From positions 1 to 61,077 of the forward strand of contig JACRIV010000072.1 in the NCBI GenBank assembly GCA_016220005.1: a stretch of DNA of 61,077 nucleotides, given 5' to 3'. Positions 1-61,077 of the stretch are shown in pieces; within the stretch, counting starts at the first letter, position 1, and each line of letters starts with the position of its first letter. A program made the position numbers and the translations under genes. Under the pieces are notes generated by a model that worked only from the letters and a program-made list of their open reading frames with translations, made no database searches and was not told where the DNA came from. This DNA comes from Deltaproteobacteria bacterium (lineage in GTDB: Bacteria; Desulfobacterota; Deferrimicrobia; Deferrimicrobiales; Deferrimicrobiaceae).

Positions 1-173
1 AGGACCTCGTGGGCCTCGTTGATCTCCTTGAATCGCGCTTCGGCGGACTTGTCTCCCGGGTTGACGTCGGGGTGGTACTTCCTGGCCAGCCTCCGGAACG
101 CCTTCTTGATATCCTCTTCCTTGGCGCCCTCGGGCACCCCGAGAACTTCATAATAGTTCTTCTTCGGATCCAT
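1..173 (-). CDS. DnaJ-like J-domain co-chaperone (3' end outside window)
   Basis: The first 57 codons of a J-domain protein are present. The gene starts at ATG 173 and runs off the left edge. The visible part has helix II, the diagnostic HPD motif ([11 protein letters not shown]) and the start of helix III ([11 protein letters not shown]). J-domain proteins stimulate the DnaK ATPase and deliver unfolded clients. The gene follows hsp20 by 13 bp and lies in the dnaK operon, so DnaK is the likely partner. The C-terminal part is missing, so I cannot tell full DnaJ (zinc finger) from CbpA type. Confidence 0.9.
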
Positions 174-186
174 CGCCGATGGACCG

Positions 187-639
187 TTACTTCACTTCTA
201 TCTTGACTTGCCTGGGCTTGGCAATCTCCCGCTTCGGGAGCTGCACTTCGAGGACGCCGTCCTTGAACTTCGCGCTGATCTTTTCCTGCGCAACGATGGC
301 GGGCAGGGAGAACGACCGGTTGAACGCCCCGTAGGCCCGCTCGATCCGGTGGTAGTTCTCCTCCTGGACTTCCTTCTCGAATTTCCTCTCCCCGTGCAGG
401 GTGAGGATGCCGTCCTTGACCTCGACGCCGATCTGGTCCCTGTCCACGCCGGGAAGCTCGGCCTTGACGACGACGGCCTCGTCCGTCTCATAGATGTCGA
501 CCGCGGGGGTCCACATGCCGGTCCCGAGCCCTTGATCGCGCCCCCGCGTACGGGAGAAGGTGTCCTCGAAGAGCTGGTTCATCTTCTCCTGGATGCTCGA
601 CAGGTCTCTCAACGGGTCCCACCAACGCACGATCGCCAT
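187..639 (-). CDS. Hsp20/alpha-crystallin small heat-shock protein
   Basis: A 150-residue ATP-independent holdase that binds unfolding proteins and passes them to DnaK/DnaJ. The N-terminus ([13 protein letters not shown]) is typical of bacterial Hsp20. Residues about 45-140 form the alpha-crystallin domain with the [14 protein letters not shown] strand and the [10 protein letters not shown] motif near the C-terminus. A strong Shine-Dalgarno (AAAGGAGG) precedes the ATG. It sits 32 bp after dnaK and 13 bp before the J-domain gene, which makes a compact chaperone operon. Confidence 0.95.
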
Positions 640-671
640 GACATCTCCTCCTTTCTTCTCGGCCGCTCACG

Positions 672-2579
672 CTACTTCTTTCCCGGGTCCTCGTATTCCG
701 CCTCGACGACGTCCCCCTCGGGCCCCTTGCCTTCCCCCGCGCTCCCGGCCGCCCCGCCTCCCGGCGGAGGGGATCCCGCGGCCGCCTGCTGGTACATCCG
801 CTCGGCCAAGGCGTGCGCCTCCCGGGTCAGCTTCTCCGCCGCCGCCCGCAGGGTGGGCTCGTCCTCGGACTTGAGCGACTCCTTCGCCTCGGCGACTGCG
901 GCCTCGACTTTCGCGACGAGGTCGGCGGGCAGTTTTTCGCGGTTGTCCCGGATCGTCTTCTCCGTGTTGTAGACGAGGGAGTCGAGCTGGTTCCTCGCCT
1001 CGATGACCGCCTTGCGCTTCCGGTCCTCCTCCGCGTGCGCCTCGGCCTCCTTCACCATCTTGTCGATGTCGTCCTTGTTCAAGCCGGTCGACGCCGTGAT
1101 CGTGATCTTCTGCTCCCTCGCCGTCGCGGTGTCCTTCGCGTTGACGTGCAGGATCCCGTTGGCGTCGATGTCGAAGGTGACCTCGATCTTGGGGACGCCG
1201 CGGGGCGCCGCGGGGATCCCCTCCAGGTGGAACCGCCCCAGCGTGCGGTTGGCCGACGCCATCTCGCGTTCGCCCTGGAGGACGTGAACCTCGACGCTCG
1301 TCTGCCCGTCCGCCGCCGTGGTGAAGATCTCGCTCTTCCGGACCGGGATCGTCGTGTTCCGCTCGATGAGCTTCGTCATCACGCCGCCCAGCGTTTCGAT
1401 GCCCAGAGAAAGAGGGGTCACGTCCAGCAGCAGGATGTCCTTGACCTCGCCTCCCAGGACACCGGCCTGGACGGCCGCCCCGGCGGCCACGACCTCGTCC
1501 GGGTTGACTCCCTGGTGCGGGTCCTTGCCGAAGAACTCCTTGACCATCTGGACGACCTTCGGGATCCGGGTGGAGCCGCCCACGAGCACGACCTCGTCGA
1601 TCCGGCTCACCGGGACGCCGGCGTCCTTGATCGCCAGCTCGCACGGTTTCAGCGTCCTGTCCAGGATGTCCTGGACCATCTGCTCGAACTTTGCGCGGGT
1701 GAGCTTGAGCTGCAGGTGCTTCGGGCCGGTGGCGTCCGCCGTGATGAACGGCAGGCTGATCTCGGTCTCCTGCACCGACGAGAGCTCGATCTTCGCCTTC
1801 TCGGCGGCCTCCTTCAGGCGCTGCAGGGCGGTGCGGTCCTTCGACAGGTCGATCCCCTGGTCCTTCTTGAACTCCGAGACGATCCACTCGATGATCCGCT
1901 GGTCGATGTTGTCGCCCCCAAGATGCGTATCGCCGTTGGTGGACTTGACCTCCACCACGTTGTCGCCCACCTCGAGGATGGAGATGTCGAACGTCCCGCC
2001 GCCGAAGTCGAACACCGCGATCAACTCGTTCTTCTTCTTGTCGAGGCCGTAGGCGAGCGCCGCCGCCGTGGGCTCGTTGATGATCCGCAGGACCTCGAGG
2101 CCCGCGATCGTTCCGGCGTCCTTGGTCGCCTGCCGCTGGGAGTCGTTGAAGTAGGCGGGGACCGTGATGACGGCCTTCTTCACCTCTTCCCCGAGGTAGG
2201 TCTCGGCGGCCTTCTTGAGCTTGCCGAGGACCAGCGCGGAGATCTGCTGAGGGGTGTGCTCCTTCCCCCCCCCGGAGACGCGCGCTTCCTGATTGGGGCC
2301 GCGGACCACCTTGTAGGGGACGAGCTTCATCTCCTCGGTGACCTCGTCGTACCGCCTGCCCATGAACCGCTTGATCGAGAAGACGGTGTTCTCGGCGTTC
2401 AGGACCGCCTGCCGCTTGGCCACCTGGCCGACGAGGATCTCGCCGCCCTTCCCGAAGGCCACGACCGACGGGGTGAGCCGGCTGCCTTCCTCATTGATGA
2501 TAACCTTGGGCTCTCCCCCCTCCATCACGGCAACCACCGAGTATGTCGTCCCAAGGTCGATCCCGATAATCTTGGCCAT
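672..2579 (-). CDS. dnaK: Chaperone protein DnaK (Hsp70)
   Basis: A 635-residue Hsp70 chaperone. The start is ATG 2579 ([18 protein letters not shown]), preceded by GAGGGGAGG; an upstream in-frame extension has no Hsp70 similarity. The nucleotide-binding domain (about 1-385) carries the DLGTT phosphate loop, [13 protein letters not shown] and the [10 protein letters not shown] signature. The substrate-binding domain and helical lid follow, ending in the acidic EYEDPGKK tail. It hydrolyses ATP to cycle client binding. Hsp20 and a J-domain protein follow, and a receiver-domain protein gene lies 29 bp upstream. No grpE is seen in the window. Confidence 0.98.
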
Positions 2580-2608
2580 TTTCTTTCGCTCCTCCCCTCG
2601 ATATTTTT

Positions 2609-2986
2609 TTAGAAACCTTTCAGCAGCTTCGAGACGAACCTCGCCAGCGCCTGCTCGTCGACCGGCTTGGTCACGTACCCCGCCACGCCGGCCCCCACCG
2701 CCCACATCCGCCTCGCCTTGCTGTCCTCGGCGGTGAGCAGGAGGACGGGGATGCGGGAGGCGATGCGCCCGATCTGGATCAGCGCGTCCAGCCCGCCGAG
2801 AGATGGGGTGTCGAGGTCGACGACCACCAGGTCCGCCTTGCCCCGGATCACGCTATGCAATCCCGCGCTGCCGTCCGTGAACAGCTCCGTCATCGCGCCG
2901 GCCTCGGAGAGCGCTCCGAGGAGGGAACCCATCAGCCTGAAATCGTCGGCCGGAGAATCGGCTATGAGCACCACCCTTCGGGTCAC
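2609..2986 (-). CDS. Single-domain response regulator (receiver only)
   Basis: A 125-residue CheY-like receiver with no output domain. From the GTG start, the phospho-acceptor is Asp57 (VVVDLD), followed by LLLTAED (Thr) and VTKP (Lys). The acidic pocket is reduced: IADSPADD replaces the usual double Asp. I chose GTG 2986 because GGAGG lies just upstream; a longer reading to GTG 3058 would put a -10-like TATATA inside the gene. The gene ends 29 bp before dnaK, so it probably heads the chaperone operon. Its cognate kinase is unknown; the kinase at 4545-5330 is the nearest. Confidence 0.85.
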
Positions 2987-3006
2987 TTCCTTCGCCTCCG
3001 GCTCGA

Positions 3007-3012
3007 TATATA
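3007..3012 (-). promoter_or_regulatory. Candidate -10 box for the receiver/dnaK operon
   Basis: TATATA on the minus strand, 20 bp upstream of GTG 2986, with a weak TTCCAC -35-like hexamer 18 bp further up. I saw no CIRCE element or clear sigma-32 promoter in the 200 bp ahead of this operon. That gap also holds a small palindrome GCCATAATGGC near 3128-3138. Confidence 0.3.
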
Positions 3013-3186
3013 ACAAGTTCCATGCCGCAGGTGGAATTCGATGGTGAAGGGCATACACGTGTGATTTTACTAATGTAATTTATACAGTCGCCACGCCGAA
3101 GCGGGGATGAGGACGCCGCTCTGCGCCATTATGGCATCCTTCCGCCCGGATGAAGCGCCAAACTGGCATTAAAGGGAAAACGGAGT

Positions 3187-4548
3187 CTAGATCCCGAACT
3201 CCTTGACCTTCCGATGGAGGGTGCGCAGGCCGATCCCGAGGATCTTCGCCGCCAGGGTCTTGTTGCCCCCCGTTTCCCTCAAGGCGGCCCGGATCGCATC
3301 CCGCTCGATCTCCTCGAGGGTCCGCGGCGCGGGAAGGGGGATCGGTCCGGCGGCGGAGGGGGGCAGCGCCCCCTTGGCGATCTCGGGCGGCAGGTCTTCC
3401 GGCTCGATCGTCTCCCCCTTCGCCACAAGAGACGCCACCTCCAACCCGTTGCGCAGCTCTCGGACGTTTCCCGGCCACGGATAGGCCATGAGCGCCTTGA
3501 GGGCCTCCGGGGAGAGGCGCTTCGGCGCCGTCTTGTTCTCCTTTCCGATCTCCTGCAGGAACTGATCGGCAAGCTTCGGGAGGTCCTCCCGGCGGTCGCG
3601 CAGCGGCGGGACGGCGATGCCGAAGACGTTCAGCCGGTAGAAGAGGTCCTCCCGGAACTCCTTCTCCGCGACGCGTGCCTTCAGCTCCCGGTTGGTCGCC
3701 GCCAGGATCCTCACGTCGACCTTGATCACCTGGGAACCCCCGACCCGCAGGATCTCCTTGTGCTCGATCGCCCGGAGGAACTTGGCCTGCAGCGGCAGGG
3801 ACATGTCGCCCACTTCGTCCAGGAAGAGGGTCCCCCCCTCCGCCGCCTCCATCTTTCCCTGGCGGGTGGCGACGGCCCCGGTGAAGGCGCCCCTCTCGTG
3901 CCCGAACAGCTCCGTCTCCAGGAGGCTCTCGGGGATGGCGGCGCAGTTGAGCGGCAGGAACGGCTCGTTGCGCCGGGGGCTTAAGCCATGGATCGCCCGG
4001 GCCACGAGCTCCTTCCCCGTACCGCTCTCCCCCTGTATGAGGACGTTCATCCGCGTCGGCGCGACTAGCCGGACCTTCCGGAGGACCTCCTCCATCGTTC
4101 GCGAATAGGCGATGATCCCCTCGGGCCCGTACCGCTGGCCCATTTCCGCTTTGAGCTGCTCGAGCTCCCTGGTCCTCTCATGGTCCTTGACCGCCTTGAA
4201 CACCGCGGCGCGAAGCTGCGGGATCCCGACCGGTTTCTCGAGGAAATCCGACGCGCCCGCCCGCATCGCCTCCACCGCGCTGTAGACGGAGCCGAAGGCG
4301 GTGAGGACCACCACGGACACGCCCGGGTGCTCCGCGACGACCCGGTTTATCACCTCCAGCCCGCTGATCCCGGGCATCCGCAGGTCGGTCAGGACCACGT
4401 CCGCCCCCTCGGAGGAGAGGTACGCAAGCCCCTCCCCGGGATCAGCGAACGGGTGCACCTCGTAGCCGTCCCGGCGCAGCGCCGCGGCGACGCTTCCCAG
4501 GCTGTCCGGATCGTCGTCGATGGCGATGACCCTGGCTTTCCCCTTCAT
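3187..4548 (-). CDS. NtrC-family sigma-54-dependent response regulator
   Basis: 453 residues in three domains. The receiver (1-120) has phospho-acceptor Asp55 (VVLTDLRMPG) and Lys105. The AAA+ domain (about 145-380) has Walker A GESGTGKE at 173-180, the GAFTGA sigma-54 contact loop at 220-225 and Walker B GGTLFLDEVGD near 239. A Fis-type helix-turn-helix is at the C-terminus. It activates sigma-54 promoters when phosphorylated. ATG 4548 overlaps the stop of the kinase gene by 4 bp and has its own SD (GAAGG), so the pair is co-translated. Its targets are not evident. Confidence 0.96.
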   Translation of the reverse strand: MKGKARVIAIDDDPDSLGSVAAALRRDGYEVHPFADPGEGLAYLSSEGADVVLTDLRMPGISGLEVINRVVAEHPGVSVVVLTAFGSVYSAVEAMRAGASDFLEKPVGIPQLRAAVFKAVKDHERTRELEQLKAEMGQRYGPEGIIAYSRTMEEVLRKVRLVAPTRMNVLIQGESGTGKELVARAIHGLSPRRNEPFLPLNCAAIPESLLETELFGHERGAFTGAVATRQGKMEAAEGGTLFLDEVGDMSLPLQAKFLRAIEHKEILRVGGSQVIKVDVRILAATNRELKARVAEKEFREDLFYRLNVFGIAVPPLRDRREDLPKLADQFLQEIGKENKTAPKRLSPEALKALMAYPWPGNVRELRNGLEVASLVAKGETIEPEDLPPEIAKGALPPSAAGPIPLPAPRTLEEIERDAIRAALRETGGNKTLAAKILGIGLRTLHRKVKEFGI

Positions 4549-5330
4549 CGTACCTTCTCCGGCAGCAGCCCCTTTCCGGGCCTGCCCGACAGTTTTTCCT
4601 TGGATTGCGCTTCAGAGGGGAGCGTGATGGTGGCCGTCGTGCCGCGCCCCTCCCGGCTTCGGATGATAATTGTCCCGCCGTGGTCCCGCACGATCTGCCT
4701 CACGATGGGGAGACCGAGCCCGCTGCCGTTCTTCCTCGTCGTGAAGAAGAGCCGGTAGATCTGCGTCCGCTCCGCTCTCGGGATCCCCCGGCCGTTGTCC
4801 TGGATCCGCGCGAACGGCCGCCCTCCTTTCATGCCTGTCGCCACGCGGACCCGTTTCCGGTCCTTGTCCATGGCTTCCTCGGCGTTGAGCAGGAGGTTCA
4901 GGAGCGCCTGTTTGAGCTGCTTCTCGTCGGCAAGCAGGGGAAGGGGGTCGGGGTGAAGCGCCGCCTTGAGCTCGATCCCGCGGCGGGAGAAGTCGACCTC
5001 GATGAAGCGGAGGGTCTCCGAGACCACCCGGTTCAGGTCCGTCACCACGAGCTCCATGGACGGAGGGCGGGCGAACCGGAGGAACTCGGTGAGGAGGTCG
5101 GAAAGGCGTTGCGTCACTTTCAAGTTGGCGCGGGCGGTCGACAGGAGCTCTTCCTTGCGCACCGCCTCGCTGTCGGGAAGCGCGGTGATCATCTCGACCA
5201 GGAGCTGGCTGTTGATATAGAGGGAGTTCAGGGGGTTCCGGATCTCGTGGGCCAGCCCCGACGCGACCGCGCCCAGGTCCGCGAGCTTTTTCCTCGTCCG
5301 AGTGGTCGGCACGAGGAAATTGTACAACAA
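4545..5330 (-). CDS. Soluble sensor histidine kinase
   Basis: 261 residues containing only the kinase core. HisKA has the phospho-acceptor His28 in GLAHEIRNPLN. HATPase has N (LNLLLNAEEAM), G1 (DNGRGIP), F (FFTTRKNGSGLGLPIV) and G2 boxes. There is no membrane segment, PAS or other sensor domain. The start is uncertain: the first usable codon is TTG 5330, with a weak SD, and the frame stays open further upstream without a start codon. It is followed by its NtrC-type partner and preceded by a lipoprotein gene 44 bp away. The input signal may come from a partner protein. Confidence 0.9.
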   Translation of the reverse strand: MLYNFLVPTTRTRKKLADLGAVASGLAHEIRNPLNSLYINSQLLVEMITALPDSEAVRKEELLSTARANLKVTQRLSDLLTEFLRFARPPSMELVVTDLNRVVSETLRFIEVDFSRRGIELKAALHPDPLPLLADEKQLKQALLNLLLNAEEAMDKDRKRVRVATGMKGGRPFARIQDNGRGIPRAERTQIYRLFFTTRKNGSGLGLPIVRQIVRDHGGTIIIRSREGRGTTATITLPSEAQSKEKLSGRPGKGLLPEKVR

Positions 5331-5374
5331 AATGGCGGGATTTCCGCAGGCTGGTCCGGAAAACCCCGGGGCTC

Positions 5375-6022
5375 TCAGAAGAATTCCACGGTCAGAAGGG
5401 GCGCGGTGCCCGCCCCCGCATCCGCAATCGTAACCAGGCCGGCGGCGCCCGGCACGAAATCGAGCAGGAACCGAAGCTGGAAATTGCGCAAACCCTGCCG
5501 CTGCGCCTCTTTCATGAGAGGGGTCACGTCGATCCTCACGAAGTTTCCTTCGTCCGCGGCGAAGAAGTTAAGCGTACGGAAGGAGGTCGGGGTCAGAGGC
5601 GGGGAATTGAAATCCACGGCGGTCGGGCCGGTTACGGGGTAGGTGACAAGATCCAGCAGCGTCGGAACCGGCGTCGCGAAGTCCACCCGGCTGACGAAGA
5701 CTTCGATATCCGCCGAGACAATGACGGCATTGAGCGGGATGGCGTCTCCCCCGGTCGAGCCGTCGAGCGGAAAGTCCAGGAAGGCGCGGAACTCGGGAAA
5801 GTTGATATTTCCCTCGTCGATGCCGAGAATGACGTTCCCCGTGTCTGTGGCATGAGCGATCGTGAAGGTGTTCAAAACCGGGTCGAAGGACACGTCTCCG
5901 TCGGCACGCTGGTCGCTCAGGGTCTGGCCGAAGACCGTGACGGCGGCGTTCCCCCCTCCCCCGCACCCGGCCAGGACACCCGCGAGAACGAGTACCAACG
6001 CCAGGGAAAGCAGCCTTCTCAT
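5375..6022 (-). CDS. Putative lipoprotein of unknown function
   Basis: 215 residues beginning with a classic lipoprotein signal peptide (MRRLLSLALVLVLAGVLAGC, lipid-modified Cys20), followed by a Gly-rich linker and a beta-rich, mostly uncharged domain. SD AAAGGGG precedes ATG 6022. I do not recognise the family. It lies 44 bp upstream of a sensor-less histidine kinase on the same strand, so it may be co-transcribed with the two-component pair. A link to signal sensing is only a guess. Confidence 0.75.
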   Translation of the reverse strand: MRRLLSLALVLVLAGVLAGCGGGGNAAVTVFGQTLSDQRADGDVSFDPVLNTFTIAHATDTGNVILGIDEGNINFPEFRAFLDFPLDGSTGGDAIPLNAVIVSADIEVFVSRVDFATPVPTLLDLVTYPVTGPTAVDFNSPPLTPTSFRTLNFFAADEGNFVRIDVTPLMKEAQRQGLRNFQLRFLLDFVPGAAGLVTIADAGAGTAPLLTVEFF

Positions 6023-6119
6023 CGCCCGCCCCTTTCGTGCCTTTTCCCTTCGACGACTCTGCTTATAAGATATTCAATGCGGGAGTCCGTTCCAGGTTTC
6101 CGGCAGTCTCGCCGCAATC

Positions 6120-6192
6120 GGCTCCGTCGCTCCTCGCTCCGACATCCCTGTCTCCCACTTCGTCGCGGGAGGCCCCCGCAAGGGGCACCCCG
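6120..6192. repeat. Truncated copy of dispersed inverted-repeat element
   Basis: This 73 bp matches the right half of the elements at 55742-55866 and 60479-60605: the shared GGCTCCGTCGCTCCTCGCTC, then CGACATCCCTGTCT, then the right arm CCCCCGCAAGGGGCACCCCG. The left arm and inner left half are missing, so this looks like a decayed copy. Confidence 0.75.
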
Positions 6193-6571
6193 CCTCGGCG
6201 GCTCGCCCGGCCCGGGAACGACATCTCACGGTATCCGCAAGCGAGGAGTCCGAATATGACCCACCGTGGGGGGCTCCGTATCCCCGCGGGGAATTCGGAC
6301 TCCGGAGCGTGCGCGGGCCGCTTCCCCCATAGCGGAGAAGGGGGGGATCCGAGCGGCCGGATACCATGATCGGAATACACGGACGGCGCCCCGTGCGCCT
6401 GCACTGGCCCCGGGGTGAGAGCGGACGCAACAGGGGGGTTCGACCCGTCCACCCTTGGCCTCGGCTTCCCCGATGGATCCCCAAAGACCGGCGCCGGGCT
6501 GTTATAATTGATTTATTTAAGCCGATATTTGGACGAACTCTTCCGGCGATCATTTCGGGGAAAGCGGAGCG
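6193..6571. other. Gene-free structured stretch upstream of the PBP gene
   Basis: With 6023-6192 this makes about 550 bp without a convincing gene. It contains a perfect 11-bp inverted repeat (GGAGTCCGAAT at 6245-6255, ATTCGGACTCC at 6293-6303) enclosing the palindrome TCCCCGCGGGGA. A second imperfect hairpin pairs GGCCGCTTCCCCC near 6319 with the G-run and AGCGGCC near 6354. Open frames here show no recognisable protein. A -10-like TATAAT lies at 6503-6508. Confidence 0.5.
6503..6508 (+). promoter_or_regulatory. Candidate -10 box for the PBP gene
   Basis: A consensus TATAAT 63 bp upstream of the TTG start of the penicillin-binding protein gene, in a locally AT-rich patch. No good -35 hexamer is visible 16-18 bp upstream, so support is partial. 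Confidence 0.35.
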
Positions 6572-8593
6572 TTGGCGCGATACCAGCCGTTTGAGGAACC
6601 CGCCGGGTTCCCATGGAAAAAGTTTTTTCTCCTCTTTGCGGGCATCTGCCTGTGTTTCCTCCTGGGCGCGTCGCTGGCCCTGGCCCTGCTGGCGCGGTTC
6701 GGCGACTTCCCCTCGATCGAGTCGGCGGAGGCCTACCGTCCCAGCGTCTCGTCGAAGATCTACGACCGGAACAACCATGTCGTAAGTGAAATCTACATCG
6801 AGAAGAGGACGCTCGTCCCTTATCAGGCCATCCCCCGACACGTCGTGAACGCCTTCGTGGCCGCCGAGGACGCCAACTTCTTCAGGCACAAGGGGGTGGA
6901 CTACACCGCGATCGCCCGGGCGGTGATGAAGGACATCCTGTCCCGCGGGTTCGCACAGGGCGCGAGCACCATCACCCAGCAGACGGTCAAGTCCCTCTTC
7001 CTCACCCCCGAAAAGAGCATCCGGCGGAAGCTCAAGGAGATCATCCTGGCATACCGGATCGAGAAGAAAATGACGAAGGAGGAAATCCTCTATCTCTACC
7101 TGAACCAGATCTACCTGGGCGACGGCGCCTACGGCGTCGAGGCCGCGTCGCGCGCCTATTTCGGCAAAGGGGTGGGGTCCTTGAGCGTCGCCGAGGGGGC
7201 GATGCTCGCGGGGCTCACCCAGGCGCCGAGCCGGTATTCACCCAGGAGCCATCTCGACCAGGCCAAGGCGAGGCAGCGGTACGTCCTTCGGCGGATGGCG
7301 GAGGTGGGCTTCCTCACCCAGCCGGAGGCGGAGCGCGCCTATCAGTCCCGGATCGTACTGGCCCCGCCCTCCAACTTCCGGTCCAAGGCCGCTTATTTCC
7401 TCGAGTACGTCCGCGCCTACATCCAGGAAAAGTACGGCATGGACGCCCTCTACAAGACCGAGATGCAGATCTACACGACGATCGACGGGCGGCTGCAGGA
7501 GGCGGCTCACGACGCCCTCGCGGAGGGGGTCCGCCGCACCGAGGATCGGAACAGGTACAAGGGGCTGCAGGGCGCGATCATCGCGATCGAGCCGCACACC
7601 GGAGGGGTCCTCGCGATGGTCGGCGGGGTGGACTTCGCGGAGTCCCAGTTCAACCGGGCGATCCAGGCGAGGAGGCAGCCGGGGTCCGCCTTCAAGCCGA
7701 TCATCTACTCGGCGGCCCTGGACAAGGGGAAGACGATCGTCTCCACCCTGGACGACTCCCCGATCGAGTTCGAGCGGAACGAGAACGAGATGTGGAAGCC
7801 AAGGAACTACGACGGCACGTTCCTGGGCCCCATCCCTATGCTGGAGGCTCTGGCCAAGTCCCGCAACCTGGCCACCGTCCGGCTCCTCAACGAGGTCGGC
7901 GTCGACTCGGCGATCCAGATGGCGAGGGCGCTGGGGATCGAGTCGCCGATCGAGCGCAACCTTTCCATCGCCCTCGGTTCCTCCGGCGTGACACCCCTGG
8001 AGATGTGCACGGCCTACGCGACCTTCGCAAACGGCGGGGAGCGGCCCGCGCCCTACTTCATCCGGGAGGTGCGCGACGGCTCGGGGAAGGTGCTGGAGAC
8101 CATGGAACCCCAGGTGAAACGGGTGGTCCCCCCCGAGACCGCCTATCTCACCGTGCGGCTGATGCAGGAGGTCATACGGAGCGGAACGGGGATGGCGGCG
8201 AAGGGATTGGGGGCGAACCTGGCGGGGAAGACGGGCACCACCAACGAGAACACCGATGCGTGGTTCATCGGGTTCTCCCCCGATCTGGTCGCGGGCGTGT
8301 GGGTCGGGTTCGACACCCCAAGGCCCCTCGGCGGCCGCGAGTCGGCCGCGGCCGTGGCGCTGCCGATCTGGTCCCAGTTCATGGGCCGGGCTCTCCCCCT
8401 GTTCCCCGAGCACGAGTTCACGGTCCCGCCGGGGATCACCTTCGCCCGCGTGGATCCGGCCTTGGGCAAGGCCCTTCCCCCAGGCTCGTCGGAGGGGATC
8501 GTCCTCCCCTTCAAGCTGGGATCGGTCCCCGAATCCGGTCCCGCCGGGAGGCAGCGCTCCCCCCGCAGGCAGGCCTCCGACGACTTACTCTAA
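6572..8593 (+). CDS. PBP1A-family bifunctional peptidoglycan synthase
   Basis: 673 residues. A cytoplasmic N-terminus and one membrane anchor (about 18-40) are followed by a GT51 glycosyltransferase domain with catalytic Glu99 in the EDANFFRH motif and the QGASTITQQ motif. The transpeptidase domain has SxxK (SAFK, Ser about 371), SRN and KTGTT (about 552). It polymerises lipid II and cross-links stem peptides on the outer face of the inner membrane. The start is TTG 6572 with GGGGAAAGCGGAG upstream. It stands alone, convergent with the methyltransferase gene, and is typical in length for PBP1A without the OB insertion. Confidence 0.96.
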   Translation: MARYQPFEEPAGFPWKKFFLLFAGICLCFLLGASLALALLARFGDFPSIESAEAYRPSVSSKIYDRNNHVVSEIYIEKRTLVPYQAIPRHVVNAFVAAEDANFFRHKGVDYTAIARAVMKDILSRGFAQGASTITQQTVKSLFLTPEKSIRRKLKEIILAYRIEKKMTKEEILYLYLNQIYLGDGAYGVEAASRAYFGKGVGSLSVAEGAMLAGLTQAPSRYSPRSHLDQAKARQRYVLRRMAEVGFLTQPEAERAYQSRIVLAPPSNFRSKAAYFLEYVRAYIQEKYGMDALYKTEMQIYTTIDGRLQEAAHDALAEGVRRTEDRNRYKGLQGAIIAIEPHTGGVLAMVGGVDFAESQFNRAIQARRQPGSAFKPIIYSAALDKGKTIVSTLDDSPIEFERNENEMWKPRNYDGTFLGPIPMLEALAKSRNLATVRLLNEVGVDSAIQMARALGIESPIERNLSIALGSSGVTPLEMCTAYATFANGGERPAPYFIREVRDGSGKVLETMEPQVKRVVPPETAYLTVRLMQEVIRSGTGMAAKGLGANLAGKTGTTNENTDAWFIGFSPDLVAGVWVGFDTPRPLGGRESAAAVALPIWSQFMGRALPLFPEHEFTVPPGITFARVDPALGKALPPGSSEGIVLPFKLGSVPESGPAGRQRSPRRQASDDLL

Positions 8594-8599
8594 AAAACC

Positions 8600-8695
8600 A
8601 GGGACGGTCCTGACGTCCGCTGTCGGCTTATTCCCCTCGGTCGTGTGACCGCGATCCCTAGTCTTTCTGCCAAGTCGCTCTCCAGGACCGTCCCT
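8600..8695. repeat. Inverted repeat AGGGACGGTCCTG at convergent gene ends
   Basis: AGGGACGGTCCTG at 8600-8612 and its exact reverse complement at 8683-8695, 70 bp apart. The left arm lies just after the PBP stop; the right arm encodes the last residues of the methyltransferase. The GGGACGGTCC core resembles REP-type sequences mobilised by TnpA_REP enzymes, though none is seen here. It could also act as a bidirectional terminator. Confidence 0.6.
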
Positions 8696-9449
8696 TTGCC
8701 TTCACGGCGTGGACCACCATCCTGCTGGATTCGTCGTCGAACGGGTCGCCCGAAAGGGAGCCGTAGAAATCCTTGACCCGCATCCCCGCTTTCAACAGCA
8801 TCTCGCGCAGCTCTTCCATCGAGTAGATCCGGACATCGAAGGTGGAGGAGATCCGGATTCCGTCGGGCCGGACGAGGGTATGCTCCGCCCTGGCCCGCAT
8901 GGTGCGCGGGTCGAACCGAACCGACATCCTCAGGTTGCCCGTGGGGACCTCCATCGTCTTGTCCCCATCCTCGAGGCGCGAGAGTCCCTTGCCCGCGTTG
9001 CGCAGATCGAGCAGGAGCGCCCCTCCTTCCTTCAGGCTCTTCGCCACGTTGTCCAGGACCTTCCGGTTCTCCTCGTCGCTGAAGTACCCGAAGGAGGTGA
9101 AAAGGCTCAGGCAGAGGTTGAACGCCCGGGGCCGGCAGAAGGTCCGCATGTCTTCCCGGACCCATTCCACCTGGACACCCTCCTTTTCGGCCCGGCAACG
9201 CGCCAGCCGGAGCATGTTCTCGGAGATGTCCACGCCCGTCACCTTGTGGCCTCTGCGGGCCATCGGGATGGCGTGCCTCCCCCGCCCGCATCCCAGGTCC
9301 TCGATCGCCGACCCGGGCGGGAGCGGCAGGAGGGCGAGGATCTCCTCCACTTCCGTCTCGGCGTCCCCCTCAAGCGGCCCGAACAGCTCGGGGTACCGCT
9401 CGTCGAAGATCGTCTCGAACCAGGGCCGCTGTACGGGGCTTCCACTCAT
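8658..9449 (-). CDS. SAM-dependent class I methyltransferase
   Basis: 263 residues with a Rossmann-fold methyltransferase core. Motif I is IEDLGCGRGRHAIPMA (about 48-63), followed by the acidic VDIS of motif II and later LLLDLRN. The C-terminal half has beta strands plus YSMEELREMLLKAGM, typical of small-molecule or unassigned methyltransferases. The substrate cannot be deduced. It begins 4 bp after the rtcB stop as the last gene of the RNA-repair/activase operon, so a role on RNA is possible but unproven. Its final residues overlap one arm of the repeat at 8600-8695. Confidence 0.88.
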   Translation of the reverse strand: MSGSPVQRPWFETIFDERYPELFGPLEGDAETEVEEILALLPLPPGSAIEDLGCGRGRHAIPMARRGHKVTGVDISENMLRLARCRAEKEGVQVEWVREDMRTFCRPRAFNLCLSLFTSFGYFSDEENRKVLDNVAKSLKEGGALLLDLRNAGKGLSRLEDGDKTMEVPTGNLRMSVRFDPRTMRARAEHTLVRPDGIRISSTFDVRIYSMEELREMLLKAGMRVKDFYGSLSGDPFDDESSRMVVHAVKAKGRSWRATWQKD

Positions 9450-9453
9450 CTCC

Positions 9454-10902
9454 TCACCCTTTCACGACCGCGATGGGCTTGAGCCGCGCCACCTTCTTCG
9501 CGATGCCGGCGGCGTGCACCACGTCCACGACGGCCGACACGTCCTTGTACGCTTCGGGGATCTCCTCGGCGAGGGTCTTCTGGGAGGCGCAGGCCACGAG
9601 CACCCCCCGCCTCTCCATCTCCTGGGTGATAGATTTTCCGCGCACGCTGGCCTTGGCCTGGGTGCGGCTCATCCGGCGACCCGCCCCGTGGCAGGTGGAC
9701 CCGAAGGACAGCCGCATGGCGCCGGGGACACCGGCCAGGACGTACGAGGCGTTCCCCATCTCGCCGGGGATGAAGACCGGCTGGCCGGCGCGCCGGTACG
9801 GTTCGGGGATCTCGGGGTGCCCCGGGGGGAACGCCCGGGTCGCGCCCTTGCGGTGGACCAGCACCTTCTTTCTCCGCCCGTCGATCTCGTATTCCTCGAA
9901 CTTGGCGTTGTTGTGGCCGACGTCGTAGACCAGGCGCATCCCGAGGTCGTTCGGGCCCATCTTGAACACCCTGAGGAAGGTCTCCCTCGCCTGGTGCGCC
10001 AGGAGCTGCCGGTTGGTGAAGGCGAAGTTCGCCGCCGCGGCAAGGGCGGAAAGGTATCGCTCGCCCTCGGGGGAGCGGATGTGGGCGCAGGCGAGCTGCC
10101 GGTCGGGCAGCTCGATCCGGTTCTTCCGCATGTATTCCGCCATCGTCAACAGGTAGTCGTCGCACACCTGGTATCCGAGGCCACGGGACCCCGAGTGGAT
10201 GAGGACGACCGCCTGCCCACGGAACAGCCCGTAGGCCGACGCCGCCTCCTCGTCGAAGATCTCCGGCACTTCGTCGACCTCGAGGAAGTGGTTCCCCGAC
10301 CCGAGGGTCCCCAGTTGCTCGCGGCCCCGCTTCTTCGCCACCATCGACACGGCGTCCGGGTCGGCACCCGGAAACTTTCCGGCGCTCTCCGTATGCGCCA
10401 CGTCCTCGTCCGTGCCGAACCCGGCCGACGCCGCCCAGCGGGACCCCTCGCCCAGCACCTTCTCCTCGTCCGGCCCGGAGAGGCGGACGAACCCCGTCGA
10501 GCCGACTCCGGACGGGACCTCGTGATGCAGGGCGGCCACAAGCTCCGGAAGCCTCGGCCGCAGCCATTCCGCCGTGAGGTCGGACCGCAGGAGCCGGACA
10601 CCGCAGTTGATGTCGTACCCGACGCCGCCCGGGGAGATCACCCCCTCGTCGACGTCCATCGCCGCGACGCCCCCGATGGGGAATCCGTACCCCCAGTGGA
10701 TGTCGGGCATCCCTATGCTGTACTTGAGAATCCCGGGGAGGTACGCCACGTTCATGACCTGGCGGACCGCTTCGTCGCGCAATATGTCCGGCATCATCGC
10801 CTCGGAGGCGAAGATGAGCCCGGGAACGAGCATCCCTCCCGTCCGCGGGATCTCCCACATCGTGTCGGACAGCTTGGTCAAGGAGACATCGCGATACTGC
10901 AT
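9454..10902 (-). CDS. rtcB: RNA-splicing ligase RtcB
   Basis: 482 residues. RtcB joins RNA 3'-phosphate or 2',3'-cyclic phosphate ends to 5'-OH ends using GTP and Mn2+. Signature elements are GVGYDINCGVRLL (metal-binding Asp and Cys), GSGNHFLEV, the HSGSRGLG loop and CHGAGRRMSR, which carries the guanylated His. Length fits the family. It is followed by the methyltransferase (4 bp) and preceded by archease (36 bp), the factor that promotes RtcB turnover, so the pair is functionally coherent. Confidence 0.97.
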   Translation of the reverse strand: MQYRDVSLTKLSDTMWEIPRTGGMLVPGLIFASEAMMPDILRDEAVRQVMNVAYLPGILKYSIGMPDIHWGYGFPIGGVAAMDVDEGVISPGGVGYDINCGVRLLRSDLTAEWLRPRLPELVAALHHEVPSGVGSTGFVRLSGPDEEKVLGEGSRWAASAGFGTDEDVAHTESAGKFPGADPDAVSMVAKKRGREQLGTLGSGNHFLEVDEVPEIFDEEAASAYGLFRGQAVVLIHSGSRGLGYQVCDDYLLTMAEYMRKNRIELPDRQLACAHIRSPEGERYLSALAAAANFAFTNRQLLAHQARETFLRVFKMGPNDLGMRLVYDVGHNNAKFEEYEIDGRRKKVLVHRKGATRAFPPGHPEIPEPYRRAGQPVFIPGEMGNASYVLAGVPGAMRLSFGSTCHGAGRRMSRTQAKASVRGKSITQEMERRGVLVACASQKTLAEEIPEAYKDVSAVVDVVHAAGIAKKVARLKPIAVVKG

Positions 10903-10938
10903 GGCAGGCCCTCCTTTTCCCCGAGGCCGCCGAAGGAC

Positions 10939-11358
10939 CTAAACGTCCAGGATAAACCGGGCGACGTGCCCCTCCGGGACCCGTTCCACAACCAGACCGT
11001 GCGCTGTGACCGCCTTGATCTCCCGGAGCACGGAGTGACGGGAGAGGTCGAAAGGCTCTCCCGAAACCTCCACCGTCCCTCCCGACTCATTCATCCTACC
11101 ACGCGCGCTCCGGACGAGAAACCGGTCCGCCGTAAACAGGAGCAGCGCTTCCCTCAGGAGGAGGAAGAGCTGATCTTCCGGGGTTTCGCCGGAGATCCGG
11201 AGGGTCCTTGACTCGGCGGCGCGGACGCGGCGGCGATCGGCGAGGAGGGAGAAGAGGGCCGAGACGCTTTCGGCGAAAAGCTCGGAGAGGTCTCCGCCGC
11301 AGACCTCCAGACGGATGTCCGCAGTGTGCGGCAGGAGACGGTAGCCCCGGCGCCTCAT
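10939..11358 (-). CDS. Archease, RtcB activator
   Basis: 139 residues matching the archease family: N-terminal LLPHTADIRLEV (the HTAD motif with metal-binding residues), a central helix (LSELFAESVSALFSLL), an LLREALLLF segment, and a C-terminal IKAVTAHGLVVE strand. In archaea and humans, archease stimulates RtcB guanylation and multiple turnover. ATG 11358 overlaps the upstream phosphoesterase stop by 4 bp. rtcB follows directly. Confidence 0.95.
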   Translation of the reverse strand: MRRRGYRLLPHTADIRLEVCGGDLSELFAESVSALFSLLADRRRVRAAESRTLRISGETPEDQLFLLLREALLLFTADRFLVRSARGRMNESGGTVEVSGEPFDLSRHSVLREIKAVTAHGLVVERVPEGHVARFILDV

Positions 11359-12092
11359 GTCCCTTCCGCAAGCCTCGCGGCGAAGAACCGCGGCAGCCCG
11401 GCGTCGATGACCTTTCGCTGGCACACGGCGATGTCGTAGGGGACCCGGACCCAGGAAGCGGACCGCGCCCGCGTGTCGAACAGGAGGAACGAGGCCAGCG
11501 GGTTCCGGTCGCGGGGCTGCCCGACGCTGCCCGGGTTGAGCAGCGCCCGCTCCCCCTCCTTCAGACGGACCGTTTCGGGGGTGACGAAAACGGTCCTCCC
11601 GTCGCGCCGCCGGACGAACGCCGCCGCAACGTGCGTGTGGCCGAAGAAGACGACCGGGGGGCCACCCTTCCCCGCAAGCCAGGACAGTTCCTCGGCGGCA
11701 TCCGCGAGGGAAAACAGGTAACGGTCGGGGTCGGAAGGGGACCCGTGCACCAGCAGTATTTCGTCTTCCACCAGGACCCGGTCGGGGAGGCCACCCAGAT
11801 AGTCGCGCGAGCTGTAGGAGATGCGCGAGGCGGCCCACTTCGCCGCGATCAGCGCAGGGGCGTTGAAGAACTCCCCGCTCGCCTTGCCGGCTACGACCGC
11901 GTCGTGATTGCCCAGGATCCCGCCCGCCGCATTCTCCATTGCCCATTGGACGCATTTTTCGGGCTCGGCGTTGTATCCGACCAGGTCCCCGAGGTGGTAG
12001 ACCCGGTCCGGGCGGTGCTTCTCGAATTCCCGGACGACCGCGTCGAGGGCGTCCCCGTTCGCGTGGACGTCCGAAAGAATCGCCAGCTTCAA
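11355..12092 (-). CDS. Calcineurin-like metallophosphoesterase (YfcE/CpdA-like)
   Basis: 245 residues with the full metallophosphoesterase motif set: LSDVHAN (D-x-H), HLGDLVGY (GD), GNHDAV, LLVHGSP and FFGHTHV, then the LLNPGSVGQPRD motif of the DNA-repair-exonuclease-like/YfcE subgroup. These enzymes use a dinuclear metal centre on phosphodiesters. The start is TTG 12092, whose TTGA overlaps the stop of the upstream gene. Lying directly before archease and rtcB, it could process RNA 2',3'-cyclic phosphate ends, but that is inference. Confidence 0.92.
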   Translation of the reverse strand: MKLAILSDVHANGDALDAVVREFEKHRPDRVYHLGDLVGYNAEPEKCVQWAMENAAGGILGNHDAVVAGKASGEFFNAPALIAAKWAASRISYSSRDYLGGLPDRVLVEDEILLVHGSPSDPDRYLFSLADAAEELSWLAGKGGPPVVFFGHTHVAAAFVRRRDGRTVFVTPETVRLKEGERALLNPGSVGQPRDRNPLASFLLFDTRARSASWVRVPYDIAVCQRKVIDAGLPRFFAARLAEGT

Positions 12093-13387
12093 ACGGCGTC
12101 CGCGCGCGGCACGGCGGCCCCCATCCCTTCCGGAAGCCGGCGGGTCATCCTCTTTCCGGCGGAGTACGCCCGCACCAGGTCCATGAAGATCTCCAGCTCG
12201 TACCGGCGGTCCGCCCGCGTCCCGTCGAAGTAGAGCACCCGGACGGGGAGGCCGTCGCAATCGCGGGACACGCGGGGGTACACCGCTTCCGAGACGATCC
12301 CGTTCATGCAGGAGAAGGGGTTGATATCGAGGATCCCGTCGACCCCTTTCCGGTGGAGGTAGACCGTCTTCCCCACCGACAGCATCATCTCGCCCAGGGC
12401 CCCTTCCGGCGGCAGGTAGGGCCGCGCCAGGTCGTAGACCACGCGGATGTCGTGCGGCTCCTCGTAGCCGCGGAAATCCCCCTCGAACACGTGGGCCAGG
12501 GCATGCTCGTCCTTGCGCTGGAAATGCCACTTCATCTTCGCCCCGAACATCGTAAGTGAGAGGTGCTTCCGATAGCGCTTGAGCAGGCGAAGCTGCTCGG
12601 CGTTGGTCGCCCACACCCATTCGCTGATGTCGGAGATCCAGCATTCTCCGCCCGCATCCTCCACCTTGCGCAGCGCACCGTCGTTGCTGAACGTGTTCAA
12701 CCGGCAGAAGATCTCCCCGACGACGCCGATCAGCGGCCGCGGCGACGAGAAGTCCGCGGGGACCCCGTGCAGGAGGGCGCGCCCCCCCCGGAGGCTCTCC
12801 GCGACCCGCGCAAGCTTCCGCTTCTGAGGCTCTCCCCGCATTTCCACCGCCCCGCAAAGGAGGCCGAGCGCCTCGTCGAAGGCCGCGTCCGCCGCCCCCT
12901 TCTCCTTCTCGTAGGGACGGACCCGGAGCAAGAGCTTCTGCAGCAGGTCGCTCCCCACCAGCGCCCGCCAGGCGGTGCGCAGCAGTTCGTCGGCGTGCTC
13001 CCCGACGCCGCTGTACCCGTCTTCGCAGGTCGGAGAAAGAAGGAGGACGTCGCCGAAGCCCATCTCCCGGAAGACCACCTTCATGAAGGAGCCGTACTGC
13101 CCGAATCGACAGGGGCCGTCCGAGGTCGGCATGAAGAGGGCCATCTTCTCGGGGGCGACCTCCTTGCGCACCAGGAGCTTCAGGGCGTCCCCCAGGGTTA
13201 CCTTCAGCGGGAGGCACTCCTCGCCCGACGAGTGGCGCCCGCCCAGGACGAGCGTCTCCTCGTCCGACGGCGGCATCGGCCTGGCGTCGATCCCGACGGA
13301 ACGGAAGGCCGCCGCGACGGCCCTCGACCCCGCCTCGGTCATCGTGGGGAAAAAAACCGTGCGTCCCGAAAGGGGAGAACCGTTCAC
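12089..13387 (-). CDS. 2-hydroxyacyl-CoA dehydratase-related protein (activase C-terminal partner)
   Basis: 432 residues related to the COG3581-type section that in many anaerobes is fused to the C-terminus of the giant acyl-CoA dehydratase activase. Conserved features include a nucleus of Cys and Gly residues (GGRHSSGEECLPLK, SDGPCRFGQYG, SPTCEDGYSG, INPFSCMNG). These Cys residues probably help bind an Fe-S cluster. I chose GTG 13387 because its GTGA overlaps the activase stop and the residues before it (in the longer frame to 13597) read antisense-like. The separation from the activase is notable. The substrate is unknown. Confidence 0.85.
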   Translation of the reverse strand: MNGSPLSGRTVFFPTMTEAGSRAVAAAFRSVGIDARPMPPSDEETLVLGGRHSSGEECLPLKVTLGDALKLLVRKEVAPEKMALFMPTSDGPCRFGQYGSFMKVVFREMGFGDVLLLSPTCEDGYSGVGEHADELLRTAWRALVGSDLLQKLLLRVRPYEKEKGAADAAFDEALGLLCGAVEMRGEPQKRKLARVAESLRGGRALLHGVPADFSSPRPLIGVVGEIFCRLNTFSNDGALRKVEDAGGECWISDISEWVWATNAEQLRLLKRYRKHLSLTMFGAKMKWHFQRKDEHALAHVFEGDFRGYEEPHDIRVVYDLARPYLPPEGALGEMMLSVGKTVYLHRKGVDGILDINPFSCMNGIVSEAVYPRVSRDCDGLPVRVLYFDGTRADRRYELEIFMDLVRAYSAGKRMTRRLPEGMGAAVPRADAV

Positions 13388-16300
13388 TTTTCCGCCCACC
13401 AGCGCAATACCCCCTTGCTGTCGAGATACGCCTCGCACCGGGTCATGTACCCGGCGTCGTTGCCGTGCCCGTCGAACTGCAGCGAGAGGTACGGCGACTC
13501 CGAAGCGCGAGTGATGAAGTGACGAATGAACGAATCCGGCCCGCACTTGAAATTCGTTATATAGATGAGGTGGAACTTCGGCCGGGTCCGGCACCACCTC
13601 GCCGCGGCGATGATCTTCCTGCCGTAGTTCCAGAACATGTTGTCGTGGATGTCGCGGATGTCGATATCGTCCACGGGGAGGAAATCGACCGGGATGACGT
13701 TCGCGCCGTACCGGTCCCGCAGCTTGGCGGGGATGTTGAGGTTGATGTCCCGATCGTACAGGTTGTACGGCCGCCCCAGGAGGACGACGGCGTTCGCGCC
13801 GGCGCTCGAAGCTTCGGCCACCGCGACGGCCCCCAGGCTCATCAGGAACTCGTGAAACTTCCGCTGCTCGCGGTAGCCCGCGCGGATCGCCTCACGGACC
13901 TCCCGCCGTGAAACGCCGAGCGGTCCGAAGCACTCGAACAGGTCCTCGACGACGTACTTCTCCTCGTCCCGGAAGCGGACGGTGGGGGAGAGGAGCTTCT
14001 GCCGCAGCTCCTTTTCCCATTTCGGGACGGCGCCGACGACGAACGGGAGCGTCTGCCCCCATGGGCAGAAGTGGGACTCCGTGTGGGTGTGGGCCGTCTC
14101 CGAATTGATGACGTTGGGGAGGAAAAGGAAGTCGATCCCGTCCCGCAGGAGCGCCGCCACGTGGCCGTGGGCGACCTGGATCGGATGGCAGGGCTCGGCG
14201 ACCGTCAGCTCGAACCCCTCCCGGGCGATTCCCTTGTCGGTCCTGGGGCTGACCTTCACGCCGAATCCGAGGCTCGAAAGGAACGCTTTCCAGAAGGGGA
14301 ACCGCTCGTAGAAGTACATGGCCCGCGGGTATCCCACGGTGCCCCTCGGCCCGGCCCCGCCGATCGAAGCCAGGCGGTCGAGATACTCGGTCCTCCGAGT
14401 CGGAAGGTCGTCGATCACCGGGCGGATGTCGGTGCGGGCGGTCTTCCGGTACCTGTCGGAGCACTTGTCGCCCCAGTACGTCCGGGTCCCGTCAATCCGG
14501 ATTTCCTGCATGTCGCAGAAGTTGCTGCACCCCTTGCAGACGAATTCCTTGCGCCGGTAGTCCACCTTCTGCAGGTCGAAACCGCGGAACCGCGTGGGGC
14601 TCCCCAGCGCCTTCGCCTTGTCGCGGGCGAGCAGCGCCATGCCGATGGCGCCGATGACCCCGTTGTGCGGCGGGACGATGATCTTCTTCCCGAGGATGTG
14701 GGTGAAGGCGGCCGCCACCGCGTCGTTGTAGGCCGTACCCCCCTGGAAGTAGATCGTCTCGCCGATCCGGCGCCCCCGCACCACGCGGTTGAGGTAATTG
14801 AGGACCACGGAGTAGGCAAGTCCCGCCACGAGGTCGACCTTGTCCGCACCCTGATGGAGATAGTTGTTCAGGTCCTGCTCCATGAAGACCGTGCACCGCT
14901 CCCCCATCCGGAGGGGCGCCTTCGAGGAGAGGGCGAGCTGCGCGAACTCCCCCTTGATCTGGATCCCCAGTCGCTCCGCCTGCTCCTCGAGGAACGAGCC
15001 GGTCCCCGCCGCGCAGGCGTCGTTCATCGCGAAGTCGACGACGACGCCGTTTGAAAGGCCGATGAACTTGGAGTCCTGCCCGCCGATCTCGAAGATGGTG
15101 TCCACCGGCTGGCCGAAGAAGCGCCGGCTGATGAAGGTGGAGCCCGTCTTGTGGGCGGTGATCTCGTCCTGAACCGCGTCGGCGCCCACCAGCTCCCCGA
15201 TGAGTTCCCGCCCCGACCCGGTGGTCCCCACGCCGCGGATCGTCACGGAGTCTTCGAACTCCTCCCACAGGTCCCGCAGGCCGTCCGTCACCACCTGGAC
15301 GGGCCGCCCCTGCGTGCGGACGTAGATCTCCTTGAGGAGGTTCCCCTCCCAGTCGATCAGGGCGAAGTTGGTGCTCACCGAGCCGATGTCGATGCCGAGG
15401 AAGACCTCCGGCTTCCCGTCGATTTTCGGAGGGAGAACGACGCGGTCCCGCAGGAATACGACGTTTTCCGTGGTAAGGGGCGGCCAGGCCGGGAACGCCT
15501 TGCCCGTCTCGCCCGCCCCGTTGCCCGGGGAGACATCGAGCGTCGCCGCCCTCTCCGCCTTCCGTTCGGGTTCCGGGGCCTCCGCCGCGGCCATGGCGGC
15601 GCCGAGGGCGCTCAAGTGGGCGAACGCCCGGGACACCACGATGTCCCCGGAGGCGAACCCGAACGCATCGTGGATCGCCCGGACCACCCCCTTGTTGGCG
15701 AACAACCCTCCGACCAGGGCCACCTTCGCGACCGGGTCCTTCCCCTTGTTGATGCTGCTCTTGAAGTTGCGGGCGACCGCCTCGCAAAGACCTTTCAGGA
15801 TCTCCTCGGGGGTGTACCCTTTCTGCTGGGCGTGGATCATGTCGGACTTGGCGAAGACCGAACACCGCCCCGCGATCCTCGCCGAGGTCGCGGCCCGGGC
15901 GACCATCTCCCCGACCTCCTCGACCGCAAGCCGCATCCGGTTCGCCTGCTGGTCGATGAAGGAGCCGGTTCCCGCCGCGCAGTCCCCGTTGGTATCGTAG
16001 TCCCCGATCCGGACCGCCTCGCCCTCCCGGCCCGGAGTGAGCCGTATCACCTTGGCGTTCTCCCCGCCCATTTCGAAGATCGTGCGGACGTCCGGGTGCG
16101 CCGCCGCGACCGCCTTCACGAGGCAGCGGAAATCGTTCTCGTAGCGGACGCCCAGTTTCTCCCCGAGACGCTTGCCGGCCTTTCCCGTGAAGGCGATCCC
16201 CCGCACGCGGGAGGACCCTAGCGCATCGAGCCAGTAACGGAGCCGTTCCGGGACCTTCCGGCTCGGGTCCCCCTGGAGCCGGTCGTACGAGAGCAGGTAG

Positions 16301-16440
16301 CCCTTCCCCCCGCCCGAAAGGGAGATCGGCTCGGAGTCCTGGAACAAACCCGCGATCTCATCGGATACCGGGGGCTCCCCCGGCGGCACGAAAAGGGCGA
16401 ACTTCGCGCTGATGGCCCCTACGTCGATACCGAGGAACAC
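13384..16440 (-). CDS. Acyl-CoA dehydratase activase, two BcrA/BadF domains plus DUF2229
   Basis: 1018 residues. Domain 1 (about 1-280) and domain 2 (about 340-600) are tandem BcrAD/BadFG ASKHA ATPase domains, each with FLGIDxG, a GG-E/Q-N/D-x-K motif (MGGENAK; IGGQDSK) and a cluster-binding Cys in CAAGTGSF. A DUF2229-type domain follows with CKGCSNFC and CHPIQVAHGH. Single-domain relatives (HgdC, BcrA) couple ATP hydrolysis to low-potential electron transfer into dehydratases or benzoyl-CoA reductase in anaerobes. The start is GTG 16440 with AAGGAGGGG. No dehydratase subunits are adjacent, so the acceptor is unknown. Confidence 0.93.
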   Translation of the reverse strand: MFLGIDVGAISAKFALFVPPGEPPVSDEIAGLFQDSEPISLSGGGKGYLLSYDRLQGDPSRKVPERLRYWLDALGSSRVRGIAFTGKAGKRLGEKLGVRYENDFRCLVKAVAAAHPDVRTIFEMGGENAKVIRLTPGREGEAVRIGDYDTNGDCAAGTGSFIDQQANRMRLAVEEVGEMVARAATSARIAGRCSVFAKSDMIHAQQKGYTPEEILKGLCEAVARNFKSSINKGKDPVAKVALVGGLFANKGVVRAIHDAFGFASGDIVVSRAFAHLSALGAAMAAAEAPEPERKAERAATLDVSPGNGAGETGKAFPAWPPLTTENVVFLRDRVVLPPKIDGKPEVFLGIDIGSVSTNFALIDWEGNLLKEIYVRTQGRPVQVVTDGLRDLWEEFEDSVTIRGVGTTGSGRELIGELVGADAVQDEITAHKTGSTFISRRFFGQPVDTIFEIGGQDSKFIGLSNGVVVDFAMNDACAAGTGSFLEEQAERLGIQIKGEFAQLALSSKAPLRMGERCTVFMEQDLNNYLHQGADKVDLVAGLAYSVVLNYLNRVVRGRRIGETIYFQGGTAYNDAVAAAFTHILGKKIIVPPHNGVIGAIGMALLARDKAKALGSPTRFRGFDLQKVDYRRKEFVCKGCSNFCDMQEIRIDGTRTYWGDKCSDRYRKTARTDIRPVIDDLPTRRTEYLDRLASIGGAGPRGTVGYPRAMYFYERFPFWKAFLSSLGFGVKVSPRTDKGIAREGFELTVAEPCHPIQVAHGHVAALLRDGIDFLFLPNVINSETAHTHTESHFCPWGQTLPFVVGAVPKWEKELRQKLLSPTVRFRDEEKYVVEDLFECFGPLGVSRREVREAIRAGYREQRKFHEFLMSLGAVAVAEASSAGANAVVLLGRPYNLYDRDINLNIPAKLRDRYGANVIPVDFLPVDDIDIRDIHDNMFWNYGRKIIAAARWCRTRPKFHLIYITNFKCGPDSFIRHFITRASESPYLSLQFDGHGNDAGYMTRCEAYLDSKGVLRWWAEK

Positions 16441-16599
16441 TTTTCCCCTCCTTAGAAGTGCTGCGCTTCACAAGTACAGTCGCATTCCGTGACTTGTCGG
16501 CAAGACGGACAATTCTCTATCAAATGGCGTGCCTCCGCCGGGGCCCCGGTAAAACAGCCCCCTGCGGGCATCGGAGAGGAGTTCCCGGCGGTTTCGACC

Positions 16600-16633
16600 A
16601 TCCGATCGGATAGGCGCCCTATCCGATCGGATA
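16600..16633. promoter_or_regulatory. Double palindrome upstream of tatA (candidate operator)
   Basis: Two perfect 12-bp palindromes ATCCGATCGGAT (16600-16611 and 16621-16632), separated by AGGCGCCCT. The whole 33 bp is itself an inverted repeat with 15-bp arms. It lies about 8 bp upstream of a -35-like hexamer and 63 bp upstream of tatA. The symmetry and position suit a repressor or activator site. Confidence 0.6.
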
Positions 16634-16641
16634 ACATGGAA

Positions 16642-16671
16642 TTGGGTCGGGACCCGGGTTATAGTTATAAG
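16642..16671 (+). promoter_or_regulatory. Candidate promoter for tatAC
   Basis: TTGGGT (16642-16647), an 18-bp spacer, then TATAAG (16666-16671); TATAGT at 16660-16665 is an alternative -10. It sits between the double palindrome and the tatA start. Confidence 0.45.
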
Positions 16672-16695
16672 ATCAGATTTTCACGGGGGACGCAG

Positions 16696-16977
16696 ATGTT
16701 CGGAATCGGCTTTCAGGAGATGCTCATCATCCTGGTCGTGGTCCTCATCTTCTTCGGGCCGAAGCGGCTGCCCGACCTGGCCAAGAGCCTCGGGAAGGGG
16801 ATCGCCGAGTTCAAGAAAGCCTCGGAGGAGGTCAAGAAGGGGATCGACGAGGCGATGAAGGAGGAGATCGCGAAGGAAGAACCGCCCGCGCCGGCGATCG
16901 CCACCCCGCCCGAGACGCCGACGCTTCCCGCCGAGACGAAGGGACCGACCCCGCCGCAGCCCCCATCCCAGGGATGA
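16696..16977 (+). CDS. tatA: Sec-independent translocase subunit TatA/TatB
   Basis: 93 residues. A short periplasmic N-terminus (MFGIGFQE) and one membrane helix (MLIILVVVLIFF) lead to the FGPKRLP hinge, then an amphipathic helix (LAKSLGKGIAEFKKA) and a charged, Pro-rich tail. This is the Tat pore or adaptor subunit for folded, twin-Arg proteins. ATG 16696 has GGGGGA upstream. tatC follows after 17 bp. GPKRLP occurs in both TatA and TatB, so the A or B assignment is not firm. Confidence 0.93.
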   Translation: MFGIGFQEMLIILVVVLIFFGPKRLPDLAKSLGKGIAEFKKASEEVKKGIDEAMKEEIAKEEPPAPAIATPPETPTLPAETKGPTPPQPPSQG

Positions 16978-16994
16978 ACCTGGTGCCCCACTAG

Positions 16995-17741
16995 ATGAAC
17001 GATGAGGAAGCCCGGCTCCCGCTGTCGGAACACCTAGAGGAGTTGCGCCTCAGGCTGATCCGGTCCCTGATCGCGCTGGGGATCGGAACGGGGCTCTGCT
17101 ACAACTGGGCGGAGGGGATCTACAGGGCGCTCCTCCGGCCGCTGTTGGCCAACCTCCCGGGCAACTCCCGGCTCATCTTCACCGAGCTCACCGAGGCGTT
17201 CCTCACCTACTTCAAGGTCGCCCTGTGGGGAGGGTTCATCCTCGCCAGCCCGGTGATCTTCTACCAGCTCTGGCGCTTCATCTCGCCCGGCCTCTACCGG
17301 AAGGAACGCAAGCTCGTCATAGTCTTCGCGGGATGGTCGACGGCAGGGCTTCTCGCCGGGATGGCCTTCGGATACTTCGTGGCGATCCCCCAGGTCTTCT
17401 CCTTCTTCCTGTCCTTCGCCCGCACGATCGTCGTCCCCATGCCGTCGATGAAGGAGTCCCTCTCCCTCGTCCTCCGGATGCTCTTCATCTTCGGGGTCAT
17501 GTTCGAGCTGCCGCTGCTCCTCTACCTGCTCGGGCGGGCCGGCATCCTCACCCCGTCGCTCCTGCGAAGAGGGAGGAAAGTCGCCATCCTGGGCGTGCTG
17601 ATCCTGGGCGCCGTCCTCACCCCCCCGGACGTCGTCTCCCAGATCCTGATCGCGGCGCCGCTCTACGTCCTCTACGAGGGGGGGATCCTGCTCTGCGCCG
17701 TGGGAGCGCGTGCCCATAACAAGGCGTCGGTGCGGGCTTGA
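16995..17741 (+). CDS. tatC: Sec-independent translocase TatC
   Basis: 248 residues with six predicted membrane helices. The cytoplasmic N-terminal LSEHLEELRLRL motif binds the twin-Arg signal. FTELTEAFLTYFKVALWGG, the FISPGLYRKERK loop, FGVMFELPLLLYLL and LTPPDVVSQILIAAPLYVLYE are family hallmarks. It is the receptor of the Tat translocon in the inner membrane and is co-directional with tatA. Confidence 0.97.
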   Translation: MNDEEARLPLSEHLEELRLRLIRSLIALGIGTGLCYNWAEGIYRALLRPLLANLPGNSRLIFTELTEAFLTYFKVALWGGFILASPVIFYQLWRFISPGLYRKERKLVIVFAGWSTAGLLAGMAFGYFVAIPQVFSFFLSFARTIVVPMPSMKESLSLVLRMLFIFGVMFELPLLLYLLGRAGILTPSLLRRGRKVAILGVLILGAVLTPPDVVSQILIAAPLYVLYEGGILLCAVGARAHNKASVRA

Positions 17742-17766
17742 GCGGCCGGCCGAAATTAACTATAGT
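17738..17766 (+). promoter_or_regulatory. Candidate promoter for the zinc-ribbon gene
   Basis: TTGAGC (17738-17743), a 17-bp spacer, and TATAGT (17761-17766), 48 bp upstream of the chosen ATG 17814. It overlaps the tatC stop. Spacing is ideal and both hexamers are close to consensus. Confidence 0.5.
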
Positions 17767-17813
17767 CGGGGGAGGATCTCCGGCCAACGAAAGAACTTGA
17801 ACGGAGGATGCAG

Positions 17814-19286
17814 ATGATCATTCAGTGCCCCACATGCAGTGCGCGTTTCCGGTTGGATGAGGCCAAGATCAAAGGGCGCGGAGCGCGCGTGCGCTGTCGC
17901 CGGTGCGGGGAATCGATCGTGGTCATCAAGCCCGAGACCTCCCCGGCCCCCTCCCCGGTTGAAACCGGCGGGGACCTCCTCGATCTGCGTTCCGTCGTCC
18001 GGGAGACGCTGGGGGAGCAGCCGGCGCCTTCCATTCCTCCCGCCGCACCCCCGCCCGAACAGCCGGAGCCCGAACCGCGGGCCGATTTCTCCCCGATCGC
18101 ACGCGGACCGATCGAGGAGCCTGCCTCTTCGTTCGTGGAAACCGCGCCTCCGCCTCCGTCCCCGGCAGAGGAACCCGCGCCTTCGTTCGCCGAAACCGTC
18201 CCTGCGGCCGCCCCGTCCTCCGTCGAGGAACCGCCTCCCGAAAAGGACGAGGTCGACATCGCCTTTGAAAAGTTCCTCTCTTCCTCGGGGCTGGAGGAGC
18301 CCCTCCCGGCGGGGGAAAAAGGCGAAGTTCCCGGGCCGGGCGACCTGACCGTGGATTTCAGCCCCGAGGAGAAACTGGAGCTTCCGAAAGAGGCCCCCGC
18401 TCCCGAGACGCCGTTCCGGTCCGAATTCCTGCTGAGCGATACCGACTCCCTCGCGTTCCTGAAGGAGGAGTACGAAAGGGGGGACAAACGGGAAGCGTTC
18501 GACATCTCCACCAGCGTCACCGCCGAGCCGCAGCTCCTCCGCGCGGAGGAGGAAGCCGCGGAGGCGCCGAAGCCCGCCGCCGTGCTCATCCCCCCGGCGG
18601 AACCGGCCTCGGCGCCCGGCGAGCCTCCGGGCAGGCAGGCGGAACCCGGGCAACCGGGACAAGCCGAAGCAAAGCCCCTTGCGCCTCCCGAGGAGGCGCC
18701 CGCCGCGAAGGCCTATCTCCGGCAGAAGCCCCCGGTGGAGGCGCCGGCACGTTCCTCCTTCCTGCGGCCCTCCGTCATCACCCTCGTCCTGATATTCGCA
18801 GCCCTTGCGGGGGGCGGAGCCTACCTCGGGTTCACGAAGAGCGGCCAGGATCTTCTGCGGGGGCTCATCCCCGGAATGGAGTCGCTGTGGCTGCGCGGCG
18901 GCAAGCCCGGCCCGCAGTACGACGTGCGGAACCTGATCGGCTATTACGAGTCCAGCGCGAAAGCGGGAAACCTGTTCATCATCAAGGGGCAGGTGGCGAA
19001 CGTCGGCCGGACCCGCAAGAGCGGGATCCGGATCCACGCGGCGTTATTGGACGGCAATGACCGGCCGATCGCGGAGAGGACCTGCTACGCGGGGAACATC
19101 CTGCCGGGGGAAACGCTGCGCGTGGCCCCCCGTGAGAAGATCGAGGAAGCCATGTCGAACCGCTTCGGCGAGAAGCTGGTCAACATGGACATCGCCCCGG
19201 GCAAATCGGTGCCCTTCATGGTGGTGTTCTTCAATATTCCCGAAGGGATCGACGCCTATCGCCTGGAGGCGAAGGACGGCGAGTAG
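17814..19286 (+). CDS. MJ0042-type zinc-ribbon, DUF3426-like membrane protein
   Basis: 490 residues. An N-terminal zinc ribbon (MIIQCPTCSARF...VRCRRCGES, two CxxC knuckles) is followed by a long low-complexity Pro/Glu/Ala linker (about 45-300), one membrane helix (SVITLVLIFAALAGGGAYLG) and a C-terminal DUF3426-like beta domain (FIIKGQVANVGRTRKSGIRI, LPGETLRVA). Such proteins are common in delta-proteobacteria but have no assigned function. I prefer ATG 17814 over ATG 17808 because GGAGG abuts the latter. It lies between tatAC and a convergent second tatA. Confidence 0.85.
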   Translation: MIIQCPTCSARFRLDEAKIKGRGARVRCRRCGESIVVIKPETSPAPSPVETGGDLLDLRSVVRETLGEQPAPSIPPAAPPPEQPEPEPRADFSPIARGPIEEPASSFVETAPPPPSPAEEPAPSFAETVPAAAPSSVEEPPPEKDEVDIAFEKFLSSSGLEEPLPAGEKGEVPGPGDLTVDFSPEEKLELPKEAPAPETPFRSEFLLSDTDSLAFLKEEYERGDKREAFDISTSVTAEPQLLRAEEEAAEAPKPAAVLIPPAEPASAPGEPPGRQAEPGQPGQAEAKPLAPPEEAPAAKAYLRQKPPVEAPARSSFLRPSVITLVLIFAALAGGGAYLGFTKSGQDLLRGLIPGMESLWLRGGKPGPQYDVRNLIGYYESSAKAGNLFIIKGQVANVGRTRKSGIRIHAALLDGNDRPIAERTCYAGNILPGETLRVAPREKIEEAMSNRFGEKLVNMDIAPGKSVPFMVVFFNIPEGIDAYRLEAKDGE

Positions 19287-19288
19287 GG

Positions 19289-19309
19289 AAGCGCGGGAAG
19301 ACAGCGCTT
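19289..19309. terminator. Hairpin between convergent genes
   Basis: AAGCGC (19289-19294) pairs with GCGCTT (19304-19309) across a 9-nt loop, between the zinc-ribbon stop and the stop of the second tatA. There is no strong T-run, so it is a weak bidirectional terminator at best. Confidence 0.35.
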
Positions 19310-19326
19310 AAGGGACCGCGGCGCGG

Positions 19327-19512
19327 CTACTTTTTCCGCTCGTCGGTCTTGGCGGGGGTGACGTCGACCTCGTCCTTCTCTTTCATCGACTTCTTGAAGT
19401 TCCGTATTCCTTCCCCAAGGCCTGCGCCGATCTGCGGGAGCTTGCCCGCCCCGAACAGCAGGACGACGATCACGAGAAGTATCAGGAGCTCCGGCAACCC
19501 TAGTCCGAACAT
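19327..19512 (-). CDS. tatA: Second TatA/TatE-type protein
   Basis: 61 residues: [21 protein letters not shown] membrane helix, [21 protein letters not shown] amphipathic helix, then a charged tail. The FGAGKLP hinge is TatA/TatE-like and differs from the FGPKRLP of the first copy, so the two may be TatA and TatB equivalents or substrate-specific paralogs. SD AAAGGAGG precedes the ATG. It is monocistronic and convergent with the zinc-ribbon gene. Confidence 0.92.
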
Positions 19513-19583
19513 TTCTCCTCCTTTAAGTTACAACCATCAACGCTCCGGCCACGTTGCGGGCACCCAGGAATTCGGGCAAGCGA

Positions 19584-19658
19584 GCCGCCAGCTTCAGCAT
19601 TATACCGGGTAAGCTGCGGACGCTCTCGACTTTTCGATGGCGGGCCGCCAGCTTCAGC
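19584..19658. repeat. Paired 15-bp direct repeats upstream of second tatA
   Basis: GCCGCCAGCTTCAGC occurs at 19584-19598 and 19644-19658, exactly 60 bp apart, in the gap between aroB' and the minus-strand tatA. The spacing of about six helical turns would suit a regulator binding the same DNA face. There is no other evidence. Confidence 0.4.
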
Positions 19659-19699
19659 CGGTGACTCTTTAATTATACCCCCCATGGGAGAGGACCGCC

Positions 19700-20701
19700 T
19701 CATTTTTCGCGGATCGTTTCCTCGACCGCCACGCCGAAGTGCCTGCCCGCCGCCTCTTCCGCGAGGAGGACGGCGTCCCCGACGGCCAGCTTCGCCACGG
19801 AGGCGGTCGTCCCTCCCGGGCCCACCAGCCGGATCGTCTCCGCGTTCTGGAGGATGACGGAGTGGACCGCCCCGGAAGAGGACTTCGCGCGGACGAGCAG
19901 CAGCGGGCGGCGCTCCACCTTGACGCGCCCGACATGGGCGGTCTCTCCGCCGCCCGCATCGTCGACAATGAGCACCTCGGACCCGGAGGAGAGCTCCGAC
20001 AGGTAGGCGGTCCGCCCCCCAGGCAGCCTGCAGTAGGAGTGGATCCCTCCCGCATTGACCCGGAAGGGGCGCGGAAGCACGTAAGGGTTGGGGACGTTCT
20101 CGGCGCACACGAGGAAGAGCCCCGCGCTCGAATTCCCCACCAGCAACCCGCGGCTCCCCTCTATCAGCGTGCAGGTGTCCACGCAGGCCCGGTCGCCGAT
20201 CCCCAGCATGGAGATCTCCGTGACTCTTCCCTCGACAAGCGGGACCCTTTCGGCCCCGGTGCGGGCGGCTTCCGCAAGGGCGCGCATCCGTCCCGGGGAA
20301 TACGGGGAAAGGACAATCCCGTGGACCCCTTTTTCCAGGACACCCCGGTAGAGCGTCACCTCCTCGGGGGTCCGGGCCGCCACCAGGATCTTCCTCCGCC
20401 AGGCCACGAGGTTCTCGAGGGGGATCACTTCCCGTTCCCGGGGGAATACCGCCCAGATCGTCTCGGGGGGGGAAGAAAGGATCGCCGCCTCGTCCTCCTT
20501 CCCCTCCATCCGGGTCACCCGGAAATCCCGCCCTTCCCGGAGGTCGCCTTCCGCGCAGGCGGCCCGGACCCGCCCGAGCTCCCGCACGGCGGCGGCGCAC
20601 CCGTCGGGGACCCAGAGCGTGTCGACGCCCGACTCCAGGGCGGCGACCGCCGCCTCCTTGTCCCACGGGATGACCCGCGCCCAGATTACGGGGGGCATCA
20701 C
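19700..20701 (-). CDS. 3-dehydroquinate synthase II (archaeal type, AroB')
   Basis: 333 residues. It matches the MJ1249-type enzyme that oxidatively deaminates and cyclises 2-amino-3,7-dideoxy-D-threo-hept-6-ulosonate to 3-dehydroquinate with NAD. Recognisable stretches are [21 protein letters not shown] followed by [24 protein letters not shown] and [18 protein letters not shown] 20701 overlaps the preceding gene stop (ATGA). Pairing with the ADH synthase gene identifies the alternative entry to the shikimate pathway that bypasses DAHP. The normal aroB/aroG genes are not in the window. Confidence 0.93.
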
Positions 20702-21501
20702 TTGCCCCTAGCCTTCAGTATGCCGGTCGCCTCCTGAAGGGAGGCGCCCCCGTGGACGAGCGCCACGATGGCCCGCACCATCGAGGCCGGGGACCGGTGC
20801 TGGAAGACGTTGCGTCCGATGGAAGCCCCGGCGCCTCCCGCGGAGACGGCGTCCCGGACCATCCGGAGGACGTCCTCGTCGCTCTCCATCTTCTCCCCGC
20901 CGGCGATGACGACCGGCGAGGCGCACCCGTCCACCACCTCGCGGAAGCTCTCGGGGCTGCCGGTGTAAGGGACCTTGACGATGTCCGCCCCCATCTCCGC
21001 GCCCACGCGGGCGGCGTGGCGCACGTACCGGACGTCGTACTCGTTCTTGATCTTGGGGCCGCGGGTGTAGATCATCGCGAGGAGCGGCATCCCCCACCGC
21101 TGACACGAGCTGGACATCACCCCGAAGTCCCGCAGCATCTGCGCCTCGTCGTCCGCCCCGAGGTTCACGTGGATCGACACCGCGTCCGCGCCCATCTGCA
21201 GTGCGTCCTCCACGGTCGCCACCAGAACCTTCCGATTGGAGTCGGGAGAAAGGTTCGTGCTGGCGGAGAGATGAAGGATAAGCCCCAGGTCCTTGCCGTA
21301 CCCGCGGTGGCCGAACATCGCGGCGCCGCGGTGCACCACGGCGGCGTTGGCCCCTCCCTCCGCGATGAGGTTCGCGGCCGGCGGGATCTGGACGAGGCCG
21401 GGGATGGGGCCGACGGTCACCCCGTGGTCCATCGGCACGATCACCGTCCTGCGGGTGTTCCGGTCCATGATCCGCTCGAGGCGGACTTTCTTCCCGATCA
21501 T
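20698..21501 (-). CDS. ADH synthase, 2-amino-3,7-dideoxy-D-threo-hept-6-ulosonate synthase (AroA')
   Basis: 267 residues of the DhnA-type class I aldolase family. [15 protein letters not shown] near the N-terminus, [11 protein letters not shown], and the Schiff-base lysine in [10 protein letters not shown] identify it. It condenses L-aspartate semialdehyde with a sugar phosphate-derived ketose in the archaeal-type dehydroquinate pathway. DhnA fructose-bisphosphate aldolase is the alternative, but the neighbouring AroB' supports ADH synthase. It overlaps aroB' by 4 bp and follows a PilT-like gene by 28 bp. Confidence 0.92.
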
Positions 21502-21529
21502 CCTTTCCCTCCCTCGCCTATGGCAAAGC

Positions 21530-23092
21530 CTACTTGAAGACCCCCCGGACCTTGAGGAGGTCGTTCAGGTACGTGCCGCTGTCGGCGTACTTGAGCGCTT
21601 CCTCGTATTTCACCTTGCCCGTGGATACCAGCTCCGCCAGGTTCCAGTCGATGCTCACCAGCTCCTCGACGTTGGTCTGCATCATCCCCCGCAGCAGGCT
21701 GACCTTCCCTTCCCGGATGGCGTTGCGGACCCGCAGGGAGGAGCTCATCCTCTCCCAGGCCAGGATCCGGCCGGGGCCGGACGCCCTTCGGAGCAGGCGT
21801 TGGCTGAAGACCATCAGGAGGCAGTCGGCGACCTGCGCGCGGACCTGGAGCTGCTGGCTCGCCGGGAAGGCGTCGATGATCCGGTCCACCGCCGACGTGG
21901 CGCTCAGTGAGTGGAGCGTCCCCATGACGAGGTGCCCGGTTTCCGCGGCCGTGAGCGCGATGGAGATGCTCTCGTAGTCCCGGAGCTCCCCGATGACGAT
22001 CACGTCGGGGTTCTGTCGGAAGATGTGGCGCAGCCCGTCCGCGAAGGACAGCGTGTCGGTCCCCACCTCGCGCTGGTTGACGTTGGAGTTCATGTGGCGA
22101 TGCGTGTACTCGACCGGGTCCTCGATCGTGACGACGTTGGCCTTCCTTTCCCGGTTGATCGTCTCCACGAGGTTGGCGAGCGTCGTGGACTTGCCGTGCC
22201 CGTTGGGTCCCGTGACGAGGATCAGCCCCTGGGTCTTGAGGGCGAACTCCCGGAGGAAATCGGGGAGCCCCAGCTCGGCCGCGGTCGGGATGGCGTCCGC
22301 GACGTGCCGGGCGGTGAAGGCGATCGAGTTCCTCTGCCGGTAGACGTTGCAACGGAAGCGGGCCACGCCGTTCAGCGAATAGGCGAAGTCGAGTTCCAGG
22401 TTCTCCTGGAAGGTGCGCTTCTGCTCCGCCGTCATGATGCCGTGGATCATCTGCTCGATCTCGGCGGGCCTCTGCGCCGGGAGGTTCAGGCGCCGGATCT
22501 CGTTGTCGACACGAATCGACGGGATCGCCCCCGCGGACAGGTGCAGGTCCTGGCCTTTCCACGAAACCAGCGTCTCGAGCAGGCTGGGGAGGTTCTTTTC
22601 GGGCTTGGCCCGCTTCGGCTCCTTCTCGGGCTGGAGCTTCAGGGCCACCGTGCCGTACCCGTGCGCCTGGAAGAAGGCGAGGGCCTGCTCGAAGTGAGTC
22701 GCGGACAGGATCACCGGCTTGGTGCTGTGGCCCGACTGGAACTCGACGTCGGTCAGGGCCGAAAGGTCGGTCGGATCCACCATCCCCACGACCAGCCGCT
22801 TCCCCTCGAACCCGATGGGCATGAGCCTCCGCAGCCGGACGGTCTCGAGTTGGACCAGCCGCTGGATGGTGGAGGGAACTTCCACCTTGACCAGGTTGAT
22901 GTGCTGCATCCCCGTCTGCTCGGACAGGGCGTTCAGGAGAGCGTCCTCGGTGATGAACCCCAGGCGGATGAGGTTCTCGCCGAGCGTCCCTCCCAGTTGA
23001 TTCTGGCTCTTCAAGGCCTGCTGGAGCTGATCCTCGTGGATCAGGCCCGCAGCAACGAGAATCTCCCCGATTTTCAATTTTTTGTCGGGCAT
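21530..23092 (-). CDS. MshEN-domain PilT-like type IV pilus ATPase
   Basis: 520 residues. The N-terminal 150 residues form an MshEN/GspE-N domain with two successive c-di-GMP-type 24-residue motifs (about 7-30 and 37-60; IGEILVAAG and LGENLIRLG with downstream L-x3-L-x2-Q). A PilT-class ATPase follows: Walker [10 protein letters not shown] at 295-303, Asp box, VIVIGELRD Walker B and the [13 protein letters not shown] His box. It lacks the tetra-Cys element of PilB/GspE. The start is ATG 23092 after GGGGGGCGG. It lies between the TIGR02757 gene and the aroA'/aroB' genes. Confidence 0.9.
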
Positions 23093-23165
23093 CCCGCCCC
23101 CCGTGGAAACCAAGATATCGTATCGATTCTCCAAATCTATCCCAGAGCGACAAACAACGGCAATA

Positions 23166-24002
23166 TCAAAATCTCCCCGGAAGGCGCCTTCGGATGCAGG
23201 CCCCCGCGATCGCACACCGGTTGCACTCCCCTGCCCGCAGGAGGGTGCACTCCTTGAGGATCCCGATCCGGGTCAGGGCGAAGTCGAACCGGACCGGGTC
23301 CTCGGGGCACACGCTGCGGAAGGCCGCAGTGATCTCCTCCGCCGCCTTCCAATCCGCCGCACATCGCTTCGTGAGCCCCATCCACCTCCCCAGGCGGGCC
23401 ATGTGGGTGTCCAGAGGGACGATCAGGTCCCGCGGGGAAAGGGCGGTCCAGATCCCGAGATCCACGCCGTCTCCCCCGCGCACCATCCAGCGCAGGAACA
23501 AGTTGTGCCGCTTGCACGCCGATCCCTTCCATGGATCGGGGAAGAGGAAGTCCCGCTCCCTGGGAAACGCCCCGCCCCATTCGCCGCGGAACCAGGCGAG
23601 AAATCGGGACAGCCATTCCCGCGCCCCCGTCCCCGCATCGTCGATCCCGCGCCGATAGAGCGCTTCCAGCGTCCCGTGCGCAAGGTACGCGGCGCGCACG
23701 CACCGGAGGAACCGGCGGACCCCGGCGGGCGAGATGAACCGGTGGCGCAGCGGGGAGATGCCCTCGGGAGGAAAGGACCCTCGGCCGGTCAGGGCCGCGT
23801 GCGGCGACGGCCCAAGGGCGTCGAACAGTCGGGCGAGGAACGCCTTGATTTGCGGGACGTTTCCGAAGGCGAAGGCGGCCGAAATGAAGGCGGCCGCCTC
23901 GATGTCCGGCCCGGAGCGGAAGCGGTGGGGGAACTCGACGGGATCGGAGGAGAGCGCCGCGCCGCCGTAGGCGGCAAGGACCGCCGAGAGGGCTTTCTCC
24001 AA
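23166..24002 (-). CDS. TIGR02757 (DUF2400) family protein
   Basis: 278 residues from TTG 24002. Conserved family stretches are FISAAFAFGNVPQIKAFLARL, FRFI-like RHRFISPAGV, CKRHNLFLRWMVRG, DLIVPLDTHMARLGRWMGLTKR and the Cys-rich C-terminus (CTLLRAGECNRCAIAGACI), which resembles an Fe-S or zinc site of endonuclease III-like helix-hairpin-helix proteins. Function is not established. The start is uncertain because no good SD is seen and the frame stays open into hisG. It follows hisG by 23 bp. Confidence 0.85.
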   Translation of the reverse strand: MEKALSAVLAAYGGAALSSDPVEFPHRFRSGPDIEAAAFISAAFAFGNVPQIKAFLARLFDALGPSPHAALTGRGSFPPEGISPLRHRFISPAGVRRFLRCVRAAYLAHGTLEALYRRGIDDAGTGAREWLSRFLAWFRGEWGGAFPRERDFLFPDPWKGSACKRHNLFLRWMVRGGDGVDLGIWTALSPRDLIVPLDTHMARLGRWMGLTKRCAADWKAAEEITAAFRSVCPEDPVRFDFALTRIGILKECTLLRAGECNRCAIAGACIRRRLPGRF

Positions 24003-24025
24003 CGCTGCGACCGGGGGCCTGCTCG

Positions 24026-24913
24026 CTAAGGGATCACCTTGTTCAGCGGGTACTCGACGATCCCCGAGGCGCCCGACTTCTTGAGCACGGGGATCAATTC
24101 GCGCACGGTCTTCTCGTCGACGATCACCTCGAGGCTGAACCAGCCGGCTTCGCTCAGGGACGAGATCGTCGGGTTCTGGAGCGCCGGGAGCACCTTGAGG
24201 ACGGTGTCCAGTTCCGTCCGCCGGACGTTCATCTTGAGCCCGACCTTTTCCTGCGCCCGCAGGGCGCCCGTGAGGAGCATCGCGATGTTTTCGATCTTCT
24301 GCCTCTTCCATGGGTCCTTCCACGCGTCGCGGTTGGCGATCAGCACGGTTGTCGACTCGAGGACCGTGTCGACGATGCGGAGGTTGTTTGCCCGCAGGGA
24401 GCTGCCCGTCTCGGTCAGCTCCACGATCGCGTCCGCGAGGCGCGGGGCCTTCACTTCGGTCGCGCCCCACGAGAACTCGACCAGCGCGTCGATCCCTTTT
24501 TCCTTCAGGAACCTCCGGGTGTACTGCACGAGCTCCGTGGCCACCCGCTTGCCCTGCAAGTCTTCGATGCGCTTGATGGACGACTCGTTGGGGACCGCCA
24601 CCACCCAGCGGACGAGCCGTAAGCCCCCCTTCGCGTATTGGAGGGTGCACACCTCCTTGACCTTCGCGTTCTGCTCCATCACCCAGTCCCGCCCGGTCAG
24701 TCCGAGGTCGAGAATGCCGTCCTGGACGTACCGCGCCATCTCCTGGGCGCGGATCAAAAGCCCCGAGAGCTCCTCGTCGTCGATGGAGGGAACGTAGCTG
24801 CGGGACCCCACCGTGATGTTGAACCCGGCCTTCTTGAACAGGTTGAGAGTGGAGTCCTGGAGGCTCCCCTTGGGCAGCCCGATGCTCAAGACCCTCCTCG
24901 CTTTCTCCTTCAT
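24026..24913 (-). CDS. hisG: ATP phosphoribosyltransferase, long form (HisG)
   Basis: 295 residues. HisG condenses ATP with PRPP in the first step of histidine synthesis. [18 protein letters not shown] starts the catalytic domain; [12 protein letters not shown] and the PRPP-binding segment ([20 protein letters not shown]) follow. Residues beyond about 215 form the C-terminal ACT-like regulatory domain, so feedback inhibition by histidine without HisZ is expected. ATG 24913 has GAGAGGAG upstream. No other his genes are adjacent. Confidence 0.96.
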
Positions 24914-24990
24914 GGCGCTCCTCTCGGGGGAAAATGGAATAGTTATTCTACTTGCGGCGGCCGGCCAAGGCAATCGTTACGGGGGCATCG

Positions 24991-25635
24991 TTACGGGGGG
25001 CAGACCTCCGTGATGCCGCCCGAGGGGCGCCTCCCTCCCCCGACCTTGCGGAGGGCCTCCTCGGCGGCCCGCCGGACCTGCGGGTCCGAACTGTCGACCT
25101 TGCCCATGACAAGGCGCAAGGCGCCCTCGCCGCCGAACTGGGCCACGGTATGGATCGCCTGGACCTGGACCGACGGGTCGGAATCGGAGAGCGCCGCCTG
25201 GATGGACGGGGCGGCAGCCCGGGCGTCGAGCTGCCGGAGTATGAAGAGCGCGTTGCGCCGGACGACGGGGTCGGCGTGTTTGAGGGCCAGGACGGTCTTG
25301 CGGAGGGACTCGTTCCCGATGTTAATCAGGGCGCCGCTCGCCAGCCAACGCACCTCCTCGTTTCCCAGCGCGGCGATCAGCGAATCGACCGCGACGGGTC
25401 CCAGGTCCACTAGCCTCCGCATGGCGTAGCTGCGGACAGCCAGCTCCCGGTCCTTCAGGTAGAAAACGATCCCTGCCGCGGCGGCCTCCCCTCCCAAGTC
25501 GAAGAGCGTATCGATCGCCTCCGTCTTCTCCCGCCACGCTTCTTCGCGCCGGTCCTCGGCACGGGATGCGGGCGCGGCGATCGCGAGAACGAGAGAAAGG
25601 ACCATGGGTATTACTACCTTGATGCTCCGGGGCAA
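24991..25635 (-). CDS. Secreted HEAT-repeat protein
   Basis: 214 residues: an N-terminal signal peptide (to about ASRA, residue 26), then four to five HEAT-like helical repeats with the DPxVRxxA pattern (DRELAVRSYAMRRLVDLG, DPVVRRNALFILRQL, DPSVQVQAIHTVAQFG, DPQVRRAAEEALRKVG). TTG 25635 is preferred because GGAGG lies 7 bp upstream and it gives a proper signal peptide. HEAT repeats are protein-binding scaffolds; the partner is unknown. A 13-bp tandem duplication (ATCGTTACGGGGG at 24973-24985 and 24987-24999) spans its stop codon. Confidence 0.82.
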   Translation of the reverse strand: MPRSIKVVIPMVLSLVLAIAAPASRAEDRREEAWREKTEAIDTLFDLGGEAAAAGIVFYLKDRELAVRSYAMRRLVDLGPVAVDSLIAALGNEEVRWLASGALINIGNESLRKTVLALKHADPVVRRNALFILRQLDARAAAPSIQAALSDSDPSVQVQAIHTVAQFGGEGALRLVMGKVDSSDPQVRRAAEEALRKVGGGRRPSGGITEVCPP

Positions 25636-25801
25636 CCGGCCCTCCAGGCCCGAAATGGCTTCAATGCAGTCGCTTGGCCGCCTCTTGACAATCGGCCCGG
25701 TGCCTAGCCCGGGAACGGGCGAGCGCCACCGGCCGAAGGGATGCGCGGGAGCGGCCGGAAGTCCCCGTATCCTTGCACCCCCTCCCGCTTATACAATGGG
25801 A

Positions 25802-25846
25802 GGGGACACTCCTTCAACATGAGACTCGAGTCAAGGAGATGTCCCC
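25802..25846 (+). repeat. Hairpin element, copy A, before the glycosyltransferase
   Basis: Arms GGGGACACTCCTT and AAGGAGATGTCCCC enclose CAACATGAGACTCGAGTC. The same element recurs at 28796-28841 on the other strand, with different arm bases that still pair. It ends 31 bp before the GTG start at 25878. A second, overlapping hairpin (CCCCCTCCC at 25778-25786 with GGGAGGGG at 25798-25805) would compete with it. Confidence 0.75.
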
Positions 25847-25877
25847 TGCGTGCGGGACTGGGCCGGGAGGGTCGCGG

Positions 25878-26594
25878 GTGCGCCACGAGAACGCCTTGAT
25901 CCTGATGGGGAAGGCCCCCCTCCCGGGGAAGGTGAAGACGCGGCTATGCCCGCCCCTTGCGTTGCGGGACGCCGCCGCGCTCTACGCGTGCATCCTTTCC
26001 GACGTAGCCGAAGAGATGGAACGCCTTCGTGGAGTGGAAAGGTACCTCTTCTTCACCCCCGCGGAGGCGTCGGCGCACTTTCGCGCGGGTCCCTTCGGGG
26101 GGTACCACCTGCGCCCCCAGGAAGGCGACGACCTCGGGGAGCGAATGGAAAGGGCGATAGGGGAGGCGTTCAACAACGGGGCGCGCAGGGTGGCGGTCGT
26201 GGGGTCGGACTGCCCCGCCCTCTCGGCCGCGCGGGTCCGATCCGCCTTCCGGGAGCTCTCCTCGGCCGCTGATGCGGTCTTCGGTCCGGCAGACGACGGC
26301 GGATTCTACCTCGTCGGCCTGGGGGGCCCGTCGCCGGCCCTGTTCGGGGGGATCGAGTGGAGCACCGGCTCCGTCCTCTCCGCGGTCCTCTCGCGCTGCC
26401 GGAACGCGGGGATGGCCTATGCGCTTCTGCCCCGGGAGTCCGACGTGGACACGTCGGAGGACCTCGCAGCGTTGCGCCGCTGGGCCCGGGGCCACGCCAC
26501 CCCTGCCTGCCCACGGACGCGGAAATGGCTCGCGGCGGGGCGGAGGCTCACCTCCGGCCAGGCGCGACCGTCCTCCCGCCGCCGGGCCGGATGA
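25878..26594 (+). CDS. TIGR04282 family glycosyltransferase (arsenosugar-type)
   Basis: 238 residues. This small GT-A fold family, described as rSAM/selenodomain-associated transferase and linked to arsenosugar synthesis, starts with LILMGKAPLPGKVKTRLCP and has VVGSDCPALSAARV, FGPADDGGFYLVGL and WSTGSVLSAVLSRC. Start GTG 25878 has GGGAGGG upstream; ATG 25839 inside the hairpin element is an alternative. An AhpD-like protein of the type found with ArsS lies 2.4 kb downstream on the same strand. The 3' end overlaps the convergent zinc-ribbon gene by 47 bp. Confidence 0.85.
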   Translation: MRHENALILMGKAPLPGKVKTRLCPPLALRDAAALYACILSDVAEEMERLRGVERYLFFTPAEASAHFRAGPFGGYHLRPQEGDDLGERMERAIGEAFNNGARRVAVVGSDCPALSAARVRSAFRELSSAADAVFGPADDGGFYLVGLGGPSPALFGGIEWSTGSVLSAVLSRCRNAGMAYALLPRESDVDTSEDLAALRRWARGHATPACPRTRKWLAAGRRLTSGQARPSSRRRAG

Positions 26595-27231
26595 GGATCT
26601 GTCCCATCCCCAGGTCGAAGACCTGGCTTCGCAGAACGACCTCCGAGAGCCCGGCGGCCGGCGCCTCGATCTCGAAGCTCCCCGATTCCCCATGGAGCAG
26701 GGCGCCTTCTCCGTGGTACTCGGCCTTCGGGAACGCCGTCTTCTTCTCCCGGCGCCCGTCCCGGTAGACAAACTCCATCACCACCCCGACCGACTTCAGG
26801 GAGAGGTCCGGGATGTCCTCCCCCTTGTTCGTCACGGTGACCTTGAACAGGACGGCCTTGTCCCGCCTCTCCTGTTTCACTGCGATCGGCAGCTCCGGGT
26901 TCGGCGCCACGCGCACCTTGTAGCCCACCCAGATCCGGTTCACCAGGAGAAGGAGGAGGAGGGCCGCAAGGATCGGCCCCGCCACCTTGATCCATTTTCC
27001 GTAACGGAACCACAGCTTCTCGAAAGACGTGAACTTGACCTGTTCCCGGAGGATCCGCCTGAAATCGGACCCCTCCCCTCTCCACGAAACCGGCGGCCTC
27101 TTCCCGGGGGGCCCAAGGACCTGCCGGCAATGCGGGCACACCGCCGTGCCCGCAGGGATCTGGATCGTGCAGTGGGGGCACCCGATAAACTCTTGTTCGT
27201 TCGGAAAGAGCGGAGGGGGATCGGCCATCAT
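26548..27231 (-). CDS. Zinc-ribbon single-pass membrane protein, unknown function
   Basis: 227 residues. An N-terminal zinc ribbon (FIGCPHCTIQIPAGTAVCPHCRQVLG, two CxxC) is followed by one membrane helix (IKVAGPILAALLLLLLVNRIWVG, about 82-104) and a C-terminal beta domain (VLFKVTVTNKGEDIPDLSLKSVGV) that looks like a DUF3426-type or FxLYD-type immunoglobulin-like fold. It recalls the ribbon-TM-beta layout of the 17814-19286 protein. It is convergent with and overlaps the glycosyltransferase, and follows pepA by 24 bp, so it is probably transcribed with it. Confidence 0.8.
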   Translation of the reverse strand: MMADPPPLFPNEQEFIGCPHCTIQIPAGTAVCPHCRQVLGPPGKRPPVSWRGEGSDFRRILREQVKFTSFEKLWFRYGKWIKVAGPILAALLLLLLVNRIWVGYKVRVAPNPELPIAVKQERRDKAVLFKVTVTNKGEDIPDLSLKSVGVVMEFVYRDGRREKKTAFPKAEYHGEGALLHGESGSFEIEAPAAGLSEVVLRSQVFDLGMGQILIRPGGGRTVAPGRR

Positions 27232-27255
27232 TTCCTCCGGATGAACAAGACGGTC

Positions 27256-28773
27256 CTACCTCCTGCCCGCCTGGGAAAGGAATTGCACAATGAGCCGGAC
27301 CGGCACGCCTGTCGGACCGGGAGCGTATCCCGCCTTGTCCTTCTCCATCCACGCCACGCCGGCGATGTCGAGGTGGACCCAGGGGGTGGCCCCGGCGAAC
27401 TCCTTCAGGAAATACCCGGCGGTGATCGCGCCCGCCTCCGGCCCGCCGACGTTCTTCAGGTCCGCCACCTCGCTCTTGATCTGCTCGGAATATTCCTCGT
27501 GCAGGGGCAGCTCCCACGCCTTTTCCCCGGAGGCCGAGGAGGCGTCCTTCATCCTGGACACGAGCTCCGCGTCGTTTCCCATCACCCCCATCGTCACGCT
27601 TCCGAGCGCCACCACGCACGCGCCGGTCAGCGTGGCGGCGTCGACCATCGCGGCGGGGCGGTACCGTTTCCTCGCGAAGGCGATGGCGTCCGCCAGGATG
27701 AGCCGCCCTTCCGCGTCGGTGGAGAGGACCTCCACGGTCTTGCCCGACATCATCCGGAGCACGTCCCCGGGCCGATAGGCGGTCCCCGACGGCATGTTCT
27801 CGACCGCGGGCACCACGGCGACGAGGTTCTTCGGGATCCCGAGGGCGCCCGCGGCGCGGATCGCGGCCAGCATCCCGGCCCCCCCCGCCATGTCGTACTT
27901 CATCTTCTCCATACCTTCCCATTTTTTCAGCGAGATCCCGCCGGTGTCGAAGGTGACCCCCTTCCCGATGAGCACCGTCCAAGGATCGCCCGTGCGCCCG
28001 CCGCGATACTCGGCAACGATGAGCCGCGGGGGGATCTCGCTGCCCCTGCCGACCGCCAGGATCCCCCCCATCTTCCAGCCCTCGATCTCCTTCCTGCCGT
28101 ACACCTTCACCCGGATCTTCCTTCCCGCGGCGGGAGGAAGCCCCGCGGGGAGCGCCTTCGCGGCACGGGCCAGCCCGTCCGGCCGCATGTCGGCCGGTGG
28201 GGATGCGACGAGGTCGCGCCCCCAGTTGATCGCCCCGCCCAACGCGGCGCCGTAGGCGATCCCCTTCCTTATCGGCACGGCCGGCGCCTGCCTGCGCTCG
28301 ATCCATTGGAACCGCTCGAGCCTGCTCCCCTTCTCCGACTTGTACCGGTCGTACTCGTAGCCGGAGAGCGCGACGCCCAGCGACGCGAACCGGGCCGCCG
28401 TCTCCGGGTCGAGCCCCCCGGCGCCCGCGCCATGGAGCACCGAGGCGACGGCCGAAAGCTTGAGCTTCTTCGCCAGGCGCACCACGGGAAGCGCAGACTG
28501 CCGCACGAGATCGGGGGTGAACTTCTCCTTTTTCCCGAGCCCGAGCACGAGCACGCGGCGGGAAGCGATCCCCTTTTCCGGACGCAGCAGCAGGGTCTCC
28601 CCCCACTTCCCCTGGAAATCGCCGTCCCGGATGGCGGCGGAGATGGCGCCCCCGATCGACGCGTCCACCGCGCCGGTCGCCCCTCCCGGGGTCTTCACCC
28701 CCTCGAAAAGGTTGACCACGATCATATCGGCCTTATGCCGGAGGATGTCGCCGACCACGAGTTCTATCTTCAT
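27256..28773 (-). CDS. pepA: Leucyl aminopeptidase (M17 family, PepA)
   Basis: 505 residues. The N-terminal macro-like domain is followed by the M17 catalytic domain, whose metal and active-site motifs are GKGVTFDTGGISLK, KYDMAGGAGM, AVVPAVENMPSG, RPGDVLR and the family signature, here STDAEGRLILADA rather than NTDAEGRL. It removes N-terminal residues from peptides with two divalent metals in the cytoplasm. A hairpin element ends 22 bp upstream of the ATG. Confidence 0.95.
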   Translation of the reverse strand: MKIELVVGDILRHKADMIVVNLFEGVKTPGGATGAVDASIGGAISAAIRDGDFQGKWGETLLLRPEKGIASRRVLVLGLGKKEKFTPDLVRQSALPVVRLAKKLKLSAVASVLHGAGAGGLDPETAARFASLGVALSGYEYDRYKSEKGSRLERFQWIERRQAPAVPIRKGIAYGAALGGAINWGRDLVASPPADMRPDGLARAAKALPAGLPPAAGRKIRVKVYGRKEIEGWKMGGILAVGRGSEIPPRLIVAEYRGGRTGDPWTVLIGKGVTFDTGGISLKKWEGMEKMKYDMAGGAGMLAAIRAAGALGIPKNLVAVVPAVENMPSGTAYRPGDVLRMMSGKTVEVLSTDAEGRLILADAIAFARKRYRPAAMVDAATLTGACVVALGSVTMGVMGNDAELVSRMKDASSASGEKAWELPLHEEYSEQIKSEVADLKNVGGPEAGAITAGYFLKEFAGATPWVHLDIAGVAWMEKDKAGYAPGPTGVPVRLIVQFLSQAGRR

Positions 28774-28795
28774 CCCGCTCTCCCCTTTTTTGCTA

Positions 28796-28841
28796 GGGGG
28801 ACACTCATTAACTCGAGTCTCATGTTGAATGAGTGTCCCCC
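28796..28841 (-). repeat. Hairpin element, copy B, before pepA
   Basis: Perfect 14-bp arms GGGGGACACTCATT and AATGAGTGTCCCCC. Read on the minus strand, the loop is CAACATGAGACTCGAGTT, nearly identical to the loop of copy A at 25802-25846. It ends 22 bp before the pepA start. Relative to the downstream gene it has the same orientation as copy A. Confidence 0.8.
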
Positions 28842-28952
28842 GCCATCCTTTAGATGACGTTATTGGGGCGCGGGGGGGTTGTCAAGAATCCCGGTTCCCC
28901 GCCGAGGTCATGCTAAACTGGCAAAAACCTGCCCGTCAGGAGGCATGCCGCC

Positions 28953-29282
28953 ATGTCCAGGCCTTTCTACACCAACACCGACCTCAACGCCTTTCCCGAC
29001 CTCAAGGAGTTCGCCCCCGACGCCTTCGAGGCCTACAACGCCTGGTCCGCCGCCGCGTTCGCGGAGGGCGCGCTGGGGAAGAAGACCAAGGAGCTGATCG
29101 CCTTCGCGGTCGCCCATGCCATCCAGTGCCCGTACTGCATCGACGTCCACGCGAAGGCGGCCTCCTCGACCGGCGCCTCCCGGGAGGAGATGCTGGAAGC
29201 CGTTCACGTCGCCGCCGTCATCCGCGGCGGGGCGTCCCTCGTGCACGGGGTGCAGGCCCTCCAGTCCATCGAGGAGGAGTGA
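28953..29282 (+). CDS. AhpD-like CxxC protein (arsenosugar-associated peroxidase-like family)
   Basis: 109 residues of the carboxymuconolactone decarboxylase/AhpD fold. The catalytic-type motif is AIQCPYCIDVH (Cys59, Cys62, His66), and the family stretch EAVHVAAVIRGGASLVHG follows. Such proteins can act as thiol peroxidases or disulfide reductants. Close relatives sit beside the arsenosugar radical SAM enzyme ArsS. SD AGGAGG precedes the ATG. The radical SAM gene starts 11 bp later, so the two proteins are made together. Confidence 0.9.
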   Translation: MSRPFYTNTDLNAFPDLKEFAPDAFEAYNAWSAAAFAEGALGKKTKELIAFAVAHAIQCPYCIDVHAKAASSTGASREEMLEAVHVAAVIRGGASLVHGVQALQSIEEE

Positions 29283-29293
29283 GGCGGAGGACG

Positions 29294-30853
29294 ATGGCCT
29301 TTCCCCTTGACCCCGCCGGTCGGTTTTTTCTGCCCGAGTACGATGTCCGCGAAAAGGACGGGGCATACGTAGCCATCGACCTTGCGCGCGCCAACTGGGT
29401 CTGCCTCAACCGGCCGGGGATCGAGGTCCTGCGCGGGCTCCCCGGGAAGACGCTCGCGGAGGCGGTTGCGGCGGCGGCGTCCTCAGGCATCCTTCCCCGG
29501 GACGAGGCCGAGAAGGCTCTGCGGAAGTTCACCGCCGACCTCGCGCGCAAGGAGTTCCTCTCCACGTCGCCGATCACCGACGAGCTCGTCGAGCGGTCAC
29601 GCCTCCTCCGCCCGGAGAAGCTCCACGAGGTCTGGATCGTCGCCAATTTCGAATGCAACATGGCGTGCCGCCACTGCTACACCTACGAGCGGGTGGCGAA
29701 GGACCGCCGGCGGGTCGGAACGGACGCGCTGCTGGCAATGATGGACGAGTGCCGGTCGTATGGAGCGGAGATCTTCTACCTGACCGGGGGCGAGCCGTTC
29801 CTGCGAGGCGACCTCTTTGCGCTGCTGGAAGGGGCGACGAAACGGTCCCGGGCGATCCTGTTCACCAACGGAACGCTGCTCACGCCGGAGCGGGCCGCGG
29901 TGCTGGCGTCGTTCCGCGAGCGGCTGGTCGTCCAGATCAGCCTCGAGGGGCCCGACGAGGAGAGCAACGCGCTTCTGCGCGGAAAAGGATCGTTCGCGAA
30001 GGCGGTGGAGGGGATCCGCTGCCTGCTCCGCGCCGGGATCCGAGTCGGGGTAAGCTCGACCCCCACGCCGCGGACCGCCCCGCGCCTGCCGGAGCTCACG
30101 CGGCTCCTGGCCGGGTTCTCGGAAGCCGGGCACGGCGTCGACTATCACCACATAATCTACGTCCTCGACGCGGGGAACGCCCGGGCCGGGGGAACCGCGA
30201 AGCTCTCCGCGGCGGAGCTGATCGACGTCGTCACGGGCTGCAAGGAGGCCGTCCGGCAGGCGAAAAGGGACGGCGTCCGGACGAAGATCAAGATCACCAA
30301 CGACAAGATCTTCGAGGCGCTGGCTTCCAACGGCCCCCGCAAGGACCTGTGCGGGGCCGGCTACACGATCCTGGGGATCAACGCGGACGGGATGCTGCAC
30401 CCCTGCGCGACGACGATGCACGACACGGCCTTCAACCTCGGGTACCTCTTGGACGGGCAGGGAAACTACATCCCGGGGGAGATCGGGCGGCTTTGGCGCG
30501 AGAGCGCCGCGGTGCGCCGGATCCGGGAGTTCACCGTCCTGCCCAGAGGAGGCGGGAAGGTCGCCGATCTGCGGTACTTTCACGGCGGCGGCTGCTGGTA
30601 CCACATGCGGGACCAGCACGGGGACATCTCGGAGGAACACCCGTTCTACGCGGCCTACGAGGCGCTCACCGAAAAGGCGATCCTCCACGTCGCCACGAAG
30701 GACATCCCGGAGGACGATCCCGCCAGGGTATCGCCGCGCCCGAAGATCTACTCATCCATGGCGCGCACCCGGATCGCCTGCGCAGGCGTCAGGAAGACAA
30801 AGGACCTCTCCGCGGCCGGGATGGACAACGGCTACTGCATCTGCTTCGCGTGA
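29294..30853 (+). CDS. Radical SAM enzyme with PqqD-like N-terminus and SPASM-like Cys region
   Basis: 519 residues. Residues about 10-90 look like a PqqD/RRE-type peptide-recognition domain. The radical SAM site is C121-x3-C125-x2-C128 (CNMACRHC), with FYLTGGEPFLR downstream. A C-terminal SPASM/twitch-like region has Cys353, Cys371 (GINADGMLHPC), Cys434 and Cys496. The protein ends in DNGYCICFA, a Cys515-x-Cys517 tail. ATG 29294 has GGCGGAGG. RRE-rSAM fusions usually modify peptides, but I found no convincing precursor peptide nearby. The product is unknown. Confidence 0.9.
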   Translation: MAFPLDPAGRFFLPEYDVREKDGAYVAIDLARANWVCLNRPGIEVLRGLPGKTLAEAVAAAASSGILPRDEAEKALRKFTADLARKEFLSTSPITDELVERSRLLRPEKLHEVWIVANFECNMACRHCYTYERVAKDRRRVGTDALLAMMDECRSYGAEIFYLTGGEPFLRGDLFALLEGATKRSRAILFTNGTLLTPERAAVLASFRERLVVQISLEGPDEESNALLRGKGSFAKAVEGIRCLLRAGIRVGVSSTPTPRTAPRLPELTRLLAGFSEAGHGVDYHHIIYVLDAGNARAGGTAKLSAAELIDVVTGCKEAVRQAKRDGVRTKIKITNDKIFEALASNGPRKDLCGAGYTILGINADGMLHPCATTMHDTAFNLGYLLDGQGNYIPGEIGRLWRESAAVRRIREFTVLPRGGGKVADLRYFHGGGCWYHMRDQHGDISEEHPFYAAYEALTEKAILHVATKDIPEDDPARVSPRPKIYSSMARTRIACAGVRKTKDLSAAGMDNGYCICFA

Positions 30854-30875
30854 CCCCGCACTGCCAGGGGCTCTC

Positions 30876-30887
30876 AAGGGGCCCCTT
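30876..30887. terminator. Palindrome at the rSAM/livF convergent junction
   Basis: A perfect 12-bp palindrome AAGGGGCCCCTT reaches into the livF stop codon, 23 bp after the radical SAM stop. It may help end transcription from both sides, but it lacks a loop and a T-run. Confidence 0.3.
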
Positions 30888-31590
30888 ACAACCCCAGGTA
30901 GGCTTCTTTGACGTGGCCGTCGGCCATCAACTCGCTCCCGGTTCCGTGGAGGACGACACGGCCGTTCTCGAGGACGTAGGCCCGGTCGCACAAAGCCAGC
31001 GTCTGCCGGACGTTCTGCTCCACGAGGAGGATCGTCACCCCTTCCTCCTTGATCCGCTTGACGATCTCGAAGACCTCCTGCACCAGGATGGGCGCAAGGC
31101 CGAGCGACGGCTCGTCGAACATGAGCACCCTGGGAAGGGCCATCAGCCCCCTTCCGATGGCGCACATCTGCTGCTCCCCTCCGGAGAGCGTCCCGGCCGC
31201 CTGCTTGCGCCGCTCCCGCAGGCGCGGGAAGAGGCCGTAGACATATTCCAGCGTTTCCTTCCGCTTGGCCTTCGCGGGGCGCGACAGAGACCCCATGATG
31301 AGGTTCTCCTCGACGGACATCTCCCGGAAGAGCCGCCTGGCTTCCGGGACGTGGACCACTCCGTAACCGATGACCTTGTCGGAGGGCACCTGGTCCAGGT
31401 GGATTCCGTCGAACCGGATGCTGCCGGAACTGGGCTTCAGGATCCCGGAGATCGCCTTCAGGGTCGTGGACTTGCCCGCCCCGTTGGCCCCCACCAGGAC
31501 GACGATCTCCCTTTCGCGCACCTCGAAGGAGACGCCCCACAGAACCTGAAGGTCGCCGTAGCGGACGTCGATGTTCTCGATGCTAAGCAT
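30886..31590 (-). CDS. livF: Branched-chain amino acid ABC transporter ATPase LivF
   Basis: 234 residues: Walker A GANGAGKST, Q-loop, signature LSGGEQQM, Walker B VLMFDEPSLGLAP and the VEQNV switch His/Gln region typical of LivF. ATG 31590 (MLSIENIDVRYG) overlaps the livG stop by 8 bp. It is the last gene of livJHMGF. The substrate, by family, is branched-chain amino acids, amides or related compounds; it cannot be narrowed here. Confidence 0.95.
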   Translation of the reverse strand: MLSIENIDVRYGDLQVLWGVSFEVREREIVVLVGANGAGKSTTLKAISGILKPSSGSIRFDGIHLDQVPSDKVIGYGVVHVPEARRLFREMSVEENLIMGSLSRPAKAKRKETLEYVYGLFPRLRERRKQAAGTLSGGEQQMCAIGRGLMALPRVLMFDEPSLGLAPILVQEVFEIVKRIKEEGVTILLVEQNVRQTLALCDRAYVLENGRVVLHGTGSELMADGHVKEAYLGL

Positions 31591-32302
31591 AGTCGGTCCC
31601 CAGATAGGCCTCGATGACCGCCTGGTTCCTTGCGACCTCCACCGGTGTCCCCTCGGCAATGGTCTGCCCGAAGTTGATCGCGTGGATCCGGTCCGAGATG
31701 GTCATGATCACGTGCATGATGTGCTCGATGATGACGATCGTGGTCCCGTTGTCGCGGATCTTCTTGATGAGGTCGATCGCCTCGATGAGCTCCGTCGGGT
31801 TCAGCCCTGCTGCGGTCTCGTCCAGCAGGAGGAGTTCCGGCTGGGTAGCCATGGCCCGAGTGATCTCCAACCGCTTGCGCCCGGCGATCGGCAGCGACTT
31901 GGCGAGCACGTCCCTGACGTGGGAGAGCCCGCAGAACTCGATCGACTTTTGCGCCAGCTCGCGGGCTTCCGCCATCGTGTTGACCCGTGAGAAAGCGGCG
32001 GCGATGACGTTGTCGAGGACGCTCATGCGGCCCAAGGGCTTCACCACCTGGAAAGTCCTGCCGATCCCCAGCTTGCAGATCTTGTAGGTCTTCAGGTGGT
32101 GGATCTCCCGGCCCTTGAAGATCACCCTCCCGGACGTGGGGCGGTGGTACCCGCTTATCATGTTGAACGTAGTGGTCTTGCCGGAGCCGTTGGGTCCGAT
32201 CAGCCCGAAGATCTCTCCCTTCGCGACCTCGAAGCTCACGCCGTTGACCGCCGCAAGGCCGCCGAAGTACTTGACCAGGCTCTCCACCTTGAAGTACGCC
32301 AA
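31583..32302 (-). CDS. livG: Branched-chain amino acid ABC transporter ATPase LivG
   Basis: 239 residues: Walker A GPNGSGKTT, LivG-type RTFQVVKPLGRMSVLDNV, signature replaced by LPIAGRKRLEI (degenerate LSGGQ, as is common in LivG), Walker B LLLLDETAAGLNP and the IEHIMHV switch His. The start is TTG 32302 with TAAGGAG upstream. It lies between livM and livF. Confidence 0.95.
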   Translation of the reverse strand: MAYFKVESLVKYFGGLAAVNGVSFEVAKGEIFGLIGPNGSGKTTTFNMISGYHRPTSGRVIFKGREIHHLKTYKICKLGIGRTFQVVKPLGRMSVLDNVIAAAFSRVNTMAEARELAQKSIEFCGLSHVRDVLAKSLPIAGRKRLEITRAMATQPELLLLDETAAGLNPTELIEAIDLIKKIRDNGTTIVIIEHIMHVIMTISDRIHAINFGQTIAEGTPVEVARNQAVIEAYLGTDYA

Positions 32303-32312
32303 GAAAGACTCC

Positions 32313-33317
32313 TTACGCGGGCGAATGGATGCGGAACACTTTTTTCTTGATCTTGTCCCAATCCCCCACGATCCCGTTCGGCAGCACCAGGATGACGAGG
32401 ACGACCAGCAGGCCGAACCCGAGGACGTGCCCCTTCGTCAGGACATCCGCGAGCGCCCGGACGCTCTCGGATCCCGTCGTCTCGGCCAGGAACTTGAACA
32501 GGCCGAAAAAGCCGGAGCGGAACATCTCCTGGACCGCGACCATGATGAACGCGCCCACCGTCGGGCCGTAGACCGTCCCCACCCCGCCCACGATGCCGAC
32601 GAGGATCGCCATGATGGAAATGTCGTGCAGGGAGAAGACGACGTGGGGGTCGATGAACCCCATGTAATTCATGTACAGCGAGCCGGCCATCCCGGTCCAG
32701 AACGCCGCGAAGGCAAGCGAGAGCATCTTGTAGAAATGGGTGTCGATCCCGAGGCTCTCCGCCGCGTCCTGGTCCTCCCGGATGGAGACGAAGTAGTAGC
32801 CCGGCTTGGAGCGGATAAGCAGTCGCACGCTCAAGACGCTCACGACCGCCATGCCCAGCGCGATGTAGTAATAGGGCACCTTGGACACGAAGGTGGGCAT
32901 GATCATGATCCCGAGCATCCCCCGGGTGAACGACTCGGCGATGGTCGTCCCGTGCCGGAGGACCTCGTTGAGCGCCAGCGTGGCCAGCGCGAAGTAGGCG
33001 CCCCGGAGCCGGAAGCAGATCCATCCGAACGGGAAGCCCACCGCAAGGGCGGCGAGGCCCCCGATGGCCATCCCCCACCACGCGGAGACATGGAGGTGGT
33101 GCGCCAGGAGACCGGCCGCGTAGGCCCCGCTGCCGAAGAACGCCGCGTCTCCGAACGAGACCTGGCCCGTGTACCCGGCGATCATGTTCCAGGCCGATCC
33201 GATCACGACCCACATCAGGAACAGGATCATCAGGTGCTGGTAGTAGTTATCCTCGACGACGAGAGGGAAGCCGGCAAGGACGGCGAGAAGGATCAGGGGA
33301 TAGAGGCGTTTCTTCAC
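32313..33317 (-). CDS. livM: Branched-chain amino acid ABC permease LivM
   Basis: 334 residues with eight or more membrane helices. Family hallmarks are the N-terminal FLMWVVIGSAWNMIAGYTGQVSFGDAAFFGSGAY segment (positions about 34-67), SIREDQDAAESLGI (the EAA-like ATPase-contact loop) and GGVGTVYGPTVGAF. The start is GTG 33317 with GGGGAGG. It forms the channel with LivH. Confidence 0.95.
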   Translation of the reverse strand: MKKRLYPLILLAVLAGFPLVVEDNYYQHLMILFLMWVVIGSAWNMIAGYTGQVSFGDAAFFGSGAYAAGLLAHHLHVSAWWGMAIGGLAALAVGFPFGWICFRLRGAYFALATLALNEVLRHGTTIAESFTRGMLGIMIMPTFVSKVPYYYIALGMAVVSVLSVRLLIRSKPGYYFVSIREDQDAAESLGIDTHFYKMLSLAFAAFWTGMAGSLYMNYMGFIDPHVVFSLHDISIMAILVGIVGGVGTVYGPTVGAFIMVAVQEMFRSGFFGLFKFLAETTGSESVRALADVLTKGHVLGFGLLVVLVILVLPNGIVGDWDKIKKKVFRIHSPA

Positions 33318-33330
33318 CGGGCTTCCTCCC

Positions 33331-34206
33331 CTAGACCTTCGTCAGGCGCTTGAAGCCGCCGGGGAGGAAGAGGAGCACCAGCACGAAGATGGTGAGCCCG
33401 ACGATGTCCTCGTACTCCATCCCCAGGTAGGTGGCCCCAAGGCTCTCCGCCAACCCGAGGGTGACCCCGCCGAAGATGGCGCCCACCGTCGACCCCAGGC
33501 CGCCGAGGATCGTGATGATGAACGCCTTGGCGGTGAACGGCCCGCCGAGGTCCGGGAAAACGTAGTACACCGGGACGAGCAGCGTCCCCGCGCACGCCAC
33601 CAGGGCCGTCCCCAGCCCGAAGGTGATGACGGTGATCCGCCGGGTGTTGACACCCATGAGGATGGCCGCATCCTTGTCCTGCGCCGTGGCGCGGATGGAA
33701 CGGCCCAGGTCCGTCTTTATCAGGAAGAAGAACATCGCCACGGTGAAGGCGACGGCAATGCCGAAAGCCACCACCAGCGCCCAGCTGAAGGAGATCGACC
33801 CGAGAAAGAACGTCGCACCGGTGTAGCTCGTCGTGACCGACTTGTAATCGGACTTGAAGATGAACCGGATCACTTCGGTCAGCACCATGCCGATGCCGAC
33901 CGTCATGAGCACCTGGTTCTCCGGAAGGATCGTCTCCGCCTTGATCAGGGGGTTAAGGAGGTACTTCTGGATCACCACGCCCAGGAGGAACAGGGCGGGC
34001 ATGGCGACGAACAGGGAGAGGTATGGGTCGACGCCGAAGAAGCTGTGCAGGACGAAGGTCACGTACATCGCCACCATCATCAGCTGGCCGTGGGCGAGGT
34101 TGATGATCCCCATGACCCCCATGATAAGGGTCATCCCGATCCCGATCAGGGCGTACAGGCCCCCTTTCAGGAAACCCGCAACAAGGATCTGCAGAAACAC
34201 GTCCAT
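33331..34206 (-). CDS. livH: Branched-chain amino acid ABC permease LivH
   Basis: 291 residues, about eight membrane helices. GLYALIGIGMTLIMGVMGIINLAHGQL at the N-terminus, RSIRATAQDKDAAILMGV (the ATPase-contact loop) and ILGGLGSTVGAIFGG are diagnostic. I chose ATG 34206 because GGGAGAG lies just upstream; five residues earlier there is another ATG. A strong hairpin separates it from livJ. Confidence 0.95.
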   Translation of the reverse strand: MDVFLQILVAGFLKGGLYALIGIGMTLIMGVMGIINLAHGQLMMVAMYVTFVLHSFFGVDPYLSLFVAMPALFLLGVVIQKYLLNPLIKAETILPENQVLMTVGIGMVLTEVIRFIFKSDYKSVTTSYTGATFFLGSISFSWALVVAFGIAVAFTVAMFFFLIKTDLGRSIRATAQDKDAAILMGVNTRRITVITFGLGTALVACAGTLLVPVYYVFPDLGGPFTAKAFIITILGGLGSTVGAIFGGVTLGLAESLGATYLGMEYEDIVGLTIFVLVLLFLPGGFKRLTKV

Positions 34207-34252
34207 GGACTCTCCCGGCATCGGCCGCGGGCCGATATTCGCGTACGGATTC

Positions 34253-34280
34253 GGGCGGCCCCTGGACCGCGGGGCCGCCC
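34253..34280 (-). promoter_or_regulatory. Strong livJ-livH intergenic hairpin
   Basis: GGGCGGCCCC (34253-34262) pairs perfectly with GGGGCCGCCC (34271-34280) over an 8-nt loop, 38 bp after the livJ stop. There is no T-run. Such stems commonly protect the upstream binding-protein mRNA or partially terminate, which gives more binding protein than permease. Confidence 0.65.
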
Positions 34281-34317
34281 GGCGTCAATCTACCGCTTCA
34301 CTCCAAGCGCCTGCGGG

Positions 34318-35526
34318 CTACTTCCGCGCGCTCCACTTGGGAGTGGGATACAACGCCTTCTTCGTAGCGACATCCTTGGGCCACACGGTCTCCAGCTTCC
34401 CGTCCTGCCACTGGACGAGGTAGGTCGGCAGCTTGTTCTGCTGCGTCTTCTTGCCGTAGGAGATGAACTTGACCGGACCGAAGGCGGTCTTCATGTTCGT
34501 GGCCGCCAGGGCGTCCCGGACGTCCTTGGGAGTAAAGCTCTTGGTCCGCTTGAGGGCGTCGGCGACGACGTACATCGAGGCGTACGCCTCCGCGCCGTGG
34601 TACTCGGTGTCGGACTTGTATCTCGCCCGGAAGTTGTCGAAGTACTTCTTCGCGCCCGGATAGTCCTTGTCGCGAAGGTTCGGGGTCCACAGCGTGGCCG
34701 AGAAGACGTATTCGGCCGCCGGCCCCGCGCTCATCTGGAATTCGGGAAGAGTGAACCCCGCGGCGCCGCCCACGAAGAGCTTGGGATTGATGTCGAGCTC
34801 CTTGGCCTGGCGAATGAGAAGCGAAGCGTCGAGAACGTAGGAAACCATGTAGATCAGGTCCGGGTTCTTCGCCTTGACGTTGGTGAGCAGCGGCTTGAAG
34901 TCGATGGCCCCCGCGCTGTAGCCCTCCTTCATGAGGACCTGGATCCCCAGCTCTTTGCAGTCTTCCTCGAACGCCTTGGAGCTCGACTGGCCGAACTGGG
35001 TGTTTTCATAAAGGATGACGGCGGTCTTGACCTTGGCGACCCCCTTGAGGAAGGACTTGGTCGCCTCGGGGTATTCGCTGGCGGTCGGGTTGATGCGGAA
35101 GACGTACTCATAGCCCTTCTCGGTAACGTCGTCCGCCGCCCCGGTGCAGATGACGAAGGGCACCTTCAATTGGTGCGCGACGGGCGCGGCCGCGGCGACG
35201 ACGGCGCTCGAATACCCTCCCGTCACGACGGGCACCTTGTCCCGGGAGATCAGCTTCTCGACCGCGGACCGCCCCACGTCGGGCTTCCCGGTATCGTCCT
35301 CGAAGACCAGCTCGATCTTGCGGCCTTTCACCCCGCCCTTCGCATTGATCTCCTCCAATGCCATCTCGAAGGACCGTCTCTCGATCTCGCCGAACTTGGC
35401 CATGGAGCCGGTCAGCGGCAGCACGACTCCGACCTTGATCGGTTCGGCGGCCGAGGCGGCGCCGCAAAGAAACGACGCCATTACCAAAACGAAAATCCCG
35501 ATCAAACCTTTCCGGACGATTCGCAT
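34318..35526 (-). CDS. livJ: Branched-chain amino acid ABC substrate-binding protein
   Basis: 402 residues. Signal peptide MRIVRKGLIGIFVLVMASFL with cleavage near AASA-AEP, then a two-lobed type I periplasmic binding fold (IKVGVVLPLTGSMAKFGE, INAKGGVKGRKIELVFEDD, VPFVICTGAADDVTEKGYEYVFRI, VRDALAATNMKTAFGPVKF). It captures the ligand in the periplasm for LivHMGF. SD GGAGGGGAGG precedes the ATG. The exact ligand is not visible. Confidence 0.94.
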   Translation of the reverse strand: MRIVRKGLIGIFVLVMASFLCGAASAAEPIKVGVVLPLTGSMAKFGEIERRSFEMALEEINAKGGVKGRKIELVFEDDTGKPDVGRSAVEKLISRDKVPVVTGGYSSAVVAAAAPVAHQLKVPFVICTGAADDVTEKGYEYVFRINPTASEYPEATKSFLKGVAKVKTAVILYENTQFGQSSSKAFEEDCKELGIQVLMKEGYSAGAIDFKPLLTNVKAKNPDLIYMVSYVLDASLLIRQAKELDINPKLFVGGAAGFTLPEFQMSAGPAAEYVFSATLWTPNLRDKDYPGAKKYFDNFRARYKSDTEYHGAEAYASMYVVADALKRTKSFTPKDVRDALAATNMKTAFGPVKFISYGKKTQQNKLPTYLVQWQDGKLETVWPKDVATKKALYPTPKWSARK

Positions 35527-35602
35527 GGAGACCCTCCCCTCCTCACAAGTTTTTCCGCCACAAACCGCGCGGACCCACGTGCAAAAATTGCGGGATTCCC
35601 AA

Positions 35603-35632
35603 ACTATATTCCAGCTGCAAGCCGGAAATCAA
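35603..35632 (-). promoter_or_regulatory. Candidate promoter for the liv operon
   Basis: On the minus strand, TTGATT (35627-35632), an 18-bp spacer, and TATAGT (35603-35608), about 77 bp upstream of the livJ ATG. The rest of the 292-bp gap holds the inverted repeat at 35719-35745 and TCTCTATCAGAGA near the regulator stop. Confidence 0.45.
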
Positions 35633-35718
35633 CCGCGCTCCCAACCGTAAATCGGGCGGCGCGGACCGGCCCGCTCCGTCACTCTCCCCCCAAGGTGAAA
35701 GGGAGCCGCTTGCGGTCC

Positions 35719-35745
35719 CGTCGGGAAGATGAGATTGTCCCGACG
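35719..35745. promoter_or_regulatory. Inverted repeat CGTCGGGA/TCCCGACG upstream of livJ
   Basis: Perfect 8-bp arms (35719-35726 and 35738-35745) with an 11-bp spacer, about 85 bp upstream of the candidate liv promoter and downstream of the NarL-type regulator gene. It could be an operator or a weak terminator of the two-component operon. Confidence 0.35.
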
Positions 35746-35818
35746 ATAGCAGAAGGGGGGAAGCGCCGATATCGGGGCGGTTTTGATTTCTCTATCAGAG
35801 ATTTTCTTACAAAGCGGC

Positions 35819-36457
35819 TCAGGGCTCGACGATCCGATTCCGGATCGCGAAACGGGTCAGCTCCGCATTATTCCGAAGATCGAGTTTCCTAAGCAGCCGG
35901 AACCGGTACGTATCGACCGTCTTGATGCTGATGCTGTAGGCCTCGGCGATCTCCCTGTTGCTCCGGCCGAGCGCCAGGGCGCGGAGCACCTGGATCTCCC
36001 GGTCCGAGAGGGTATCCATGAGCGAGCCGGTGTCGCCCCCCTTGGCCATGCGCGCGGCCAGCGCATCGGACGCGGACTCGCTCAAGTAGCGCCCGCCGGC
36101 GTGGACCTTCCGGATGGCCTGCAGGAGCTGCTCGGCCGCCGAGCGCTTCGTGATATAACCCTTGGCGCCCGCGCCGATCGCCCGGACGACGTACTGCTCC
36201 TCCTCGTGCATCGTCAGGATCAATATCGGCATGTTCGGATGCGTGGCAAGAATCTGCCGGACGACTTCCAGGCCGTCGAGACCGGGCATGGAGATGTCGA
36301 CGACGGCCACATCCGGCGAGATTTCGCGGGCCTTCCGGATCGCTTCCCGCCCGTCGGCGGCTTCCGCGACGACGGTCATGTCGCCGGCCCCTTCCACGAG
36401 GCGGCGCAGGCCGTCCCGGACGACGCTGTGGTCGTCGGCCAGAAGCACCCGGATCAA
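35819..36457 (-). CDS. NarL/FixJ-family response regulator
   Basis: 212 residues. The receiver has phospho-acceptor Asp54 (VAVVDISMPGLDG), LTMHEEE and Lys104 (YITKRS). The C-terminal LuxR-type helix-turn-helix runs from LSDREIQVLRALALGRSNREIAEAYSIS (about 150-177) with KTVDTYRFRLLRKL. Start TTG 36457 overlaps the kinase stop (TTGA). It lies upstream of and in the same direction as the liv operon, which is a plausible target. Confidence 0.93.
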   Translation of the reverse strand: MIRVLLADDHSVVRDGLRRLVEGAGDMTVVAEAADGREAIRKAREISPDVAVVDISMPGLDGLEVVRQILATHPNMPILILTMHEEEQYVVRAIGAGAKGYITKRSAAEQLLQAIRKVHAGGRYLSESASDALAARMAKGGDTGSLMDTLSDREIQVLRALALGRSNREIAEAYSISIKTVDTYRFRLLRKLDLRNNAELTRFAIRNRIVEP

Positions 36458-38541
36458 TGGAGGACCTCCTTCGCGCCGCCGAGGGGGACCCTCAGGCAGA
36501 CTTTCGTCCCTTCGCCCGGACGGGACCGGACCGAAAGCTTCCCGCCGATCAGCTCCGCCCGCTCGCGCATCCCCGCCACCCCCAGCCCCTTGGATTCCGA
36601 AAGCTCCCGGGGATCGAAACCCCTCCCGTCGTCCTCGACGGACAACGTCAGGGCGCCCTCCTCCGCCCGAAGGGAAACGTCCACCCGCGTCGCGAGAGAG
36701 TGGCGCGCCACGTTGGTCAGGGCCTCCTGGGCGATCCGGTAGGCCGACGTCGCGACACGGTCGTCCACTCTCGGCACATCGGAATGGTTGTAGACGCAGG
36801 CCACCTTCGACCTCTTCTCGAAATCGCCCACGTACCATTCGAGGGCGTCGACGAGCCCCAGGTTGTCCAGCACCCCGGGGCGGAGCCGGGTGGCCATCCC
36901 GCGGACCTCGTCGATCGCCTTGTCGATCAGCCCGCACATCGCATGGGCCCTCTCCGAGGCGAGGGCATCCGCCTCCTTCAGACGTTCCCGCAGCCAGACC
37001 GTGTCCAGGTGCAGGGCGGTGAGCACCTGGCCGAGCTCGTCGTGAAGCTCCCGGGAGACGGCGGCGCGCTCCTTCTCCTGGCTGGCGATGATGCTGTCGG
37101 AGAGGCGACGCATCTGGTCCCGGGCCCTTTTTATTTCGGTGATGTCGATCGAGATCCCGCACACGGCGATGGTCGTCCCCTTCTCGTCGTAGATGGGGAA
37201 TTTCGTCGCGAGGTAGGCGTGCACGCCGTCCTTGTGGGGGACGTTCTCCTCCACCTGGCAGGGGCGCCCTTCCTGGAGGACCCTTCGGTCGCTGGCGCGG
37301 AACCGGTCGGCGAACTCCCCGGGGAAGACATCATGGACGGTCTTTCCCCGGATCTCCTCGTTCCGCCTCCCGAACAGATCCTCATAGCGGGAGTTGATGA
37401 AGGTGTAGCGGCCGTTCCCGTCCCGGATGTAGACGACGGCGGGCGTGTACTTCAGGATGCTCGTGATCTCCCGCGTCCGCTCCCTCACCTGGCGCTCGAG
37501 GTCCCTGGAATACCGCTTGAGCTCCTCCTTGGCCTCCCGGAGCGCCTCTTCCGCCTCCTTCCGCCGGACGATGTCGTCGCTCGCCCGCTTATAGGTGAAA
37601 AATACGGACAACCCGATGAGGATACAGAGAGTGAGGATGATCGACCCCGTGGCGCGCACCAGAGGGCCGGAGATCTTCTTCGAGATGTCCAGGGCGTTGC
37701 GCAGGTAGATCACGTCCCAGCCCGGATAGGTGTCGAGCTTCATCCGGTAGAGCAGGTATTTCCTTCCCGACCGGTCGACCGCCGTATTGCCGTCCCGGAT
37801 CTCCACGCCGACCCAGTCCCACGGGCCGGGACCGAACTGCTGGGTGCGGGCGATGTTTTCGGCCTCTTCCGGGGAAAGCTTCCGCAGGGAGCGGCTGAGC
37901 CAGTCCTTCCGGTTGGAGGAGAAAACGATGCCGTTGGGGTCCGCCAGGAGCACGATCCCCTCGGGCGCCTGTCGGAGCTCCTCTTCGATCCGCTCGATGG
38001 GAGCCTTGACCACCACGACCCCCATGGGGGCGCCTCCCGCTTCCCTGTAAACGGGGTGGCTGGAGTAGACCCCTCGTATGTTCGAGGCCACCCCCAGGGC
38101 CATGTAGGTGGAAGGCGCCCCCCGGATCGCCTGCTGCCAGTACGGGCGGAAGGAAAAATTCCTTCCGACGAAGCTGTCGACGGCGTTCCGGTTGCTGGAC
38201 GCAAGGGTGGTGCCGTCCCGGTCCATGAGGTAGCAGACGTCGGCCTTCAGGGCATCCCGGAAGTGGTCGAGAACGGAATTCGCCTTCTCGAGGGAGGAAC
38301 GATCCGGGCTTCCCAGGGCCTGCGCCAGTTCCTTCATTCCGGCGAGCGCCTTGACGGTCTTCTGGTTCTCCGAAAGGAAGGTGGAGAGGCTGTTCCGGGT
38401 CCGCTCCGCCTGGAGAGCGATCTCCCTTTCGGCCTCCTTGATCGCAGACTCGTTCAGGGAAGAATAGTAGATGTATCCCGCCGCGGACACCGACAGGAAA
38501 GACAGCAGCGACAATACGACGAGAATGATGCGAAGCTTCAC
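36454..38541 (-). CDS. Membrane histidine kinase, Cache-PAS-HisKA_3
   Basis: 695 residues. TM1 (about 4-26), an extracytoplasmic double-Cache-like sensor (about 30-290), TM2 (about 296-317), a coiled linker (322-362), a PAS domain (about 363-470), HisKA_3 with phospho-acceptor His500 (SRELHDELGQVL), and a HATPase of the NarX/DegS type (AYRIAQEALTNVARHS, VEDDGRGFD, GLGVAGMRERAELIGG). Cache domains often bind amino acids or carboxylates. Next to livJ this hints at sensing the transported ligand. It is followed by its NarL-type partner. Confidence 0.92.
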   Translation of the reverse strand: MKLRIILVVLSLLSFLSVSAAGYIYYSSLNESAIKEAEREIALQAERTRNSLSTFLSENQKTVKALAGMKELAQALGSPDRSSLEKANSVLDHFRDALKADVCYLMDRDGTTLASSNRNAVDSFVGRNFSFRPYWQQAIRGAPSTYMALGVASNIRGVYSSHPVYREAGGAPMGVVVVKAPIERIEEELRQAPEGIVLLADPNGIVFSSNRKDWLSRSLRKLSPEEAENIARTQQFGPGPWDWVGVEIRDGNTAVDRSGRKYLLYRMKLDTYPGWDVIYLRNALDISKKISGPLVRATGSIILTLCILIGLSVFFTYKRASDDIVRRKEAEEALREAKEELKRYSRDLERQVRERTREITSILKYTPAVVYIRDGNGRYTFINSRYEDLFGRRNEEIRGKTVHDVFPGEFADRFRASDRRVLQEGRPCQVEENVPHKDGVHAYLATKFPIYDEKGTTIAVCGISIDITEIKRARDQMRRLSDSIIASQEKERAAVSRELHDELGQVLTALHLDTVWLRERLKEADALASERAHAMCGLIDKAIDEVRGMATRLRPGVLDNLGLVDALEWYVGDFEKRSKVACVYNHSDVPRVDDRVATSAYRIAQEALTNVARHSLATRVDVSLRAEEGALTLSVEDDGRGFDPRELSESKGLGVAGMRERAELIGGKLSVRSRPGEGTKVCLRVPLGGAKEVLH

Positions 38542-38632
38542 CTTTCCCCCATCCGGCCCCGTTCGGCCTACCGTTGACGCTCAAAAGCCGTCCCGCAAGG
38601 GAAACAGGGTAACATTGACAATTCCACCTGGC

Positions 38633-38638
38633 TATAAT
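38633..38638 (+). promoter_or_regulatory. Candidate -10 box for the bamD-TPR pair
   Basis: Consensus TATAAT 14 bp upstream of ATG 38652. A TTGACA lies only 12 bp upstream of it, too close for a normal -35; TAACAT at 17 bp is weaker. The promoter is likely, but the exact -35 is unsure. Confidence 0.4.
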
Positions 38639-38651
38639 ACCGTCTTTTCCC

Positions 38652-39380
38652 ATGCACCGATCGCGCCTCCTTCTCGCCATCGGGTCGCTCTGCCTGCTGG
38701 TTTTCCTGCCGTCCTGCTCCGAAAAACTGTCCAAGCAGACGGGGCTCACCGACGCGGACCTGTTCTCGCGGGGACAGAAGGGGTTCGCCGCCAGGAACTA
38801 CGGCGATGCGATCGAGGCCTTCCAGGTGCTCATCGAGCGGTTCCCCAACTCCCCCCTGGCCGCGAAGGCCCAGCTTGGCCTGGCCGAGGCGCGGATGGAG
38901 AACAGGGACGACGTCGAGGCGGAGGTCGCCTACGACGATTTCCTCCGCCTGTACCCGGCCGACGAGAACGTCCCATATGCCCTCTACCGGAAGGGAGAGC
39001 TCCTCGCCCGGCAGGCGCACGGCCCGGGCCGGGACCAGACCAAAGCCCTCGAAGCGATCAAGGCCCTCAACCAGGTGCTGGAGAAGAACCCGAAGGGGCC
39101 CTATGTCGAGAAGGCCGCCGCAAAGACCCGGGAGCTGCGCAACCGGCTCGCCGAGCACGAGGAAAGGGTGGTGTCCCACTACCTCGCCCGCAAGCAGTAC
39201 GTAAGCGCGGAAGCCCGGGCGAGGCGCACCCTCTCGGAATACCCGGAGTCCGGAGCGGTCCCTTCCCTGCTCTCCCTCCTCGCGGAGGCACTCGATAAGC
39301 AGGACAAGAAGGCGGAAGCCGCGGAAGTCCGGAAGAGCCTCGCGGAGAAGTATCCGGGGGCCGGAGGGAGGAAGCGGTGA
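38652..39380 (+). CDS. BamD-like outer-membrane assembly lipoprotein
   Basis: 242 residues. Lipoprotein signal (LLLAIGSLCLLVFLPSC, Cys22) followed by TPR-like repeats (SRGQKGFAARNYGDAIEAFQVLIERFPNSPLA, YDDFLRLYPADENVPYALYRKGEL). The YfiO/BamD family scaffolds the BAM beta-barrel insertion complex on the inner face of the outer membrane. Length suits BamD; a generic TPR lipoprotein (CpoB/YbgF-like) is the alternative. The stop overlaps the next GTG by 4 bp. Confidence 0.85.
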   Translation: MHRSRLLLAIGSLCLLVFLPSCSEKLSKQTGLTDADLFSRGQKGFAARNYGDAIEAFQVLIERFPNSPLAAKAQLGLAEARMENRDDVEAEVAYDDFLRLYPADENVPYALYRKGELLARQAHGPGRDQTKALEAIKALNQVLEKNPKGPYVEKAAAKTRELRNRLAEHEERVVSHYLARKQYVSAEARARRTLSEYPESGAVPSLLSLLAEALDKQDKKAEAAEVRKSLAEKYPGAGGRKR

Positions 39381-40093
39381 ACCGGGACCTCGCCACCCTC
39401 GTCACCATCGGGAAGCGCGCCTTCGAGGAGAAGGATTTCTTCCGCGCGGAGAAGCTGCTGCGCGAGGCGATCGGGGGCGGGGCGAACTTCGCCGACCTCT
39501 ATTACATCCTCGGCCTGATCTATCACCAGTGGGGGAAGCTCCACCAAGCGGTCGAATACTTCGAGAAGTCTATCGCGCTCAACCGGGACTACACCGAGGC
39601 GCTCCTCTCCCTCTCCATCACGCTCAACGACATGGGCAGGTACGAAGAGGCGAAGGCCATCTACCGGCGTGCGAGCCGTTCCGTCGCCCACCCGGGCGAG
39701 CCGAGCCGGGGCGGCCTCTTCCGCGGCAAGATCGCGAACCTTCACGCCGAGCTCGGGGAGCTCTACCTCGCGCTCGGGCAATTCGAGGAGTCGATCCGGG
39801 AGTACCGGAAGGCACTCACCGTGGCGCCCGAGTTCCCCGACCTGCGCGTCCGCCTGGCGGTAGCCCTCAGGGAGGCGGGGCGCATCGCTGAGGGTCTCGA
39901 GGAGGTGGAGCGCGTCCTTGCCGACCATCCGGGGAACGTTTCTGCCCTGGTGCAGCAGGGGATCCTCCTGTACCTGTCGGGAGCGAGAGGCCCGGCGCGC
40001 CGGGCCTGGGAAGAGGCGCACTACCGGGACCCCCTGAACAAGCTCGTCCAGCTCTACCTGAACACGCTCGACCGGGAATCGGCGGGAGAATAG
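39377..40093 (+). CDS. TPR-repeat protein
   Basis: 238 residues, no signal peptide. It has about five tetratricopeptide repeats (RAEKLLREAIGGGANFADLYYILGLIYHQWG, HQAVEYFEKSIALNRDYTEALLSLSITLNDMGRYEEA, ELYLALGQFEESIREYRKALTVAPEF). GTG 39377 overlaps the BamD-like stop (GTGA). It is probably a protein-interaction scaffold working with its neighbour. It ends 61 bp before the convergent alaS stop. Confidence 0.88.
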   Translation: MNRDLATLVTIGKRAFEEKDFFRAEKLLREAIGGGANFADLYYILGLIYHQWGKLHQAVEYFEKSIALNRDYTEALLSLSITLNDMGRYEEAKAIYRRASRSVAHPGEPSRGGLFRGKIANLHAELGELYLALGQFEESIREYRKALTVAPEFPDLRVRLAVALREAGRIAEGLEEVERVLADHPGNVSALVQQGILLYLSGARGPARRAWEEAHYRDPLNKLVQLYLNTLDRESAGE

Positions 40094-40135
40094 GAGCTTC
40101 GCACCGCTCCTGCGCATCCTTGCGCCCGCGGCACT

Positions 40136-40151
40136 AGGCCATCCCTGGCCT
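40136..40151. terminator. Hairpin between TPR gene and alaS ends
   Basis: AGGCCA, loop TCCC, TGGCCT, directly following the alaS stop on the minus strand and 43 bp after the TPR stop. There is no strong T-run, so terminator strength is doubtful. Confidence 0.4.
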
Positions 40152-40154
40152 TCG

Positions 40155-42785
<2,631 letters not shown>

Positions 42786-42792
42786 GTCGGTT

Positions 42793-43314
42793 TTAGTCCT
42801 CTCCTTCTTGGATGTCACGACCCGGTCCCCCAATCGCTCTCCTGCACGTCTCGGGCAGGAATCCCCGCATCGCGAGGAACCGGTATGCTTTCGCCGCGCC
42901 CTGCCGGCCGGAAGGGATCTCCCCGCGGAACTTCTTCCGCAGGGCGGCCATGGCCGCCGCCACCTCGTCCTCCTCGGAAGAGGACCCCTTCAGGACCTCC
43001 TCGACGAGGTCCGGGGGGAAACGGCGCGCACGCAGCGTCCAGGATATCTTCACGGGTCCGTAACGGCGCGACTCCCGGTAGGAACGGGCCAGTTGAGCGC
43101 ACAGCTTCCGGTCGTCGACCAGCCCGAGCTCCCGCAGCCTGCGGATCGCCGCCTCGGCCTGGGCGGAGGCGAACCCCCTATCCGAAAGCTTGTCACGGAT
43201 CTCGCCTTCGCTCAAGGCCCGCCGGGACAGCATCCGCAACGCCGCCCCCATCGCCGTGCCGGAGGGCTCCCCCCCCGCGCCCTTACGGCTTCGGGGGCTG
43301 ACCGGTCTTGTCAA
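42793..43314 (-). CDS. recX: Regulatory protein RecX
   Basis: 173 residues with the RecX three-helix repeats: ALRMLSRRALSEGEIRDKLSDRGF, AIRRLRELGLVDDRKLCAQLARSYRESRRYGPVKISWTLRARRF, and a third repeat near the C-terminus. RecX caps RecA filaments and modulates RecA activity. The start is uncertain: TTG 43314 overlaps pilT by 32 bp; ATG 43251 would give a more typical N-terminus but lacks a spaced SD. It lies between pilT and alaS, downstream of recA. Confidence 0.9.
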   Translation of the reverse strand: MTRPVSPRSRKGAGGEPSGTAMGAALRMLSRRALSEGEIRDKLSDRGFASAQAEAAIRRLRELGLVDDRKLCAQLARSYRESRRYGPVKISWTLRARRFPPDLVEEVLKGSSSEEDEVAAAMAALRKKFRGEIPSGRQGAAKAYRFLAMRGFLPETCRRAIGGPGRDIQEGED

Positions 43315-44410
43315 AATCGTCCCAGCTCAAGTCCGAAGTCGAGGACACGCCGCGGACGCGGAGCGAGAAGTCGTCCGGGTTCGAGGCCTGCCGCAGCGCC
43401 TCCTCGAGCGAGATCAGGTTGTCCTTGAGGAGCGACATGAGGGACTGGTCGAAGGTCTGCATCCCGTAGCTCACGTACCCTTGCGCGATCGCCTCGCGGA
43501 TCTTCTTGGTCTTCTCCTTGTCCTCGATGTACTCCCGGACGCGGGTGGTGTTGATCATGATCTCGACCGCCGGGACGCGGCCCGCGCCGTCGAGCCGTGG
43601 GACCAGGCGCTGGGAGATGACCGCCTTGAGGATCGACGAGAGCTGGAGGCGGACCTGCTTCTGCTGGTAGGGCGGGAACGCCGCCACGATGCGGTTGATC
43701 GTCTCGGCGGCGTCGAGCGTATGGAGCGTCGAAAGGACGAGATGCCCCGTCTCGGCGGCCATGATCGCCGTCTCGATCGTCTCCAGGTCCCGCATCTCAC
43801 CGACGAGGATCACGTCCGGATCCTGGCGCAGGGCGCTCTTCAGGGCACCCGAGAGCGAGATGGTGTCCACGCCGAGCTCCCGCTGGTTGATGATGCTCTT
43901 GCGGTCCCGGAGCAGGAACTCGATCGGGTCCTCGATCGTGATGATGTGGCAGCTGCGGTGGATGTTGATGTATTCGATGATGGAGGCCAGGGTCGTGGAT
44001 TTCCCGCAGCCCGTGGTCCCCGTGCAGAGGACCAGGCCCCGCGACTCGAGGGAGATCTTCTCCAGGACCTTCGGAAGGTGCAGATCCTCGAACGACTGGA
44101 CCCCTACGGGCACGACGCGGAGCACCATCCCGATCGTGCCGCGCTGGATGAAGATGTTGACGCGGAACCGCCCCAGCCCGGAGACGCTGTAGGCGCAGTC
44201 CATCTCGTGGACGTGCTCGAACCGTTTCCGCTGCTCCTCGTTCAGGACGTCACGGCTCATGGCCAGGAGATCCTCGGTCTTTAGCGGTTCGGGCACTTTG
44301 AGGGGGACGATCTTGCCGTTGATCCGGAAAACGGGGAGCAGCCCGACCTTCAGGTGAACGTCCGAGGCCCCGTGGCGGATCGCCGCCTTCAGGATGTCGT
44401 TCAGCTCCAA
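43283..44410 (-). CDS. pilT: Type IV pilus retraction ATPase PilT/PilU
   Basis: 375 residues. The N-terminal PAS-like segment (DILKAAIRHGASDVHLKVGLLP) precedes a RecA-like ATPase: Walker A GTTGCGKST, Asp box, DVILVGEMRDLETIETAI, and the His box AETGHLVLSTLHTLDAAETINRI. A PilT-type QRLVPRLDG and an AIRE-like segment (REAIAQG) follow. It powers pilus retraction at the inner membrane. The start is TTG 44410, 1 bp after the recA stop. A C-terminal extension after residue about 345 resembles PilU. Confidence 0.94.
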   Translation of the reverse strand: MELNDILKAAIRHGASDVHLKVGLLPVFRINGKIVPLKVPEPLKTEDLLAMSRDVLNEEQRKRFEHVHEMDCAYSVSGLGRFRVNIFIQRGTIGMVLRVVPVGVQSFEDLHLPKVLEKISLESRGLVLCTGTTGCGKSTTLASIIEYINIHRSCHIITIEDPIEFLLRDRKSIINQRELGVDTISLSGALKSALRQDPDVILVGEMRDLETIETAIMAAETGHLVLSTLHTLDAAETINRIVAAFPPYQQKQVRLQLSSILKAVISQRLVPRLDGAGRVPAVEIMINTTRVREYIEDKEKTKKIREAIAQGYVSYGMQTFDQSLMSLLKDNLISLEEALRQASNPDDFSLRVRGVSSTSDLSWDDFDKTGQPPKP

Positions 44411-44411
44411 T

Positions 44412-45443
44412 TCACTTCGCTCCTTCCGTCACGGTGCGCACGGCTTCGCCGATGCCGCAATTCGCCAGGATCTTCCTGCGCAGCTCCCCGGCCATCTCCG
44501 GATGTTCCCTGAGGAAGAGGCGGGCGTTCTCCCTGCCCTGCCCGATCCGCTCCCCCTCGAGGGAATACCACGCCCCGCTCTTCTCCACCATCCCCAACTC
44601 GTTGCCGAGGTCCAGGAGGTCCCCTTCGCGGGAGATCCCCTCCCCGTAAAGGATGTCGAACTCGGCCTCCCTGAAGGGGGGCGCCAGCTTGTTCTTGACC
44701 ACCTTGACGCGCGTGCGGCTCCCGATGACCTCGTCGTCCTTCTTGATCTGGGTCACCCGGCGGATGTCCATCCGCACCGAGGCGTAGAACTTGAGGGCAT
44801 TGCCGCCCGTGGTGGTCTCCGGGTTGCCGAACATCACCCCGATCTTCATCCGGATCTGGTTGATGAAGATGACCGCCGTCTGGGACTTGCTGATCGTCGC
44901 CGTGAGTTTCCGGAGCGCCTGGGACATGAGCCGGGCCTGCAGGCCCATGTGGGCGTCCCCCATCTCCCCCTCGATCTCCGCCTTGGGGACCAGCGCGGCC
45001 ACCGAGTCGACGACCAGCACGTCGAGGGCGCCGCTGCGCACGAGCATCTCCCCGATTTCGAGAGCCTGCTCGCCCGTGTCCGGCTGGGAGATCAGCAGGT
45101 CCTCCGTGGAAAGCCCCAGCTTCCTCGCGTATCCCAGGTCGAGGGCGTGCTCGGCGTCGATGAAGCCGGCGATGCCGCCCTTCGCTTGCGCCTCGGCGAT
45201 GATGTGCAGGGCCAGCGTCGTCTTTCCGGAGGACTCCGGCCCGAAGATCTCGGTCACCCGCCCCCGCGGGATGCCGCCGATCCCCAGCGCCACGTCCAGC
45301 GAGAGCGCCCCCGTGGAGATCACGGGGATGTCCTTCGCCGGCATATCCGACCCAAGGCGCATGATCGCGCCCTTGCCGTAGTTCTTTTCGATCGCCGAAA
45401 GCGCCATTTCGAGCGCCTTGCGGCGGTTCGGATCCTGGCTCAT
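44412..45443 (-). CDS. recA: Recombinase RecA
   Basis: 343 residues. Walker [10 protein letters not shown], the MAW-like [31 protein letters not shown] segment (L1/L2 region, [19 protein letters not shown]) and the acidic C-terminus identify RecA, the DNA strand-exchange protein and LexA coprotease. I chose ATG 45443 over GTG 45449 because GGAGAAG fits its spacing. No obvious SOS box is seen in the 28 bp before it; the operon promoter may lie upstream of pgpA. Confidence 0.98.
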
Positions 45444-45471
45444 CGTCACTTCTCCTCTCTTTCCGATCTCT

Positions 45472-46038
45472 TCAAGGCTCCCGCCGCAGCGGGATGTCGC
45501 GCAACACGAAATACGTCGCCCCCTGGGGCGACAGCCTGCTTTCGTACAACTGGAACGAACTCACCCTGACGACGCCGAAACGTCTTCCGGAAAGGGCCCT
45601 GGCGTACTCCTCCCCCCACCCCGGGGAGAGCCCGCCCTTTACGCGGCCGACCGTAATATGCGGGTGGAACGGCCTCTCCTCGCGCGGAAAACCCGCATCG
45701 GAAAGAGCATTCTCCATATTCTCTTGCAACTTACCGACCAATTCAAGCGGTTCCCGGATGCCGATCCAGAGGACCCGCGGGGCGCGAAGGGAGGGGAACC
45801 CCCCGGCCTCTTCCACGACGAGATCGAAAGGCGGGATGTCCTCTCCCGCGGGCCCCAGCAACAAGGCGATCTCCTCGACCCGATCCGGGGGGGTTTCCCC
45901 GAGAAATTTCATCGTCAGATGGAGGTTCCGGTCGGGCGTCCAGGAGACGTGGATGCGCCGGGAGCGGAACGGGGAGACCGCGGAGGCGATCGCGTTCCGG
46001 CACGCAGGCGAGAGCGCGATCCCGGTGAACAGCCTCAT
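45472..46038 (-). CDS. thpR: RNA 2',3'-cyclic phosphodiesterase ThpR
   Basis: 188 residues of the 2H phosphoesterase superfamily. Two catalytic HxTx motifs are present: H40-LTM ([10 protein letters not shown]) and H127-ITV (HPHITVGRV). It opens 2',3'-cyclic phosphates on RNA ends to 2'-phosphates. ATG 46038 overlaps the upstream pncC stop by 4 bp. It sits in the pgpA-recA cluster, a common location for this gene. Confidence 0.93.
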
Positions 46039-46529
46039 TTTTTCTCCTCCCCGCGTCCCGCCAGGACCGTCACGAGCGCCTCCAGGGCCCACGCCACGGA
46101 CGCCCTCCGGACGGATTCGCGGTCGCCCGGGAATCTCCTCCGGTGCGATTGCCGAACGTCGGTCGCGGAGATCGCCAGGCACACGGTACCCACCGGCTTC
46201 TCCTCCGTCCCCCCCGCCGGGCCGGCGATCCCCGTGATGCCGACACCGACGTCGGCCCCCAGCCGCCGCCTGACCCCCTCGGCCATGGCGGCCGCGACCG
46301 GCTCGCTGACCGCCCCGCAGGACTCGACGAGCGCCCCCGGCACGCATAGCTCCCTTGTCTTGACGGCGTTGTGATAGGCCACGATCCCCCCCAGGAAATA
46401 CGCCGAACTGCCCGGGATGTCGGTAATCGCGGCGCATAACCCCCCGCCGGTGCACGACTCGGCTACCGCCAAGGTGCGGTGCGTCCCGGCAAGGGCCGCT
46501 CCGAGGCGGGCGGAAAGTTCCCGGATCAT
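46035..46529 (-). CDS. pncC: Nicotinamide-nucleotide amidohydrolase PncC (CinA C-terminal domain)
   Basis: 164 residues, equal to the CinA C-terminal domain alone. TLAVAESCTGGGLCAAITDIPGSS carries the catalytic Ser; VGITGIAGPAGGTEEKPVGTV is the second signature. It deamidates NMN to NaMN in pyridine nucleotide salvage. The N-terminal MoCF-like half of CinA is absent. ATG 46529 overlaps the pgpA stop by 4 bp. Confidence 0.95.
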   Translation of the reverse strand: MIRELSARLGAALAGTHRTLAVAESCTGGGLCAAITDIPGSSAYFLGGIVAYHNAVKTRELCVPGALVESCGAVSEPVAAAMAEGVRRRLGADVGVGITGIAGPAGGTEEKPVGTVCLAISATDVRQSHRRRFPGDRESVRRASVAWALEALVTVLAGRGEEKK

Positions 46530-47002
46530 CCGGTCAGCCAAAGGATCCCCCTGCAGGCCAGGTTGGCGTACACCCCCGCCGCCAGGTCGTCGGCCACCAC
46601 GTAAAACACCCCTTTCCTGTGGTTCGCCCATGCGGCAGGCCCGAATTTCACGATATCGAAAAAGCGGAACAGGAGGAACAGGAGCGCGACCGGCATCCAT
46701 CCCCAGGGGATCCCCGTGGCCGCCAGGAGCAACCCCGCAATCTCGTCTATCACCACCGAAGGGGGGTCCGCCTGCCCGGTCTCCTGCATCTCTACGCGCA
46801 CCGCGGGGACCGAGAGCAGGAGGAGGAACCCCAGGAGCCCGAAATGGACGACTCCCGTTCCTCCCCCCAGATACCATAGGGGAAGGGCCGCAAGGGAGCC
46901 GAACGTCCCCGGGAACCAGGGCATGAAACCCAGCCCCAGGCCGGAGGCCACGGCCCTCCATGCCAATTTTCCCCGAAAACGATTGACTTGAAAGATGGGC
47001 AT
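46526..47002 (-). CDS. pgpA: Phosphatidylglycerophosphatase A
   Basis: 158 residues, about four membrane helices. The family features are GLGFMPWFPGTFGSL, DPPSVVIDEIAGLLLA (catalytic D-E) and FRFFDIVKFGPA. It dephosphorylates phosphatidylglycerol phosphate in the inner membrane. ATG 47002 has no SD. TTG 46966 has GGGGA and gives a start closer to the family norm, and a TTGTCA/TATGCC promoter would then fall just upstream, so the true start may be TTG 46966. It is the first gene of the recA operon. Confidence 0.93.
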   Translation of the reverse strand: MPIFQVNRFRGKLAWRAVASGLGLGFMPWFPGTFGSLAALPLWYLGGGTGVVHFGLLGFLLLLSVPAVRVEMQETGQADPPSVVIDEIAGLLLAATGIPWGWMPVALLFLLFRFFDIVKFGPAAWANHRKGVFYVVADDLAAGVYANLACRGILWLTG

Positions 47003-47076
47003 AATCTAGATTATCAATTTGACAATCATAATAAATAAAACATTTTTTCCATTCCAGCGGGAAGTGCGCGAAGGAC
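47003..47076. promoter_or_regulatory. AT-rich divergent promoter region
   Basis: This 74-bp gap is the most AT-rich stretch of the window. On the minus strand TTGTCA (47020-47025), 16 bp and TATGCC (46998-47003) could serve pgpA. On the plus strand TTGACA (47019-47024) could serve the HEAT/HD-GYP pair, but its -10 is unclear. The two -35 hexamers overlap, so the two operons may compete for polymerase. Confidence 0.45.
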
Positions 47077-48639
47077 ATGCCTGAAAACGATCTCATGCCA
47101 AGAGTATCCAAGGCCGTCACGGAACTTGCCAAGGGGATGAAGAGCGTCAGCTTCTACCCCCCGGGGCATCCCTCCCTGATCCAGACCATATCAAAAATCA
47201 TCGCCAACTTCGAGGAGATCCCCTTGCCCGCGGAGGGGCTCACGATCGACGTGACCAAGAACGCCCTTCTGTGCGGGCAGATGCCGATACCGACGCTGAA
47301 CAAGGCCGTGGCGGACCTCAACCGGGAGCTCTACCTCCGGCGGGCGAGCAAGATCATCTTCCTGCCCGACCTGAAAGCGGACGAGATGATCACGTTCCTC
47401 GGAGTCCTCAACCGGGACATTCAGGAGATCCAGGACGAGGGCGGCCTGGAGCGCGTCCTGCTCCGGGAAAAGGTCTCGAGGATCTGGGCGAACCGGGTCG
47501 ACTACCAGGGCCTGACGGAGATGCTGAAGAAGGAAGAGGAGGCGGAGGAGGCCCTCCTTGAAGAGGGCGCGGACGCGGTGCTGAAGGAGGAAACGCTGTC
47601 GTTCGTCCTCGACCAGCTGCCCGTCGAGGAACTGACGATCGAGGACCTGCTCTCCCTGATCGAGAAAGAAACCGACGCCACGGCCTACCGCGAACACGTC
47701 ATCGCCCTTTCCCGGGCCTTATATGGCGAGCGCATGGACAGGAAGATCGAGTACGCGTCGAAGGCGCTCATGATCTTCGCGCACCACATCGAACGCCCCC
47801 CCCTGGAGAACGCGGAGATCGCCAACCTCGCCCGCCTCGGGATCAAGGAGATGGCGTCCGACGAGCTCGTCTCCCACTACATCCACCTTCTCCAGGACAA
47901 GAGAGGCAGGGGCCGCAGGGAGGTCGAGACGGTGCTCGTGGCGTTCGAGGACCGGGCGGTCCGGCCGCTCCTCAAGACGCTGGCGGAGGAGGAGGACCTC
48001 CTCGTCCGGAAATCGATAGTGGAGATCATCGTCAAGATCGGGAGGCCCGCGGTTCCGGCCCTCCTCGAGAACCTGAACGACGCCCGGTGGTTCATGGTCC
48101 GCAACATGGTGACGATCCTCGGGAGCCTGGGCCTCCCCGATCTGGCCCCTCAAGTCGCCACCGTCCTCACCCACCCCGATCTCCGGGTGAAGAAGGAGGC
48201 GATCAAGGCGCTGTCGAAGCTGCCCCACCCTTCCGCCGTCACGGCGCTCGGCGAACTCTGTTTCTTCCCGGAGGAGACCGTCGCCCTCACCGCCACCGCG
48301 GCGATGTCCTCCAAGAAGGAGCCGGAGGCCGTGCTGACCCTGTACCGGCGAGTCGTCCAGAAGAAACTCTTCTTTCCCAGCTACCGTCTCGCCCACGAGG
48401 CGATCGACTCCCTGCGGGCCATCGGCACCGACGAGGCGGTCACCGCGCTGGAGGAGATCCTCGGGACGACGGCCGTCTGGGAGACGCAAAAGTTCCGCGC
48501 CATGAAATCTCACGCCCTGAGAAGCATCTCAAAGATACGCAGGCCCCGGGCGATGGGGGTGCTCGAGAAGGCGCTGAAGGCCCCGGAAAAGTACCTGAGG
48601 ATGGAAGCGGAACGCCTCCTCAGGAGAGCGGGAGGCTGA
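47077..48639 (+). CDS. HEAT-repeat protein with YPPxHP N-terminal domain
   Basis: 520 residues, soluble. Residues about 8-115 form a domain with Y27-PPGHP, ending in a G67-x2-PI turn and an F95 strand, that aligns gap-free with the N-terminus of the next protein. A charged coiled region (about 140-200) leads to C-terminal HEAT-like repeats (FEDRAVRPLLKTLAEEEDLLVRKSIVEIIVKIG, RPAVPALLENLNDARWFMVRNMVTILGSLG, HPDLRVKKEAIKALSKL). There is no known catalytic motif. It is 4 bp before the HD-GYP gene and is probably its partner. Confidence 0.82.
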   Translation: MPENDLMPRVSKAVTELAKGMKSVSFYPPGHPSLIQTISKIIANFEEIPLPAEGLTIDVTKNALLCGQMPIPTLNKAVADLNRELYLRRASKIIFLPDLKADEMITFLGVLNRDIQEIQDEGGLERVLLREKVSRIWANRVDYQGLTEMLKKEEEAEEALLEEGADAVLKEETLSFVLDQLPVEELTIEDLLSLIEKETDATAYREHVIALSRALYGERMDRKIEYASKALMIFAHHIERPPLENAEIANLARLGIKEMASDELVSHYIHLLQDKRGRGRREVETVLVAFEDRAVRPLLKTLAEEEDLLVRKSIVEIIVKIGRPAVPALLENLNDARWFMVRNMVTILGSLGLPDLAPQVATVLTHPDLRVKKEAIKALSKLPHPSAVTALGELCFFPEETVALTATAAMSSKKEPEAVLTLYRRVVQKKLFFPSYRLAHEAIDSLRAIGTDEAVTALEEILGTTAVWETQKFRAMKSHALRSISKIRRPRAMGVLEKALKAPEKYLRMEAERLLRRAGG

Positions 48640-48643
48640 TCCG

Positions 48644-50032
48644 ATGGACCGACGCGAGCAGGAACGCCTGATCACGGAACTCATCCGGGCGCTGGGGACG
48701 TCGCTCAAGAACCGGCGGATCTATCCACCCACCCATCCGCTGGTGCGCACGCCGGTCGAGCAGGTCTACAAGGACATCCTTCTCTTCTTCGCCGACCGCT
48801 CCGAGCTCGCGCTCGTCATCACCGACGGGACGATGGTCCTCGAAGGCGTCCCCATCTTCAGCCTGACCTCCTCCCTGGAGTCCTTCATGGAGCGGCTCGG
48901 CAGGATCGGGGTCCCGGCGCTCGTTTTCGAGAAAGGGCTCATGCCCGCCGACATCGACAACTTCGTGCGCTTCCTCCATGGGACGAAGGAGCAGGGGCTG
49001 CCCGTGGACCGGATCCAGGAGCTCCTTGCGCAGGCCGGCGTCTCCCACATCCGGGTCAAGCCGATGGAGAAGGAAGAGGAAGACGACCAGACGCTCGCCC
49101 GCGAGATTTACGACAACGCCGTCTCGGTGGTGGTCTCCGTCCTGAAGGACGTCCGCCTGGGGCGGATTCCGTCGGGCGCCGAGTCCGAGCGCGTGGTCAA
49201 GGACATGAGCAGCATGCTCACCCGGAACCGGGACGCCATGCTCGCGCTGACGCTCATCAAGAACTTCGACGAATACACCTACAACCACTCGGTCAACGTG
49301 GCCGTGCTCTCCCTCGCCCTCTCCGACGCACTGTCCCTGCCCGGCCAGGAGAAGATCGACGTCGGCGTCGCGGGGCTGCTGCACGACGTCGGGAAGACGC
49401 AGCTCGCCCTCGGTCTCATCAAGAAGCCCGGCACGCTCACCGTGGAGGAGTTCGAGGAGATCAAGAAGCACCCCGAGGAAGGGTTCGTCCTCCTGGGAAA
49501 GATGTCTCACATCCGGCCCGCCTCCGCATACATGGTCCGGGAGCACCACATGCGGTTCGACCGGACGGGGTATCCGCGGCCGGAGCCCGGATACCGCGTG
49601 CATCCCAACTCCCACATCATCCCGGTCGCCGACTGCTACGACGCCCTGACGACGATGCGGTCGTACCAGAAAGCCAGGTCTCCGCAGCAGTCGCTGGACA
49701 TCATCACGCGGATTGCGGGCAGGTCACTCGATCCGGAGATCGTCACCCTGTTCGTAAAGACGATGGGCAGCTACCCCGTGGGAACCCTGGTCCGGCTGGA
49801 TTCCATGGAGGTCGGCGTCGTGACGAGCGCGGGGCCTCCCGGCCAGGCGCCGAACACGGTCGTGGTGCTGTTCGACCGGAACGGAAACCCCCTCCCGCGG
49901 CCGGAGCAAGTGGACCTGGTCGGGGCGGAGAGCGCGGGAGGCACGCAGCGGAGGGCGATCCTCGGAACGGTGAACCCGAACATGTACCCGCCCCCCACGA
50001 TGGGGGCGCTCGCCTCGGCGGTGCCGGCCTAG
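48644..50032 (+). CDS. HD-GYP domain phosphodiesterase with YPPxHP N-terminal domain
   Basis: 462 residues. The N-terminal domain (about 6-125; Y27-PPTHP) is shared with the preceding HEAT protein. The HD-GYP domain (about 200-375) has H215 (YNHSVNVA), H247-D248 (LLHDVGK), H301-H302 and the GYP motif at 309-311 (FDRTGYP), the full metal set of active c-di-GMP phosphodiesterases. A C-terminal beta segment follows. It is soluble with no receiver. It probably hydrolyses c-di-GMP, with input from the N-terminal domain or HEAT partner. Confidence 0.93.
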   Translation: MDRREQERLITELIRALGTSLKNRRIYPPTHPLVRTPVEQVYKDILLFFADRSELALVITDGTMVLEGVPIFSLTSSLESFMERLGRIGVPALVFEKGLMPADIDNFVRFLHGTKEQGLPVDRIQELLAQAGVSHIRVKPMEKEEEDDQTLAREIYDNAVSVVVSVLKDVRLGRIPSGAESERVVKDMSSMLTRNRDAMLALTLIKNFDEYTYNHSVNVAVLSLALSDALSLPGQEKIDVGVAGLLHDVGKTQLALGLIKKPGTLTVEEFEEIKKHPEEGFVLLGKMSHIRPASAYMVREHHMRFDRTGYPRPEPGYRVHPNSHIIPVADCYDALTTMRSYQKARSPQQSLDIITRIAGRSLDPEIVTLFVKTMGSYPVGTLVRLDSMEVGVVTSAGPPGQAPNTVVVLFDRNGNPLPRPEQVDLVGAESAGGTQRRAILGTVNPNMYPPPTMGALASAVPA

Positions 50033-50604
50033 CCTCCTCCGCCGCTGAATTCCGATAAGGCGCGGGCGACCGCGGCGCGCACCGTTTCGCTCCCCGAGTC
50101 GGCCTGTTCGAGGATCTTCGCCCACCCGTCTTTTTCCGCGATGAGGCTGCAGGCGACGATCGCCTTGCCGTTGACCTCCGCGTCGGGGTGGCCCAGGTAC
50201 TTCTCGATGATGGGCGAGAGCTCCTTCCTGCGGGACTTCCCCAGCGTCTCCAGCAGGTTCCCCAGCACCACGCCCTGTTCCTTGGGAAGCCGCTCCACGA
50301 GGGCTTTCAGCACCGGAACGGTCAGGCACGACTCGAGCGCCCGGACCGCCGCCCCCCGCACCTGCGCTTCCCGGTCCATCAGGGCCGCAAGCAGGATGGA
50401 AAGACCTTCCGAACCGCCGATCTCCTCCGCCGAGAAGACGGCGCGCATCCGCTCCTCCAGGGAGCCCGTCCGGAGTTTCTGCAGGTAGGATTCGACCGAC
50501 CGCTTGGCCCGGAGCCTGTCCAAGGCCGCGGAGGCGGCGTCCCGCACCGAGGGGGACGGATCCGACAGCATCCCCCGCAGGATTTCCTCGATCCGGTCAA
50601 TCAC
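50029..50604 (-). CDS. HEAT-repeat protein
   Basis: 191 residues made of HEAT-like repeats (DPSPSVRDAASAALDRLRAK, SAEEIGGSEGLSILLAALMDREAQVRGAAVRALES, HPDAEVNGKAIVACSLIAE). It lacks a signal peptide. The start is GTG 50604. Its stop overlaps the HD-GYP stop by 4 bp on the opposite strand, and its start overlaps the P1 peptidase end by 8 bp. Function unknown; proximity to the HEAT/HD-GYP pair may be meaningful. Confidence 0.82.
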   Translation of the reverse strand: MIDRIEEILRGMLSDPSPSVRDAASAALDRLRAKRSVESYLQKLRTGSLEERMRAVFSAEEIGGSEGLSILLAALMDREAQVRGAAVRALESCLTVPVLKALVERLPKEQGVVLGNLLETLGKSRRKELSPIIEKYLGHPDAEVNGKAIVACSLIAEKDGWAKILEQADSGSETVRAAVARALSEFSGGGG

Positions 50605-51583
50605 CGCTTTTTCCCCGCCTTTCCGACAGATCCGCGGCGGCCGGGACAGCCTTCGTTCCGACCGCGCTCCGCACGCCGTCCACTATCGATTTTTCGAGAG
50701 CCCGGGCACCCAGGACCGCCGTCTGCAGCATGTTTCCCTTGCGCCCGGAGAGGCCGGTTGCGAGCGCCACAACGATATCCCCGTCCATCGGCGTGTGGAC
50801 CGGACGGACGGTCCGGAACAGGGCGCCGTGCGCCATCCTCGCGACGCCGACCAGTTCCTCGCGGGAAAGCAGGTCGGCCGTGGCCACGACGGCCAGCGTC
50901 GTATTCTGCGGGGAGAACGGCTCCCGCCGGAACCCGCCCCGGAACAGCGCCTCCGTCCAGGCGGGCCCCTTGCCGTCCTCGGCGCGCGCCCCCGCGATCC
51001 ACTCGCCCGTCTCCGGGTCGACCACGTCCCCGAACGCGTTCACCACTGCGCAGGCGCCCACCACGCTTCCGCCCCCCGCCTCGCTGGCCGTGCCGAAGCC
51101 GCCCTTCATCGCCCGCCCCATGCCGAGCACCTTGCCGACCGTGGCGCCCGCCCCCGCCCCGGCCGAACCCCGGTCCGGCGGGCCGGAGGACGCCCGAGCG
51201 GCGGCGACATATCCCATTTCGGAGGTGGGCCGGAAGGAGGGATCGCCGAACCCGAGGTCGTAGATCACCGCGGTGGGGACGATCGGGACCACGCCCCCCG
51301 GCGTGGGAAACCCTGTTCCCTCTTCCTCGAGGCGGCGCATGACCCCGGCGGCGGCATCCAGCCCGAAGGCGCTCCCCCCCGCAAGGACGAGGGCGTGAAC
51401 CCGGCCGGAGGGGTGGGGGCGCAGGAGGGAATCCATCTGCCGGGTCCCGGCGGCCTCGCCGCGGATGTCGGCGGCGCCCGCAGCGCCCTGGGGAAACAGG
51501 AGGACCGTCACTCCGGAACCCCGAGAGAGGTCGTGCGCATGCCCCACCAGGATTCCGGCCACGTCGGTTATCGAGCCCCTCAT
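50597..51583 (-). CDS. P1 family peptidase (DmpA/S58-like)
   Basis: 328 residues of the DmpA/ornithine acetyl-transferase-like Ntn fold. The N-terminal GSITDVAGILVGHAHDL, LAGGSAFGLDAAAGVMRRLEEEG and the autocleavage region QNTTLAVVATA (nucleophilic Thr) identify it. Family members are aminopeptidases or amidases that self-process at the Thr. SD GGAGGGGGG precedes the ATG. It is probably translated together with the downstream HEAT gene. Confidence 0.92.
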   Translation of the reverse strand: MRGSITDVAGILVGHAHDLSRGSGVTVLLFPQGAAGAADIRGEAAGTRQMDSLLRPHPSGRVHALVLAGGSAFGLDAAAGVMRRLEEEGTGFPTPGGVVPIVPTAVIYDLGFGDPSFRPTSEMGYVAAARASSGPPDRGSAGAGAGATVGKVLGMGRAMKGGFGTASEAGGGSVVGACAVVNAFGDVVDPETGEWIAGARAEDGKGPAWTEALFRGGFRREPFSPQNTTLAVVATADLLSREELVGVARMAHGALFRTVRPVHTPMDGDIVVALATGLSGRKGNMLQTAVLGARALEKSIVDGVRSAVGTKAVPAAADLSERRGKSGD

Positions 51584-51702
51584 TCCCCCCTCCGCGATCC
51601 TTATACTCTTACTGTCTTACCGGAGCGCCGGAATTTCGTCAATGACGCCGGGTTGACGGCGCATGCCGGCGGAACGTACACTTTTTCACAGGGGGATCAT
51701 CA

Positions 51703-52134
51703 ATGAAGGAAATCAGGGGACGGCTGCTCGGGCTGGATTTCGGAAGCCGCCGGATCGGGATGGCGGTGTCCGACCCGCTCGGTGTCACCGCCCAGCCCCT
51801 CCCTGCCATCCAGCGGCAGGGGGAGAAGAAGGACATCGAGGCGGTCGCCTCCGTGGCGGGGGAACACGAGGTCGAGGGCGTGGTGGTCGGCCTCCCGCTC
51901 CTCCTCGACGGCGGAGAAGGGACCCAGGCCGTCTTGGCCAGGCGGTTCGGGGAGAAGCTCCGCGAGCGGCTCGGCCTGCCGGTCGTCACGTGGGACGAGC
52001 GGTTCACGACGGCCCAGGCGGAGCGTCACCTGATCGATTCCGGAATGCGGCGGGAGAAGCGGAAAAAGGTCCGGGACAGCCTCTCCGCCGTCTTCCTGCT
52101 GCAGAGCGCCCTGGACGCCCGGAATCGGAAGTAG
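51703..52134 (+). CDS. ruvX: Holliday junction resolvase-like RuvX (YqgF)
   Basis: 143 residues with an RNase H-like fold. LLGLDFGSRRIGMAVSDP at the N-terminus, VVVGLPLLLDG and TWDERFTTAQAERHL are the family motifs with conserved acidic residues. In E. coli YqgF matures 16S rRNA ends and is essential. SD AGGGGG precedes the ATG. mltG follows by 8 bp, a common pairing. Confidence 0.95.
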   Translation: MKEIRGRLLGLDFGSRRIGMAVSDPLGVTAQPLPAIQRQGEKKDIEAVASVAGEHEVEGVVVGLPLLLDGGEGTQAVLARRFGEKLRERLGLPVVTWDERFTTAQAERHLIDSGMRREKRKKVRDSLSAVFLLQSALDARNRK

Positions 52135-52142
52135 GTCCTCCC

Positions 52143-53141
52143 GTGTTTTCAAGAAAATTCACGGTTTCCCTTGCGGTTTTGTTCGGGACCGCGGCCGTCG
52201 TCGCCTTCCTGCTCACGGATGCGCCCCCTTCCAAGGGCTGGAGGCCCACCAAGGTGGTCATCCCGAAAGGGGCCACCTCGGAAGAGGCCGCGAATCTCCT
52301 CGCCGCGGACAACGTCCTGCTCCACCCCGTCGCCTTCCGGATGCTGGTCCTGGGGACGGCGACGGGGAGGCATCTGAAGTTCGGCGAGTATGCCTTCCCC
52401 GATCCCCCTTCCGCCATCGAGATCTGGAGGAAACTCATCCAGGGGGACGTCACCAAATACTCCGTGACGATCCCGGAAGGATCGAACCTGTACGACATCG
52501 CTGAAATCCTGGAGGACCTGGAGCTCGCCGACCGGGAAACGTTCTTTGCGGCCGCCGTTTCCCCGCAGATCCTTCGCCGGCTGGAGATCCCCGGACAGAC
52601 GGCCGAAGGGTTCCTCTTCCCCGACACCTACCTGCTCGTGAAGACCATGTCCGCGGAGGACATCCTGGAGACCATGGTGCGGCAGTTCCGCCGCAGGATC
52701 CTCCCCGAATGGGAGGAGAAGGCGAGGAAGGCGGGGCTCTCGCTCCTCCAGTTCGTCACCATCGCCTCGATCATCGAGAAGGAGACCGGGATCGAGGAGG
52801 AGAAGCCGATCGTGTCCGCCGTCATCCGGCGGCGCCTGGCGCTCGGAATGCCCCTCCAGATGGACCCTACCGTGCTCTACGGGCTGCGGAAATTCGGGAC
52901 GACGCTCACGAAGAAGGACCTGCAGACCCCGACGGCATACAATTCCTACCTGAACAAGGGGCTCCCGCCGGGGCCGATCGCCAACCCGGGCCTCTCCGCG
53001 ATCAAGGCCGCGGTCTTCCCCGTCGAGACGGACTACCTCTACTTCGTGTCCCGCAACGACGGCTCCCACAAGTTCTCGAGGACGCTTCGGGAACACAACC
53101 AGGGGGTGGCTTTCTTGAGGAAAAGCGAGACGGAACAGTGA
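52143..53141 (+). CDS. mltG: Endolytic murein transglycosylase MltG
   Basis: 332 residues. A membrane anchor (about 7-25) precedes a LysM-like segment (VVIPKGATSEEAANLL) and the YceG catalytic domain: LEGFLFPDTY-like AEGFLFPDTYLL, ASIIEKETG (catalytic Glu), MPLQMDPTVLYG, YNSYLNKGLPPGPIANPGL. It cuts nascent glycan strands. The start GTG 52143 has only a weak AGGT SD. It follows ruvX and converges on the DksA-like gene. Confidence 0.94.
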   Translation: MFSRKFTVSLAVLFGTAAVVAFLLTDAPPSKGWRPTKVVIPKGATSEEAANLLAADNVLLHPVAFRMLVLGTATGRHLKFGEYAFPDPPSAIEIWRKLIQGDVTKYSVTIPEGSNLYDIAEILEDLELADRETFFAAAVSPQILRRLEIPGQTAEGFLFPDTYLLVKTMSAEDILETMVRQFRRRILPEWEEKARKAGLSLLQFVTIASIIEKETGIEEEKPIVSAVIRRRLALGMPLQMDPTVLYGLRKFGTTLTKKDLQTPTAYNSYLNKGLPPGPIANPGLSAIKAAVFPVETDYLYFVSRNDGSHKFSRTLREHNQGVAFLRKSETEQ

Positions 53142-53142
53142 A

Positions 53143-53160
53143 CCCGGCGAGCGGGCCGGG
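53143..53160. terminator. Hairpin between mltG and dksA-like gene
   Basis: CCCGGC (53143-53148), 6-nt loop, GCCGGG (53155-53160), filling the 22-bp gap between the convergent stops. It lacks a T-run. Confidence 0.35.
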
Positions 53161-53163
53161 AGG

Positions 53164-53562
53164 TTACTCCTCGACTTCTCCGGCGGGAAGCTTCTTGATC
53201 CCCTCTTCGGGCTCCTCCCTCATGTACTTCTCCTCGCGCTCCATCTTCTCCTGGCACTCCACGCAGAACTTCGCGAAGGGCATCACCTTCAGGCGCAGCT
53301 TGGGGATCTTCACCCCGCACTCTTCGCACAAGCCGTAGGTCTTCTCCTCGATCCGGTCGAGCGCATCGTCGATCTGCTGGAGCTTCTTCTTCTCGCGGTC
53401 GGTCAGGATCATGTCCAGCTCGCGCATACGCTCTTCGGAGACCGAGTCGAGGATGTCCCCGATTTCCGGAGTGGTCCCCTCGGTCGTCACGCGGGACCGG
53501 CGGGCGATCTCCCGCACGAGATCTTCGCGCATCCGAAGCAGCATGTCCTTTATCGATTTCAT
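53164..53562 (-). CDS. DksA/TraR-family zinc-finger protein
   Basis: 132 residues. A long coiled N-terminal half (about 1-75, with ILDSVSEERMRELDMIL) is followed by the DksA zinc finger with Cys79, Cys82, Cys100 and Cys103 (LCEECG...FCVECQ). DksA-type proteins reach into RNA polymerase through the secondary channel and act with ppGpp. The coiled-coil tip Asp pair is not clearly conserved, so it may be a divergent paralog rather than DksA itself. It is probably monocistronic. Confidence 0.9.
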   Translation of the reverse strand: MKSIKDMLLRMREDLVREIARRSRVTTEGTTPEIGDILDSVSEERMRELDMILTDREKKKLQQIDDALDRIEEKTYGLCEECGVKIPKLRLKVMPFAKFCVECQEKMEREEKYMREEPEEGIKKLPAGEVEE

Positions 53563-53623
53563 GCGATTGCGCCCCCTGCCGCGAAATAAAAATTACGTTA
53601 GTATAACCGGAGGTCGCCCGGTG

Positions 53624-54991
53624 TCAACCGGTTTTGCGACCGCTCTCGGCCGCCCCTGGCCCTGCGTACAGGTCCCATTCGCGCGCCCCGGTTACCCGCG
53701 CCCGGCAGATACGTCCCGGAGGGCCCGCATAGCCGGACAGGAGGACGCTCCCGTCCACCTCCGGCGCCTGGCCGCGGTGGCGCCCCACCGCCCTCCCCCC
53801 CGAGAGCGTCTTCTCCACGAGCACCTCGACCTCCTCCCCCACCAGCGCGGCGTTCCTCGCCGAGAGGATATCGGCCTGCGCGTCCTGGATTCGGCGCGCC
53901 CGTTCCCGCTTCACCTTCTCGGGCACCTGGCAGCGCATCGCGTAGGCGGGGGTCCCCTCCTCCCGGGAATACGGGAACACCCCCAGGAAATCCCACCGGG
54001 TCTCGTGCACGAAACGGAGCAGGCGGTCGAACGCCCGCGCCGTCTCCCCCGGGAAGCCGACGATGAGAGAGGTCCGGAGGAAGATCCCCGGAACGCGCTC
54101 CCGCAGACGGCCGACCAGCGTCAGGACGTCTTCGGGACCATAGCGCCGCCCCATCCTGGCCAGTACGCCGGCGTCGATGTGCTGGACGGGGACGTCGAGG
54201 TATCGGCACACCTTCTCCTCCGTGGCCAGCAGGTCGATCAGGTCGTCGCCGATCCGTCCCGGATACAGGTAGAGCAGCCGCACCCAGCGCAGGCCCTGGA
54301 TCCCACAGATCTCCCGGACGAGGGACGCGAGCGCCCCCTTCTCCCCCCGCTCGGCGCCGTACGTCGTGATGTCCTGGCCGATCAGGTTGATCTCCCTCGC
54401 CCCCCGCCGGACGAGCATCCGGGCCTCCGCCAGGATGGAACCCTTCCTTCGGCTCGCCAGGGGCCCCCGGATCGCGGGGATCGTGCAGTAGGAGCAGCGG
54501 TTGTCGCACCCGTCCAGGATCTTCAGGTAGGCCGATGGGCCGGCCCCGCCCGGCATGCGGTGCCGGTATGCCTCGTCGGGGAGCGCCCTTTCCACGACAT
54601 GGGAGCGCGGAGCCTCTCCGTCGAGGAGCTTGCGGATCAGGCCAGGCAGCGCCGGGAGGTCTCCCGGCCCCACGAAGAGGTCGACCTCCGGGAGCAGGCG
54701 CGGAAGACCGTCCCGATAGCGGCCCGCCATGCAGCCCGCCACGACGAGGCGGCGGATCCGCCCCCGCTCCTTGGCGCGCCCCAGGGCGAGGATCTCCTCG
54801 ATCGACTCCTCCTTGGCGTCGCGGATGAAGCCGCAGGTGTTGACGATCGCGACGTCGGCCCGCCCTCCGGGGACGACCTTGCAGCCCACAGAAGCGAGGA
54901 GCCCGGTCATCACCTCGGAATCCACCGAGTTTTTCGCGCAGCCCAGTGTCAGGATCCGGACCGTGGGCGCCCCGCCCATCTCCTTCTTCAT
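53624..54991 (-). CDS. rimO: Ribosomal protein S12 methylthiotransferase RimO
   Basis: 455 residues. The UPF0004 domain has LGCAKNSVDSEVM, NTCGFI and GCMAGRY (three cluster-binding Cys). The radical SAM domain has CDNRCSYC and the IPxIRG motif (IPAIRGPLASR). A TRAM domain ends the protein (VEVLVEKTLSGG). It methylthiolates Asp88 of S12. LolA precedes it with a 4-bp overlap. MiaB is the close alternative, but the short IPAIRG motif and C-terminus favour RimO. Confidence 0.94.
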   Translation of the reverse strand: MKKEMGGAPTVRILTLGCAKNSVDSEVMTGLLASVGCKVVPGGRADVAIVNTCGFIRDAKEESIEEILALGRAKERGRIRRLVVAGCMAGRYRDGLPRLLPEVDLFVGPGDLPALPGLIRKLLDGEAPRSHVVERALPDEAYRHRMPGGAGPSAYLKILDGCDNRCSYCTIPAIRGPLASRRKGSILAEARMLVRRGAREINLIGQDITTYGAERGEKGALASLVREICGIQGLRWVRLLYLYPGRIGDDLIDLLATEEKVCRYLDVPVQHIDAGVLARMGRRYGPEDVLTLVGRLRERVPGIFLRTSLIVGFPGETARAFDRLLRFVHETRWDFLGVFPYSREEGTPAYAMRCQVPEKVKRERARRIQDAQADILSARNAALVGEEVEVLVEKTLSGGRAVGRHRGQAPEVDGSVLLSGYAGPPGRICRARVTGAREWDLYAGPGAAESGRKTG

Positions 54992-55647
54992 CCGTCGACC
55001 ACCTCGACGCCCGCGGGCTTCCTGAAGCGGAAGAGACCAGGAGAGAGGGAGGGGTCGATCACCGCTCCTTCCAGATAGAGGTGATTGGCCCCACCCAGCC
55101 GGTCATAGATGTGGACCTCCCGCACCATGAGGTCCCCGCTCCCTACCACGAGATCGATGCGGCGCACCTCCTGCGCGCCGTCCCCCCGCGGGACCAGGCG
55201 AAGGGCGGTTTCCCCTCTCCCCTTCCGATGGATGACCTCTTCCACCCGGAGCAGCAGGGAGATATCCCCCTTGCCGAAAAGCAGGAGGAGCGGGATCTTC
55301 CCCCCGAGGACCTTTTCGTCGATCCTCCGCCGGAAGACTTGGGGCGAGTCCGCCGGACGGAAATAGAAATACTGTCCGTCCGCCAGGAAGAGCTCCGCCT
55401 CCTTCCCCCGGTAATTCCATCGCATCTTCAGGGGACGCTCGAAAAAGACCTCCCCGGACGCCTTGCGGACGACCCCGATGTTCTGCAGAGGGACCTCCTG
55501 GCGGAACCTGGCGGAGAAGCTTCTGGCGGCGCCGTACTTCCTGGCGATCTTGAGAAGCATGGCGTCCCCCGTCTCTTCCGTTCCCGCCTGCGTCGCCGCC
55601 AGAAAAAGAAAGAGGGCCGCCAGCGCGGCCCGCGATATCGTGACCAT
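54988..55647 (-). CDS. lolA: Outer-membrane lipoprotein carrier LolA
   Basis: 219 residues. Signal peptide (SRAALAALFLFLAATQAG) then the LolA beta-barrel-like fold: ARKYGAARSFSARFRQEVPLQ, SGEVFFERPLKMRWNYRGKEAELFLADGQYFYFRP, LLFGKGDISLLL. It ferries lipoproteins across the periplasm. It overlaps rimO by 4 bp. A dispersed repeat lies 95 bp upstream. Confidence 0.92.
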   Translation of the reverse strand: MVTISRAALAALFLFLAATQAGTEETGDAMLLKIARKYGAARSFSARFRQEVPLQNIGVVRKASGEVFFERPLKMRWNYRGKEAELFLADGQYFYFRPADSPQVFRRRIDEKVLGGKIPLLLLFGKGDISLLLRVEEVIHRKGRGETALRLVPRGDGAQEVRRIDLVVGSGDLMVREVHIYDRLGGANHLYLEGAVIDPSLSPGLFRFRKPAGVEVVDG

Positions 55648-55741
55648 CGGACAGGTCCCCTCCCCGTTTGGTGCCGGTCCCGAACACCCTCTATCTTACA
55701 CCAAGCCGGCGGGGCGGGGGACCCGCGTGCGAGCCGCCGCA

Positions 55742-55866
55742 ACGGGGTGCCCTTCGCGGGGGCCTGAGCGACGCAGCGTAGACAAGGATGTCGGAGCAAG
55801 GAGCGACGGAGCCGCCGCACGTCCAAGGACGGACGGGCAAGGCGTCCCCCGCGAAGGGTACCCCGT
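55742..55866. repeat. Dispersed inverted-repeat element, full copy
   Basis: 125 bp between lolA and the HAD gene. Terminal arms ACGGGGTGCCCTTCGCGGGG (from 55742) and CCCCGCGAAGGGTACCCCGT (to 55866) pair nearly perfectly over 21 bp. The interior is about 85% identical to the copy at 60479-60605 in the opposite orientation. Weaker complementarity continues outside the arms (GGGGGACCCGCGTGC near 55717 with the complement near 55890). The 285-bp gap holds nothing else I can identify. Confidence 0.85.
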
Positions 55867-55932
55867 GAGGCGAGCGCAGCACGCCCGACCCCCGTGGCAT
55901 ATCGACGTCCGCCGGGACTTGGCGGCAGTAGT

Positions 55933-56535
55933 TCACGCGCGAACGCCCAAGGATTTGAGGTCCGCGACGAGCGCCTCGTGGGACACGTAATGGATCCCTT
56001 GGATCCCTATCCTTTTCGCCGCCTCCGCATACGCCTCGATGTCGTCGATGTAGACGCATTCTTCGGGCTTGACCGCAAGCTTCCCGAGGGCATCCCGGTA
56101 GATCTTCTCGCCCGGCTTCATCTCCTTGATTTCGAAGGACAAGGTCACGGAGTCGAAATGATGGAGGACGCCGGCATTCTTGAAATGAAACTCGTAGTGC
56201 CACGCGTTCGTGTTCGACAGCAGGCCGATCTTGTATCTCCCCTTGAGTCTTTCGATCAGCCGGAACGTGGAGGGGATGGGAGTGAAGATCCCGGTAAAAG
56301 CCTCGATGAACTTTTCCCGGGTAATCGACAGGCCGCACCTTCTCACGACCTCCCGGAAGAACTCCTCGGAGGACACGAGGCCCGTCTCGTATCGGCGCGG
56401 CAGGTCGGACCCGTAGATCCGCTCCTTGAGCTCGTCGAATCCCTTGTCCGTGTATGGGAGGAGGTTCCGGAGAAAAATGTCGTTGTCGAACCGGCAGATC
56501 ACGCCGCCGAAATCGAAGACGATCGCCTTCACCAT
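55933..56535 (-). CDS. HAD-family hydrolase (HAD-IA)
   Basis: 200 residues. Motif I IVFDFGGVI (nucleophile Asp8; the usual second Asp is Gly), a helical cap (20-90), motif II LLSNTN, motif III Lys in KEMKPGEKIYRDAL, and motif IV CVYIDDIEAYAEAA. The DFGGV variant is common in epoxide-hydrolase-like or YihX-type phosphatases. The substrate is unknown. It follows ftsK by 23 bp. Confidence 0.92.
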   Translation of the reverse strand: MVKAIVFDFGGVICRFDNDIFLRNLLPYTDKGFDELKERIYGSDLPRRYETGLVSSEEFFREVVRRCGLSITREKFIEAFTGIFTPIPSTFRLIERLKGRYKIGLLSNTNAWHYEFHFKNAGVLHHFDSVTLSFEIKEMKPGEKIYRDALGKLAVKPEECVYIDDIEAYAEAAKRIGIQGIHYVSHEALVADLKSLGVRA

Positions 56536-56558
56536 ATCGGGGGGAGGAGTGTCCTCCG

Positions 56559-58700
56559 CTACTCCTTGCGCGAGACATAGACCTCGCGGGGCTTTCCGCC
56601 CTCGGAGGGCCCCACGATCCCCTGCCGCTCCATCTCCTCGACGATGCGGGCGGCCCGGTTGAAGCCGATCTGCAGGCGGCGTTGGAGGAGGGAGACCGAG
56701 GCGCGCCCCGCGCGCACGACCTCCTCGACGGCGTCGTCGAACTTCTCGTCCCTCGACGGGTCGGGCTCCTCCTCGGGGGCCTGGGCGGTGATGGAGGGCT
56801 CGTACACCGGCGCTCCCTGCGCCTTGAGGTGGGCGACGACCCGCGCGATCTCCCCCTCCCCCACGTAGGGGCCGTGGAGGCGGAGGATCCCGCCGACCCC
56901 CGGCTGGAGGAAGAGCATGTCGCCGAAGCCCAGGAGCGTCTCCGCTCCGGACTGGTCGAGGATGGTGCGCGAGTCGAACTGGGACGCCACCTTGAAGGAG
57001 ATCCGCGCCGGGAAGTTCGCTTTGATCACCCCCGTCAGCACGTCCACCGAAGGCCGCTGGGTGGCGAAAATGAGGTGGATCCCGGCCGCCCGGGCCATCT
57101 GAGTGAGCTGGGTGATCGAATCCTCGACTTCCCGCCGCGACGCGGTCGTCATCATGAGATCGGCCAGCTCGTCGATCACGATGACGATGCAGGGAAGCCG
57201 CCCCAGCTCCTCGCCTTCCCCGTTGCGCGTCTTCGCCCGAAACGCCGAGCGGGACCGTTTCTCCACGAGCTGGTTGAAGGCGTCGATGTGCCGGACGCCG
57301 TTCTCCACCATGAGCTGATACCGGCCGCGCATCTCCCCCACGGCCCATTTGAGCACCTGCCCCGCTTCCCGGGGCTGGGTCACGACACTATGGTAGAGGT
57401 GCGGGATCCCCTCGTAGAGGGTGAGCTCCAGCATCTTGGGGTCGACGAAAATGAAGCGCACCTCCTCGGGCGTCGCCCGGAAGAGGATAGACAGGATCAT
57501 CGTATGCAACGCGACGCTCTTCCCCGACCCGGTGGCCCCCGCGATCAGCAGGTGGGGCATCTTCGAGAGGTCGCGGACCACCGGCTCGCCGAAGATATCC
57601 TTCCCGAGCGACAGCGACAGCGCCGGTTCCGCATCCGCGTACGCCCGGCTCCCGAGGAGCTCCCTGAGCACAATGCGGGAGCGCCCGTCGTTGGGGATTT
57701 CGAAGCCCATCGCCCCCTTCCCCGGGATGTTGGGCACGACGCGGACCGACTCGCACCGCATCGCCAGCGCGAGGTCGTCCGCCATCGAAACGACGCGGTT
57801 GGCCTTGATCCCCGGGGCGGGCCGGAACTCGTAGGTGGTGACGAGAGGTCCCGTCCGGATCTCGGTGATGGCGCCGTCGATACCGTGCTGGGAAAGCTTC
57901 TCGATCAGGGCGCGTGCGTTCCGCTGGAGCGCCTCTTCGTCCGCGCCGTTGCCCTCGGCCGGCGGCGGTTCCAGGAGTTCCAGCGGGGGAAGGACGAACT
58001 CCTTCCCGGCCGCACGGGGCGCAGGCACAGGCTCGGCGACCGGCGGCGGGGCCACGATGCGCGGGGGGGCCGCTTCCCGAGCGCTCTCCGCCGCCGGCTT
58101 TTCGGGCTCCCATCCTTCCTTCGCCGTCATCTTCTCCTTGACCATCGCCCGGACCTGTTCCGGGCTCTTCTTCCGCCGCCAGACGGAAGGAAGGCCGCTG
58201 AGCGGCAGCCCCGTGAGGAGCATCAACGAGAAGAGCAGCATCGCAGAGAGGCAGATGAGGCCTCCCACGGGGTTTAGCAGCCTTCCGAAAAAGTTGACGC
58301 CGAGGAGGTACCCCGCGACCCCCGGCAGGAAGATGTCCTGGTCGAGGACCCGGATGTGGCCGGCGAAGAAGCTCAAGATGCCGAGCAGGGAGCAAACCGC
58401 CAGGAGCCCCCCCGCCGCCCTCCCCCATTTCCCTGCAATACCCTCCCCCCGGAAGGTCCAATAGGCGAGGGCCAGGCACAGGACGGGGAAGCCGGCCGCA
58501 CCGATCCCGAAGAGCTGCAGGAGCAGGTCGGAGAGGATCGCGCCGACCCATCCCCCCCAATTCCGGATTCCCCCGCCCCCGGAACTCCAGGCGGAAAGGG
58601 AGGGATCGACCTGGTGGAACGAGACCAGCGCCACCGTCAGGAAGACACCGACCGTCAGGAACAGGATGGCCAGCGCGTCACGGCGGATCTTCTCCCCCAT
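56559..58700 (-). CDS. ftsK: DNA translocase FtsK/SpoIIIE
   Basis: 713 residues. Four or five membrane helices lie in about 8-180, then a short linker, the alpha/beta motor (Walker A GATGSGKSV, Walker B CIVIVIDELADLMM, RPSVDVLTGVIKANFPARISF), and a C-terminal gamma winged helix (VSLLQRRLQIGFNRAARIVEEMERQGIVG) that reads KOPS. It pumps chromosome ends at the septum for XerCD resolution. The start ATG 58700 lies right after a duplicated start-like block. Confidence 0.97.
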   Translation of the reverse strand: MGEKIRRDALAILFLTVGVFLTVALVSFHQVDPSLSAWSSGGGGIRNWGGWVGAILSDLLLQLFGIGAAGFPVLCLALAYWTFRGEGIAGKWGRAAGGLLAVCSLLGILSFFAGHIRVLDQDIFLPGVAGYLLGVNFFGRLLNPVGGLICLSAMLLFSLMLLTGLPLSGLPSVWRRKKSPEQVRAMVKEKMTAKEGWEPEKPAAESAREAAPPRIVAPPPVAEPVPAPRAAGKEFVLPPLELLEPPPAEGNGADEEALQRNARALIEKLSQHGIDGAITEIRTGPLVTTYEFRPAPGIKANRVVSMADDLALAMRCESVRVVPNIPGKGAMGFEIPNDGRSRIVLRELLGSRAYADAEPALSLSLGKDIFGEPVVRDLSKMPHLLIAGATGSGKSVALHTMILSILFRATPEEVRFIFVDPKMLELTLYEGIPHLYHSVVTQPREAGQVLKWAVGEMRGRYQLMVENGVRHIDAFNQLVEKRSRSAFRAKTRNGEGEELGRLPCIVIVIDELADLMMTTASRREVEDSITQLTQMARAAGIHLIFATQRPSVDVLTGVIKANFPARISFKVASQFDSRTILDQSGAETLLGFGDMLFLQPGVGGILRLHGPYVGEGEIARVVAHLKAQGAPVYEPSITAQAPEEEPDPSRDEKFDDAVEEVVRAGRASVSLLQRRLQIGFNRAARIVEEMERQGIVGPSEGGKPREVYVSRKE

Positions 58701-58715
58701 TTACGGCTCCCCCAT

Positions 58716-60368
58716 TTACAATTCCAGGACCACGGGGAGGATCACCGGCTTGCGTTCGAGGCGCTTGTTGAAGTACCGCCGCAGCGCCCTCCGGATGTCG
58801 GTCTGGATTTCGGCGGGGTCCTTCCTCGCCTCGACGCCGCTATCCTCCCAGGTCCTGACGACGATCTCCCGTGCCCCCTCGATGCTCGCCTCGGAGCCGT
58901 TCTCCGTGAGAACCCCCCGGGTCACGATGTCCGGCCCGTACAGGATCTCCCCCGTCGTGGAGGAGAGGGCGAGGACCACCATCACCATTCCGACCTGCGA
59001 GAGCTGGTACCGGTCCTTCAGGACGAAGCTCTCCACGTCGCCCACGCCCTTTCCGTCGACGAAGAAGCGGCCCACGGCCAGCTTCCCCGCCCTGGACATC
59101 TTCCCGTCGGCGAACTCGAGGATGTCTCCGTTCAGGGCCACCTCGGCATGGGGGACGCCCATCTCCCGCGCCAGGTTCCTGTGCCGGATGAGGAACCGCG
59201 GATCCCCGTGGACGGGGATGAAATGGTCCGGCTTCACCATGCCGATCATGATCTTCAGCTCCTCGCGGCTGGCATGTCCGGAGACGTGGACCTCGGAGAT
59301 CTTCTCGTGGAGCACTTCCGCGCCTGCGAGGAACAGGTGGTTGATCACGCTGGCGATCGCCCGCTCGTTGCCCGGGATGAACTTGGAGGAGAGGACCGCG
59401 GTGTCTCCTTCCCGGACCCGGATGTGCTTGTGCTCGCCCAGCGCCATGAGGGTCAGCGCGGAGCGGGGCTCTCCCTGGCTTCCGGTCGTCAGCACGACCA
59501 CCTTCCGGTCCGGCAGCGCCTCGGCCTCCTCCACCGGCAGCAGGATGTCCGGCCGGGGAAGCCGCATGCACCCCAGGGAAAGCGCGGTGGCCACGTTGCG
59601 CACCATGCTCCTGCCGCAAAGCGCCACCCGTCGCCCGTGCCGGGCGGCCGCGGAGAGCACCCCCTGGATGCGGTGGATGTTGGAAGAGAACATGGCGACG
59701 ATGACCCTGCCCGGCGCCCCCTCGAAGATCTCCGAGAGCGCCTCCCCCACGAACGCTTCGGGAAGGCTGTACCCTTCCCGCTCGACGTTGGTGGAGTCGG
59801 AGAACAGCGCCGTGACCTTTTCCTCGGATGCCAGGCGCGCGAGCCGGGTGACGGCCGTGGGGACGCCGTCGGGCGGCCGCGGATCGATCTTGAAGTCCCC
59901 CGTGTGGACGAAGACGCCGTCCCCGCACCGCAGGATGTACCCGACCCCGTCGGGGATGCTGTGGCACACCGGGAACGCCTCCACGTCGAAGCTCCCCAGG
60001 CGGAACCGGCCGGCCCGTTCGATGGTGACGAGCCTCGCCGCTCCGTCCAGGTCGTATTCCTCGAGGCGATGGCGGAGCAGCCCCAGCGTCAGGGGAGTCC
60101 CGTAGACGGGGATGTCGTACTCCTTCAGGAGATAGGCCGCCGCCCCGATGTGGTCCTCGTGGCCGTGGGTGAGCAGGAGGCCCGCAAGCCGCGCCGCGGC
60201 CTCCCGCAGGACGCCGAAATCGGGGATGACGAAGTCGACCCCAAGCATCGTGTCGTCGGGAAACATCAGTCCGGCGTCGATCAGGAGGGCCGACTCCCCG
60301 TCGTCGAAGAGCATGGAGTTCATGCCGATCTCCCCAAGCCCTCCCAGCGGCACGACGCGTAACGGCAT
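58716..60368 (-). CDS. rnj: Ribonuclease J
   Basis: 550 residues. Metallo-beta-lactamase/beta-CASP nuclease: GGLGEIGMNSMLF, metal motif THGHEDHIGA, VCHSIPDGVGY, TGDFKID, beta-CASP FSSNIHRIQGV, SGHASREEL and PVHGDPRFL. The C-terminal domain includes DIRRALRRYFNKRLERKPVILPVV. It has endo- and 5'-exoribonuclease activity in RNA turnover. I chose ATG 60368 because GGGAGG fits; GTG 60374 overlaps that SD. ftsK follows by 15 bp. Confidence 0.96.
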   Translation of the reverse strand: MPLRVVPLGGLGEIGMNSMLFDDGESALLIDAGLMFPDDTMLGVDFVIPDFGVLREAAARLAGLLLTHGHEDHIGAAAYLLKEYDIPVYGTPLTLGLLRHRLEEYDLDGAARLVTIERAGRFRLGSFDVEAFPVCHSIPDGVGYILRCGDGVFVHTGDFKIDPRPPDGVPTAVTRLARLASEEKVTALFSDSTNVEREGYSLPEAFVGEALSEIFEGAPGRVIVAMFSSNIHRIQGVLSAAARHGRRVALCGRSMVRNVATALSLGCMRLPRPDILLPVEEAEALPDRKVVVLTTGSQGEPRSALTLMALGEHKHIRVREGDTAVLSSKFIPGNERAIASVINHLFLAGAEVLHEKISEVHVSGHASREELKIMIGMVKPDHFIPVHGDPRFLIRHRNLAREMGVPHAEVALNGDILEFADGKMSRAGKLAVGRFFVDGKGVGDVESFVLKDRYQLSQVGMVMVVLALSSTTGEILYGPDIVTRGVLTENGSEASIEGAREIVVRTWEDSGVEARKDPAEIQTDIRRALRRYFNKRLERKPVILPVVLEL

Positions 60369-60396
60369 CTTCACCTCCCAGCGTTAGTACCTCAAG

Positions 60397-60674
60397 TCAT
60401 AAACACGGTCACGTATCCCGCCGCCGATTCCGGGAGGCGCTTCGCCTCCGGGGGGTTCGCTGTCGAGCGAGTCGCCTCACGGGGTACCCCTCGCGGGGGA
60501 CGCCTTGCTCGTCCGTCCATGGACGGGCGGCGGCTCCGTCGCTCCTCGCTCCGACATCCCTGTCTCCGTCTTCGTCGCGGGAGGCCCCCGCGAGGGGCAC
60601 CCCGTTTCGGCTCCTCGATCGCATGGCCCCTGCGGCGTGCGCCTTCCGCACACGATACGTGGCCGTATTCATGA
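60397..60674. repeat. Dispersed inverted-repeat element with outer terminal repeats
   Basis: This occupies nearly all of the 323-bp gap between rnj and plsC. The core (60479-60605, 127 bp) has arms ACGGGGTACCCCTCGCGGGG and CCCCGCGAGGGGCACCCCGT. A further outer inverted pair lies at 60397-60420 and 60651-60674 (19 of 24 positions match). The core interior matches the copies at 55742-55866 and 6120-6192. No transposase gene is associated. Confidence 0.8.
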
Positions 60675-60691
60675 AACGCAGCACTAAGTTA

Positions 60692-61077
60692 TCACAATCC
60701 CGCGTGGAGGCGCCGAGCTTCCTCCTCGGCGCGGGCCGACAGTATCCTGCGCCGGGCCTCCTCCGCGAACTCCTGCTTGGACAGGGACCCGCCCGCCCCG
60801 GGGGGCAGCGGCTCAAGCACCCGCAGTACCAGCTCGGCGGGGCGGCGAAGGAAGGATCCCTTGGGCAGGGCGCGGCGCCCGCCGTCGATATAGACGGGCA
60901 GGACCGGGACGCCCGCCTTCCGCGCGATGTAGAACGCCCCCGCCTTGAACTCCCCGATCGCCCCATTCGCGCTGCGCGTCCCCTCGGGGAAGATCACCAC
61001 GATCCGGCCCTCCCGGATCCGCCGCACCGCCTCCCGCATCAGGTTGACGGCGTCCCGGGGATCGTCCCGGTCGATGA
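60692..61077 (-). CDS. plsC: 1-acyl-sn-glycerol-3-phosphate acyltransferase, 5' part outside window
   Basis: The last 128 codons are visible; the frame is open to the right edge (IDRDDPRDAVNLMREAVRRI). The conserved FPEGTRS block (PlsC motif III) and VPVLPVYIDGG (motif IV) identify a lysophosphatidate acyltransferase, which makes phosphatidic acid at the inner membrane. The HX4D motif would be upstream, outside the window. Confidence 0.88.
   Translation of the reverse strand, partial: IDRDDPRDAVNLMREAVRRIREGRIVVIFPEGTRSANGAIGEFKAGAFYIARKAGVPVLPVYIDGGRRALPKGSFLRRPAELVLRVLEPLPPGAGGSLSKQEFAEEARRRILSARAEEEARRLHAGL

Follow-up and report, generated by a model that had tools for sequence, protein, structure and literature searches.

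An apparently undescribed N-terminal domain shared by adjacent HEAT-repeat and HD-GYP proteins in several bacterial phyla

Two neighbouring genes in the window (the whole stretch of 61,077 nucleotides of a Deltaproteobacteria bacterium that was analysed here) encode a HEAT-repeat protein (A) and an HD-GYP protein (B) that share a homologous N-terminal domain, hereafter NTD. It is a real domain and, as judged by Pfam, NCBIfam and PDB, an apparently undescribed one, and the two genes that carry it recur side by side in several phyla. Together, the findings suggest an old two-part signalling complex that has apparently never been named.

The genes lie on the same strand with 4 nt between the stop codon of A and the start codon of B (Table 1), and a preliminary description of this DNA had rightly recorded them as adjacent reading frames, one HEAT and one HD. 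The C-terminal part of A matched HEAT_2 (3.4e-22, 79 bits against a cut-off of 27.7) and HEAT_PBS (4.8e-12), and A was classed as a HEAT-repeat protein on a profile score above the curated cut-off together with the helical hairpins of its model. B matched HD_5 (2.4e-23), and residues 1 to ~140 of both proteins gave nothing credible in Pfam. A third gene, C, absent from the preliminary description, converges on B and encodes a further HEAT-repeat protein.

Table 1. Positions of the genes and domains discussed, in the window unless a locus is named.
Feature	Position	Strand	Basis
Gene A, NTD-HEAT protein, 520 aa	47077..48639	+	ORF, ATG 47077 to TGA 48639; HEAT_2 and HEAT_PBS in C-terminal part
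NTD of A, residues 1-143	47077..47505	+	A-only versus B-only profile match, 141 ungapped columns; predicted elements
YPPGHP motif of A, residues 27-32, loop joining helices 1 and 2	47155..47172	+	Sequence; conservation; helices 3-26 and 32-46
Linker of A, residues 159-183, low-confidence, probably flexible	47551..47625	+	pLDDT < 50
HEAT solenoid of A, all-helical, residues 188-520	47638..48636	+	Model hairpins; Pfam HEAT; Foldseek
Gene B, NTD-HD-GYP protein, 462 aa	48644..50032	+	ORF, ATG 48644 to TAG 50032; HD_5; phmmer to PmGH 4MCW
NTD of B, residues 1-143	48644..49072	+	AlphaFold2 model
YPPTHP motif of B, residues 27-32	48722..48739	+	Sequence; Y27 conservation
HD-GYP domain of B	49253..49741	+	Pfam HD_5 span; residue table
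Gene C, convergent HEAT-repeat protein, 191 aa	50029..50604	-	HEAT_2 1.7e-16
Tandem-NTD gene, locus L150	2050-6393		
Tandem-NTD gene, locus L150	6896-11176		
Tandem-NTD gene, locus L151	2367-6611		
Tandem-NTD gene, locus L152	2530-6774		
Tandem-NTD gene, locus L154	3039-7334		

The shared N-terminal domain

The preliminary description had aligned the first 110 residues of A and B without a gap. The ungapped alignment was borne out by BLASTP (residues 10-129 against 10-129, E = 0.002), and Y27-P-P-x-H-P32, P70-I71 and F95 carry identical residue numbers in both proteins as had been described; the homology therefore stood, while its true extent proved greater, reaching to about residue 143 (~140 residues). 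The NTDs of the window are only 14% identical, which is what a chance or generic helix similarity would lead one to expect, and that reading is nevertheless vanishingly improbable. The NTD of A alone retrieved B-type NTDs of other genomes in phmmer searches, down to 2e-14. When an alignment of A-type NTDs (n=57) was compared with one of B-type NTDs (n=63) by HHalign, the profiles matched with 99.7% probability and E = 2.5e-26 over 141 columns without a gap, at ~15% identity, whereas 40 column-shuffled controls stayed at noise level (probability <= 1.3%). Both NTD sets had been recruited with a joint profile, of which the single-sequence phmmer cross-matches are independent. These cross-matches and the profile match refute chance similarity, and the identical ungapped register and secondary structure speak against it as well.

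The AlphaFold2 model of the NTD of B, computed from an alignment of A- and B-types, reached a pLDDT of 90.1 and a pTM of 0.84, with predicted helices at residues 3-26, 32-48, 76-88, 101-113 and 121-130 and strands at 54-60, 63-66, 69-71, 92-96 and 136-139. The full-length model of A (pLDDT 86.9), for which A-type proteins alone were aligned, placed helices at 3-26, 32-46, 76-87, 101-111 and 124-130 and strands at 55-59, 64-66, 90-95 and 136-140. The predicted elements thus coincide almost residue for residue and bear out a common fold at the level of secondary structure, the comparison being one of elements and not of superposed models. The predicted topology is helix, YPPxHP, helix, three strands, helix, strand, two helices and strand. 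Conservation within the domain is uneven: Y27 is near invariant (118 of 120 aligned NTDs), and P28 (77/120), H31 (82/120) and P32 (86/120) are majority residues only, position 31 being asparagine in 29 of the 120. Conserved columns are mostly hydrophobic and strongly conserved polar ones are few, the conserved polar positions being K22, Y27, H/N31, E/D103 and H135.

Database searches with the domain returned no characterised relative. With 53 diverse NTDs, no Pfam-A family matched more than 2 of the 53, all with chance-like scores, and NCBIfam gave no match. The NTD profile found no credible match among PDB sequences; Octarellin V.1 and a cytochrome trimer were rejected, being artificial or repetitive proteins that aligned over short segments. 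Foldseek with the pLDDT-90 model found nothing in the PDB at E <= 0.001, and a fold search of BFVD found nothing. A PelD-like GAF domain was discarded as a candidate since its best Foldseek E value was 0.1 and its TM-scores of 0.18-0.22 with an rmsd of ~14 Å amount to no real superposition. Foldseek with full-length A matched alphaRep, armadillo and importin-alpha proteins; this list is dominated by HEAT/armadillo proteins and is uninformative for the NTD. DUF3391 (PF11871) is an N-terminal domain of other HD-GYP proteins and resembles the NTD in preceding an HD-GYP domain; it was rejected as the identity of the NTD, for its match was sub-threshold (12.4 bits against 27.8) and fell on residues 142-174, outside the domain. 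The preliminary description had called the domain unnamed and proposed a profile search, to be judged against a characterised hit or differing predicted folds of the two N-termini; the Pfam, NCBIfam and PDB searches, by sequence and by fold, gave no convincing match, which supports the domain as unnamed, and the predicted secondary structures of the two N-termini point to no difference in fold. Publications on HD-GYP and HEAT repeats together were unrelated as judged by title, and the part of the M. xanthus inventory considered here makes no mention of an NTD-HEAT/NTD-HD-GYP pair.

The gene pair across genomes

We propose as a two-gene cassette the arrangement of an NTD-HEAT gene immediately followed by an NTD-HD-GYP gene, and the window holds such a cassette. 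With B as the only query (residues 1-200 in the phylum of the window, the full protein in GTDB species genomes), 50 distinct NTD-HD-GYP loci were recovered, the window included, and in all 50 the NTD-HD-GYP gene is immediately preceded by a HEAT gene on its own strand. The count takes in three loci (L008, L014, L018) where A is interrupted or cut by the contig end and its NTD part is therefore missing from the adjacent ORF. As a control within the genome-collection scan, the HEAT partner was present in 22/22 loci with the NTD against 0/58 HD-GYP loci without it, the latter having no HEAT gene at all. Such a count of adjacent pairs in other genomes had been proposed in the preliminary description. 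Over all loci, 73 of the 75 genes with an NTD and an HD profile had the adjacent partner, a count that is not unbiased because later loci were chosen for their NTD matches; in the two exceptions (L148, L149) the NTD-HEAT ORF overlaps further than the definition of adjacency permitted, and at L177 Pfam identifies one of the 75 as a Ser/Thr kinase and not an HD protein. In nearly all loci A and B either overlap or lie no more than a few tens of bases apart. Exact 4-bp overlaps are common beyond the closest relatives of the window, and the few-base overlaps, several of them exactly 4 bp, suggest translational coupling.

A second, more divergent type of pair was also observed (L145, L146, L147, L155, L156, L179), with a HEAT partner of ~670-790 aa and an HD partner of ~370-420 aa; several genomes, e.g. 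that of locus L039 (G311), carry it together with the first type.

When genomes were scanned with the NTD profile at E <= 1e-4, the domain was found in 66 of 148 genomes of the Desulfobacterota-like phylum of the window, in 81 of 117 of the myxobacterial-type phylum to which 'Bdellovibrio sp.' locus L052 belongs (a phylum of large genomes, probably Myxococcota) and in 30 of 60 of the phylum of WOR-3 locus L058. It was present in 0/120 genomes of the phylum of a gammaproteobacterium and 0/119 of the phylum of a Clostridium (239 in total). The pair also occurs in Zixibacteria (L046, L067), and the near relatives of the window are uncultured bacteria labelled Deltaproteobacteria, e.g. CSP1-8. The WOR-3 phylum gave 67 NTD matches, 38 of them in 19 pairs and 29, many of 600-1250 aa, unpaired, from which it appears that NTD-HEAT proteins can act with other partners or alone. 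Near the WOR-3 pair of L058, the gene at 8406-9161 is, by the look of its start, a candidate for a diadenylate cyclase (CdaA).

A maximum-likelihood tree of 74 NTDs placed all A-types and all B-types on opposite sides of one branch, so that the A/B label changes once, against 25 times with shuffled labels; the branch itself has weak support (SH-aLRT 33). The simplest reading of these sequences is that the NTD was duplicated once and that the pair was then probably inherited jointly or transferred jointly.

The neighbourhood of the pair is far less stable than the pair. A HEAT ORF on the opposite strand directly after B, as in gene C, occurs in 33 of 75 loci, among them loci of Desulfuromonadia (L043, L044) where the remaining neighbours differ, and was seen in none of the WOR-3, Zixibacteria and myxobacterial-type loci examined; C is a probable third member of the cassette in the lineage of the window. 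The divergent pgpA-cinA-recA-pilT neighbours are conserved only near that lineage and the neighbours vary elsewhere, for which reason genomic context was set aside as a guide to function.

The NTD also occurs with other domains. Tandem NTDs stand before HEAT repeats in proteins of ~1430 aa at four loci (L150, L151, L152, L154), one of which (L150) has two such genes in succession and, by Pfam, GGDEF and AAA domains ahead of the tandem (GGDEF-AAA-NTD-NTD-HEAT); a similar protein at L158 reads GGDEF-AAA-NTD-HEAT. NTD-HEAT-cNMP-PilZ proteins were found at L153 and L157, and at L160 the NTD precedes a histidine kinase. At L177 an NTD-HEAT gene (4613-6352) overlaps by 4 bp the NTD-Ser/Thr-kinase gene downstream of it (6349-9000), a predicted kinase there taking the place of the HD-GYP partner. 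By their profile matches, the partner domains of the NTD are thus putatively those of c-di-GMP synthesis, breakdown and binding for the most part, together with kinases. In one NTD-HEAT partner (L181:3998-7246), ~550 residues without an assignment precede the NTD.

The HD-GYP domain of B and its likely substrate

B is a predicted HD-GYP phosphodiesterase, probably acting on a cyclic dinucleotide. It keeps the metal ligands and the catalytic lysine (H215, H247, D248, K251, H276, H301, H302 and D330) as well as the GYP motif (G309-Y310-P311), and the catalytic residues examined are intact in 67 of 75 relatives. Its best match in a phmmer search of the PDB was PmGH (4MCW, 3.6e-20), the GAF-HD-GYP c-di-GMP phosphodiesterase of Persephonella marina (4MCW, 4MDZ, 4ME4; PMC4159591). 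In both, a regulatory domain at the N-terminus is followed by the catalytic HD-GYP domain, whose metal ligands agree but for E185; they differ in that PmGH is a homodimer with a GAF domain, whereas B has an unrelated-looking NTD, a Y-T-Y motif and a HEAT partner gene. The E185 position of PmGH is occupied by tyrosine in B (DEYTYNHS) and in 59 of the 61 relatives read there. Without E or D at this position B falls outside the E/D-T-G subfamily with eight ligands, and its tyrosine places the B family in the Y/F subfamily, one of the HD-GYP subfamilies defined by Bellini and colleagues (PMC4159591). Bd1817 of Bdellovibrio (3TM8), an unconventional, inactive HD-GYP protein in which the tyrosine of GYP is missing (PMC4159591), shares the HD-GYP fold with B, its PDB match covering residues 176-349 of B; unlike B, it has no match to the NTD profile, and it is not among the 50 NTD fold matches listed.

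It is unlikely that B acts on another cyclic dinucleotide, e.g. 3',3'-cGAMP, in place of c-di-GMP. An HD-GYP 3'3'-cGAMP phosphodiesterase (5z7c) was the second-best PDB match of B (6e-18), and cGAMP is made by a Hypr GGDEF enzyme in Geobacter (PMC6456294), both of which favour that substrate. Against it stand PmGH, a c-di-GMP enzyme, as the top match and the GGDEF and PilZ fusions of the NTD, although Hypr-type GGDEF enzymes can also make cGAMP.

The catalytic exceptions come from the myxobacterial-type phylum, where HP, HH and GYP are lost in, e.g., L172, L173 and L174. HD partners that have lost catalytic residues (e.g. HDAG, no GYP) were observed at L172:7112-8422, L173:7462-8781, L174:4407-5717, L178 and L180. 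As the HD domains sampled in this phylum often lack these residues, activity is not always the conserved function, and the pair may signal there without phosphodiesterase activity.

Putative role of the pair

The preliminary description had suggested a signalling module whose halves dimerise or read the same ligand. A signalling module is supported by the strict adjacency with its control and by proteins that join the NTD to GGDEF, PilZ/cNMP, histidine-kinase or Ser/Thr-kinase domains. For its working, the reading that we prefer, and to which we give about an even chance, is that A and B together make up an ancient phosphodiesterase of cyclic dinucleotides, a heteromeric complex joined through their NTDs. 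B would be the catalytic subunit, carrying the HD-GYP domain, and A would bring the HEAT solenoid; their paralogous NTDs, derived in this scheme from one duplication, would bind each other in place of the GAF-type homodimer of PmGH. The solenoid, possibly with the convergent HEAT protein C, would dock a partner or target and thereby set the activity or the location of the phosphodiesterase. The PmGH homodimer is built by the N-terminal GAF domain and a long helix and not by the HD-GYP domain (PMC4159591), and so offers a precedent for an N-terminal assembly domain. The tandem NTDs in the GGDEF fusions also favour contact between NTDs. Against the complex speak the weak support of the branch between A- and B-type NTDs, the unpaired NTD proteins of the WOR-3 phylum and the frequent loss of catalytic residues in the myxobacterial-type phylum, and co-operonic genes need not bind each other.

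Two other readings give the NTD a different part. It might be a sensor of a small molecule or a protein that forms a homodimer in each protein, so that both proteins respond in parallel to one signal, with a phosphodiesterase output in B and a scaffold output in A and an adjacency that serves co-expression only. The position of the NTD, usual for a sensor domain, its several outputs (HD-GYP, histidine kinase, Ser/Thr kinase, HEAT-cNMP-PilZ) and the conserved polar residues, which could line a site, are in keeping with this. However, sensing alone leaves unexplained why every NTD-HD-GYP gene found had a single HEAT partner, always in one order, and why NTDs occur in tandem within one chain, and the conserved columns are mainly hydrophobic; we regard it as rather unlikely. 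It is quite improbable that the main task of A is to inhibit or anchor B, with the HEAT solenoid touching either the HD-GYP domain or a partner in the membrane or pilus and the NTD no more than a passive fold left by the duplication. HEAT repeats are binding scaffolds, which favours such a role, and the conserved pgpA-cinA-recA-pilT genes in the relatives of the window permit a pilus link without showing one. Yet the pair persists in other phyla while its neighbours change completely, and the retention of the NTD in both proteins over 141 ungapped columns at ~15% identity argues for selection on it. The bacterial HEAT and PBS-lyase-type HEAT families (PF13646, PF03130) are like the C-terminal half of A and the whole of C and differ from A in having no such NTD; NblB and CpcE/F were rejected as relatives, since the resemblance lies in the repeats alone and scores far under the cut-offs of these families.

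Returning to the heteromeric complex, we tentatively extend it, with slightly less than even confidence, to a wider proposal. The NTD would be a new dimerisation/input fold with no relative among solved structures, and would define a family of cyclic-dinucleotide signalling proteins that spans several phyla and has been overlooked. In this family, heterodimers would link a HEAT scaffold to one of several exchangeable outputs (HD-GYP, GGDEF, PilZ/cNMP, histidine kinase, Ser/Thr kinase), and the duplicated NTD pair would either be older than the split of the phyla or have spread as a unit. The conserved two-gene, locally three-gene, cassette is a variant within c-di-GMP signalling and not a separate category.

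Many c-di-GMP enzymes have front domains that no database recognises, and a 2022 review noted that many sensor domains are still unrecognised (PMC8846402). One such front domain is now defined by sequence, has a confident predicted fold and is strictly paired to a HEAT partner in several phyla, which include relatives of the metal-reducing Desulfuromonadales and probably myxobacteria. The HD proteins of the myxobacterial-type phylum that have lost catalytic residues may be missing from c-di-GMP inventories. The pair offers a testable two-protein system with candidate residues, and its pair-mates can be recognised in uncharacterised genomes.
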